This document shows positions 1 to 39,472 of a DNA stretch of 39,472 nucleotides, piece after piece (the first letter of the stretch is position 1; the number at the start of each line of letters is the position of its first letter). The notes under the pieces are model-generated. The model worked only from the letters and a program-made list of their open reading frames with translations. It did not search any database and was not told where the DNA came from. The translations under genes were made by a program, and so were the position numbers. This DNA is from Deltaproteobacteria bacterium (GTDB lineage: Bacteria; Myxococcota_A; UBA9160; UBA6930). Where the stretch lies: positions 1 to 39,472 of the forward strand of contig JAJDAR010000329.1 in the NCBI GenBank assembly GCA_029261775.1. The letters run 5' to 3'.

Positions 1-258
1 GGCGCCGGGGAGCTCGAGCCCGATCCGAGCGAAGTCGCCGAGGTCTACCGCGTCCCGCTCGAGGAGCTGCAGCGTCCGGACATCCCGCAGCTTCGACGCA
101 TCCCCGACAGCGAGCACCCCATCATCTCGGTCCGGCTGGTCGGGGCCGACATCCATGCACCGACCGCCGCCCTGATCTTCCAGTTCCGCGAGGTCGCCCT
201 GGCCGGCCGGTCGACGCGTGTGGACCACTTCGAGCAGCCGCGCTTCGCCTGGCGCTAG
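1..258 (+). CDS. NUDIX hydrolase (CoA pyrophosphatase-like), C-terminal part, truncated by window start
   Basis: Frame-1 reading from base 1 ends ...EVAEVYRVPLEEL...HPIISVRLVG..IHAPTAALIFQFREVALAGRSTRVDHFEQPRFAWR* at 258, resembling the C-terminus of NUDIX CoA-pyrophosphatase-like proteins; NUDIX box itself lies outside the window. Confidence 0.7.
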   Translation, partial: GAGELEPDPSEVAEVYRVPLEELQRPDIPQLRRIPDSEHPIISVRLVGADIHAPTAALIFQFREVALAGRSTRVDHFEQPRFAWR

Positions 259-271
259 GCGGTCGGGCCGA

Positions 272-1513
272 TCAGCGCCCTGCGATCGCGGGCAACAAAT
301 CCCGACCCGCGATCTCGACGACCGCGGCGCGGAACGCAGCCTGCGTCACGGGCTCACCGGATCGGATCAGCGCGGCCACGACGTCGTCGAGGTCTGCCTC
401 GCCCTCTGTGGCCGCCTCGATGCGACCGGCGAGCTCGCGCATCAGACCGACGGCCCGGGCGGTCACGACGGAGTCGGCCGTCTCGACGGACAGGCGGACA
501 GCGCTGCGGCCCTTGTCCGCGAGGCGCTCGTGGGACCGCTCGTAGCGGCGTCGGCTGATCGAGCGTGAGCGGCGCAACACCTCGAGGGAGTAGTACTCGG
601 CGAGCCCCTCGACGATCCAATCGCCGCCCTTGCCCGCCCTTGCGCGCATCTGCATGTGCACCAGCTCGTGGAGCAGGGGGCTCGTGCCGTCCGGACCGAT
701 CAGGGGCCGGTTCGCGTGCAGGTAGACCGAGTTCGGGCCGGAGAGGCCGCCGCGCCACATGGGGTCCCCTGCGCTCACCACCAGGACCCGCGGCGGCAGC
801 GGACCGAGCGCGTCGCGGAGCGCGGGCAGCGTCCAGCGCAGGAAGGCCAGCATGTCCTGCCGCCGGACGCCCTGGCCGACCGGTCCGGCGATCGCGATAC
901 GACTGCCGGCGATCCGCTCGCGGACGATGCCGAGCCGTCCCGCCAGCATCCACCCGAGCGGGCGATCGAAGCGGCGCTCGCCGTCGATGATCTCGAAGCG
1001 GCCGTCCCGAAGCGAGCGGTAGGGTGTCGCGATCGACCAGCCGTTCGGCGCGCGAAGCCGCAGGGTCGATCGGGAGGTGGCCCCCTTGACCGAGCGCACC
1101 TTGGCGGGGGGGAACAGGTCGTCGGCACGAAGCAGCGCCCAGTTGTCGGCGCAGCGCGCATCGTAGGTCTTCGAGCTTCGAAGCTGGTCGACGAGGAAGG
1201 TGTAGCGGAGCGAGCCTCCCTCCTTCGGCGGACGCCAGCGGACGACGCCGTCTCCGGTCTCGAGGGTTCCGTCCGCCTCGAAGGCCTGATGGCGGTCCGG
1301 GTCGATCCGGAGCTGGATCCAACGGACTGCCGAGGCTCCCTTGCCCAGCCGGATCCTCGCCTTGGCGACACGCTCGGTCGGCACGAGGCGGGCCTCGAAG
1401 TGCACCTCGTAGCTGCGGTCGGCGGACGGCGCCGCCGGCTGCGCGAGCGCCGGCGCGGCGAGCAGCATGACCCCGGCGAGCAGGCCGCCGATCCAGCCTC
1501 CGTCACCCCTCAT
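272..1513 (-). CDS. Exported HExxH metallopeptidase (M61/gluzincin-like)
   Basis: ATG at 1513 (MRGDGGWIGGLLAGVMLLAAPALAQ signal peptide); motif LLHELVHMQMRARAGKGGDWIVEGLAEYYS (HExxH plus downstream E); ATGA overlap with upstream ORF. Confidence 0.8.
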   Translation of the reverse strand: MRGDGGWIGGLLAGVMLLAAPALAQPAAPSADRSYEVHFEARLVPTERVAKARIRLGKGASAVRWIQLRIDPDRHQAFEADGTLETGDGVVRWRPPKEGGSLRYTFLVDQLRSSKTYDARCADNWALLRADDLFPPAKVRSVKGATSRSTLRLRAPNGWSIATPYRSLRDGRFEIIDGERRFDRPLGWMLAGRLGIVRERIAGSRIAIAGPVGQGVRRQDMLAFLRWTLPALRDALGPLPPRVLVVSAGDPMWRGGLSGPNSVYLHANRPLIGPDGTSPLLHELVHMQMRARAGKGGDWIVEGLAEYYSLEVLRRSRSISRRRYERSHERLADKGRSAVRLSVETADSVVTARAVGLMRELAGRIEAATEGEADLDDVVAALIRSGEPVTQAAFRAAVVEIAGRDLLPAIAGR

Positions 1514-2469
1514 GCCATCGCCTCCTTCGCGATGTCCTGGCCGATCGCGACCCGCTCCTCCACCGGAAGCGTCCCCGGCCACGGGCCGTCCACGGGACCG
1601 AATCGTTCGTCCACCGCCGCCAGTCGGGGCATCAGGCCCGCGCGGTTCGCGACCTGGATCGCGAGACCGGGCCGTGCGTTCAGCTCGAGCAGCACCGGCC
1701 CCCGAACGGCATCGACGACCACGTCGGCGCCCACGTAGCCGAGACCGGTCGGATCGGTCGCGCGCACGGCGATCTCGAGGACCCGGCCGAACTCGGGAAT
1801 GGCCACGTCGAGCACCGACTCGTCGGTGTCGGGGTGTCGGAACACACGCCGATTGCGGAGGACCGCGTGGGTGGTCCGACCCCTGGTGATGTCGATGCCC
1901 GCGCCGATCGCACCCTGATGCAGGTTGGCGCGGCCCCCGCTCTGGGCGGTCGGCAGCCGGATCATCGCCATCACCGGGATGCCGCGATAGATGATGATCC
2001 GCACGTCGGGCACGCCGTCGGGAGAGAGCGAGCGCAGCAGGAGATGGGTCTCGAGTCGCTCCTCGACGAGTGCCGCATCGCGGTGTCCGGCCAGGGCGTA
2101 GAGGCCGGAGATGATCCCCGCCGTGTGGTAGATCAGGTCTTCCCGCGCGAAGGGCCGGCCCCCTCGGAGATAGCCTCCGTCGGGATCGGTGCGGACCACG
2201 AGGATGCCGTTGCCCATGGCGCCGCGGGCCGGCTTCAGGACGAAGGAGTCGTAGCCGCGCAGACGGTCGGGCAGCCGACGGGCCTCGACGTGGAGCTCGG
2301 CGATCGCCAGGAGCTGCGGCACCGGAATGCCCTCGCGGATGCACATCTGCTTGGTCGCGAGCTTGTTGTCGACCAGAGGGTATCGGGAGCGCTCGTTCAT
2401 CCGGAGGGTGAAGTCCGCGTTCCTGCGGTTGATGCCGACCAGGCCCATCTTCGTGAAACGACTCCACAT
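1510..2469 (-). CDS. RimK-related alpha-L-glutamate ligase-like protein (ATP-grasp)
   Basis: 319 aa; GINRRNADFTLRMNERSRYPLVDNKLATKQMCIREGIPVPQ...FVLKPARGAMGNGILVV...LLELNARPGLAIQVANRAGL, typical of the rimK-related E-ligase family. Confidence 0.9.
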   Translation of the reverse strand: MWSRFTKMGLVGINRRNADFTLRMNERSRYPLVDNKLATKQMCIREGIPVPQLLAIAELHVEARRLPDRLRGYDSFVLKPARGAMGNGILVVRTDPDGGYLRGGRPFAREDLIYHTAGIISGLYALAGHRDAALVEERLETHLLLRSLSPDGVPDVRIIIYRGIPVMAMIRLPTAQSGGRANLHQGAIGAGIDITRGRTTHAVLRNRRVFRHPDTDESVLDVAIPEFGRVLEIAVRATDPTGLGYVGADVVVDAVRGPVLLELNARPGLAIQVANRAGLMPRLAAVDERFGPVDGPWPGTLPVEERVAIGQDIAKEAMA

Positions 2470-4058
2470 CAGACGCGCCCGCCGCCGGTGGGCTCGTCGT
2501 CGAGGAGGGTCCTGAACCGGAAGAGCTCGGAAACGCGATAGCCCGTGTAGCCGCCCACCCAGATGAGCGCTCCCATGATCGCCACGACCAGCTCGGGGAA
2601 GGAGAACATCAGATAGGTCGCGTTCTCGCTGCGCAGGAGCGGATGCACCATCGCCGCCACGCCGACCGACCAGGCCCCCTGGATCAGGGCCTCGCGGAGG
2701 CCTTCCTCCGAGCTCGTGATGTAGATGCGCTCGACCAGCATCGTCAGGATCACGATCGGGAAGACCGACCCGGCGAACAGGTCCGGCAGCTTGTAGTCCT
2801 CACCCGCCAGGGCGAAGCCCGTGACGACGAGGACCACGAGGCAGAGCAGGATCGAGAGACGGGGGACCATCAGCAACCTCAGTCTCTCGAGACCCGCGCG
2901 CGCGACGACTGCGACGCCGATCACCAGACCGACCAGGAAGAGCCCGAGCGCGAGCGGGAACTGCCGCAGGGCCAGTGCGATGAGCACGGTCATGAAGGTG
3001 CCGTAGGTGGGGATGCCGATGAGGTTGCGGAACACCGCGACCAGCAGGGCGCCGAGGGGAAGCAGCAGCAGCACGCGCAGGGCGGCCTGGCTTCCGACCG
3101 GCAGGCGGTAGAGGGAGAGCTTGGCCAGGATGGGATTGTCCGGCGCGAGCATGCTGGCGATCTCGTCGGGCCGAAGGGGCTCACGGATGGCCACGTAGCG
3201 GTGCCCGACGGCACGCACGCCCGTCGCCTCGACCCGCGCCTGCTCGCCGCGACCGAGCTCCACGAGGTCGGCGGGACGCTCGCCCAGGAAGCCCTGCACG
3301 GCGCTGACCTGGACCCACACGCCATGGACGTTCACCTCGCCCCAGAGACGGGCCTCGGGAGCCACCCCCTCGCGCAGCTCGAGACCGCGCACCACCCGCG
3401 CGGGGAGGCCCGCGGCCCGCAGCAGGGTGATCAGCAGACGCTCCTTGCCCTCCGCGCTGCCCTCGCGTTGCGCCAGGGTGAGCAGCGCGTCGTCGCCGGC
3501 GCTCGACACCCGCTCCACCTCGTGCGCGACGAAGGAGAAGATCGTGCGCAGGCGACCGGACGTGTCCCCCGGGCCCGGCAGGTCGAGCTGGTCGAGCAGC
3601 TCGGCGACGTCGGGGGCGGAGGCCGGCAACCCGGGAGTGGGCCGGGTGTAGCGGCGCACCAGCGTGGTGCGCAGCGCTTCGACTTCGCCGGCCGGCGGGA
3701 TCACCGTCTCGGCCCGCTGACTCTGGACGCGGAACTGGTAGACGATCTCCTGGATGTCCTCCAGGAATCCGGTCCACACGCCGAGGCGGTGCTCGTCCTG
3801 GTCCCGGATCGAGAAGCTCAGCCGGCCCGACGAAGAGCGCTCGTCGAAGATCGTCTGACCCGGCCCACTCGAGGGCAGCAGCGCGCGGACACTGCCGCGG
3901 CGACCGTCTCCCCGGATGTGGATGCGCAGCTCGACCTGCCACGGCCCCGGCGCGACCGAGGGCGTGAGCGGAAGCTCGTAGTAGAACGCCTTGGTCGCGA
4001 AGAGGCCCAGGCCGAAGGCGAGGAGCAGCAAGCCGCTGAAGAAGACCGGGCGACTCAT
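2469..4058 (-). CDS. Inactive transglutaminase fused to seven transmembrane helices
   Basis: 529 aa; N-terminal TM, extracytoplasmic transglutaminase-like region lacking the catalytic Cys (REGSAEGKERLLITLLRAAGLPARVV), then multiple C-terminal TM helices; TGATG overlap with the ATP-grasp gene. Confidence 0.9.
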   Translation of the reverse strand: MSRPVFFSGLLLLAFGLGLFATKAFYYELPLTPSVAPGPWQVELRIHIRGDGRRGSVRALLPSSGPGQTIFDERSSSGRLSFSIRDQDEHRLGVWTGFLEDIQEIVYQFRVQSQRAETVIPPAGEVEALRTTLVRRYTRPTPGLPASAPDVAELLDQLDLPGPGDTSGRLRTIFSFVAHEVERVSSAGDDALLTLAQREGSAEGKERLLITLLRAAGLPARVVRGLELREGVAPEARLWGEVNVHGVWVQVSAVQGFLGERPADLVELGRGEQARVEATGVRAVGHRYVAIREPLRPDEIASMLAPDNPILAKLSLYRLPVGSQAALRVLLLLPLGALLVAVFRNLIGIPTYGTFMTVLIALALRQFPLALGLFLVGLVIGVAVVARAGLERLRLLMVPRLSILLCLVVLVVTGFALAGEDYKLPDLFAGSVFPIVILTMLVERIYITSSEEGLREALIQGAWSVGVAAMVHPLLRSENATYLMFSFPELVVAIMGALIWVGGYTGYRVSELFRFRTLLDDEPTGGGRV

Positions 4059-4060
4059 GT

Positions 4061-5200
4061 CTACTCCGGATGCTCTTCCGAGTCGAGCTGGCCCGGTGCC
4101 AGTCGCGGGTCCTGATCGGGGGGCAGCGTCTCCGTCAGCTCCGGATCGCCACCCTCGAGACCGATATGGAAGGCGGCGAAGCCGGGGATCACCACCTGCG
4201 AGAGAGCCATGCCGATGATGCGCCCGGAGACCGGCGCCACGACGAGAGAGCGCTCGTTCGACACGGGATCGGTGACGGTGCCGAGCTGCTCGCCCGACTC
4301 GACCTCGGCGCCGAGCCGGCGATCCGTCAGGAAGATCCCTCCGTCGTTCACACGCACCCAGCGCGTACGATAGAAGACCTGGGACCTCTCCCGCTTGCCC
4401 TGCCCGTACATGCGCAGGTTGCCGAGCATCCCGACGACGCCCTCGTAGCCGCGCTCGATCTCACCGGCCTGGAAGCGCATCGGCTCGCCCGCCTCGTAGG
4501 TGACGGCCGGGATGCCCTCGTCGACGGCCGAGCGCCGCAAGGTGCCTGGCTGCCCCTCACTGTGGACGATCAGCCCCGCCCCGAAGGCCTGGGCCATCTG
4601 AAGGATGGCCGCGCTGCGAAGATCGGCTCGCAGCTGGGGCAGGTTCGTGCGGTGGAAGGAGCCGGTGTGGAAGTCGACCAGCCGGTCGCAGTGCCGGATC
4701 ACGCCCTGGAAGAGCGCGCTCGCAATCCGCGAGGCGGAGCTTCCGGCGGGGTGCCCCGGAAAGAAGCGGTTCAGGTCGCGTCGGTCGGGAAGGTATCGGG
4801 AGCTGCGGCGGAACCCGTGCAGGTTGGCGACAGGCACCCCGAGCAGCATCCCGGACAGCTCGGCCGCCTCGATCTTCTCGAAGACCTTGCGCACGATCTC
4901 GATCCCGTTCAGCTCGTCACCGTGCACTCCCGCGGTCAGGCAGACCGTCGGTCCCGGCGTCAGGCCGCGGGTGACCAGGACAGGGATCTCGACCGAGGTC
5001 CCCGCGAACGACTCGCTCGCGCGAAGGAAGAGCCGCCTCTTCGCGCCAGGGGCGACGCTTCGACCGAGCAGCTCGACGGCGTCCCAGGTCTTGGAACGGA
5101 CGGTGATCGGATCTTGCTGCGCGGGCGCCGGTGCCGCCGACAGGGCCATGGCCACGATCGTGAGTGCCGCGGACCACGACAGGGCGCGCCGCCGGGCCAC
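4061..5200 (-). CDS. Exported succinylglutamate desuccinylase/aspartoacylase family hydrolase
   Basis: Motifs LTAGVHGDELNGIEIVRKV, DLNRFFPG, DFHTGSF; GTG at 5200 gives a compact signal peptide MARRRALSWSAALTIVAMALSAAPAPAQ; ORF track starts at ATG 5260, so the start is uncertain. Confidence 0.85.
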   Translation of the reverse strand: MARRRALSWSAALTIVAMALSAAPAPAQQDPITVRSKTWDAVELLGRSVAPGAKRRLFLRASESFAGTSVEIPVLVTRGLTPGPTVCLTAGVHGDELNGIEIVRKVFEKIEAAELSGMLLGVPVANLHGFRRSSRYLPDRRDLNRFFPGHPAGSSASRIASALFQGVIRHCDRLVDFHTGSFHRTNLPQLRADLRSAAILQMAQAFGAGLIVHSEGQPGTLRRSAVDEGIPAVTYEAGEPMRFQAGEIERGYEGVVGMLGNLRMYGQGKRERSQVFYRTRWVRVNDGGIFLTDRRLGAEVESGEQLGTVTDPVSNERSLVVAPVSGRIIGMALSQVVIPGFAAFHIGLEGGDPELTETLPPDQDPRLAPGQLDSEEHPE

Positions 5201-5207
5201 GGGCGCG

Positions 5208-5233
5208 GGATGCCCGGCCTGGGCCGGGCATCC
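5208..5233. repeat. Perfect 12-bp inverted repeat (GGATGCCCGGCC-TG-GGCCGGGCATCC)
   Basis: Read directly; located about 7 nt upstream of the likely GTG start at 5200. Confidence 0.85.
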
Positions 5234-5366
5234 TCGGGGGCAGGTCGAGGCGGGACGCACCGCCCCAAGCTAGAAGAGCGGCACCCGGGCCGCTCTCCCG
5301 AACCCTGCGTGAGGGGATTCCCCGTCTTCGGGGCATCGGGGCGCGGCTCTGCGATCCTGCCGGGCG

Positions 5367-6158
5367 ATGGACCCGCTGACCCTGCCCCCCGACGTCGCGC
5401 TCGAGCTGCAGCACTGGATCGCGGCCGCCCGAGAGCGGCACGGCAACCTGTCGGTCCGCGATCTCCGCCGCGGCATCCAGTCGGTCTCGCGGGTCTACGT
5501 GGAGGCGCGAGCCGCAGGCTCGCTCGGCGGTCGGGCGACGGGCGGGCTCGCGAGGCGTGCCGCCTTTGCCTGCTACTACGCTCCGCTCCACTTTCTCACC
5601 GCCTGGCACCTGGCCTCGGAGCTGCAGGACGTCCTGCCCCGAGCCCCCGGCCGCATCCTGGACCTGGGCTGCGGGACCGCCGCCGTGAGCGCCGCCCTCG
5701 CGCGTCGGGCGGACGCGGGCCCGGCCGTCCGGGTCGAGGGGTTCGACGCCCTCGGCTGGGCGCTCGGGGAGGCTCGGCACACCTGGCGAGCCTTCGGTCT
5801 GCGCGGCCGCGGCCGGCGCTCGTCGCTGCCGAAGGGGTTTCCGCGCGCGGGCGAGGGCGACCTCGTCGTCGCCGGGTGGTTCCTGAACGAGTGCGAGGCC
5901 GGCACCCGGGATGCGATCGCGGGGTCGCTGCTCGAGAGCGCGAGCCGGGGCGCGCAGCTGCTGGTCCTGGAGCCGCTGGCCGGCCGGCTGGTGCCGTGGT
6001 GGGACGCCTGGGCCGGGGCGGCGGATGCGCGCGGCCTGCGCTCGGGACTGTGGAAGCAGCCCGTCGCCCTCCCGGACGAGCTCGCGCAGCTCGACGAGGC
6101 AGCCGGCCTCGATCACTCGGTCCTCGGCGCCCGCTTCGTCGCGGGGACGTCGGGTTGA
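5367..6158 (+). CDS. Class I SAM-dependent methyltransferase
   Basis: 263 aa; motif I ILDLGCGTAAVSAAL, followed by DLVVAGWFLNE. Confidence 0.75.
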   Translation: MDPLTLPPDVALELQHWIAAARERHGNLSVRDLRRGIQSVSRVYVEARAAGSLGGRATGGLARRAAFACYYAPLHFLTAWHLASELQDVLPRAPGRILDLGCGTAAVSAALARRADAGPAVRVEGFDALGWALGEARHTWRAFGLRGRGRRSSLPKGFPRAGEGDLVVAGWFLNECEAGTRDAIAGSLLESASRGAQLLVLEPLAGRLVPWWDAWAGAADARGLRSGLWKQPVALPDELAQLDEAAGLDHSVLGARFVAGTSG

Positions 6159-7168
6159 GCGAATCGACCCCCCTCGTCTCCATCGTCGTGCCGATGCGCG
6201 ACGCCGCGTCGACCCTCGACGGGGCCCTGCGCAGCGTGCTCCGGCAACGCGAGGCGCGGCTCGAATGCCTCGTGGTGGACGACGGGTCCCGCGACGACGG
6301 CCCGGCCCGCGTCGAGGCCCTGGCGCGCCGCGACCGCCGGGTCCGCCTGCTTCGACGCCCGGCGCTGGGCCTGGTCCCGGCGCTCGTGAGCGGCGTGGCC
6401 GCCGCCCGTGCTCCCTTCATCGCACGCATGGACGCCGACGACTGGATGCATCGCGACAGGCTCGCGCTGCAGCTCGAAGCGTTCCGCGGGAGGCCACGCC
6501 TCGGGGTCGTGGGTTGCCACGTGCGCCTCTTCCCGCGCTCCTCGCTGGGTGCCGGGATGCGCCGCTACGAAGCCTGGCTGAACGGGCTGCACGACGCCGC
6601 TGCCGTGCGGCGGGACGCCTTCGTCGAGTGCCCGCTCGCCCACCCGACCTGGCTCGCTCGCCGCGAGGTCTTCGCCGAGCACGGCTATCGGCAGGTCGAC
6701 TGGCCCGAGGACTACGACCTCTTGCTGCGCTGGCTGGCCGCCGGGGTCGAGCTCGGCGTCGTGCCGCGAAGGCTCCACGGCTGGCGGCACGGCCCGGGAC
6801 GCCTCTCGCAACGAAGCCCGCTCTACCGGCCCGACCGCTTCGTCGCCTGCAAGGCCAGCCACCTGCGGCGCGGCTTCCTCGAGGGCCATCCTCGCTACCT
6901 CCTCTGGGGCTACGGGGGGACGGGACGTGCCCTGCACGCGGCGCTCGCGCGCCTGGGCCGACGTCCGGCGGCCATCCTGGAGCTGCATCCGGGCCGCCTC
7001 GGCCAGCGCATCCACGGCGCACCCGTCAGCCATCCGGACGAGCTGCCCGGACTGCCGCGCCTGCCGTTGCTCGTCTCGGTGGCCCACGAGGGACCGCGTA
7101 CCGAGATCCGGGCACGGCTCGCGGGCATGGGCTTCATCGAGGGGCGCGACTTCCTCTGCGCCGCCTGA
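6155..7168 (+). CDS. Family 2 glycosyltransferase with C-terminal Rossmann-like extension
   Basis: TTG start overlapping the upstream TGA; PLVSIVVPMRDAASTLDGALRSVLRQ...VVDDGSRDDG...ARMDADDWM; C-terminal YLLWGYGGTGRALHAALARLGRRPAAILELHPGRLGQRIHGAPVSHPDELP. Confidence 0.85.
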   Translation: MSESTPLVSIVVPMRDAASTLDGALRSVLRQREARLECLVVDDGSRDDGPARVEALARRDRRVRLLRRPALGLVPALVSGVAAARAPFIARMDADDWMHRDRLALQLEAFRGRPRLGVVGCHVRLFPRSSLGAGMRRYEAWLNGLHDAAAVRRDAFVECPLAHPTWLARREVFAEHGYRQVDWPEDYDLLLRWLAAGVELGVVPRRLHGWRHGPGRLSQRSPLYRPDRFVACKASHLRRGFLEGHPRYLLWGYGGTGRALHAALARLGRRPAAILELHPGRLGQRIHGAPVSHPDELPGLPRLPLLVSVAHEGPRTEIRARLAGMGFIEGRDFLCAA

Positions 7169-7171
7169 ACC

Positions 7172-7209
7172 GCGCGGCCTGCGGCTCGGGCGGGAACCCG
7201 CAGCCGCGC
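7172..7209. terminator. Hairpin (7+5 bp stem, one bulged C) after the GT2 gene; no U-tract
   Basis: GCGCGGC-c-TGCGG ... CCGCA-GCCGCGC immediately downstream of the stop at 7168. Confidence 0.4.
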
Positions 7210-7228
7210 CCTCCGGTAGCATGAGCCG

Positions 7229-8134
7229 ATGCCGGAGCTGCCGGATCTGACCGTCTACCTCGAGGCCCTGGACCGGAAGATCGGGGGCGAGCCGCTCGAG
7301 GGCATCGAGCTGCGCAGCGTGTCGTTGCTGCGATCGGTGGAGCCGCCGTTGCGGAGCTTCGAAGGCCAGCTCGTCCGCGGCTTCCGTCGGATCGGCAAGC
7401 GGATCGTCTGGTGCTTCGAAGACGAGCGCTTCCTCGTCTTCCATCTGATGATCGCCGGGCGCTTCCGCTGGAAGAAGCGCGGGACCAAGCCACCGGGCAA
7501 GCTCGGGCATGCCTCCTTCCACTTTCCGGAGGGCACGCTGGTGCTCACCGAGGCCGGCACGAAGAAGCGGGCGACCCTGCACGCCGTCGCGGGCGAGGCT
7601 GCGCTCGCCGAGCACGATCGCGGCGGGCTCGAGGTGTTGGCCGCGCGACCCGAGGCCTTTGCCGAGGCCCTGCTCCGCGAGAACCACACCCTGAAGCGCA
7701 CCCTGACCGATCCCCGCCTGTTCGCCGGCATCGGGAACGCCTACTCCGACGAGATCCTCCACCGCGCCCGGATGTCGCCCGTCAAGCTCTCCCAGAGGCT
7801 GAACGGAGACGAGATCGAGCGCCTCCACCGGGCCACCCTCGAGACCCTGGAGCTCTGGACCCAGCGCCTCCGCGAAGACGTCGGGGACGGGTTCCCCGAC
7901 AAGGTCACCGCCTTCCGACCGGAGATGGCCGTCCACGGGCGCTACCGGGAGCCCTGCCCCGATTGCGGCGCCCCCGTGCAGCGCATCGTGCACGCGGAGA
8001 ACGAGACCAACTACTGCGCCCCGTGTCAGACCGGCGGCAAGCTGCTGGCCGACCGGGCGCTCTCGCGGCTGCTCAAGAAGGACTGGCCCCGCACCTTGGA
8101 AGAGCTGGAGCAGCGCCGCGGCGCTCGGGACTGA
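7229..8134 (+). CDS. Fpg/Nei-family DNA glycosylase
   Basis: [15 protein letters not shown]-terminus, [18 protein letters not shown] helix region, C-terminal zinc finger CPDCG...CAPCQ. Confidence 0.9.
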
Positions 8135-8141
8135 GCCCGGC

Positions 8142-8825
8142 TCAGCTCTCGCCTGCGAGGGTCAGCACGTCGTTCAACATCAGGCGGGGATCCAGATAGC
8201 CGGTGCTGTAGATGTTCCGCACGCCGCCGGCCGCATCGACCAGGAACACCTTCAGGACGTGATCGAGCTGCGGCGTGGCCTCGCCGTCGGGGCCGAGCCA
8301 GACGCCGACGTGCTGTCCGAAGTCGCGGAGCACCTCGTCGATCCCCGCCTGGTCGGGGGCGGTGAGGAAGCGCCAGCGTCCCTTCGGTTGCAAGGCCTCG
8401 CGTTGGCGGGCCATCTGCTCGGGGCGGTCGCGCTGCGGATCGAAGCTCACGGTGACGAGTCCGACCCCGGCATCGAGGCCCCGTTCGGCGAGCAGGCGAT
8501 CCAATCGCTGCATCGTCGCCGTCGCCTGCGGGCAGGCGTGACCGCAGGAGAGGAAGACGAACGAGACGACGGCGACCCGGCCGGCTTCGAGCAGCGGCAC
8601 GGGCCCGCCGTCCGGGTCCAGCAGCTGGTGTCGCCCCACGCGTTGGATGACCGGGAGCTCGTAGCTGCCCGGAGCCGGCGGCTCGAAAACGGGCGCCGGC
8701 GAGGGCGGAGGGGCCACGTGCGCTCGCCCGGGCTCCGCGTCCCCGTGCGCCTCGGCCCCGGCCACGAGGCCGAGGACCAGCGCCACGAGCCACGCGCGCG
8801 TCGAGACCTTCCGCCGCCACCTCAT
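8142..8825 (-). CDS. SCO1/SenC family copper chaperone-like protein
   Basis: VAVVSFVFLSCGHACPQATATM (CxxxCP), VTVSFDPQRDRPEQM, DHVLKVFLVD; N-terminal signal; ATGA overlap with the SBP56 gene. Confidence 0.88.
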   Translation of the reverse strand: MRWRRKVSTRAWLVALVLGLVAGAEAHGDAEPGRAHVAPPPSPAPVFEPPAPGSYELPVIQRVGRHQLLDPDGGPVPLLEAGRVAVVSFVFLSCGHACPQATATMQRLDRLLAERGLDAGVGLVTVSFDPQRDRPEQMARQREALQPKGRWRFLTAPDQAGIDEVLRDFGQHVGVWLGPDGEATPQLDHVLKVFLVDAAGGVRNIYSTGYLDPRLMLNDVLTLAGES

Positions 8826-10138
8826 CGGGTGCGTGCGGCGAGCCCCGGGCCCGCAGCTTCGTCTCCGCGGCGGACGCTCACGAGGCCGTGCTGACCGAAG
8901 CGCATGATGTGTGGTCGGCCGAGACCCAGCTTGCGGAAGTCGAGTTCGAAGGTCGGGGTGAGCTGCTTGCCGTCCCAGGTGAAGGCCTTCAGGAACTGCT
9001 CGTCCTCCCCACCGTGTCCGTCCCACTGGCCCAGCAGGCTGCTCGTGAAGTAGATCCGCTTGCCGTCCCACGACTGCGAGACCATGTTGACCTGGCTGCC
9101 GATCTTCCGCTCGTAGATCTGCTTGGGCGCACGGGGGTCGGTCACGTCGAACACGCGCACCATGCCGTCCAGGAAGGTGTCCACGAAGAGCGTCGTGTCG
9201 TCGGCCGAGAGGCTGATGTCGACGGGCAGCGGAACCTTGGCGGGGTCTCCGATGTCCGCCAGCTCGACCGCCTCGAAGCGGCCGTCGTCCTTGCGGAAGA
9301 CGCCCCACAGCTTGGAGGTCAGCGCGGCCGACGTGAAGGCCCAGGTGTGGGTCGGGTCGAGGGCCCAGCGGATCTCGAGGGGGGCCCCGGGGATCTTCAG
9401 CGTCTGGAGCGGCTTCCGGGCGTGGAAGTCCCAGACGACCACCGTGTCCCCGAAGTTCTTCATGGCCTCCGCATCGCCGAGCAGGTCGCCGAGCTTGCGC
9501 ATGTAGTTCTGGTGGCCGGTGAACGACGACGTGAGCATCCGATTCAGGTGCGCGTTGACCCGCGCGTCGTATCCGTACTCCGCGCCTTTCGGCATCCAGA
9601 TCGTGCGCACGAACTGGCCGGCGTTGGTGTACTCGACCAGCGCCGTCTTCCCGCCGTGGTCCTTGCCGTTCGAGAGCGCGCTGATCAGCATGCGTCCGGG
9701 GATCGCGTAGAAGCCGTGGGGACCCACGACGCCTCCGGTCTGCTCCTCGAAGTCGGTGATGGTGTTGACCAGCGCGGGCTGGGCCGGGTTCGTGGCGATG
9801 TCGAACACGTCGATCCGCGAGTCATCGAGCCCGCCGGCCCACAGGAAGCGGCGATCGTCGCTCAGCCCCGCATGGTGCGCTTCGTGCCGCCCCCCGACCG
9901 AGACGGAGGCGACCACCTTCCCGTAGTCGTCGCGCTCGGGGTTCGCGCCGACCGTGACCAGCTTGTCGGATCCGTCTCCGAGCCCCTCGATGCCGAGGGT
10001 CCAGACGTAGACGTAGTCCTCCTGGCCGACCAGCTTCGGCAGGTAGGGCGACTGGCAGGTCTCGTCGGCGTGCGCAGTGGCGCCGGCCAGGCTGAAGACG
10101 ATGGCGAGAGCCGCCGTGGCGAGAGGTCGAGTGGCCAT
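8822..10138 (-). CDS. SBP56-family protein (selenium-binding protein / methanethiol oxidase-like), exported
   Basis: 438 aa; signal peptide MATRPLATAALAIVFSLAGATAHA; GRHEAHHAGLSDDRRFLWAGGLDDSRIDVFDI, GPHGFYAIPGRMLISALSN, VNMVSQSWDGKRIYFTSSLL. Confidence 0.88.
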   Translation of the reverse strand: MATRPLATAALAIVFSLAGATAHADETCQSPYLPKLVGQEDYVYVWTLGIEGLGDGSDKLVTVGANPERDDYGKVVASVSVGGRHEAHHAGLSDDRRFLWAGGLDDSRIDVFDIATNPAQPALVNTITDFEEQTGGVVGPHGFYAIPGRMLISALSNGKDHGGKTALVEYTNAGQFVRTIWMPKGAEYGYDARVNAHLNRMLTSSFTGHQNYMRKLGDLLGDAEAMKNFGDTVVVWDFHARKPLQTLKIPGAPLEIRWALDPTHTWAFTSAALTSKLWGVFRKDDGRFEAVELADIGDPAKVPLPVDISLSADDTTLFVDTFLDGMVRVFDVTDPRAPKQIYERKIGSQVNMVSQSWDGKRIYFTSSLLGQWDGHGGEDEQFLKAFTWDGKQLTPTFELDFRKLGLGRPHIMRFGQHGLVSVRRGDEAAGPGLAARTR

Positions 10139-10168
10139 GAGGAACCCTCCCTTGGGTGGGCGACGAGG

Positions 10169-11041
10169 CTACCTCACGGCCAGCAACTGCTCGACCAGTT
10201 CGACGAGACCGTCTTCGTCGTGCCGACCGGCCACCCGGTCGGCCACCGCGAGCAGCTCGGGATGACCGTTGGCCATGGCCACTCCCAGGCCCGCGCGAGT
10301 CACCATGCTCACGTCGTTGCGCTCGTCGCCCACGGCGCAGACCTCCTCGGGGCGGAACCCGCGCCGGGCCAGCACGACCTCGAGACCCGTCCACTTGCAC
10401 GTGCCGGCCGGTCTCACCTCCAGGAAGGCCCCGCCGCCGCTGGAGCTCTCGGGAGGCAGGTCGAGGAGCTGGATCTCGAAGCGACCGGGGTAGCGTGCGC
10501 GCACCCGATCGGCGACGGCGAGCAGGTCCCCGACGGGGCCGAAGCCACACAGCTCGATCACGTCGCTGCGCCGCTCGCTCGCCAGATCGCGCCGCCACTC
10601 GCAGTGCTCCCGGTTGCGCTCCGCGTAGCGGCCGGTGGGACCGTTCCATGGGAGTGCCCCGTCGATCACGAAGTCGGGACCGTCGTCGTGATGCCCATCG
10701 CGCTGCCCGACGGCCGTCTGACCCGACGCGCGGTAGAGCGCCGCCACGTCCGCGAACTCTTCGGGCGAGAGGGCCCGGCAGTGGAGTCGGCTTCCGTCCG
10801 CCTCGCGGACGAGGGCGCCCCCGAGGCTGACGGTCGCGACGGGCAGTCCGAGGTTCTCGACCACACGTGCCGTCGTGCGGAAGCGCCGACCCGTCGCGAT
10901 CACCACTTCGAGACCCTGCCCGTGGGCGCGGTGGAGGGCGGATCGCGTGGCCGACGAGACCTCGTCGCCCCGGCAGGCCAGGGTGCCGTCGATGTCGAGG
11001 GCCAGCACCCGGATCGGTGTGGGATCGGGAACGCCGCTCAC
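10169..11041 (-). CDS. Cof-type HAD-superfamily phosphatase
   Basis: VLALDIDGTLACRGDEVS, VIATGRRF, VCAVGDERNDVSMVTRAGLGVAMANG; GTG at 11041 overlaps the pabB stop. Confidence 0.88.
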   Translation of the reverse strand: MSGVPDPTPIRVLALDIDGTLACRGDEVSSATRSALHRAHGQGLEVVIATGRRFRTTARVVENLGLPVATVSLGGALVREADGSRLHCRALSPEEFADVAALYRASGQTAVGQRDGHHDDGPDFVIDGALPWNGPTGRYAERNREHCEWRRDLASERRSDVIELCGFGPVGDLLAVADRVRARYPGRFEIQLLDLPPESSSGGGAFLEVRPAGTCKWTGLEVVLARRGFRPEEVCAVGDERNDVSMVTRAGLGVAMANGHPELLAVADRVAGRHDEDGLVELVEQLLAVR

Positions 11042-12543
11042 ACCAGCGCCTCGAGCAGAAGGCGCAGCTTGTCCTCTCCCTCGCTCCACTCTTCGTCCGC
11101 GTCGGAGTCGGCGACGATCCCGCCACCGGTGTGGAAAGCGATCTGCCCTCCCCCGACGAAGGCGGTCCGGATCACCACCGAGAGGTCACAGCCTCCGGCC
11201 AGGTCGAGATAGCCGAGCGCGCCCGCGTAGAGACCACGCGGGGACGGCTCCAGCCGGTCGAGCAGCTCCATCGCCGCCAGTTTCGGCGCTCCGGTCATCG
11301 AACCGGGCGGGAACGCGGCGGCCACGGCGTCGAGCGCATCGCGACCCGGAGCCAGACGCCCACGGATCGTCGACACCATCTGGAAGACGCTCGCGTAGTC
11401 CTCGATCGCCATCAGCTCCGGCACGTGCACGCTGCCCAGCTCGCAGACCCGACCCAGGTCGTTGCGGACGAGATCGACGATCATCAGGTTCTCGGCGCGA
11501 TCCTTCTCGGAAGCGGCCAGCTCGGCGCGAAGACGTCGATCCTCCTCGGGGGTCGCGCCGCGCGGCCGCGTCCCCTTGATCGGTCGGCTCTCCACCCAGC
11601 CGTCCGCCGACACGCGCAGGAAGCGCTCCGGCGAGCTGCCGAGCACCGTCGTGTCGGGGAGCTCGAGGTAGGCGCCGAAGGGAGCGGGATTGGCCCGGCG
11701 CAACCGCCGATAGAGGGCCCAGGCATCCTCGTCGCTGCGATGCACGCGGCGGCGCGTGAGGCAGGCCTGGTAGACGTCGCCTGCGCGGATGCGCTCCTTC
11801 ACCTCCGCCACGTCCTTGGCGTGGTCGGCCGGCTCGCGGGTCTCGAGCATCGGCGCGCGCCGGCGAAGCGCGTCCGGCGCACCCGTCTCCCCAGGCGGTC
11901 GACGCAGGAGCTCGTCCGCCGCTCGCCGGGCGGCCGCCTCTGCGGCCTCGGGCGTGCTCGCGAAGCCGCTCGCCACTGCGTAGACCCGTCCCTCCAGGTG
12001 GTCCCGGACCCAGAGGCGATCGACGAAGAGCGCCGTCAGGTCCGGCAGCGGGGTCGCACTCCGCTGCCGCAGGCGCACCCGGTCGAGCTGCCGCGCCGCC
12101 TCGTAGCCGAGCGCCAGCACCACGCCCCCCGTGAAGGGAAGATCGAGGGGGCGCCGCGGAGCAGCGTCGACGGGGCGCCGCGCAGCAGGGGCCAGGAGCC
12201 GACGCAGGATCGGCAGCGAGGGGCCACTCAGCCCATGCCGACCAGCCACCGGCAGGTCGGGTCGCACCTCCCGCTTCACGAGCAGCTCGTTGCGGTCCCC
12301 GTAGCCGCGCAGGATCGCGTAGGGCTCCGCGCCCGCGAACGAGAAGCGGCCGAGGGGCAGACCCTCCTGGGCGCTGTCCAGCCAGAATCGTCCATCGCGC
12401 GGCAGGCCGGCCACGCGGGCCTCGAACGAGCCACTTGCCGCCAGCGGCCGCGCGACGATCGCCGTGTGCACGCCCGCGGCCTCGCCGCGGGAGCGATCGG
12501 GCGCGGCCGTGTCGACCGACTGCGGGCTCTCGAGCGCGGACAC
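11038..12543 (-). CDS. pabB: Aminodeoxychorismate synthase component I-like chorismate-binding enzyme
   Basis: 501 aa; SRPIKGTRPRG (PIKGT), EKDRAENLMIVDLVRNDLGRVC, FPPGSMTGAPKLAAMELLDRLEPSPRGLYAGALGY, IRTAFV..GQIAFHTGGGIVADSD. Confidence 0.88.
   Translation of the reverse strand: MSALESPQSVDTAAPDRSRGEAAGVHTAIVARPLAASGSFEARVAGLPRDGRFWLDSAQEGLPLGRFSFAGAEPYAILRGYGDRNELLVKREVRPDLPVAGRHGLSGPSLPILRRLLAPAARRPVDAAPRRPLDLPFTGGVVLALGYEAARQLDRVRLRQRSATPLPDLTALFVDRLWVRDHLEGRVYAVASGFASTPEAAEAAARRAADELLRRPPGETGAPDALRRRAPMLETREPADHAKDVAEVKERIRAGDVYQACLTRRRVHRSDEDAWALYRRLRRANPAPFGAYLELPDTTVLGSSPERFLRVSADGWVESRPIKGTRPRGATPEEDRRLRAELAASEKDRAENLMIVDLVRNDLGRVCELGSVHVPELMAIEDYASVFQMVSTIRGRLAPGRDALDAVAAAFPPGSMTGAPKLAAMELLDRLEPSPRGLYAGALGYLDLAGGCDLSVVIRTAFVGGGQIAFHTGGGIVADSDADEEWSEGEDKLRLLLEALV
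12141..12188. repeat. Imperfect 24-bp tandem duplication inside pabB
   Basis: gatcgagggggcgccgcggagcag / cgtcgacggggcgccgcgcagcag. Confidence 0.7.
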
Positions 12544-12645
12544 GCGGGACTCCCGGGCGCGGGATGCGCGAGGCTAACGAAGCCCCGGAGGCCGCGATAG
12601 ACTCGCCCGCTCCCTCGAGACCGCCCGCCCCCGGAGACCCTCACC

Positions 12646-13653
12646 ATGCCCTCGTTTCCCGACTTCCCCGAGGCGGAACGCCTCGAGCTCCCCGCGGCGA
12701 GCCCGACGGGCGGTGGCCTGACGATGTCGGTGCACGATGCGGGGGAGGGTCCCGCGGTCGTGCTCTGTCACGGATTTCCCGAGCTCGCCTACAGCTGGCG
12801 CCACCAGTTCGGGCCCCTCGTGCGCGCGGGGTTCAGGGTGATCGCGCCCGACCAGCGAGGCTACGGAGGCACCGATCGACCCGACGGAGTCGAGAAGTAC
12901 GACATCCAGCACCTGACCGGGGACCTCGTCGCCCTGCTCGACGCGAAGGGCATCGACCGGGCTGTTTTCTGCGGCCACGACTGGGGCGGATTCGTCGTCT
13001 GGGCGATGCCGATCCTGCACCCGGAGCGGACCGCCGGGGTGATCGGCGTCAACACGCCCTACACCCCCCGCTCGCCGCAGCCTCCCACGTCCATGATGCG
13101 CCTGCTCGTCGGCGGACGCGACGAGCGCATGTACATCCTGTGGTTCCAGCAGCCGGGGGTCGCGGAAGCGGCCCTCGACCCCCAGCCGGACCGCGTCTTC
13201 GACGTGCTGCTGAGCCGCGCCGAAGATCCGGCGATCTCCGCCGTGCGGATGATCGGCGAGGACGGCCAGCTCGACATGAACCCGTTCCGCCGGCTCGACG
13301 AGATCGAGCCGGGTACCCCGCTCCTGCCTCCGGACGAGTCGGAGGTCTTCAAACGCACCTTTGCACGGACCGGCTTCGGCGGCGGGATCGACTGGTACCG
13401 CAACTTCGATCGCAACTGGGAGACTGCGCCGGGGATCGGGCAGGAGAAGATCCCGGTCCCGTCGCTGATGGTGACGGCCGCCTGGGACGCGGCGTTGCGG
13501 CCGGAGCTGGCCGCCGGCATGCCGGCCCTCGTGCCCGATCTCGAGTTGCACGAGATCCCCGAGTGCGGCCACTGGACCCAGCAGGAGAAGCCCGAGGAGC
13601 TGAACCGCCTTCTCGTCGATTGGCTGACCCGACGCTTCGGAAGCCAGGGCTGA
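12646..13653 (+). CDS. Alpha/beta-fold hydrolase, epoxide hydrolase-like
   Basis: VVLCHGFPELAYSWRHQ, APDQRGYGGTDRP, FCGHDWGGFVVW, terminal CGHWTQQEKPEELNRLLVDWL. Confidence 0.9.
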   Translation: MPSFPDFPEAERLELPAASPTGGGLTMSVHDAGEGPAVVLCHGFPELAYSWRHQFGPLVRAGFRVIAPDQRGYGGTDRPDGVEKYDIQHLTGDLVALLDAKGIDRAVFCGHDWGGFVVWAMPILHPERTAGVIGVNTPYTPRSPQPPTSMMRLLVGGRDERMYILWFQQPGVAEAALDPQPDRVFDVLLSRAEDPAISAVRMIGEDGQLDMNPFRRLDEIEPGTPLLPPDESEVFKRTFARTGFGGGIDWYRNFDRNWETAPGIGQEKIPVPSLMVTAAWDAALRPELAAGMPALVPDLELHEIPECGHWTQQEKPEELNRLLVDWLTRRFGSQG

Positions 13654-13660
13654 GCGGAGC

Positions 13661-14512
13661 GTGCGCAAGGTCTGCATCTACCACGCCGGCTGCCCGGACG
13701 GCTTCGGCTCGGCGTGGGCCGCCTGGCGGGCCTGGGGCGACGAGGCCAGCTACGTCGCGCGCGGCCACGACGATCCGCTGCGTCCCGAGCAATACGAGGA
13801 CGCGTGGGTGGTCTTCGCGGACATCGCCCCGCCGCTCGTCGAGGCGCGACCGCTTGCGGATCGCGTCGGACACCTGGTCGTGCTCGATCATCACGTGTCC
13901 GCCCTGAACCAGTTCGAGGAGGACCCGCGACTGCTCGCCGACCTTCGCGGCTCGGGCCACGAGGTGCGCTTCGACCTGGGCCACTCCGGTGCGGTGCTCA
14001 CCTGGCAGCACTTCCACCCCGAAGAGACCCTGCCCCCGCTGCTGGCCTACGTCCAGGATCAGGACCTGTGGAACTGGGCCCTCCCCGACTCCCGCGAGGT
14101 GAATGCCGCGATCGGCTCCTACGAGCGGAGCTTCGAAGCCTGGGAGGCGATGGCGACGCGGCCGATCGAGGAGCTGGTCGCGGAGGGCCGTTCGCTGGTG
14201 CGGGCCCAGCGCATCGAGGTGGAGCGCTCGCTCCATGGCGCACACCCGGTGAGCCTCGGCAGCCTGCGCGTCGAGGCCGTCAACGCCCGCGAGCACCGCG
14301 CCCTGATCGGGCACGAGCTGGCCGAGCGCGCGCGCTTCGGCTCCCCCTGTGGGGTGGTGTACCGCATGACGGGAACGAGGGTCGACGTCTCGGTCTACTC
14401 GATCGGCGACTTCGACGTGGCGGAGATCGCCGGGCGTTTCGGCGGGGGAGGACACCGCAACGCCGCGGGATTCTCCGTCCAGCTCGAGGCGTGGCTCGCG
14501 AAGTTCGTCTGA
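13661..14512 (+). CDS. DHH-family phosphoesterase
   Basis: GTG start; HAGCPDGFGSAWAAW, VLDHHVSA, C-terminal RFGGGGHRNAAGF (DHHA1). Confidence 0.85.
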   Translation: MRKVCIYHAGCPDGFGSAWAAWRAWGDEASYVARGHDDPLRPEQYEDAWVVFADIAPPLVEARPLADRVGHLVVLDHHVSALNQFEEDPRLLADLRGSGHEVRFDLGHSGAVLTWQHFHPEETLPPLLAYVQDQDLWNWALPDSREVNAAIGSYERSFEAWEAMATRPIEELVAEGRSLVRAQRIEVERSLHGAHPVSLGSLRVEAVNAREHRALIGHELAERARFGSPCGVVYRMTGTRVDVSVYSIGDFDVAEIAGRFGGGGHRNAAGFSVQLEAWLAKFV

Positions 14513-14529
14513 GGACGGACGGAAGCGGC

Positions 14530-15678
14530 CTAGCCCAGGTCGTAGATCCGCCGCACGTTCTCGCCCAGCACCTTCGCCCGGGTCTCCTCACCCAGCGGCT
14601 CGACGAAGCGCTCCAAGGCGTGAGCCCAGGTGCCCGGATGATCCGGATGCGGGTAGTCGGTCGCCCACATGAAGAGGTCCGACCCGACGTGGTCGATCAT
14701 GTGGGGCGCGGCCGTCTCGTCCGGGTCGCCGGAGATGAAGCATTGGCGCTTGAAGTAGTGGCTCGGCGTCTCGCGCAGCGGAATCGCCGCGCGCGCGCTG
14801 GTGTCGAAGATCGCATCCATGCGATCGAGGAAGGCCCCGACCCACCCCGAGCCCGACTCGAGCACGCCGAGCCGCAGATCGGGAAAGCGGTCCAGGGTGC
14901 CGAGGGCGAAGAACGAGAGCAGGGCCTGCTGCATGCCCTGCCGCAGCATGACGTTGTAGAAGAACGGGGATTCGCGGCGCAGCCCCTCGAAGCGGACCGG
15001 GACGGCCCAGTCGGGCTCGAAGGTCGGGTGCAACGCGAGCGGCACCCCGAGCTCGCTGGCCTTGCGGAAGAGGGCATCGTGGTCGGCGTGGCCGTGGGGC
15101 TTCTTCGTGTGCGTGAAGGGACAGACGAAGCCGCCCTTGCAGCCGTCGCGCACGGCGCGCTCGAGCTCGGCCGCAGAGCCCTCCGGGTCGAGCAGGGTCA
15201 GGTGCGCGATCGGCACGAGGCGTCCGCCGCTGCCGCGGCAGAACTCGGCGATCCAGCGGTTGTAGGCGCGCGCATAGGCGAGGCTGATCTCGGGATCGGT
15301 GACCTCGCACTCCCAGAGCAAACCGATGGTGGGATAGAGCACGGTCTTCTCCAGGTTCTCCTGGTCGAGCAGCGCGATCCGCTCCTTCGGATCCATCGCG
15401 CCGAAGGGGACGTGGTCCATGTAGCGGCGATCGGGCCCCGGCCGCGCCTCGAGATCCCCCATGGCGCCCATCAGGCCGAGCGATCCCTGGTTCGTCCGCT
15501 TCGACGGCCGGCCGTCGAGCTCGAGGTACTCGAGGCCGTGCTCGTCCACCTGGATGCGCATCGCGCGATCGCGGTAGCGCGACTCGAGGTGGTCCTCCCA
15601 GAGAGTGGCGGGCTCCAGGACGTGACCGTCTGCGTCGATGGTGCGGTCGTAGGGGAAGCGAACGATCTCGTAGGGCAT
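14530..15678 (-). CDS. Amidohydrolase 2 family (ACMSD-like) metal-dependent hydrolase
   Basis: TIDADGHVLEPATLWEDHL, VPLALHPTFE, LGVLESGSGWVGAFLDRMD, FMWATDYPHPDHPGTW. Confidence 0.87.
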   Translation of the reverse strand: MPYEIVRFPYDRTIDADGHVLEPATLWEDHLESRYRDRAMRIQVDEHGLEYLELDGRPSKRTNQGSLGLMGAMGDLEARPGPDRRYMDHVPFGAMDPKERIALLDQENLEKTVLYPTIGLLWECEVTDPEISLAYARAYNRWIAEFCRGSGGRLVPIAHLTLLDPEGSAAELERAVRDGCKGGFVCPFTHTKKPHGHADHDALFRKASELGVPLALHPTFEPDWAVPVRFEGLRRESPFFYNVMLRQGMQQALLSFFALGTLDRFPDLRLGVLESGSGWVGAFLDRMDAIFDTSARAAIPLRETPSHYFKRQCFISGDPDETAAPHMIDHVGSDLFMWATDYPHPDHPGTWAHALERFVEPLGEETRAKVLGENVRRIYDLG

Positions 15679-15762
15679 GGGGCCTCGCGATCACCAGGGG
15701 GACGCCCCAACGGTACCACCGCGACAGGGCCTCCTGCTGACCGGTCCCCCACCCGCCGCCGA

Positions 15763-16206
15763 CTACGTCGTGGCGAGGAGCCAGAGGGAGACGGCGACGG
15801 TGTAGGCCGTCAGGGCGACCGCCAGGATCGTGGCGAAGGACGGTTGTGCGTCGGTCGCGGGGGTGGCCAGGCGGCACTCGCGGTGGAGGCGGGAGGCTTC
15901 GAAGACGGCGCCGACGGCACAGTCGTCGGGGATGCCGGCCACACGCAGCTCGGAACGGATCTGCTGCAGGTCCCGGCCGAGGTCGAAGCTCTCGAGGGCG
16001 TACAGGAGGGTGGCGGTACCGTCGGCATCCTCGGCGCGCAGACCCTGGTCGCACAGGGTCCGTGCCATGCGCCGCACGCCCACGCGACGGGCCATCGGGT
16101 GGCGCAACACCAGATCGGCCGAGAGCGCGCTGGCCGCCGCTTCGGCCACACCGTGACGGCCGAGCAGCTGCTCGAGCAGCTCCGGACGCGAGCGGTGCTT
16201 CTCCAT
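15763..16206 (-). CDS. Conserved-looking hypothetical protein with C-terminal TM helix
   Basis: ATG at 16206 (MEKHRSRPELLEQLLGRHGV...) to 15763; C-terminal FATILAVALTAYTVAVSLWLLATT hydrophobic segment. Confidence 0.6.
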   Translation of the reverse strand: MEKHRSRPELLEQLLGRHGVAEAAASALSADLVLRHPMARRVGVRRMARTLCDQGLRAEDADGTATLLYALESFDLGRDLQQIRSELRVAGIPDDCAVGAVFEASRLHRECRLATPATDAQPSFATILAVALTAYTVAVSLWLLATT

Positions 16207-16288
16207 GCCCGGTGGATCGGCAGGAAGCCGGACCCGCTTGACCCAGGTGCGCGGTAGGCAGGGGAGCGCGAGACGACCCGCGTGGGCC

Positions 16289-16579
16289 CTAGTCAGCACC
16301 CTGCAGGTCGTGCCATTGGGCCGGGGTGAGGGTGCGCAGTGCCAGGGCGTGGATCGCGCCCTTCATCTCGTCGGCGAGCGCGCCGTAGACGAGCCGCTGC
16401 GCCTGCACCCGGTTCAAGCCTGCGAAGCGCTCGGAGACCACGATCGCCCGGAAGTGCCCACCCCCCTCCCGGGCGCCAGCATGCCCGGCGTGCAGGTGAC
16501 TCTCGTCCTCGACCTCCACGTGCACCGCGTCGAGGCGCTCGCGGATCGCCGTGGCCAGGAGATCACTCCGCTCGCTCAT
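16289..16579 (-). CDS. BolA family protein
   Basis: 96 aa; HVEVEDESHLHAGHAGAREGGGHFRAIVVSERFAGLNRVQAQRLVYGALADEMKGAIHALALRTLTPAQW. Confidence 0.92.
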   Translation of the reverse strand: MSERSDLLATAIRERLDAVHVEVEDESHLHAGHAGAREGGGHFRAIVVSERFAGLNRVQAQRLVYGALADEMKGAIHALALRTLTPAQWHDLQGAD

Positions 16580-16758
16580 CGGGGACCTCCTCGCAGACCG
16601 CTGACCGTCTCCCGGGGCGGGGAGAGTCGCAATGATCCGCGAGCAGGCCTCGGAGGTCAAGCCCGGAGCACCCCGAAACCTCTTTGTTCCCGAGGGTTTG
16701 GACCGGCGTGAAGATTCGGCGGCAGCGGGACGTCGAAGGGTGATAGGAGGACTCGAAC

Positions 16759-17136
16759 ATGAGCCGACCCACCCTGACCCGACGCATCCTTCGAGGCGGC
16801 CTGGCCGCCACCTGCTCCCTGGGCCTGCTGCTCGCCGCGACTGCGGCCAGTGCCGGCCACGGCGATCGCGGTGACCGCAACCAGCGCCGCTATCGCGTGT
16901 ACGACCACGGGGATCACTGCAACAGCCGCTACGAGCGCCGCCAGCACCGGGGGCACGGTCACCATCGCGACCGCTACGAGGCGCGCCGCGACAGCTACAC
17001 GTGCGGCCCCTGCAACCACCGCTTCGATTCCCGACGCAAGTTCCACCGCCACCTGACGAGCCACCACCACGTCCCGCTCTTCGCCCTGCCCTTCGTGATC
17101 GTGAAGAGCACCCTCGGCTGGATCTTCCACGGCTGA
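16759..17136 (+). CDS. Small exported His/Arg-rich protein containing a classical C2H2 zinc finger
   Basis: TAGGAGG Shine-Dalgarno; signal peptide ending ATAASA; YTCGPCNHRFDSRRKFHRHLTSHHH fits C-x2-C-x12-H-x3-H. Confidence 0.75.
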   Translation: MSRPTLTRRILRGGLAATCSLGLLLAATAASAGHGDRGDRNQRRYRVYDHGDHCNSRYERRQHRGHGHHRDRYEARRDSYTCGPCNHRFDSRRKFHRHLTSHHHVPLFALPFVIVKSTLGWIFHG

Positions 17137-17139
17137 GGC

Positions 17140-17163
17140 GAGCGTGCCGATCGATCGGCGCTC
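17140..17163. terminator. Hairpin between convergent genes
   Basis: GAGCG-tg-CCGATCGATCGG-CGCTC, between stops at 17136 (+) and 17167 (-); no U-tract. Confidence 0.35.
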
Positions 17164-17166
17164 AGG

Positions 17167-19029
17167 CTAGGGATCGGCGGTCAGCACCGCGCCCGCGAGG
17201 GGCTCGATCAGCGAAGCCCAGCGCCGATCCGCAGCCACGTACCGACCCAGGAAACCGAACCCGTAGGTCGTGACCAGGGCGTCCGGACAGGACGGCAGCG
17301 CGGGGCAGAAGTTGCTGAAGGCAGCATGCCCCGCGCCGAGGATCTCGACGAGGAAGCGGGGTGCCGCGGACTTGTCGAAGACGGGCATCTGATCGGTCAG
17401 GAACGGCGTCGTCGTGTCGACCTCGCCGCCCTGGATCATGATCGGCACCGCGAGCGGAAGCTGGGGATCGATGAAGTTCGCCACCGAGTCGTACTCGGGT
17501 GCGAGCGGCAACGAGGCACGGAAGCGTGCATCGAGGGCGGGCACGCGGATCGCGGTCATGCCTCCGAAGGAGTGACCCGCCACGCCGATCCGATCGACGT
17601 CCGCGAGGCCGTGGAGAGGCGACAGCGGGTCGGCACTCTCGGCCAGCAGCCAGTCCAGGCTGCGGCTCACGTCCGTCGGCCTCTCCAGGAACGACGTGAT
17701 CAGGTTCGTCGGGTCCGCACAGGTGGGTCCGGAGACGTTGGGCGGGTGGGTCATCCCGACGACGACGAAGCCCAGGCGGGCCAGGTCCGCCGTCAGGAAC
17801 AGGGTCTGCGTCGGGATGCCGCACGAGCCGTGGGAGAAGAGCAGCACCGGGAGCTCGGCCAGGCCCGGCGCGACGGGCGCGCCCGGAACCCCTCCCAGGG
17901 CTGCGTCCGGCGCTGCGGTCGAGTCGGTCGGGTACCAGACCGTCAGATCGAGGACCCGGGCGTTCCCGAGCGGACTCGTGAACGCGATCTGGTCGAGCTG
18001 GACGCCCGCTTCGAAGGGACCGATCGCATCCGGGAAGAAGCCGCCGCGATCGACGGTGACGGTGTCGAAGCCGACGGCCGTCCCTCCGGAGGCGGCGAAG
18101 CGCTTGATCGAGATCGTGTTGCGGCCCGGAGGCAGGCCGCCGACCGGGAGGACCGCCGTCGCGCCGTCGGCAGCGAGCTGCAGGTCCGCCGTGAGATCGA
18201 CGAGCTGGGGTGAGACGTCTGCTGCGTCGAGCCCACGCGCCAGCGTCGCCTCCACGGTCTCGCCTGCCTGAAGCGCGGGCGAGAAGGACACGTCGACCTG
18301 CACGTCCGGCGCGAAGATCAGCTCCCCCTCGCTGGGAGAGGTGATCGTCACCGGGCTCAGGAAGCAGGAGAGCAGCAGCGGAGCCGCGAGCACGAGCCAT
18401 CGCGGGGCGCCTGTGAAACGCCGGGAGCGGAACGCGATCGCGGCGAGGCCGAGCCACGCAAGCAGCGATGCAGCGGGCTCGGGCACGACGGCGAGATCGT
18501 CGAGGAAGAAGCTGGTGGCCTGGGGGCCGGCGCTCACACGCAGCCCCACGATTCCCGGCGCGTCGAGACGAACGCGCTCCTGGGGAAAGCCGCTTGCGCC
18601 TGGAGTCGGCAGACCGACCCATTGCGCGATCCGCTGATCCAGGGCGTCGAAGACTTCGACGACCAGCGCCTCGCCGCGCAGGCTGGTGAGCGAAAGCTCC
18701 AGCCCGGACACCGGTTGCTGGAGAAGAACGTGGAGGATCGGGTCGAAGAGATTCACGACGCCCCGATCGCCCGACGTGGCGATCGATCCCGCCGGCACGT
18801 CCCCGGGAACCGCGAAGCCGACGAACGCACCGAGCGTGGTCTCGTCCAGCACGGCCGAGGGACTGAACACGAACGGGTCGAGCGACTCGAGGGACGGATC
18901 GGTGAACACCGCCAGGCTGTCGAAGTCGAGCAGCGGCGCCGCTGACGCGGCCCGACCCGTCAGCGCGAGCAGCATCAACAGCAGAAAACCAGCAAAAGCG
19001 TGACGTCGCATGCAGAATCCTTGACCCAT
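17167..19029 (-). CDS. Chimeric exported protein: PEP-CTERM-type N-terminal module + lipobox + alpha/beta hydrolase (dienelactone hydrolase/PAF-AH-like)
   Basis: N-terminal signal MRRHAFAGFLLLMLLALTGRAASA (alternative ATG at 19011); internal VPEPAASLLAWLGLAAIAFRSRR; then RWLVLAAPLLLSC; then LLFSHGSCGIP and GVAGHSFGGMTAIR. Confidence 0.75.
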   Translation of the reverse strand: MGQGFCMRRHAFAGFLLLMLLALTGRAASAAPLLDFDSLAVFTDPSLESLDPFVFSPSAVLDETTLGAFVGFAVPGDVPAGSIATSGDRGVVNLFDPILHVLLQQPVSGLELSLTSLRGEALVVEVFDALDQRIAQWVGLPTPGASGFPQERVRLDAPGIVGLRVSAGPQATSFFLDDLAVVPEPAASLLAWLGLAAIAFRSRRFTGAPRWLVLAAPLLLSCFLSPVTITSPSEGELIFAPDVQVDVSFSPALQAGETVEATLARGLDAADVSPQLVDLTADLQLAADGATAVLPVGGLPPGRNTISIKRFAASGGTAVGFDTVTVDRGGFFPDAIGPFEAGVQLDQIAFTSPLGNARVLDLTVWYPTDSTAAPDAALGGVPGAPVAPGLAELPVLLFSHGSCGIPTQTLFLTADLARLGFVVVGMTHPPNVSGPTCADPTNLITSFLERPTDVSRSLDWLLAESADPLSPLHGLADVDRIGVAGHSFGGMTAIRVPALDARFRASLPLAPEYDSVANFIDPQLPLAVPIMIQGGEVDTTTPFLTDQMPVFDKSAAPRFLVEILGAGHAAFSNFCPALPSCPDALVTTYGFGFLGRYVAADRRWASLIEPLAGAVLTADP

Positions 19030-19083
19030 CCGGGTGAAAGTTGCCCCAGAAATGGCGAAAAGTCAGAGCCCTGACCTCTCCGA

Positions 19084-19113
19084 TTGGGCCGAAACCCCGT
19101 CAATCGTTATAGA
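19084..19113 (+). promoter_or_regulatory. Candidate sigma70-like promoter (TTGGGC-18-TATAGA) for the HELIH peptidase gene
   Basis: Read from the divergent intergenic region upstream of 19146. Confidence 0.35.
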
Positions 19114-19145
19114 ATCCGACGGGGGGTGGGTAGAGAGACCCGCCG

Positions 19146-20507
19146 ATGGCCGCACATCCCTTCTGGGGCTGCGCGGGCCTTCGCACGCTCGCGGCGATCT
19201 GGATCGGCATGCTGGCCGTTCCGGGCATTGCGGGCGCCTCCGAAGACCAGCCCGCGAGCGAGACGACACCGATCCTCGAGCACCTCCTCGAGCAGGTCGC
19301 CGCGCACCGCGGCGTCGCGAAGCCGCCCACCCCGCGCCTGCGCGTCGTCAGCGGCTCGGAGCTGACGGAGCTGCTCCGCACCCAGCCCTTGAAGGAGCCG
19401 GCTCGCAGCCTGGCCCTCCGACGCCAGGCCCAGCTGGAAGCGCTGGGCCTGTGGCCTGCGACCTTCGACATCCTTCGCGCCCTGTCCGACGAGGTGCCCG
19501 CGGCGGCACCCGCCGGCTTCTACGACCCCGACCTCGAGACGCTCTACTACGTCGTGTCCGACCTGCCGGTCCTGAACCGGCTGCGCCGCTTCACGCAGCG
19601 TCGCGACGAAGTCTTGACACACGAGCTGATCCACTACTTCCAGCACCGCACTCGGCCGGAGCTCTTCGATCGCGCCGAAGAGACCCGCTGGAGCCTCGAC
19701 CTCTCGCTCGCCGTGCACGCGCTGATCGAAGGACAGGCGAGCGTCCAGGCGTCTCGCGTGTTCGGCTTCGATGCCAGCTGGAGCGCTTCGGCCGGGATCG
19801 GCGAGGAGGACTTCTGGGCGCCGGTCCCGGCCGATGACGCCGGACCGCCGATCGTGCTGCGGATGTTCTCGTGGTTCCCCTACGTCTTCGGTGCGCGCGA
19901 CGCCGCCTTGAACGGAGAGCTCTCCTGGCTGCTGATGCCAGCGTCGACGGAGCAGCTGCTCCACGTCGAGAAGCGCTTCGATGCCTTCTCCAGCATCGAT
20001 CTGGGTCGCGTCGGTTTCCTCGCCAACGGGTGCGAGGTCGTTCACGAAAGCACCGCGGGCGAGCTGCTGATCTCGGTGCTGTTCCGGGAGCTCGGTGCCA
20101 GTGCGCTGCCCGAGCCGGGCGGCGTGGCCTACCAGGAGCAGCTCCACTACCGGGCTCGCGCCTGGGAGGGCTGGGACGGGGACCGCTTCCTCGTCGGCCG
20201 ATGCGATGGACGCCCCGAGCTCTACTGGCTGACGCTCTGGGACAGCGAGCACGACGCCTTGGAGTTCGAGGAGGCGTACCGCGGGATCGCCGAGAAGGCG
20301 AACCGTCGCGCGGGCCGGACGGAGCCGCTGCGCATCCACCGCGAGGGCCGCCGGGTCGAGATCCACTCCCCCGGTCTGGATCCGATGGCCACGCAGCTCG
20401 GCGCTGGCGCGCGCGTCGTCCGGACCTCCACCTACGACGAGGTCACGGCGGTCCGGCGCATCGGAATCGCAGCGGCCCGACCGGACGGAGTGCCGGGGCG
20501 ACCCTGA
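19146..20507 (+). CDS. Exported HExxH metallopeptidase-like protein
   Basis: N-terminal signal segment; RRDEVLTHELIHYFQHRT; downstream AVHALIEGQASVQA (candidate third ligand E). Confidence 0.75.
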   Translation: MAAHPFWGCAGLRTLAAIWIGMLAVPGIAGASEDQPASETTPILEHLLEQVAAHRGVAKPPTPRLRVVSGSELTELLRTQPLKEPARSLALRRQAQLEALGLWPATFDILRALSDEVPAAAPAGFYDPDLETLYYVVSDLPVLNRLRRFTQRRDEVLTHELIHYFQHRTRPELFDRAEETRWSLDLSLAVHALIEGQASVQASRVFGFDASWSASAGIGEEDFWAPVPADDAGPPIVLRMFSWFPYVFGARDAALNGELSWLLMPASTEQLLHVEKRFDAFSSIDLGRVGFLANGCEVVHESTAGELLISVLFRELGASALPEPGGVAYQEQLHYRARAWEGWDGDRFLVGRCDGRPELYWLTLWDSEHDALEFEEAYRGIAEKANRRAGRTEPLRIHREGRRVEIHSPGLDPMATQLGAGARVVRTSTYDEVTAVRRIGIAAARPDGVPGRP

Positions 20508-20545
20508 GCCGGCAGTCGACGAGTCGAGCGAGTACCGTGTTCCCG

Positions 20546-21142
20546 ATGAGCGCTCTCGAGGTTCGCGCGTACTGGTTCGAGGGGGTCGACGACACGGGCG
20601 AGCCGGGCCCCCTGGCACGCGCGCGCTGGTTCGGGGGCGACGCGGCCGTCGACGAGCAGATCCGCAAGGTCTTCGGCGACACGGTCGAGGCGGCCCTGCG
20701 AGGTGAGCTCGACCCCTGGGCAGCCGATCCCGAGGATCGGGTGTCGTTGATCCTCCTGCTCGACCAGTTCACCCGCAATCTGTTCCGGGGCCAGGCCCGC
20801 GCGTTCGCGGGCGATGCAACGGCGCTGCGCCATTGTCGCAGCGCGCTGGCCGAGGGCGCCCTCGAGCCCCTCTCTCCGGCCCTTCGCTACTTCCTGCTGA
20901 TGCCGCTGATGCATGCGGAGGATCTCGCCTCCCAACGAGAAGCGGTGCGCCGCTACACCGAGCTGCGCGACGCGAGAGGACCGGAGCCGAGCGCGTTCTA
21001 TCGCGGAGGGGTCGACTGGGCCGTGCGCCACGCCCGGGCGATCGAGCAGCTGGGGCGGTTTCCCGCGCGCAACGACGCTCTGGGACGCGAGACGACGGCG
21101 GCCGAGGCGGCCTTCCTGGCGGAGCATCCCACGGGCTTCTGA
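20546..21142 (+). CDS. DUF924 family protein
   Basis: ARARWFGGDAAVDEQIRKVFG, DRVSLILLLDQFTRNLFRGQARAFAGD, YFLLMPLMHAEDLASQ, GRFPARNDALGRETTAAEAAFL. Confidence 0.92.
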   Translation: MSALEVRAYWFEGVDDTGEPGPLARARWFGGDAAVDEQIRKVFGDTVEAALRGELDPWAADPEDRVSLILLLDQFTRNLFRGQARAFAGDATALRHCRSALAEGALEPLSPALRYFLLMPLMHAEDLASQREAVRRYTELRDARGPEPSAFYRGGVDWAVRHARAIEQLGRFPARNDALGRETTAAEAAFLAEHPTGF

Positions 21143-21195
21143 GGGCCGGCGGCCGGCTCAGCGCCTCCGGGTCGGACCCCGGTGGCGCCGTGTGA

Positions 21196-21408
21196 TCAGG
21201 AGCGCTCGAAGTCGAGACGCCGGTCGCGCCACAGGACCCGGATCAGGGGGAGGAGGATGATCAGCTCGCCCACCAGCCAGATGCCGACGGCGGCCAGCTC
21301 GCTCATCTGGGGATTGCGGTCGCCGAGCACGGAGACGCCGACGGTCAGGGCGGCGGTCAACACCACCCAGAGCGAGAAGAGCAGCAGGTTCACGACGATC
21401 TGGCCCAC
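21196..21408 (-). CDS. Small (70 aa) two-TM membrane protein, hypothetical
   Basis: MGQIVVNLLLFSLWVVLTAALTVGVSVLGDRNPQMSELAAVGIWLVGELIILLPLIRVLWRDRRLDFERS. Confidence 0.55.
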   Translation of the reverse strand: MGQIVVNLLLFSLWVVLTAALTVGVSVLGDRNPQMSELAAVGIWLVGELIILLPLIRVLWRDRRLDFERS

Positions 21409-21576
21409 GGAGCACCTCGAAGCGAGTGAGCCGACAGTCTACTGCAGGCGCGCCGGCGTCGGCGAGTGGATCGCGCGGGGGCCGGAACCCACGGCTCCCG
21501 CGGGCCGGGCCTGTGCCCGACCGCGAGGCCGTCGAGAGGGAGGCGGCCGGCCTAGCCGTGCAGCCGGAGGGGGCGC

Positions 21577-21942
21577 CTAGCCGTGCAGGCGGAGGACGGC
21601 GAGGACGGCATAGACGCTTCCGACCAGGGCGGCGCCGTAGAACAGCCCGCCGACCAGGCCATCGCTCTTGAGGCCGCCGAAGTCGATCCAGAGATGCCGC
21701 AGGTGATGGGCACCGCCCCACAGGGGCAGGGCCGCCGCGGCGACCAGGACGAGGCTTCCGATCGGGTTCGTGGCCAGGGCGAAGACGCGGTCGTAGCCGA
21801 GCGCCTGGCCGTCGACGACACCGAACCCGCCGCCCAGTGCGACGACGAGGATGTACACCGGCAGCAGGATCCCGCCGATCATCATGCCGCCGCTGAACAG
21901 ACCCCAGATGACGGGTTCGAGCTTGAGCATCAGCGTCTTCAC
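21577..21942 (-). CDS. frdD: Fumarate reductase membrane subunit D
   Basis: GTG at 21942 overlaps the frdC stop; KLEPVIWGLFSGGMMIGGILLPVYILVVAL...LPLWGGAHHLRHLWIDFG. Confidence 0.85.
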   Translation of the reverse strand: MKTLMLKLEPVIWGLFSGGMMIGGILLPVYILVVALGGGFGVVDGQALGYDRVFALATNPIGSLVLVAAAALPLWGGAHHLRHLWIDFGGLKSDGLVGGLFYGAALVGSVYAVLAVLRLHG

Positions 21943-22382
21943 AGCATCGCCCCCCCGAGGAAGAGCGTTCCGACGGCCAGCACCGTGAAGAACAGTCCGT
22001 AGAGGCCCGCGACCAGCACGGCGTCCGGCGGCCGTTTGAGCGGCCCGATGCGGTACGGCTGCGTCGCCGGGAAGAGCCGGAAGAGACGCAGGACGAACCA
22101 CGTCAGCCCAAGGAAGGCGGCGACGTGATACACGAGATACGCCGGGTGACCGAGACCTGCGCGGTACGCATCCCAGGCGGCCTCTCCGTTGCCGAGCGCC
22201 CAGATCCCGCGGGTCAGCAGCGACGCCGAGATCATCAGGAAGGCACCGCAGGCGCCGAAGGCGAGGTAGGCGGGATAACGCCCCCCGCCCGGAAACTTGT
22301 CCGGCGGACGCGGAGGCGCCGTCCGGGTCGGTCCGGGCTTGCTCGGCTTCATGGCATCGACGCGGGGCACGGCGTGGGTCAC
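21939..22382 (-). CDS. frdC: Fumarate reductase membrane subunit C
   Basis: FLMISASLLTRGIWALGNGEAAWDAYRAGLGHPAYLVYHVAAFLGLTWFVLRLFRLFP; operon position. Confidence 0.85.
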   Translation of the reverse strand: MTHAVPRVDAMKPSKPGPTRTAPPRPPDKFPGGGRYPAYLAFGACGAFLMISASLLTRGIWALGNGEAAWDAYRAGLGHPAYLVYHVAAFLGLTWFVLRLFRLFPATQPYRIGPLKRPPDAVLVAGLYGLFFTVLAVGTLFLGGAML

Positions 22383-22434
22383 GAGGACTTCCTCCGCGGA
22401 ACGGCGTGGGTCACGACGACTTCCTCCGCGGAAC
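22371..22434. repeat. 32-bp tandem duplication across the frdB/frdC junction
   Basis: ggcgtgggtcacgaggacttcctccgcggaac / ggcgtgggtcacgacgacttcctccgcggaac, one mismatch. Confidence 0.9.
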
Positions 22435-23157
22435 GACGAAGGACTTGGCCCAGTCGACGACGTTGTTCAGCTTGGCCTGCTGAATGGCACCCGAGGGGTT
22501 CACGCCCTTCGGACAGACCTCGGTGCACTCGTTGGCGTAGGAGCAGGAGAAGATCCCGCCCTCGTCGCGGAAGATCTCGTTCCGCTCGTCGGCCCCCTCG
22601 TCGCGGCTGTCCTGGTTGTAGCGGTGGCCGAGCGCCAGGGCCGCGGGGCCGAGGAAGTCGGGCTCGTTGGAGACGACCGGACAGGCCGAGTAGCAGAGCA
22701 TGCAGTTGATGCACATGCTGAACGACTTGAAGTCCGCGAGCTCGTCGGGCGACTGCCGGTGGGTGCCCTCCTCCGCGGCCCGCTCCTTGGCTGCGATGAT
22801 CCAGGGCTTCACCGCCTTGAACTTGTCCATGAAGCCTTCGAGCTCGACGACCAGGTCGCGCACGACCGGGAAGTTCGCGAGCGGCGCCACCTCGATGGTG
22901 TCGCCATAGCTCGAGATCGGATCCTTGCAGGTGAGCTTCGGCTCGCCGTTCACGTTCATCCCGCAGCTGCCACAGACCGCCATCCGGCACGACCAGCGGT
23001 GGGAGAGCGTCGGATCGACGTTGTCCTTGATGTAGTTCAGGGCCTCGAGGACCTTCCAGTCGTCCTGGACCGGAATCTCGTAGCTCTGCGTCTTGGGAAC
23101 TTCGTCCTTGTCAGGGTCGAAGCGCGTGACGACGATCGTCTTCTTCACTTCGCTCAT
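22411..23157 (-). CDS. frdB: Fumarate reductase/succinate dehydrogenase iron-sulfur subunit
   Basis: SCRMAVCGSCGMNVNGEPKLTC, CINCMLCYSACP, CSYANECTEVCPKGVNP. Confidence 0.95.
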   Translation of the reverse strand: MSEVKKTIVVTRFDPDKDEVPKTQSYEIPVQDDWKVLEALNYIKDNVDPTLSHRWSCRMAVCGSCGMNVNGEPKLTCKDPISSYGDTIEVAPLANFPVVRDLVVELEGFMDKFKAVKPWIIAAKERAAEEGTHRQSPDELADFKSFSMCINCMLCYSACPVVSNEPDFLGPAALALGHRYNQDSRDEGADERNEIFRDEGGIFSCSYANECTEVCPKGVNPSGAIQQAKLNNVVDWAKSFVVPRRKSS

Positions 23158-23160
23158 GTT

Positions 23161-24885
23161 CTAGTACTTCCGCTCCTCGGGTTCCCAGACGCCCAGAGTC
23201 ACGTCCTTCTTGTCGAAACGAGGGCCCGTCGGGCCGTAGTAGACCAGCGAGTGGTGCAGGTACTCGCCGTCATTGCGGGTCGGGAAGTCGGGACAGGCGT
23301 GGGCGCCGCGCGACTCCTTCCGGTGGAGGGCCGCCAGCGCCACGCTCTCGGCGACGTCGATCATGTTGCGCAGCTCGAGCGCGGCAATGATCTCGGTATT
23401 GAAGACCTTGCTCGGGTCGTCGAGGCTGAGCTGCTCGTAGCGCCCCTTCAGCTCGGCGATCTCGGTGTTCGCCTTGGCCATCGACGCCTGCTCGCGATAG
23501 ACCCCGGTACCCCGCTCCATGATGTCGTTCATCGACTCGCGGAGCTTGGTGATCTTCTCGCCACCGCCCTGCTGGCCGCGCAGGGCCTCGACGCGGCCGG
23601 CCTCGTCCTCGGCCTGCCGCAGCAACGGGCCCTCTTCGCCTCCGCTCGAGCCCGCGATGTACTGCACGGCGTGGGCGCCGGCTCGGGCGCCGAAGACCAG
23701 GCACTCGGTCAGCGAGTTCGAGCCGAGCCGGTTGGCACCGTTGAGGGAGACACAAGCGGTCTCTCCCGCCGCGTAGAGGCCGTCGATCTCGGTCGCGCCG
23801 TCGATGTCCGTGTCGACGCCGCCCATCATGTAGTGCAGCACCGGCCGGATCGGAATCGGCTCGTGGACGGGATCGACGTTGGCGTAGGTGCGAGAGAGCT
23901 CCCGCACGAAGGGGATGCGCGCCATGATCTTCTCTTCGCCGAGGTGGCGGAGGTCGAGATGGGCGTACTCGCCGATCTTCCCGGGGATCTTGATGCCGCG
24001 GCCCGCGGCGATCTCCTGCATGATGGCGCGCGAGATCATGTCACGCGGCCCGAGCTCGGCCTTCGTCCCCACCCCGTAGTCCCGGGTGGTGAGGAAGCGC
24101 TCGCCCTCGGAGTTGAGCAGGTAGCCCCCCTCGCCACGCGTCGCCTCGGTGATCAGGATGCCCGTGCCGGGCAGCCCGGTCGGGTGATACTGGACGAACT
24201 CCATGTCCTTGAGGGCGATGCCCTCGCGGTACGCCAGCGCCATGCCGTCGCCGGTCTTGATGTTGCCATTGGTCGTGAAGGGCCAGACCTTGCCGCCGCC
24301 GCCCGTCGCGAGGATCACGGCCTTGCCGAGCACGGCCTTCACCTGACCCGTGCGCATGTCGAGGGCGGCCACTCCGCGGCAGGCGCCGCCGTCGACGAGC
24401 AGCTTGGTGACGAAATGCTCGTCGTAGCGTTCGATGTCGCCGTACTTCATCGAGGTCTGGAACAAGGTGTGCAGCATGTGGAAGCCGACCTTGTCCGTGG
24501 CGAACCAGGTGCGCTTGGTCGTCATGCCGCCGAAGGCGCGGGTCGCGACGGTGCCGTCGTCGTTTCGGCTCCAGGGGCAGCCCCAGTGCTCGAGCCGCGT
24601 CAGCTCCTTCGGAGCTTCCTCGACGAAGTACTGGATCACGTCCTGGTCTCCGAGGAAGTCGGAGCCCTTGACGGTGTCGTAGGCGTGCATCTCGAGGGTG
24701 TCGTCCGAACGCGCCACGGCCGCGGCCCCGCCCTCCGCGGACACCGTGTGGCTTCGCATGGGGTAGACCTTGGACACCAGCGCGATGCTGATCCCGGGCC
24801 GGGCCTCCGAGACGGCGATGGCGGCGCGCAGCCCTGCCGCACCTCCGCCGACGATCACGACGTCGTGACGGGTGACGTCGACCAT
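23161..24885 (-). CDS. frdA: Fumarate reductase/succinate dehydrogenase flavoprotein subunit
   Basis: DVVIVGGGAAGLRAAIAVSEA, MRSHTVSAEGGAAAV, QYHPTGLPGTGILITEATRGEGGYL, GANRLGSNSLTECLVFG. Confidence 0.96.
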   Translation of the reverse strand: MVDVTRHDVVIVGGGAAGLRAAIAVSEARPGISIALVSKVYPMRSHTVSAEGGAAAVARSDDTLEMHAYDTVKGSDFLGDQDVIQYFVEEAPKELTRLEHWGCPWSRNDDGTVATRAFGGMTTKRTWFATDKVGFHMLHTLFQTSMKYGDIERYDEHFVTKLLVDGGACRGVAALDMRTGQVKAVLGKAVILATGGGGKVWPFTTNGNIKTGDGMALAYREGIALKDMEFVQYHPTGLPGTGILITEATRGEGGYLLNSEGERFLTTRDYGVGTKAELGPRDMISRAIMQEIAAGRGIKIPGKIGEYAHLDLRHLGEEKIMARIPFVRELSRTYANVDPVHEPIPIRPVLHYMMGGVDTDIDGATEIDGLYAAGETACVSLNGANRLGSNSLTECLVFGARAGAHAVQYIAGSSGGEEGPLLRQAEDEAGRVEALRGQQGGGEKITKLRESMNDIMERGTGVYREQASMAKANTEIAELKGRYEQLSLDDPSKVFNTEIIAALELRNMIDVAESVALAALHRKESRGAHACPDFPTRNDGEYLHHSLVYYGPTGPRFDKKDVTLGVWEPEERKY

Positions 24886-25012
24886 GAGATCCCCCTGCGA
24901 TTCCTGGGACTTCCGAGACGGCCAGTGGATAGCCGATCCGCCCGGCGAAGAAAAGGAAATCGGGGCGCCCGGACGAGCCGGAAAGGGGGGCCAGGACCCC
25001 GCTGGGCGGTGC

Positions 25013-27385
25013 TCAGAGCAGCGGGTCGCAGCGCGCCTCGACGCCGAACGGGAACTCCTGACGGCTCGACGCGTCGCAGACTCCGTTGTCGGTGCAGGTG
25101 GTCTCGATCCGACCGCCGGGGCGGAGGAAGAGCGAGATCTGGTCCAGCGCGGCAGGCGTCACGCGCAACCGATTGTGCGGATCGCAGCGATTGCCGACGG
25201 CCTGGTCGTTGAACAGGGGGGGCACGAAGGGCAGATGGGCGGGGTCGTCGAGATCGAAGGCGGCGGTGTCGATGACCATGTAGGCCGAGTCCTGCGGGCC
25301 CTTCGAAGAGGGCATGCCCGCGAGATCCTGCATCGCCGAGGACTCGTGCACGGGCAACCCGAGCGTGGCTCCGGCGAGCTGCGAGCCGAGGTTCGAGACC
25401 TGCTGATCGTGCAGCGCCACGTGCAGCAGGATCTTCTTCGCGATGCTTCCGGGCAGCGGGTCGCGCGTGATGTGGGTCGCGTAGCCGGCCGGGTCCCCGC
25501 GCGCCCAGAGCTCGTGGGAGAGACCGATGCCGATCGCCTGATTCATCCGATCCGGGATCACCAGGTCGAGGGCCTGCTCGAACTGCAGGAAGGGTGTGGC
25601 GCGCTGCAGCAGGAGGCTGAAGTTGATCGCGGGCACGTCCAGGACGAGTCGCTCGACATCCGGTGTCAGGGCCGCGAAGAGGTGCCCCATGATCCCCCCG
25701 AGACTCGCGCCCCAGTAGTAGATCTCGTCGTTCTCGAGCAGCGCACCCGTGCCGCCCGGCCCCTGGAAGGCCGGGTCGCGATTGAAATCACCTTCACGCA
25801 TCATGCGGGCCAGCAGCAGGGCATGCACCTGGCCCTGGCGAAGGCGGTCGGGCAGCGCCTGGACCAGATCCGGGTTCACCGTGACCTTGAAGATGAAGCT
25901 CTGCGGCAGGCTGGGCCGCGTGTCGGGCCCCGACATGCCGACCCAGTTCGTGCCGCCCGGGATCAGGCCCGGGGCCAGCGCCGAACCGGCCACGCCGTCG
26001 GCCGTACCCGGGCCCTCGCCGAACAGGCCGTGCCCGATCACGATCGGCGGCAGCGGCGAGAAGCCACCCGCCGCGTCGAAGACGTCGCAGGGGATGCCGA
26101 TGCCGAAGGGTGCATCCGTGGTCGTCGACCACACGGGCAGCCCGTCCGGCCCGCGCACGAGATTGCGGACCTCGGTGTTCTCGACGAAGGGGTCGCCGCC
26201 GAGGAAGAGCGGCGCCTGGAAGGTCCCCTCGACGAAGCGCCAGACCGGCTCGGCGGGATCCGTGCAGCCCGGGTTCCGCTCGTCGACGTCGTCCACCTGG
26301 AAGGTCTGGAGGCCCGCCGCGCGCTGGGCGTCGAGCCAGGCGAAGGCCTGATCGCGCATCGAGACCAGCTCGCGGGTCAGGGAGGCATCGCTCTGCACCT
26401 GGAAGTCGAAGGCCAGCTGCAGGTCGCCACGCGGGACCCCGACCTCGTCGAGGCGCCGAAGCACGGGCTCGAGCTGCTGGCGTCGGGCCTCGACCGCCGG
26501 CAGGTCGGACGGCGCCCCGTCACGGATCGCGCGGAACACCGGCTCGGGCTCGATCGCGTTGCCCTGCCCATCCACCAGCCTGCGGACCGCGACCAGGTAG
26601 CGCTTGCCCGGCGTCAGGCTGGCCCCGGGGCGCAGGAAGGTCACGATGCGATCCGAGTCCGTGGTGGTGCCGTCGTTCTCGATCCAGTGGATCTTCCGTT
26701 CCCCCGTCTCCCAGTCGATCAGCAGGGTCGGGCTCTGATCCCGGAGACCCTTCTCGGTGTAGGTCCGGGTCGCCGCCACGATCCTCGGGGCCTCCGAGCG
26801 CACCGGGTCGGGGGTCGGCTCGAAGTGCATCAGCACCTGCACGGTCGGACTGAAGCCGTCGTTCTCCAGGAACGGAGTCGGGTCGGCGGGGCCGATGTCG
26901 ATGGTCGGGAAGAGCCGCGCGATCACCGGGAGCGAGGTCGGGCCGTAGGCGATGCGCACGCCCGTCTCCGTCGAGGCCGGCTCCTCGAAACGCGACGACG
27001 GGTAGGGCAGCAGGCACTCGACCTGGTTCAGGATCTCGCACTCGTCGGGGCGGTCCAGCGACACCAGGTCGAAGCGCGTCCGTGTGTGCCGGGGCTCGCC
27101 CGCGCCGACCCAGGCCTCGAGCTCGTAGGACCCGGCGGCCAGACCGCTCAGGGTTCCCGCGACACCACCGGGGATCACGGCGAAGCTGCTCGCCGGAAGG
27201 GGCTGGCCGTCCAGGTGGAGCACCAGGCTCTGGACGTCGCTCAGGGGCGGCAGATCGAGCTGGAAGCCGACGTCGCCCGGGGCGCTCACCAGGCCATCGG
27301 GCGGGCTCGCGAAGGCGAAGGGCCGGGGCACGCAGCCGGGGAGCAAGGCCAGCAGCAGCAGGGGAACGAGAGCATGACGAAGCAT
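25013..27385 (-). CDS. Large secreted lipoprotein, alpha/beta-hydrolase-like
   Basis: Lipobox LLLLALLPGC; ECLLPYPSSRF; PIVIGHGLFG; nucleophile-elbow-like YYWGASLGGIMGHLFAAL. Confidence 0.7.
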   Translation of the reverse strand: MLRHALVPLLLLALLPGCVPRPFAFASPPDGLVSAPGDVGFQLDLPPLSDVQSLVLHLDGQPLPASSFAVIPGGVAGTLSGLAAGSYELEAWVGAGEPRHTRTRFDLVSLDRPDECEILNQVECLLPYPSSRFEEPASTETGVRIAYGPTSLPVIARLFPTIDIGPADPTPFLENDGFSPTVQVLMHFEPTPDPVRSEAPRIVAATRTYTEKGLRDQSPTLLIDWETGERKIHWIENDGTTTDSDRIVTFLRPGASLTPGKRYLVAVRRLVDGQGNAIEPEPVFRAIRDGAPSDLPAVEARRQQLEPVLRRLDEVGVPRGDLQLAFDFQVQSDASLTRELVSMRDQAFAWLDAQRAAGLQTFQVDDVDERNPGCTDPAEPVWRFVEGTFQAPLFLGGDPFVENTEVRNLVRGPDGLPVWSTTTDAPFGIGIPCDVFDAAGGFSPLPPIVIGHGLFGEGPGTADGVAGSALAPGLIPGGTNWVGMSGPDTRPSLPQSFIFKVTVNPDLVQALPDRLRQGQVHALLLARMMREGDFNRDPAFQGPGGTGALLENDEIYYWGASLGGIMGHLFAALTPDVERLVLDVPAINFSLLLQRATPFLQFEQALDLVIPDRMNQAIGIGLSHELWARGDPAGYATHITRDPLPGSIAKKILLHVALHDQQVSNLGSQLAGATLGLPVHESSAMQDLAGMPSSKGPQDSAYMVIDTAAFDLDDPAHLPFVPPLFNDQAVGNRCDPHNRLRVTPAALDQISLFLRPGGRIETTCTDNGVCDASSRQEFPFGVEARCDPLL

Positions 27386-27462
27386 CGGAGCCTCCGGAGC
27401 AGCAGGGAGCCGCCGATCCTACCACGAGCCTGCTGGGCCCTGCGCCTCCCCTTGGGCGACGA

Positions 27463-28506
27463 TCAGAGCGGCTCCTGCTGGGTCAGGCAGTGGCAGGCGC
27501 CCAGACCCGCCACGAGGTCACGGGCCGGGATCGGGGCCAGGACCCGGCCTGGCAGGAGCTCGCGGAGGATGGCGAGGGCCCGCGCGTCGCTGGGCGCGCC
27601 GAAGACCGGAACCAGGGCCGTGTCGTTGGCGAGGTAGAAGTTGGCGTAGCTCGCCGGCAGCCGGGCTCCGTCGGCAAAGAGCGCTGGCGGCATCGGCAAC
27701 GCGACCCGCTGGATCGCCTCACCGGAGGCCAGTCGCGCCTCGCCGAGCCGTCGCCAGTTCGCCTCGAGCGGAGCGTGGTTGGGGTCACTCGGATCCTCCT
27801 CGCGAGCCGCCACCACCACCGAGGTCGAGACGAAGCGCGCGATGTCGTCGACGTGGCCGTCCGTGTCGTCCCCTTCGATTCCGTCACCGAGCCAGATCAC
27901 CTGCTCGGCCCCGAGCCAGTCGGCCAGCCGTGCCTCCATGCCTTCCCGGGTGCGCGGCGCCTCGCCGGGCTGCAGCCGGTTGGTCTGCAGGAGGCATGAG
28001 CTGGTGGTGAGGATCGTGCCTGCGCCATTGCCATCGACCGAGCCGCCCTCGAGCACGAAGCCGGCCGACAGCCGCGGCACATCGCGCAGCGCGGCGATCC
28101 GCGCCGGAACCGCCGCGTCCCGGTCCCACGGCGGGTACTTCCGTCCCCACGCGTCGAAGCCGAACTCCACCGCCACGGCCTCGGCCCCGGGCCCGCGAAG
28201 GAACACCGGACCGTGGTCCCTCACCCAGGCATCGTCGGTCGGGAGCGGCACGAGGCGCGTGCCGCGGTCGAGGCCGCGCGGGACGAGCTGGTCGAGGACC
28301 CGCTCGCCATGGGCCTCGTCGAGCACCGCCACACAGACTTCCTCGTGTCCGTGGAGCGCCGCCACCATGTCGAGGAACGCGGCTTCGACCGCGGGGAGCC
28401 GGCCGGGCCAGGTGTCCGGGTTGTGGGGCCAGGCGAGCCAGGTCGCGCGGTGGGGCTCCCACTCGGCGGGCCAGGTCAGCCCGAGGCTCCGAGGCGTCGT
28501 GTCCAC
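27463..28506 (-). CDS. aguA: Agmatine deiminase
   Basis: PAEWEPHRATWLAWPHNPDTWPG, DDAWVRDHGPVFL, LEGGSVDGNGAGTILTTSSCLL, DDTDGHVDDIARFV, GLGACHCLTQQEP. Confidence 0.92.
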   Translation of the reverse strand: MDTTPRSLGLTWPAEWEPHRATWLAWPHNPDTWPGRLPAVEAAFLDMVAALHGHEEVCVAVLDEAHGERVLDQLVPRGLDRGTRLVPLPTDDAWVRDHGPVFLRGPGAEAVAVEFGFDAWGRKYPPWDRDAAVPARIAALRDVPRLSAGFVLEGGSVDGNGAGTILTTSSCLLQTNRLQPGEAPRTREGMEARLADWLGAEQVIWLGDGIEGDDTDGHVDDIARFVSTSVVVAAREEDPSDPNHAPLEANWRRLGEARLASGEAIQRVALPMPPALFADGARLPASYANFYLANDTALVPVFGAPSDARALAILRELLPGRVLAPIPARDLVAGLGACHCLTQQEPL

Positions 28507-28530
28507 GGGAGAGATCCGGGCCGACGGAGC

Positions 28531-29430
28531 TCAGGCTCCGCCCGCGCCCTCGTCGCCGCCGGGCCGTCCGTCGCGAAAGCGCAGGGCCAGCTCCGCGTAC
28601 GCATCGACCCGTCGATCGCGCAGGAAGGGCCAGTGGCGTCGGGTCTCCTCGATCTGCGCGAGGTCGCAGTCGACCAGCAGCAGCTCGGCGTCGCTCTCGG
28701 ACGCCCGCCCCAGCACGCGCCCGAACGGGTCCGCTGCGAAGGACTGGCCGAAGAAGCGGATGGCGCCCTCGGTTCCGACCCGGTTCACGGCGAGAACGAA
28801 CACACCGTTGGCAATCGCGTGGCTTCGCTGGATCGTCTCCCAGGCGTCGTGCTGGGCTCGGTCCACCGCCTCCCCCTCGTCGAACTGCCAGCCGATCGCG
28901 GTCGGGTAGCAGAGCAGCTCGGCCCCCGCGGTGGCGGTGAGCCTCGCGGCCTCCGGGAACCACTGGTCCCAGCAGACCAGCGCTCCCACCTTGGCGTGCC
29001 GGGTGGGAGCCGCGACGAAGCCGAGGTCTCCCGGCGTGAAGTAGAACTTCTCGTAGTAGAGCGGGTCGTCGGGGATGTGCATCTTGCGGTAGGTCCCGAC
29101 GATCCGACCGTCGACGTCGAAGGTGAGCGCGGTGTTGTGGTACAGCCCCGCGGCGCGCCGCTCGAAGAGCGAGGCCACCACCACCACCTCGTGGCGGGCG
29201 GCGGCCTTGGCCAGGGCCTCGCTCGTCGGGCCCGGGATCGGCTCGGCCGCCTCGAAGCGGGCGGGATCCTCGTCCTGACAGGGGTAGGGGCCGAGGAAGA
29301 GCTCCGGCAGACAGACCAACCGTGCGCCGGCCCCCGCGGCCTCGGCGATGCGCGCCAGGGCCTCCTCGAGGTTGGCGGCGGCCTCGGCGGTGGGTTGCAT
29401 CTGGACCAGGGCCGCGGTCAGCACCGTCAT
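28531..29430 (-). CDS. aguB: N-carbamoylputrescine amidase (carbon-nitrogen hydrolase)
   Basis: LVCLPELFLGPYPCQDEDPARFE, YRKMHIPDDPLYYEKFYFTPGD, LVCWDQWFPEAARL; adjacent to agmatine deiminase. Confidence 0.92.
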   Translation of the reverse strand: MTVLTAALVQMQPTAEAAANLEEALARIAEAAGAGARLVCLPELFLGPYPCQDEDPARFEAAEPIPGPTSEALAKAAARHEVVVVASLFERRAAGLYHNTALTFDVDGRIVGTYRKMHIPDDPLYYEKFYFTPGDLGFVAAPTRHAKVGALVCWDQWFPEAARLTATAGAELLCYPTAIGWQFDEGEAVDRAQHDAWETIQRSHAIANGVFVLAVNRVGTEGAIRFFGQSFAADPFGRVLGRASESDAELLLVDCDLAQIEETRRHWPFLRDRRVDAYAELALRFRDGRPGGDEGAGGA

Positions 29431-29694
29431 GGGGCGGGAGAATCGCAGACGCCAGCCGGCAGCGCCGGTGGCAAGCGCCGGGCCCGTGTGACCGCACCCG
29501 TCACGCAGGGGAGCCAGGCTCGCCCGTATGACACACCCTCTCGATTCCGTCCGCTTCCGGTCCCTCGGCGCCCTGCTCGGCTCAGCGCTTCAGCACCCCT
29601 GGCTCCGCGGTCTGGTCCAGTCGCTGGCCATCGTCGGTCTGTTCCTCGGCTTCGGTCTCGGGGTCGCCGCCCTCGGACGTACAATGACGAGCGG

Positions 29695-30144
29695 ATGGTC
29701 GACGACGACGACGACGGTGACGGAGGGATCGAGCCCGAAACCTGGCTCGTGGATGGCTTCAACGTCCTGCACGTCGGGATCCTCCGGGGCCGCACGCGCG
29801 GACGCTGGTGGCAGCGGGAGCCTCGGGCCCAGGTGCTGATCCGGGCCCGCCGCTTCGACGGCCCGGGCCGGATCCGCGTCGTGTTCGACGGCCCAGACCC
29901 CGACGGCCCCGACGCCGGTGGGGGCGCAACGGGCCCCGACGAACCCGAGGACGGTGGCTCGGCATCGGTCGAGGTCGTGTTCGCCGAGTCGGCCGACGAG
30001 TGGCTCCTGCGTGCGGTCCGGGAGGCACCCGAGCCGGGGGCGGTGGCGGTGGTCACCGGCGATCGCCGGCTGGCCGATCGGGCCCGGCACCGCGGCGCCC
30101 GGATCGTGGCGCCCCGCGCGTTCCTGGCCCGCTGCAAGCCCTAG
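29695..30144 (+). CDS. NYN-domain (YacP-like) putative RNase
   Basis: TWLVDGFNVLHVGILRGR, IRVVFDGPDPDG, VEVVFAESADEWLLRAV, VAVVTGDRRLADRARHRGARIVAPRAFL. Confidence 0.82.
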   Translation: MVDDDDDGDGGIEPETWLVDGFNVLHVGILRGRTRGRWWQREPRAQVLIRARRFDGPGRIRVVFDGPDPDGPDAGGGATGPDEPEDGGSASVEVVFAESADEWLLRAVREAPEPGAVAVVTGDRRLADRARHRGARIVAPRAFLARCKP

Positions 30145-30157
30145 AGGCAGCGCCGCT

Positions 30158-31195
30158 TCAGGGGCCGGTCCGGCGGGCCAGGTCCTGCCTGACCTCCGGG
30201 TTGGCGCAATGCGGCATGGGCTCCGAGCGCAGGCCGGCCAGCAGGTTGTCGACGGCCAGATCCGCCATCCGGGCCCGCGTGGCCACGCTGGCGCTGCCGA
30301 TGTGGGGCGCGAGGACGAGCCCTGGAACGCCCAGGAGGGGGCTGTCCGGGGGGAGCGGCTCCGCCTCGTAGACATCGAGCGCAGCGGCCGCCAGGTGCCC
30401 CGAGCGCAGCGCGGCCGCCAGGGCCGACTCGTCGACCAGGCCTCCGCGCGCCGTGTTCACCAGCACGGCGCCCCGGGGCAGGCTCGCGAGCTCGGCGGGA
30501 CCGAGCAGGCCTCGGGTGTCGTCACAGAGCGCCACGTGAAGGCTGACGAACGCCGAGCGCGCCAGCAGCTCGGGCAGGGGGACCCGCTCCACCCCGGCGA
30601 CCTCGCATGGCGACCGGTTCCAGCCCAGGACCCGCATGCCGAAGCCCTGGGCCCGTGCGGCCACCGCGCGACCGATCGCACCGAGCCCGATCAGGCCCAG
30701 CACGGCGCCGTGCAGGTCCCTCCCCAGCAGGAGATCGGGCTCCCAGCTGCGGGCGGGGGTCCAGGCACCGGATCGCACGAATCGATCGGCCTCGGGGATG
30801 CGACGCGCCGCCGCCAGGAGCAGTGCGAAGGCCAGATCCGCCGTCGTCTCGGTCAGCACCCCAGGCGTGTGTCCCACGGGGATCCCTCGCGCGCTGGCCG
30901 CGGCCAGATCGACGTGGTCGACGCCGACCGAGCAGCTCGACACCACCCGCAGCCGGGGCGCCGCAGCCAGCAGCGGGGCGTCGATGCGATCCGTGAGCAG
31001 GCATAACAGCCCTTCACAGGAGGCCAGGCGATCCCGAAGCTCCTCCGGGCTGGGGGCCCCCGGCCCCGGCCAGACCTCCAGCTCGACCTCGCGCCCCGCC
31101 CGCTCGAGCGCGTCACCGGGGAGCGTCCGGGTCGCGAAAACCCGCGTGCCTGAATCGGCCGCCACGCCTCGAGTGTCTCCTGTCCACCGGGTCAA
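30158..31195 (-). CDS. D-isomer-specific 2-hydroxyacid dehydrogenase (glyoxylate/hydroxypyruvate reductase-like)
   Basis: LGLIGLGAIGRAVAARAQGFGMRVLGWNR, LVNTARGGLVDESALAAAL, DVYEAEPLPPDSPLLGVPGLVLAPHIGSAS. Confidence 0.93.
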   Translation of the reverse strand: MTRWTGDTRGVAADSGTRVFATRTLPGDALERAGREVELEVWPGPGAPSPEELRDRLASCEGLLCLLTDRIDAPLLAAAPRLRVVSSCSVGVDHVDLAAASARGIPVGHTPGVLTETTADLAFALLLAAARRIPEADRFVRSGAWTPARSWEPDLLLGRDLHGAVLGLIGLGAIGRAVAARAQGFGMRVLGWNRSPCEVAGVERVPLPELLARSAFVSLHVALCDDTRGLLGPAELASLPRGAVLVNTARGGLVDESALAAALRSGHLAAAALDVYEAEPLPPDSPLLGVPGLVLAPHIGSASVATRARMADLAVDNLLAGLRSEPMPHCANPEVRQDLARRTGP

Positions 31196-31238
31196 CGGGC
31201 CTGCAGGGGCGCGCCGCTCCCGCTAGGGGTTGCTCAGC

Positions 31239-31268
31239 TTGGCACGAAGCCCGGGTACGCGGTAGAAC
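31239..31268 (+). promoter_or_regulatory. Candidate sigma70-like promoter (TTGGCA-18-TAGAAC) for the first RND gene
   Basis: Read upstream of 31384. Confidence 0.35.
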
Positions 31269-31318
31269 CTCCGGTCCCGCGCCCCGGACCCGACGCCTCG
31301 CCCGACATCCCGGCGACG

Positions 31319-31355
31319 GGCCCGATCCCTCCTCGGGCCGACTCCACGTCGGCCC
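31319..31355 (+). promoter_or_regulatory. Two mutually exclusive hairpins in the RND1 leader
   Basis: GGCCCGA(31319-31325)/TCGGGCC(31333-31339) versus GGGCCGAC(31335-31342)/GTCGGCCC(31348-31355); share 31335-31339. Confidence 0.45.
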
Positions 31356-31383
31356 CCCACTGCTCCACACAGGAAGAGGAACG

Positions 31384-34300
31384 ATGGCCGAAGCCCAACC
31401 GCCCCCCGGTTACCACGGTCGCGAGAGCGCGACCCTGAAGTTCGCGAAGTTGATCGTCAGGCGCCGCGCGATCGTCGCGGCCCTGCTGATCCTCTCCACC
31501 AGCTTCTTCGCCTACCCGATCTTCAACACGGTGATGACCGGGTTCGGGGTTCCGCTCGGTGGCCCGACGGTGCGGATCGACACCAACGCCCGCGACCAAT
31601 GGCCCGACCATCCCTTCATCCACGCCCAGGACAAGTTCTCGTCCAAGTTCGGGTCGGCCACGGCCGTGGCGATCGGCGTGGTGGTGAAGGAAGGAACGAT
31701 CTTCACCCCGGAGATCCTCCAGAAGATCGACCGCATCACCAAGAGCGTCGACGGGATCGAGGCCAGCGACCTGCTGCCGGCGTACGACAGCCAGACGGAC
31801 GCCCGCGACGAACTCCGGGAGGAGTGGGAAGACGAGATGGACGAGGCGGGGGAGGAGGTCTCCGCCTTCCAGATGATCCGTCGCCTCGACCGGATCTTCC
31901 CGCCCTACCCGGTGAACCACGACCAGGTTCGGTCGGTGACCCACCGCTCGACCCGGGTCTTCGAGATCCAGCCGGATGGCGCCATCGAGAACCGCCTGCT
32001 GATCCAGAAGGTTCCCGAGACCCAGGAAGAGGCCGACGCGATCCGCGAGCTGGTCCGGCAGAACCCGCCGGTCATCTTCGGGCGCTTCGTCTCCTACGAC
32101 GAGAAGGCCGCGCTGATCACCGCCAACTTCGTGACCGACCGGCTGTCGGGTTCCGACGTGTACAAGGCCGTCTTCGAGCACGTCAAGAAGATCAAGGCCG
32201 CCGAGGACGACGAGAACGTCACGGTCTACGTGTCCGGCGTGCCGATCCTGGTGGGCTGGATTCTCGAGCACGCCTTCCAGATCCTGCTCTACGTCATCCT
32301 GACCATCGCGGTCATCTTCCTGCTGCTGTGGGCCTACTTCCGCAGATGGCACGGCGTCGTCATCCCCTTCATCGCGGCGATCGCGACCGTGATCTGGGGC
32401 CTCGGCTACACCGGCTGGCGGGGCATCACCTTCGACCCATTGATCCTCGTGATTCCCATGATCATCACGGCGCGGGCCGTCTCGCACACCGTCCAGATGG
32501 CGGAGCGGTTCTTCGAGGACTACGAGATCATGCTGCCGCGCTACGGCGACCCCGACGTCGCCAAGCGCGAGGTCGCGACGATCGCCATGGGCGAGCTGAT
32601 CGTGCCGGGCACTCTCGGCATCGTCACGGACGTCGCGGGCCTGCTCGCGATCATGGTCACCACGATCCCGCAGATGCGCGACCTCGGCGAGTTCGGCGCC
32701 TTCTGGGTGCTCTCCATCATCGTCACGGTCGAGATCCTGCACCCGATCCTGATCTGCTACCTGCCGGCGCCGAAGGAGCACGAGCACTTCCTTCCAGAGT
32801 TCATGATCCGCTTCACGCGCGGGGTCGGAAACGTCACCACCCACCCGAGGTGGAAGTACGTCATCGCGGGAACGACCGTGTTCCTGTTCATCAGCTCGAC
32901 CTGGGTCACGCTCTTCTACTCGAAGATCGGCGAGGCGAGCCCTGGAACACCGCTGCTATGGCCAGATCACGAGTGGAACCTGGCGACAGCCGTGATCGCC
33001 GACAAGTTCGGCGGCGTGGACAGCTTCGTCGTCTTCACGGACGGCGACAAGGAGAACGCGAGCGGGGACGCCGAGCCCATCCGCCGGATGGAGGAACTCG
33101 AGCGTTGGATGGAATCCAACACCGATCTCGGCGCCACGGTCTCGGTCGTGCCCTTCCTGAAGGCGTACTGGGGCCAGAACCACTACGGCGACCCCAAGTG
33201 GTCCTACATCCCAGCGGATTCCGGGGGGGTGCGGGCGGCCCTCTTCCAGCTGCGGCAGAACGGCGCACCGGGCTTCCTGCGGCCCTTCATGACCGACGAC
33301 AGCCGCTACGCGAACGTGTCGCTGATCTACCGGGATCACAAGGGCGACACGCTGATCAACGTCAGTCGTGCGGCGGACGCCTACATCAAGCAGAACCCGA
33401 TCGGTCAGGTGATCGTGCGCCTGGACAAGAACCACGCCGAGCGGGAAGCGAGCTTCTTCTCGAAGCAGAAGATCCTCGACAACCTCTACTACATGCTGGG
33501 ACCGCTGCTCCCCGAGCGCGCACACACCCTCACCGTCAAGGTGAGGAAGGAGGGCGGCAGCTACGAAGAGCTCCCGGTCACGCGCAAGAACGGCGAGGGC
33601 GAGCTGCCCGAGTGGTTCGAGGACTTCAACGAGCAGGCGTTGACCGACTACGAGGACGCCGTCGACGAGCTCGAGGAAGGCGACGTCTTCACCTGGCCCG
33701 AGACCCTGGCCGAGTGGGACGCAGACGACGTCCAGTGGTGGTGGGAGAGCGAGGAGTACGGCATCCGGGCGGTCGGGGTGAACACCCGCGACCTGATCGT
33801 CCACGACGTCAAGGCCGTCGAGGGATTGCCACGCTACCAGCCGACCAACTCCTGGACCCGGGGCATGCAGTTCGTGCTTGCGGGTGGGATCATGGGCATC
33901 CTGGCCGCCACCAACGACGAGGTGGAGCGCAGTCACGTCGCGAACATCGCGCTGATCTTCTTGATCATCTTCGTGCTGCACTCGGTCACGTACCAGTCGG
34001 TGCCGAGCGGGTTCATCATCCTGCTGCAGATCGCGACGGCCACCATGCTCTCGCTCGCCTACATGGCGATCAAGGGCGTAGGCCTCAACATCAACACCCT
34101 GCCGGTGCAGTCCGTCGGGGTGGGAATCGGTGTCGACTACGCGATCTACATCGTCGACCGGATCCGCCAGGAGGTGGCCGACACGGCCGACATCGACGAG
34201 GCGGTGCGTCGCGCCGTCCGCACCACCGGCATGGCCGTGACCTTCACGGCCACGACCATCGTCGGGGGCATCGCGATGTGGGCCCTGCCCCGACCGCTCG

Positions 34301-34503
34301 GGCCGGATCTGCGCTTCCAGGGCGAGATGGCCCAGCTGCTGACCATCCTGATGGTGATCAACATGATCGGCGCCATCACGGTGGTCCCGGCCTTCTACTC
34401 GATCTTCCGGCCCAAGGTCGCCACGGCGCTCCTGAACGACGAGCAGCGCGAGGCGATCCGGATCCAAAAGGAAGCCGAGCGCCGCAAGGGACTGGCCGAC
34501 TAG
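31384..34503 (+). CDS. RND superfamily transporter (MMPL/HpnN-like), paralog 1
   Basis: 1039 aa; two TM blocks; IPMIITARAVSHTVQMAERFFED, SVGVGIGVDYAIYIVDRIRQEV, TTGMAVTFTATTIVGGIAMW; SD AGGAAGAGGAACG. Confidence 0.92.
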   Translation: MAEAQPPPGYHGRESATLKFAKLIVRRRAIVAALLILSTSFFAYPIFNTVMTGFGVPLGGPTVRIDTNARDQWPDHPFIHAQDKFSSKFGSATAVAIGVVVKEGTIFTPEILQKIDRITKSVDGIEASDLLPAYDSQTDARDELREEWEDEMDEAGEEVSAFQMIRRLDRIFPPYPVNHDQVRSVTHRSTRVFEIQPDGAIENRLLIQKVPETQEEADAIRELVRQNPPVIFGRFVSYDEKAALITANFVTDRLSGSDVYKAVFEHVKKIKAAEDDENVTVYVSGVPILVGWILEHAFQILLYVILTIAVIFLLLWAYFRRWHGVVIPFIAAIATVIWGLGYTGWRGITFDPLILVIPMIITARAVSHTVQMAERFFEDYEIMLPRYGDPDVAKREVATIAMGELIVPGTLGIVTDVAGLLAIMVTTIPQMRDLGEFGAFWVLSIIVTVEILHPILICYLPAPKEHEHFLPEFMIRFTRGVGNVTTHPRWKYVIAGTTVFLFISSTWVTLFYSKIGEASPGTPLLWPDHEWNLATAVIADKFGGVDSFVVFTDGDKENASGDAEPIRRMEELERWMESNTDLGATVSVVPFLKAYWGQNHYGDPKWSYIPADSGGVRAALFQLRQNGAPGFLRPFMTDDSRYANVSLIYRDHKGDTLINVSRAADAYIKQNPIGQVIVRLDKNHAEREASFFSKQKILDNLYYMLGPLLPERAHTLTVKVRKEGGSYEELPVTRKNGEGELPEWFEDFNEQALTDYEDAVDELEEGDVFTWPETLAEWDADDVQWWWESEEYGIRAVGVNTRDLIVHDVKAVEGLPRYQPTNSWTRGMQFVLAGGIMGILAATNDEVERSHVANIALIFLIIFVLHSVTYQSVPSGFIILLQIATATMLSLAYMAIKGVGLNINTLPVQSVGVGIGVDYAIYIVDRIRQEVADTADIDEAVRRAVRTTGMAVTFTATTIVGGIAMWALPRPLGPDLRFQGEMAQLLTILMVINMIGAITVVPAFYSIFRPKVATALLNDEQREAIRIQKEAERRKGLAD

Positions 34504-34535
34504 GCCGCCGGAGCCGCTAGACCCGCTCCCGCCGG

Positions 34536-34565
34536 CCGGGTGCCCTCTCCAGGGAAGGCACCCGG
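34536..34565. terminator. Perfect 9-bp stem hairpin downstream of RND1
   Basis: CCGGGTGCC(34536-34544)...GGCACCCGG(34557-34565), about 33 nt after the stop; no U-tract. Confidence 0.5.
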
Positions 34566-34663
34566 TCGGCCCGCTCCCCTTCCTGACCGCCGCCCGGCAC
34601 CCTCCCGGCCCGGGGTGGCTGCGCCCCTGCGGGAGCCTCGGCCCTCCGGGGGGACCTCCCCGC

Positions 34664-34693
34664 TTGACGGCGCGGTCGCAGGCGAAATATCGT
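34664..34693 (+). promoter_or_regulatory. Candidate sigma70-like promoter (TTGACG-18-TATCGT) for the second RND gene
   Basis: Read between the RND1 hairpin and the RND2 start. Confidence 0.4.
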
Positions 34694-34716
34694 GCCCCCG
34701 GGTGCTGGTGGTGCCG

Positions 34717-34756
34717 CCGTGGGAGGATCCACGGGGCGCCCGGGATCGTGCCGTGG
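34717..34756 (+). promoter_or_regulatory. Alternative-pairing leader element upstream of RND2
   Basis: CCGTGG(34717-34722)-CCACGG(34729-34734)-CCGTGG(34751-34756): the central arm can pair with either flank. Confidence 0.35.
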
Positions 34757-34838
34757 CGTGCGGGACGTGCACCCGGCAAAGGGAACGCAGACGTCGTCCC
34801 GGCTCGCGCCGCGGACGCCGAGGGGTGGCACGACGGTT

Positions 34839-37800
34839 ATGGCGGAAGGCACCGGGCACGTGGTTCGCGAGACGGCGACGCTTCGCTTCGCACGCTGGGT
34901 GGTGCGAAACCGCTTCGGTGTCGCGATGGCGTTGGTCATCGTGAGCCTCTTCTTCCTCTACCCGACGGTGAACGCCGTGTCGTCGGCCTACGGCTACCCG
35001 TTGCCCGGGCCCGAGGTCCGCGTCGACGCCAGCGCGCGGGCCCAGTGGCCCGACCATCCCTTCATCCACGCCCAGGACAAGTTCTCGAAGGCCTTCGGCT
35101 CCTCCTCGCTGGTCGCGATCGCGGTCGTCGTCAAGGAGGGCACGATCTTCACGCCGGAGACCCTGCAGAAGCTGCAGCGGATCACCCATCGCCTGGACGG
35201 CGAGGGTTACAACAGCCAGACCGACAAGCGCGAGGAGGAGCGCGACCGCATCGAGAGCCGGCTCGGAGAGGACGAGGAGATCGACACCTTCGATCTCATC
35301 AAGCAGCTCGACCGGAAGTTCCCGCCCTATCCGGTGAACCACGATCGGGTGCAGGCGCTGACCCACGGCTCGACCCGCGTCGTCACCATCGAGCCCGATG
35401 GAGCGATCACCTCCGAGGTGCTGATCGACAAGCCCCCTGAGACCCAGGCGGATGCCGACGAGATCCGCGAGAAGGTCCGCCAGAACCCGCCCTTCATCTT
35501 CGGCCGCCTCGTCTCGCGCGACGAGAAGGGTGCATTCCTCGCCGCCAACTTCATCACCGACCGGCTCTCGGGCCGCGAGGTGTACATGGCCGTGTTCAAC
35601 CACGTCCGGAAGATCAAGGACGGCTGGAAGTGCGGAGAGCAGGAGCTCGCCGAAGGGATGGACTGCACCGAGGGCGAGTGGATCTGGGAGCCCGAGGAGG
35701 ACGAGAACCACTCGATCTACATCTCGGGCGATCCGGTGGGCACGGGTTGGATCATCACCCACGCCTTCGAGATCGGATTCTTCGTCATCGCCACCATCGC
35801 GCTGACCTTCCTGCTGCTCCTGATCTACTTCCGCCGGCTCCACGGTGTGCTGATCCCCTTCATCGCGGCGATGGCGACGGCCGTCTGGGGGCTCGGCTTC
35901 ACCGGCTGGATGCAGATCACCTTCGATCCGCTCGTCCTCGTGATCCCCATGATCATCACGGCCCGGGCCGTGTCGCACACGGTGCAGATGGCGGAGCGCT
36001 TCTTCGAAGACTTCGAGATGATGATGGAACGCTTCGATCAGGATGCCGAGAAGGCCAAGATCGAGGCTGCCACCGTCGCCATGGCCGAGCTGATCGTGCC
36101 CGGCACCCTCGGAATCGTGACCGACTTCCTGGGACTGCTCGTCATCCTGATCACCTCGATCCCGCAGATGCGCGATCTGGCCTTCTTCGGCGCCTTCTGG
36201 GTCTTCACCATCCTCTTCACGGTGGAAATCCTCCATCCGGTGATGATCTGCTACCTCGCGCCGCCTCACGATTCGGAGCACTACCTGCCGAGCTTCATGA
36301 TCCGGCTGATGCGCTGGATCGGGAACTTCGTGACCGGACCGGTCACGAAGTACGCGGTCGCCGGCGTGGCCGTCGGACTGCTGGTGGGCTCGTCCTACAT
36401 CGCCTTCACAGGCAGCAAGATCGGCGAGGCGAGCCCCGGCACACCCTTGCTCTGGCCAGACCACGAGTTCAACCAGGCCACCGCAGCCATCGCCGACAAG
36501 TTCGGCGGCGTCGACTCGTTCGTGGTCTATGCCGACGGCGACCGGGACAAGGCGACCGCCGATCCGGAGCCCATCCAGAAGATCGAGAACTTCGAGCGCT
36601 GGATGGGGGCGAACACCAACCTCGGCGTGCCGGTCTCCATCGTCCCGATCATCCGGGCCTATTGGCAGCAGAACCACTACGGCGACCCGAAGTGGTACTT
36701 CATCCCGAACCACCCGGGCACGGTCCGGAACGTCATCTTCCAGCTGCGCCAGAACGGCTCGCCGGGGTTCCTGCGCCCCTACGCGACCGACGACGACCGG
36801 AAGGCGACGATCTCGTTCTTCTACCCCGATCACAAGGGCGACACGATCACGCGGGCCGTGATCGCCGCCTCGGAGTTCATCAAGCTCAACCCGATCGGCG
36901 AGGTCAACATCCGGCTGGAGAAGGACAAGGCCAAGCGGGAGGCGAGCTTCTTCAACTACGACAAGCTGGCCGACAACACCTACTACATGCTCGGGCCCAT
37001 GCTGCCGCCGCGCAATCACACGCTGCGGGTGTCGATCCGCCACGCGGACGGCAACTACGAGTACATCGACGTCCCGAAGGTCGATTCCTCCGAGGGGCTC
37101 CCGGACTGGCTGGAAGAGTTCAGCGAAGACGCGATGACCGACTTCGAGGACGCCCGGGACGACGTCGAGGAGGGCGAGTACTTCGCCTGGCCGGACGAAC
37201 TCGAGAGCTGGGACGCCAGCGACGTCGACGCGATCTACGAAAACGAGGATCTCGGCATCCGCGTGGTGTCGATGAAGACCAAGAACCTGATCGTCCACGA
37301 CCTCAAGGCCGTGGACGGCGTGCCCAAGTACCAGCCCACGAACTCGTGGACGCGCGGCGTGCAGTTCGTGATGGCGGGCGGCGTGATGGGCGTACTGGCG
37401 GCGGTCAACGACGAGGTCGAGCGCGGCCACGTCGCGAACATCTCGCTGATCCTGCTGGTCATCTACATCCTGCAGACCCTGACCTACCGCTCGCTCTGGA
37501 GCGGCACGATCATCGTGATCCAGCTGGCGACGGCCACGATGATCTCGCTCGCCTACATGGCCGTGAACAACGTGGGCCTCAACATCAACACCCTGCCGGT
37601 GCAGTCCGTCGGAGTGGGGATCGGGGTCGACTACGCCATCTACATCGTGGACCGGATACGCCAGGAGGTCGTGGAGACCAGAGGGGACATCGACGAGGCG
37701 GTTCGCCGGACCATCAGCACCACGGGCATGGCGGTCAGCTTCACGGCGACCACGATCGTCGGCGGCATCGCGACCTGGATGGCCTCGAACCTGCGCTTCC

Positions 37801-37970
37801 AGGCCGAGATGGCACAGCTCCTGGTGATCCTGATGGTCATCAACATGCTCGGCGCGATCACGGTGGTGCCGGCCTTCTACTCGATCATCAAGCCCAAGTT
37901 CGCGCGCGGGCTGCTCGAGGAGCAGCAGCGGGCCGAGGCCGCCGCAGCCGCCGCCGCCCGGACCTCATGA
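34839..37970 (+). CDS. RND superfamily transporter, paralog 2
   Basis: 1043 aa from ATG 34839; extensive similarity to the upstream gene (RAQWPDHPFIHAQDKFSKAFGS, IPMIITARAVSHTVQMAERFFEDFE, LNINTLPVQSVGVGIGVDYAIYIVDRIRQEV). Confidence 0.92.
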   Translation: MAEGTGHVVRETATLRFARWVVRNRFGVAMALVIVSLFFLYPTVNAVSSAYGYPLPGPEVRVDASARAQWPDHPFIHAQDKFSKAFGSSSLVAIAVVVKEGTIFTPETLQKLQRITHRLDGEGYNSQTDKREEERDRIESRLGEDEEIDTFDLIKQLDRKFPPYPVNHDRVQALTHGSTRVVTIEPDGAITSEVLIDKPPETQADADEIREKVRQNPPFIFGRLVSRDEKGAFLAANFITDRLSGREVYMAVFNHVRKIKDGWKCGEQELAEGMDCTEGEWIWEPEEDENHSIYISGDPVGTGWIITHAFEIGFFVIATIALTFLLLLIYFRRLHGVLIPFIAAMATAVWGLGFTGWMQITFDPLVLVIPMIITARAVSHTVQMAERFFEDFEMMMERFDQDAEKAKIEAATVAMAELIVPGTLGIVTDFLGLLVILITSIPQMRDLAFFGAFWVFTILFTVEILHPVMICYLAPPHDSEHYLPSFMIRLMRWIGNFVTGPVTKYAVAGVAVGLLVGSSYIAFTGSKIGEASPGTPLLWPDHEFNQATAAIADKFGGVDSFVVYADGDRDKATADPEPIQKIENFERWMGANTNLGVPVSIVPIIRAYWQQNHYGDPKWYFIPNHPGTVRNVIFQLRQNGSPGFLRPYATDDDRKATISFFYPDHKGDTITRAVIAASEFIKLNPIGEVNIRLEKDKAKREASFFNYDKLADNTYYMLGPMLPPRNHTLRVSIRHADGNYEYIDVPKVDSSEGLPDWLEEFSEDAMTDFEDARDDVEEGEYFAWPDELESWDASDVDAIYENEDLGIRVVSMKTKNLIVHDLKAVDGVPKYQPTNSWTRGVQFVMAGGVMGVLAAVNDEVERGHVANISLILLVIYILQTLTYRSLWSGTIIVIQLATATMISLAYMAVNNVGLNINTLPVQSVGVGIGVDYAIYIVDRIRQEVVETRGDIDEAVRRTISTTGMAVSFTATTIVGGIATWMASNLRFQAEMAQLLVILMVINMLGAITVVPAFYSIIKPKFARGLLEEQQRAEAAAAAAARTS

Positions 37971-37981
37971 GCCGTCGCCGG

Positions 37982-38006
37982 GGCGGGAGGGGTCGGCCCT
38001 CCCGCC
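37982..38006. terminator. Perfect 10-bp stem, 5-nt loop hairpin between convergent genes
   Basis: GGCGGGAGGG-GTCGG-CCCTCCCGCC, between the RND2 stop (37970) and the regulatory-protein stop (38007). Confidence 0.6.
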
Positions 38007-38861
38007 TCAGGCCCCGGCTCGATCCTGGTAGAGCTCGAGGATGCGCGAGGCGTTCTCCTCGACCGCCTTGCCGGTGATGTCGACCGTCTTCCAGCCGCTC
38101 TGACGAAACAGACGGCGTGCCTGGCGAAGCTCCTGGCTGACCTGGTCCGCATCGGCGTAGGTTCGGTAGGGAGGCGCGCCGAGCTGCCGCAGCCTCGCCC
38201 TGCGGATTCCGAGCAACGTGGCGGCATCGACGACGAGCCCGAACACCTTCTGGGGTGCGACCTCGCGCAGCTCCCGGGGCGGGTCCATCCCGGGCACCAG
38301 GGGCACGTTGCCGGTCTTGAAGCCGCGCTGGGCCAGATACATGGAGAGCGGGGTCTTCGACGTGCGGGAGACCCCCGTGAGCACGAGATCGGCCTCGAAG
38401 AGCGTGTGCAGGTTGGCTCCGTCGTCGTGCCGGACCGCGAACTCCACGGCCTCGATCCGCTGGAAGTAGTCGTCGCCGAAGGCGTGGAGGACGCCGGGCC
38501 GGTGCTGCGGCGTCATGTGGAAGGTCGTCGCCATCACGCGGATCAGGGGGCCGAGCAGGTCCACCGTCGCGACTCCGAGGCTCTTGGCCAGATCCTGGAG
38601 CACCCTGGCCAGGGGCTCGTGGACGAGGGTGAAGACGACCAGCGCACCGGTCTCCCGCGCCCGCTCCAGGATGCGTCGCACCTGGGATTCGTGGCGGATG
38701 TCCCCGAAGGTCCGGATGCGGAAGTCGTCCTGGAACTGGGTGGCCGCAGCCTGCACCGCCGCCAGGGCGGTCTCGCCGGTGCCGTCCGAGATCAGGAAGA
38801 CCTCGCGGCGCGGGCCGCTCCCGCTCTCCCCGGCTCCGGACTCCGCGCGATCGGTCGCCAC
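38007..38861 (-). CDS. Pyruvate,phosphate dikinase / PEP synthase regulatory protein (DUF299 kinase/pyrophosphorylase)
   Basis: [76 protein letters not shown]. Confidence 0.95.
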
Positions 38862-38975
38862 CTCGGGAGGGTAGCGTCACCGGGGCCCCGGCGAGGTGGT
38901 TCCGCTGCGGGATCGGGCATTTGCGCCGGGTCCGGCGTTGACGCGTGGAGGAGGGCCGGGCACTTTCCAGCCCCC

Positions 38976-39472
38976 ATGGCCTACGACCCGAAGGCGATCG
39001 AAGCGCGTTGGCAGCGGCATTGGCTCGAGAACGAGACCTTCCGCAGCGAGATCGACCCCGCGAAGCCCAAGTACTACGTGCTCGACATGTTCCCCTACCC
39101 GAGCGGCGAGGGGCTGCACGTCGGTCATCCCAAGGGCTACATCAGCACCGACACCATCGCCCGGTACAAGCGCATGCGCGGCTTCAACGTTCTGCACCCC
39201 ATGGGGTGGGACGCCTTCGGGCTTCCGGCCGAGCAGCACGCGGTCGAGACGGGCACCCATCCGCGCATCACCACCCGCCGGAACATCGACACCTATCGCC
39301 GCCAGCTGCGCAGCCTGGGGCTCTCCTACGACTGGTCGCGCGAGATCGAGACCATCGACCCCAAGTACGTGCGCTGGACCCAGTGGATCTTCGAGAAGCT
39401 CTACGAGCGCGGGCTGGCCTACGAGGCCGAGGTCGCCGTGAACTGGTGTCCGGCGCTCGGGACGGTGCTCGC
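38976..39472 (+). CDS. leuS: Leucyl-tRNA synthetase, N-terminal part, truncated by window end
   Basis: [80 protein letters not shown]. Confidence 0.96.

Follow-up and report, generated by a model that had tools for sequence, protein, structure and literature searches.

RimK is a polyglutamate ligase whose partner protease is RimB, and ribosomal protein S6 is the target of RimK in the species tested. In Pseudomonas aeruginosa, the already known rlo system (rloABC), which was named and partly tested there, plays a role in hypo-osmotic tolerance, cell shape, antibiotic tolerance, and biofilm formation (PMC12239564). RloA of this organism cleaves polyglutamate, and deletion of rloB or rloC suppresses the loss of the redundant RloA proteases (PMC12239564). 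Here, we describe a divergent Rlo operon from an uncultured "Deltaproteobacteria"/Myxococcota-type bacterium. The window, by which we mean the whole 39,472-nucleotide stretch that was analyzed, is the start of a contig (C329) in a genome of 578 contigs.

The P. aeruginosa operon and the window operon both encode an inactive transglutaminase-7TM protein and a RimK-related ATP-grasp protein, with the gene of an exported hydrolase in front. Three things set the window operon apart from rloABC: its first gene encodes an AspA-type metallohydrolase and not a retropepsin, it carries an extra M61-like fourth gene, and its RloB is divergent. Judged by protein sequence, it is a relative of the Pseudomonas rlo operon in which RloB and RloC are recognizable and RloA is missing. 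A sequence-only reading of this DNA had placed the operon in a known but poorly characterized neighborhood. The kinship was borne out by Pfam and NCBIfam matches of the middle gene pair, but the description is outdated, as this neighborhood is now the rlo system with P. aeruginosa genetics behind it (PMC12239564).

The operon and its RloB-RloC core

ORF calls gave a minus-strand operon at positions 5260-272 with the gene order aspA-rloB-rloC-M61L. The first two genes are separated by a 2-nt gap, rloB and rloC overlap by 1 nt (TGATG), and rloC and M61L overlap by 4 nt (ATGA); all four reading frames and the three junctions were as first read from the sequence. The downstream boundary is a convergent Nudix gene, whose 3' end reaches into the window (1..258, plus strand). 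Contig C285, a strain variant with 96% identity, overlaps the window, extends beyond its edge, and contains the complete Nudix gene (L020:13609-14313).

The RloB-like gene (2469..4058, minus strand, 529 aa) encodes an N-terminal TM helix, a periplasmic inactive transglutaminase domain, and a C-terminal 7TM domain. Its product passed the Pfam cutoffs for PF14402 (E 1.9e-58), PF01841 (Transglut_core), and PF14400 (Transglut_i_TM). The NCBIfam RloB model, of the exception type, gave 184.5 bits, far under its cutoff of 900, and PF14402 gave 198 bits vs more than 300 in canonical loci. These scores point to a divergent RloB subtype. No Cys was found at the expected transglutaminase nucleophile position (residues 197-207 of the window protein) in an alignment of 19 relatives, which marks the domain as dead. 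In an AF2 model (pLDDT 82), the transglutaminase-fold part matched 3isr (E 1.5e-13), while Foldseek with the 7TM part returned no informative match. The RloC-like gene (1510..2469, minus strand, 319 aa) encodes a cytosolic ATP-grasp protein resembling RimK-related alpha-L-glutamate ligases. It scored 346.9 bits against TIGR02291 (cutoff 314.2) and matched PF14397 (E 1.2e-73), and by sequence it comes closest, among proteins of solved structure, to RimK ligases.

Two groups of AspA and the missing retropepsin

The AspA-like gene (4061..5260, minus strand, 399 aa) opens the operon with a GTG start as called, although translation may actually begin farther into the frame. Its product carries a hydrophobic export signal and a PF24827 catalytic domain (E 4.7e-42). 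This family shares the catalytic fold and residues of the AstE/AspA/DoeB deacylases (3cdx, 6twm). Unlike them, the window protein is exported, has two invariant cysteines, and falls far under the NCBIfam equivalog cutoffs for AstE, aspartoacylase, and DoeB, with a best score of 67.2 bits vs 402.7. It is predicted to be an enzyme of the metallo-carboxypeptidase/deacylase type and carries many conserved arginines.

The same genome holds a second AspA, 38% identical to that of the window, in a rimK-rimB-aspA operon on contig C150. Both operons pair an ATP-grasp glutamate ligase with a hydrolase and contain homologous AspA proteins. Unlike the window operon, the C150 operon has no export signals, all of its parts are predicted to be cytosolic, and it lacks a transglutaminase-7TM protein. 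AspA proteins fell into two groups: signal-less proteins beside RimK/RimB and exported proteins with two invariant cysteines beside Rlo genes. The metal and catalytic residues H113, E116, H198, and E256 were invariant in both the exported (49/49) and the rim-linked (21/21) relatives, while C107 and C191 were invariant only in the 49 exported proteins. The rim-linked clade, without export signals, lay on one side of a branch with 100/100 support (20/20 rows). Exported AspA occurred in 29 of the 91 genomes of the window's class, all 29 of which carry rloB.

The sequence-only reading had found no retropepsin in the window and proposed that two zinc hydrolases took its place. The absence held: RloA was found neither in the window nor past its edge, where C285 continues into the convergent Nudix gene. 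A genome-wide PF05618 search returned a single retropepsin, the RimB on C150. A retropepsin just outside the window is therefore ruled out. The window operon also lacks a RimB-type cytosolic retropepsin, and the RimK-RimB pair of this genome lies on C150.

The proposed substitution stood in part. A simple non-orthologous replacement, in which loss of the retropepsin left the job of RloA to AspA, to M61L, or to the two together, would account for AspA occupying the RloA position upstream of rloB at 20 class loci. Retropepsin is also absent from the whole assembly in 18 of the 30 M61L-carrying class genomes, and the four complete RloA-linked loci of the class are all in genomes without M61L. However, a gammaproteobacterial locus (L154) contains RloA, RloB, RloC, and M61L in one contiguous operon, a further operon (L161) reads AspA-RloA-RloB-RloC, AspA is divergent from and adjoins RloA in L038 and L191, and one genome (G087) contains both RloA and M61L. 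These coexisting arrangements weaken a strict replacement, and we consider the simple non-orthologous replacement rather unlikely.

Distribution and zinc site of M61L

The last gene, M61L (272..1513, minus strand, 413 aa), encodes an exported HExxH protein. It follows rloC at 27 loci of the window's class, and the order aspA-rloB-rloC-M61L recurs in many genera. The sequence-only reading had named two findings that would undo it, a lack of this conservation and a retropepsin past the window edge, and neither was borne out. M61L was present in 30 of the 91 class genomes, all carrying rloB (Fisher p 1e-17, without correction for phylogeny), a figure that counts an RloB fragment at a contig end in G087. 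In the class of Microbulbifer, 369 genomes included 79 with rloB and nine with M61L; all nine M61L carriers had rloB (hypergeometric p 6.5e-7, ignoring kinship). These counts leave out weak gammaproteobacterial matches to the M61L profile (E 1e-10 to 1e-3), two of which were inspected and proved to be ordinary M61 proteins. The M61L family thus occurs almost only in genomes carrying rloB, and the synteny at 27 loci together with this co-occurrence rules out a chance neighbor. M61L is not required, because 70 of the 79 rloB-positive Gammaproteobacteria sampled lack it, and some rloB loci (L056) have neither AspA nor M61L linked.

The two hydrolases could instead be general scavengers of envelope peptides and not enzymes of the RloC product, with their place in the operon reflecting shared regulation, for instance in response to osmotic or wall stress. 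Gammaproteobacterial M61L genes are mostly unlinked to rlo genes and stand in varied neighborhoods, and exported AspA is unlinked in several class genomes (L196-L201). No shared partner emerged among the recurrent neighbors of the unlinked gammaproteobacterial M61L genes; most of these neighbors were shadow ORFs on the antisense strand or reflected synteny within a genus (Microbulbifer, Arenimonas). However, 33 of 35 genomes with M61L apart from rlo genes still carry rloB. Since M61L is almost confined to rloB-positive genomes, and exported AspA wholly so within the class, a general scavenging role is disfavored, and we regard it as unlikely.

The only Pfam or NCBIfam match of M61L was a subthreshold one to M61 (PF05299, 13.3 bits vs a cutoff of 22), and the M61L profile retrieved no meaningful sequence match from the PDB. 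Comparison of folds was more informative. An AF2 model (pLDDT 94, pTM 0.89) showed an N-terminal beta domain and a gluzincin catalytic domain with HELVH-x15-E, and Foldseek against the PDB matched the M61 peptidase 7xyo (E 1.8e-18), 4fgm (E 1.2e-16), and 8j9c (E 7.6e-15). Alignment with true M61 by hhalign gave 96.4% probability. Together with the PF24827 match and the export signals, this supported the earlier assignment of two exported hydrolases, one AspA-type and one M61-like. M61L shares with the M61/M1 aminopeptidases both domains, HExxH, and a W-x-x-E-G motif that supplies the glutamate farther downstream. It differs from M61 in its sub-cutoff score, the lack of a PDZ domain, its shorter length, GGLSGP in place of GGLEH, the lost tyrosine, and the HELVH-x15-E spacing. 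Across all 80 members, the zinc-site residues H282, E283, H286, and E302 were invariant, Ser258 took the place of the GGLEH Glu found in L172 and L173, both of them true M61 proteins, and the SYYxKG tyrosine was absent, with no Tyr at residues 349-353. M61L is a distinct, unnamed M61-like gluzincin family; its activity is uncertain, with the GGLEH glutamate and the tyrosine gone and the zinc site intact. These substitutions would suit a dead or nonpeptidase periplasmic peptide binder, a sensor or scaffold like the dead transglutaminase of RloB, but dead enzymes usually lose some metal-site residues and here HExxH and the third ligand are kept throughout, which makes such a role improbable.

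A proposed ligation and trimming pathway

We infer that RloC adds residues, that RloB exports or displays the product, and that the exported hydrolases trim it, a reading that we judge about equally likely to be right or wrong. In the cytosol, RloC would extend an acceptor, either free or bound to the envelope, with amino-acid residues at the expense of ATP; glutamate chains are the probable addition. RloB would carry the product through the inner membrane, flip it, or display it on the far side, and the dead transglutaminase domain of RloB may bind peptide. In the periplasm, AspA and M61L, the latter a two-domain gluzincin with a rebuilt substrate site, would remove residues. This scheme of ligase conjugate, 7TM protein, and hydrolase trimming, outlined by the sequence-only reading, agrees with the published P. 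aeruginosa epistasis.

More tentatively, and a little short of an even prospect, these genes may form a two-compartment toolkit for amino-acid ligation and trimming. AspA would serve RimK in the cytosol, and an exported, disulfide-bonded AspA would serve RloB/RloC in the periplasm. M61L would be an Rlo-dependent fourth component acting on the RloC product in Gammaproteobacteria and Myxococcota-type lineages.

Herein, our findings define M61L as a distinct M61-like family tied to rloB and divide AspA into rim-linked and exported groups. Among the papers searched, none ties AspA to RimK or Rlo, although the Iyer 2009 survey may already mention AspA or a HExxH partner. AspA and M61L, as additional exported hydrolases whose occurrence follows that of RloB, provide new handles on the RloC product, which should be their substrate. 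Genomes that contain RloA plus M61L or AspA are suited to working out the order of trimming.

Layout and genomic setting of the operon

Open reading frame calls filled the minus strand from 272 to 5260 with four genes, encoding AspA-like, RloB-like, RloC-like and HExxH proteins. Their junctions are those given by the sequence-only reading, namely a 2-nt gap, a TGATG overlap of 1 nt and an ATGA overlap of 4 nt. Pfam and NCBIfam assigned the first three clearly; the HExxH protein (M61L, 272-1513) gave a sub-threshold M61 match and no other assignment. A divergent methyltransferase-like ORF (5367-6158) bounds the operon at its first gene, and a convergent Nudix gene does so beyond its last. The RloB transglutaminase domain was rightly called inactive, because the cysteine expected at the nucleophile position is absent in 19/19 relatives.

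Contig C329, which begins with the window, belongs to a 5.3 Mb genome (578 contigs, 93% complete), whose close relatives are recorded as Deltaproteobacteria bacterium (for example Meg19_02_Bin_150 and ARS66) or Myxococcota bacterium. The end of C285, a strain-variant contig extending beyond the window edge, matches the final 157 residues of M61L at 96% identity. Past that edge it carries a plus-strand Nudix gene, an alpha/beta hydrolase and then a 2-oxoglutarate dehydrogenase E1 gene; the retropepsin reported missing from the window is absent there too. The genome holds one RloB and one retropepsin. The latter, without an evident signal, lies on contig C150, flanked by rimK and by a second aspA that has no signal. 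This rimK-rimB-aspA operon, free of export signals, occupies about 7650-10412 of C150 (L002 / L032); the three genes recur together in about 18 class genomes, in varying gene order.

Other minus-strand genes of the window include an SBP56 gene (methanethiol-oxidase-type, PF05694) followed directly by a SCO1-like gene called by eye (8142-10138), and a 620-aa ORF (17167-19029) with a PETase-like hydrolase match in its C-terminal part (PF12740, E 1.6e-13). Two long ORFs on this strand, of 790 aa (25013-27385) and 976 aa (34500-37430), had no Pfam match at 1e-5; they are unusual proteins unless the frames called in this 70% GC DNA are wrong.

Conservation and co-occurrence

The operon is a real, conserved variant of the Rlo kind. 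PF14402, the RloB family, is present in 36 of the 91 genomes surveyed in the window's class. The HExxH gene is kept beside the ATP-grasp gene, with M61L directly 3' of rloC in 27 loci; exported aspA is directly 5' of rloB in 20. In co-occurrence counts, which in both surveys take genomes regardless of shared ancestry, M61L was found in 30 genomes. Of these, 29 have PF14402; in the remaining one (G087) a fragment of RloB lies at the end of a contig, adjoining RloA and AspA. All 29 genomes with exported AspA have RloB, and retropepsin is absent from the whole genome in 18 of the 30 with M61L. Canonical loci (PF14402 above 300 bits; L035-L038) carry RloA, the exported retropepsin, with M61L not linked. 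In genera of family f8, aspA maps to another place in the genome, and the gene immediately upstream of rloB is TerC-like; this membrane protein gene, called by eye, stands where aspA is missing in L041, L043, L044, L045 and L047. The 7TM_transglut subtype of L059, L060 and L061 is much more divergent (50-70 bits), has no RloC, M61L or AspA nearby, and is possibly a separate system.

Among GTDB representative contigs, 551 relatives of M61L were found. The best 80 are largely from Gammaproteobacteria (Microbulbifer, Arenimonas, Woeseia, Halioglobus, Thiococcus and others), nearly all with no rlo genes in their 7-kb flanks. RloB nevertheless occurs elsewhere in 33/35 genomes with such flanks. Of 369 evenly sampled genomes of the Microbulbifer class, 79 contained RloB and 9 had strong M61L, and all nine have RloB (p 6.5e-7, shared ancestry ignored). 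M61L therefore predicts RloB, and RloB does not predict M61L. Among the nine, one locus (L154, G304) has RloA-RloB-RloC-M61L in a row and another (L161, G163) AspA-RloA-RloB-RloC. A single stretch of genome Co_bin.122 (L070 / L163) reads aspA-rimB-rimK-rloB-rloC-M61L-aspA, uniting the cytosolic and exported systems.

Predicted properties of the exported hydrolases

The AF2 model of M61L is very confident (pLDDT 94, pTM 0.89) and matches the M61 and M1 peptidases 7xyo, 4fgm and 8j9c. All 80 sequences keep the zinc site HELVH-x15-E unchanged. In M1/M61 enzymes, the GGLEH glutamate binds the substrate's free amino end and the SYYxKG tyrosine stabilises the transition state. Compared with true M61 sequences from two gammaproteobacterial genomes (L172, L173), M61L has GGLSGP, with invariant Ser258, in place of GGLEH and lacks the tyrosine. 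Because both residues are missing, M61L is unlikely to be an ordinary aminopeptidase. An invariant DPMWRGG stretch adjoins GGLSGP, and we speculate that its Arg254 could bind a carboxylate.

Among 58 AspA sequences, a 100/100 branch separates the 20 rim-linked ones from the 38 others; a hydrophobic signal occurs in 0/20 versus nearly all of the 38. Catalytic residues are all common to rim-linked (21) and non-rim (49) sets. Cysteines 107 and 191, invariant in the 49 and absent from the 21, would fit an oxidised periplasmic AspA with a disulfide. Several arginines invariant in both sets are in keeping with a putative acidic substrate.

Relation to the published Rlo system

The RloB-RloC pair was characterised in 2025 in P. 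aeruginosa, where the exported retropepsin RloA cleaves polyglutamate, and a triple rloA mutant, sick in low salt, is rescued by rloB or rloC deletion (PMC12239564). In a Shewanella vesiculosa transposon screen, loss of the inactive-transglutaminase gene increased vesicle production (PMC12096838). Neither paper mentions an AspA or M61-like partner. The simplest reading joining this operon to the published epistasis is that RloC would make a product, RloB would export or display it, and the exported hydrolases would remove it. Here we infer the chemistry, the acceptor and the role of RloB; gene-level statements are observed. M61L and exported AspA are testable new parts of the Rlo system.

Follow-up and report, generated by a model that had tools for sequence, protein, structure and literature searches.

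Within cells, C2H2 zinc fingers of classical spacing are linked to the binding of nucleic acids. Ros has a shorter Cys-His spacing and lacks a signal peptide, and RcnB (PF11776) is small and exported, and its linker is rich in His, Arg and Asp. The DNA-binding domain of Ros spans 58 residues with a beta-beta-beta-alpha-alpha topology (PMC5745721). In ZrgA, a disordered His-rich loop provides 4–5 mostly low-affinity zinc sites (PMC9820375).

A gene in the window, by which we mean the whole 39,472-nucleotide stretch of DNA that was analysed, encodes a 125-residue protein (Table 1) whose finger, YTCGPCNHRFDSRRKFHRHLTSHHH, shares with eukaryotic-type C2H2 fingers (zf-C2H2; ADR1, 1paa/2adr; the archaeal virus protein AFV1p06, 2lvh) the C-x2-C-x12-H-x4-H pattern, an aromatic/aliphatic core and a predicted beta-beta-alpha fold. 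Unlike those fingers, the family to which it belongs is predicted to be exported and has a single finger, a His/Arg-rich linker, variable DNA-contact residues and a unique GW-x-F-x-G extension. The zf-C2H2_4 score of the single protein, 13.6 bits, lies below the Pfam cut-off of 27, and the family profile hits C2H2 fingers of known structure (PDB), for example 2adr at 4.8e-7. Ros/MucR is likewise a bacterial zinc finger that tolerates a change of the second ligand (to Asp there, to His here), whereas the X12 spacing, the predicted N-terminal signal peptide and a different extension, in a 54-residue module whose predicted order is beta-beta-alpha followed by alpha-beta-beta, set the present family apart; Pfam and NCBIfam scans gave no Ros/MucR match. 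ZrgA and ZnuA are also exported with a disordered His-rich segment able to bind extra zinc, but their fold and size are different and they are encoded with ABC transporter genes, whereas the finger gene stands alone. Pfam scans gave no ZnuA match for the finger protein or its group, and the annotated flanks contain no such transporter. The C-terminal domain is unrelated to that of RcnB, and PF11776 was detected in 0/41 genomes of the group, with two control genomes positive. No Pfam or NCBIfam family covered the group in these scans, and a literature search on periplasmic, secreted or exported zinc fingers returned nothing relevant. This is a conserved C2H2 family, predicted to be exported and apparently undescribed, in which a known fold occurs in a new setting with a C-terminal extension of its own.

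Table 1 Features of the finger gene and its product, in window positions
Feature	Position	Strand	Basis
Exported C2H2 zinc-finger protein gene (export predicted), 125 aa + stop	16759..17136	+	translation; homologues from 28 further genomes in the order; dN/dS
Shine-Dalgarno TAGGAGG, 8 nt before ATG	16744..16750	+	sequence; GGAGG-type site at similar distance in most homologues
Signal peptide (predicted), residues 1-32, cleavage ASA/GH (...ATAASA/GH), with twin Arg TRRILRG	16759..16854	+	hydrophobic 12-mer, mean KD 2.08
His/Arg-rich low-complexity linker	16855..16992	+	every full-length member has one
C2H2 zinc finger, residues 80-103, C-x2-C-x12-H-x4-H	16996..17067	+	(near-)invariant ligands; AlphaFold2 beta-beta-alpha; profile match to PDB C2H2 fingers
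Zinc ligand Cys82 (predicted)	17002..17004	+	27/27
Zinc ligand Cys85 (predicted; His in L013, L040)	17011..17013	+	25 Cys + 2 His of 27
Zinc ligand His98 (predicted)	17050..17052	+	27/27
Zinc ligand His103 (predicted)	17065..17067	+	27/27
C-terminal extension, residues 104-125, ending GWIFHG; predicted helix + beta-hairpin	17068..17133	+	residue conservation; two AlphaFold2 runs

Spurious open reading frames are common in high-GC DNA, and a 157-residue antisense frame (window 16657–17130, minus strand) covers the finger gene, with similar antisense frames open in many homologues. That the finger gene is itself a chance ORF or a non-coding stretch has practically no likelihood, and this reading was rejected on the strength of the homologues: the protein is conserved in 29 genomes, its ribosome-binding sites are conserved and its third-position GC is 0.88. 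Selection on the core is evident from dN/dS values of 0.10–0.36 among four close congeners (G000, G002, G003 and G004), with values of 0.49–0.88 for pairs that include the more diverged G001. The substitution pattern and the ribosome-binding sites favour the sense frame over the antisense one. Rfam models gave no hit in the region. The Shine-Dalgarno sequence, previously called unusually strong, is strong, but this is usual for the gene across relatives: GGAGG-type sites precede most homologues.

Homologues were aligned as 15 and then as 26/27 sequences, and the residue counts given here are taken over 27 aligned members. The ligand columns are the most conserved of the family. A C-x2-4-C-x12-H-x3-5-H spacing with (near-)invariant ligands is found in the 27 members, and the core positions are equally constant, with F/Y/W after the second Cys (column 18) and F/L/V six residues beyond that aromatic (column 24), each in 27/27. 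The members from G041 and G015, truncated where their contigs end, show these ligands too when read by eye. Shuffling the mature protein produced the pattern in 14 of 200,000 trials. Judged from these sequences, the Cys/His match is not due to chance and the finger family is real. The first-pass annotation had described a finger of classical spacing distinct from Ros/MucR, which the (near-)invariant ligands bear out, and had named loss of the Cys/His pattern in homologues as grounds for abandoning that description; the pattern held across homologues. Its C-x2-C and X12 elements stand. Its H-x3-H element does not, because the last ligand is His103 rather than His102 (position 102 is His in only 8/27), which gives H-x4-H; on this assignment C-x2-C-x12-H-x4-H is still the classical eukaryotic spacing.

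The only ligand change seen was Cys85 to His, which occurred in two lineages. The proteins concerned, L013 1249–1779 (CKPH) and L040 985–1644 (CADH), would be natural Cys-His3 fingers. A eukaryotic finger whose second Cys is exchanged for His keeps its tetrahedral coordination (PMC5745721), and the Cys85-to-His change is compatible with zinc and not with disulphide or redox chemistry. This bears directly on whether the protein could be a thiol-redox protein, a possibility raised by the CGPC of P0001 and two congeners, which is the thioredoxin active-site tetrapeptide, and by the CxPC of most members. We regard that as highly improbable, since the second Cys gives way to His and CxxH in these two members, the two His ligands are as conserved as the Cys, and neither AlphaFold2 run predicts a thioredoxin fold. 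Predicted fingers, in one account (PMC11241148), need not always bind zinc; we infer that this one does.

AlphaFold2 modelling, which had been proposed as a check, was performed twice, once on a 54-residue core with 27 sequences and once with the distant member L030 heading the alignment, and both models contain a beta-beta-alpha finger. In the first (mean pLDDT 77.9), the finger comprises strands 8–11 and 16–18 and helix 21–32, and the extension comprises helix 36–42 and a hairpin, 43–46/49–52. The second shows the same topology at a mean pLDDT of 65.4, with the extension less certain; the finger blocks reach about 78–86 in the two runs. The predicted structure is accordingly described as a beta-beta-alpha finger with an alpha-beta-beta extension. 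Top Foldseek matches in the PDB include AFV1p06 (2lvh) and the H-x4-H finger of ADR1 (1paa), and GAGA factor (1yui) is also among the fold matches; the E-values do not reach significance, as is expected of such a short chain.

The signal-peptide-like N-terminus and His/Arg-rich linker are present as first described, and an N-terminal hydrophobic 12-mer with a mean KD of at least 1.88 was found in 26/26 full-length homologues, followed in nearly all by an AxA-like site. Export across the inner membrane is predicted on this basis. A Tat route was considered and rejected: the Tat signal TIGR01409 matched in one member, and the twin Arg of the window protein, TRRILRG, is not conserved in its closest congeners, so that Sec is the likelier route. 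Among the full-length members the linker measures about 41–198 residues with 5–27 His, lengths that are approximate as the cleavage sites were set by a simple pattern. These features weigh on the possibility that the N-terminus does not work as a signal peptide and that the protein is a cytoplasmic nucleic-acid-binding regulator. C2H2 fingers elsewhere mostly bind nucleic acids, and DNA binding is possible for a lone finger flanked by basic residues, as in GAGA factor, one of the fold matches. We nevertheless consider a regulator very unlikely, given the hydrophobic segment in every full-length member and the variability of helix positions -1, +2, +3 and +6 (2.4–3.2 bits), which implies that no conserved DNA sequence is read and argues against sequence-specific DNA binding. 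The earlier expectation that the protein would not be a transcription factor agrees with both the predicted export and the varying contact positions.

DsbB was detected in 9/41 genomes and VKOR above cut-off in 3/41, and neither in G000, all figures being drawn from incomplete draft genomes. Since these enzymes were detected in only a minority of the genomes, a reduced zinc-thiolate Cys pair outside the cytoplasm is plausible. As a separate observation, disulphide formation in the lineage may be absent or may proceed via unknown enzymes, DsbB and VKOR being undetected in most of the 41 relatives.

The extension of about 22 residues is also conserved, with G120 in 26/27, G125 in 24/27, a Trp, and an aromatic F/Y two residues before G125, so that the extreme C-terminus is among the best-conserved parts outside the ligands; the overall pattern reads [IV]P...[hydrophobic pattern]...GW-x-[FY]-x-G. 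The hydrophobic tail originally noted is a feature of the window's genus, where it is strongly hydrophobic, and not a conserved trait of the family: GW-x-[FY]-x-G is retained, whereas mean Kyte-Doolittle values are negative in L013, L038, L039, L041 and L042. A membrane-anchor reading of the tail was rejected, since members from f11 and f2 have a polar one. The strong conservation of this terminus, and a C-terminal module of fixed size behind a linker of widely varying length, would suit a zinc-stapled adaptor, in which the GW-x-F-x-G end would attach the mini-domain to a specific partner in the envelope and the linker would be a mere spacer. No consistently adjacent partner gene was found, and we consider an adaptor of this kind distinctly unlikely. 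The best candidate is an Oxygenase-NA gene (PF09859), which immediately follows the finger gene in the same orientation in five genomes from four families (G008, G012, G014, G017 and G023), and whose presence is uncorrelated with that of the finger gene across 80 genomes (13 with both; Fisher p = 0.64). An operon with this gene was therefore rejected, and the arrangement is read as ancestral synteny. The loci showing it are L054 162–1352 (27-bp gap), L049, L053, L065 and L066.

The neighbours otherwise differ by family and include an acyl-CoA dehydrogenase pair, BolA, Hsp20, a CaiB-like gene, SdhAB, Mla genes and a methyltransferase. These are housekeeping genes, with no link to metals in any of them, and give no functional clue. 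Of the homologue search and context analysis suggested at the outset, the former was therefore productive (28 other genomes) and the latter silent as to function. In the annotated flanks, no metal-transport or metal-regulator gene is conserved near the finger gene, and inspection by eye of the aligned upstream regions revealed no recognisable metal-responsive operator. An effector role, also proposed at first, finds no support: no secretion-system or toxin genes occur among the annotated families of the flanks examined, and the gene is single-copy with a neighbourhood conserved within families.

A protein search of 40 relatives recovered homologues in 14 other genomes. With a profile of the C-terminal module the family was found in 28 of the 80 genomes of the order, or 29 with a wider alignment, always in one copy, and was not found in the 11 other genomes of the class. 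Profile searches of the rest of the sampled phylum yielded no true homologue, a weak match from elsewhere in the phylum (L043) being spurious, and the family was not found on the plasmids, in the phages or in the viral contigs searched. Scanning named genomes with single-protein patterns gave no match; congener patterns identified three draft MAGs (JAFDCZ010000055.1, JAAELW010000415.1 and NYZB01000234.1), titled Deltaproteobacteria bacterium or bacterium. Other phyla were covered by close-relative patterns only, so the restriction to the order holds within the sampled phylum. The hosts appear to be uncultured marine bacteria, the marine origin being read from isolate names.

In the cell envelope, the family probably has a role in zinc handling or in binding charged material. 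We infer a periplasmic or surface location and a metal-buffering function. A Sec-type signal peptide would take the protein across the inner membrane, leaving a mature protein with a cationic, disordered tether rich in His and Arg and, at its C-terminus, a mini-domain in which the beta-beta-alpha finger would be stapled by one Zn(II) and continued by the helix-hairpin ending in GW-x-F-x-G. The protein may then handle a divalent metal, probably zinc, with the tether binding several loosely held ions and the finger forming a fixed, folded, high-affinity site, so that the whole could act as a zinc buffer or chaperone. An exported metalloprotein serving as an envelope Zn(II) buffer or chaperone is our tentative preference, held at somewhat less than an even chance. 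It is favoured by the conserved ligands, the tolerated Cys85-to-His exchange, the C2H2 profile match, the modelled beta-beta-alpha fold, the signal-peptide-like N-terminus and His-rich linker in every full-length member, the analogy with the ZrgA loop and the scarcity of DsbB/VKOR. It is weakened by the lack of metal genes nearby and of an operator, and by the fate of an association with ZnuA-type binding proteins, which occur in 23/29 genomes with the finger gene and 24/51 without it (p = 0.005); the association was lost on stratification by family (p = 0.21), and the co-occurrence was rejected as a functional link.

It is further weakened by the composition of the linker, which is as rich in Arg as in His and fits polyanion binding equally well. 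The tether of an exported polyanion binder would bind LPS, capsule, extracellular DNA or peptidoglycan-linked polymers, with the finger and extension as a folded anchor or docking module. A net positive charge of the mature protein in 25/26 members, up to +22, accords with such a role, as does the resemblance of the GW-x-F-x-G terminus to an interaction surface. Charge alone, however, needs neither His enrichment nor strict retention of metal ligands, L004 and L008 have a small or negative net charge, and the DNA-contact helix positions vary widely; we rate polyanion binding as unlikely, though it is the main rival. Gene context, upstream regions and co-occurrence favour neither reading over the other. 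It is possible, though less likely than not, that the family represents a new extracytoplasmic zinc-finger class, in which a classical C2H2 finger with its own helix-hairpin extension and His-rich tether has been adapted as a zinc-gated or zinc-delivering envelope factor of a little-studied, uncultured order.

A conserved, apparently exported family of this kind would mean that the C2H2 fold is used in an envelope setting, and it offers a natural test case of about 50 residues for the survival of a zinc site with Cys ligands beyond the cytoplasm. It also bears on how X12-spaced fingers arose in bacteria and on metal handling in an uncultured lineage. Neither Pfam nor NCBIfam includes the family, and the present alignment would allow it to be added.

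Two further genes of the window deserve mention. A 620-residue ORF (17167–19029, minus strand) resembles two proteins joined in frame, the first a PEP-CTERM-sorted protein (motif at about residues 182–204) and the second a PETase-like hydrolase domain preceded by a lipobox-like LLLSC, with neither a stop codon nor a good internal start visible between the two parts. Two genes from the finger gene, and with no homologue in the relatives' flanks, a 453-residue protein (19146–20507, plus strand) has no Pfam match; its signal-peptide-like start and HExxH motif, HELIHYFQH, suggest an undescribed zinc metallopeptidase.
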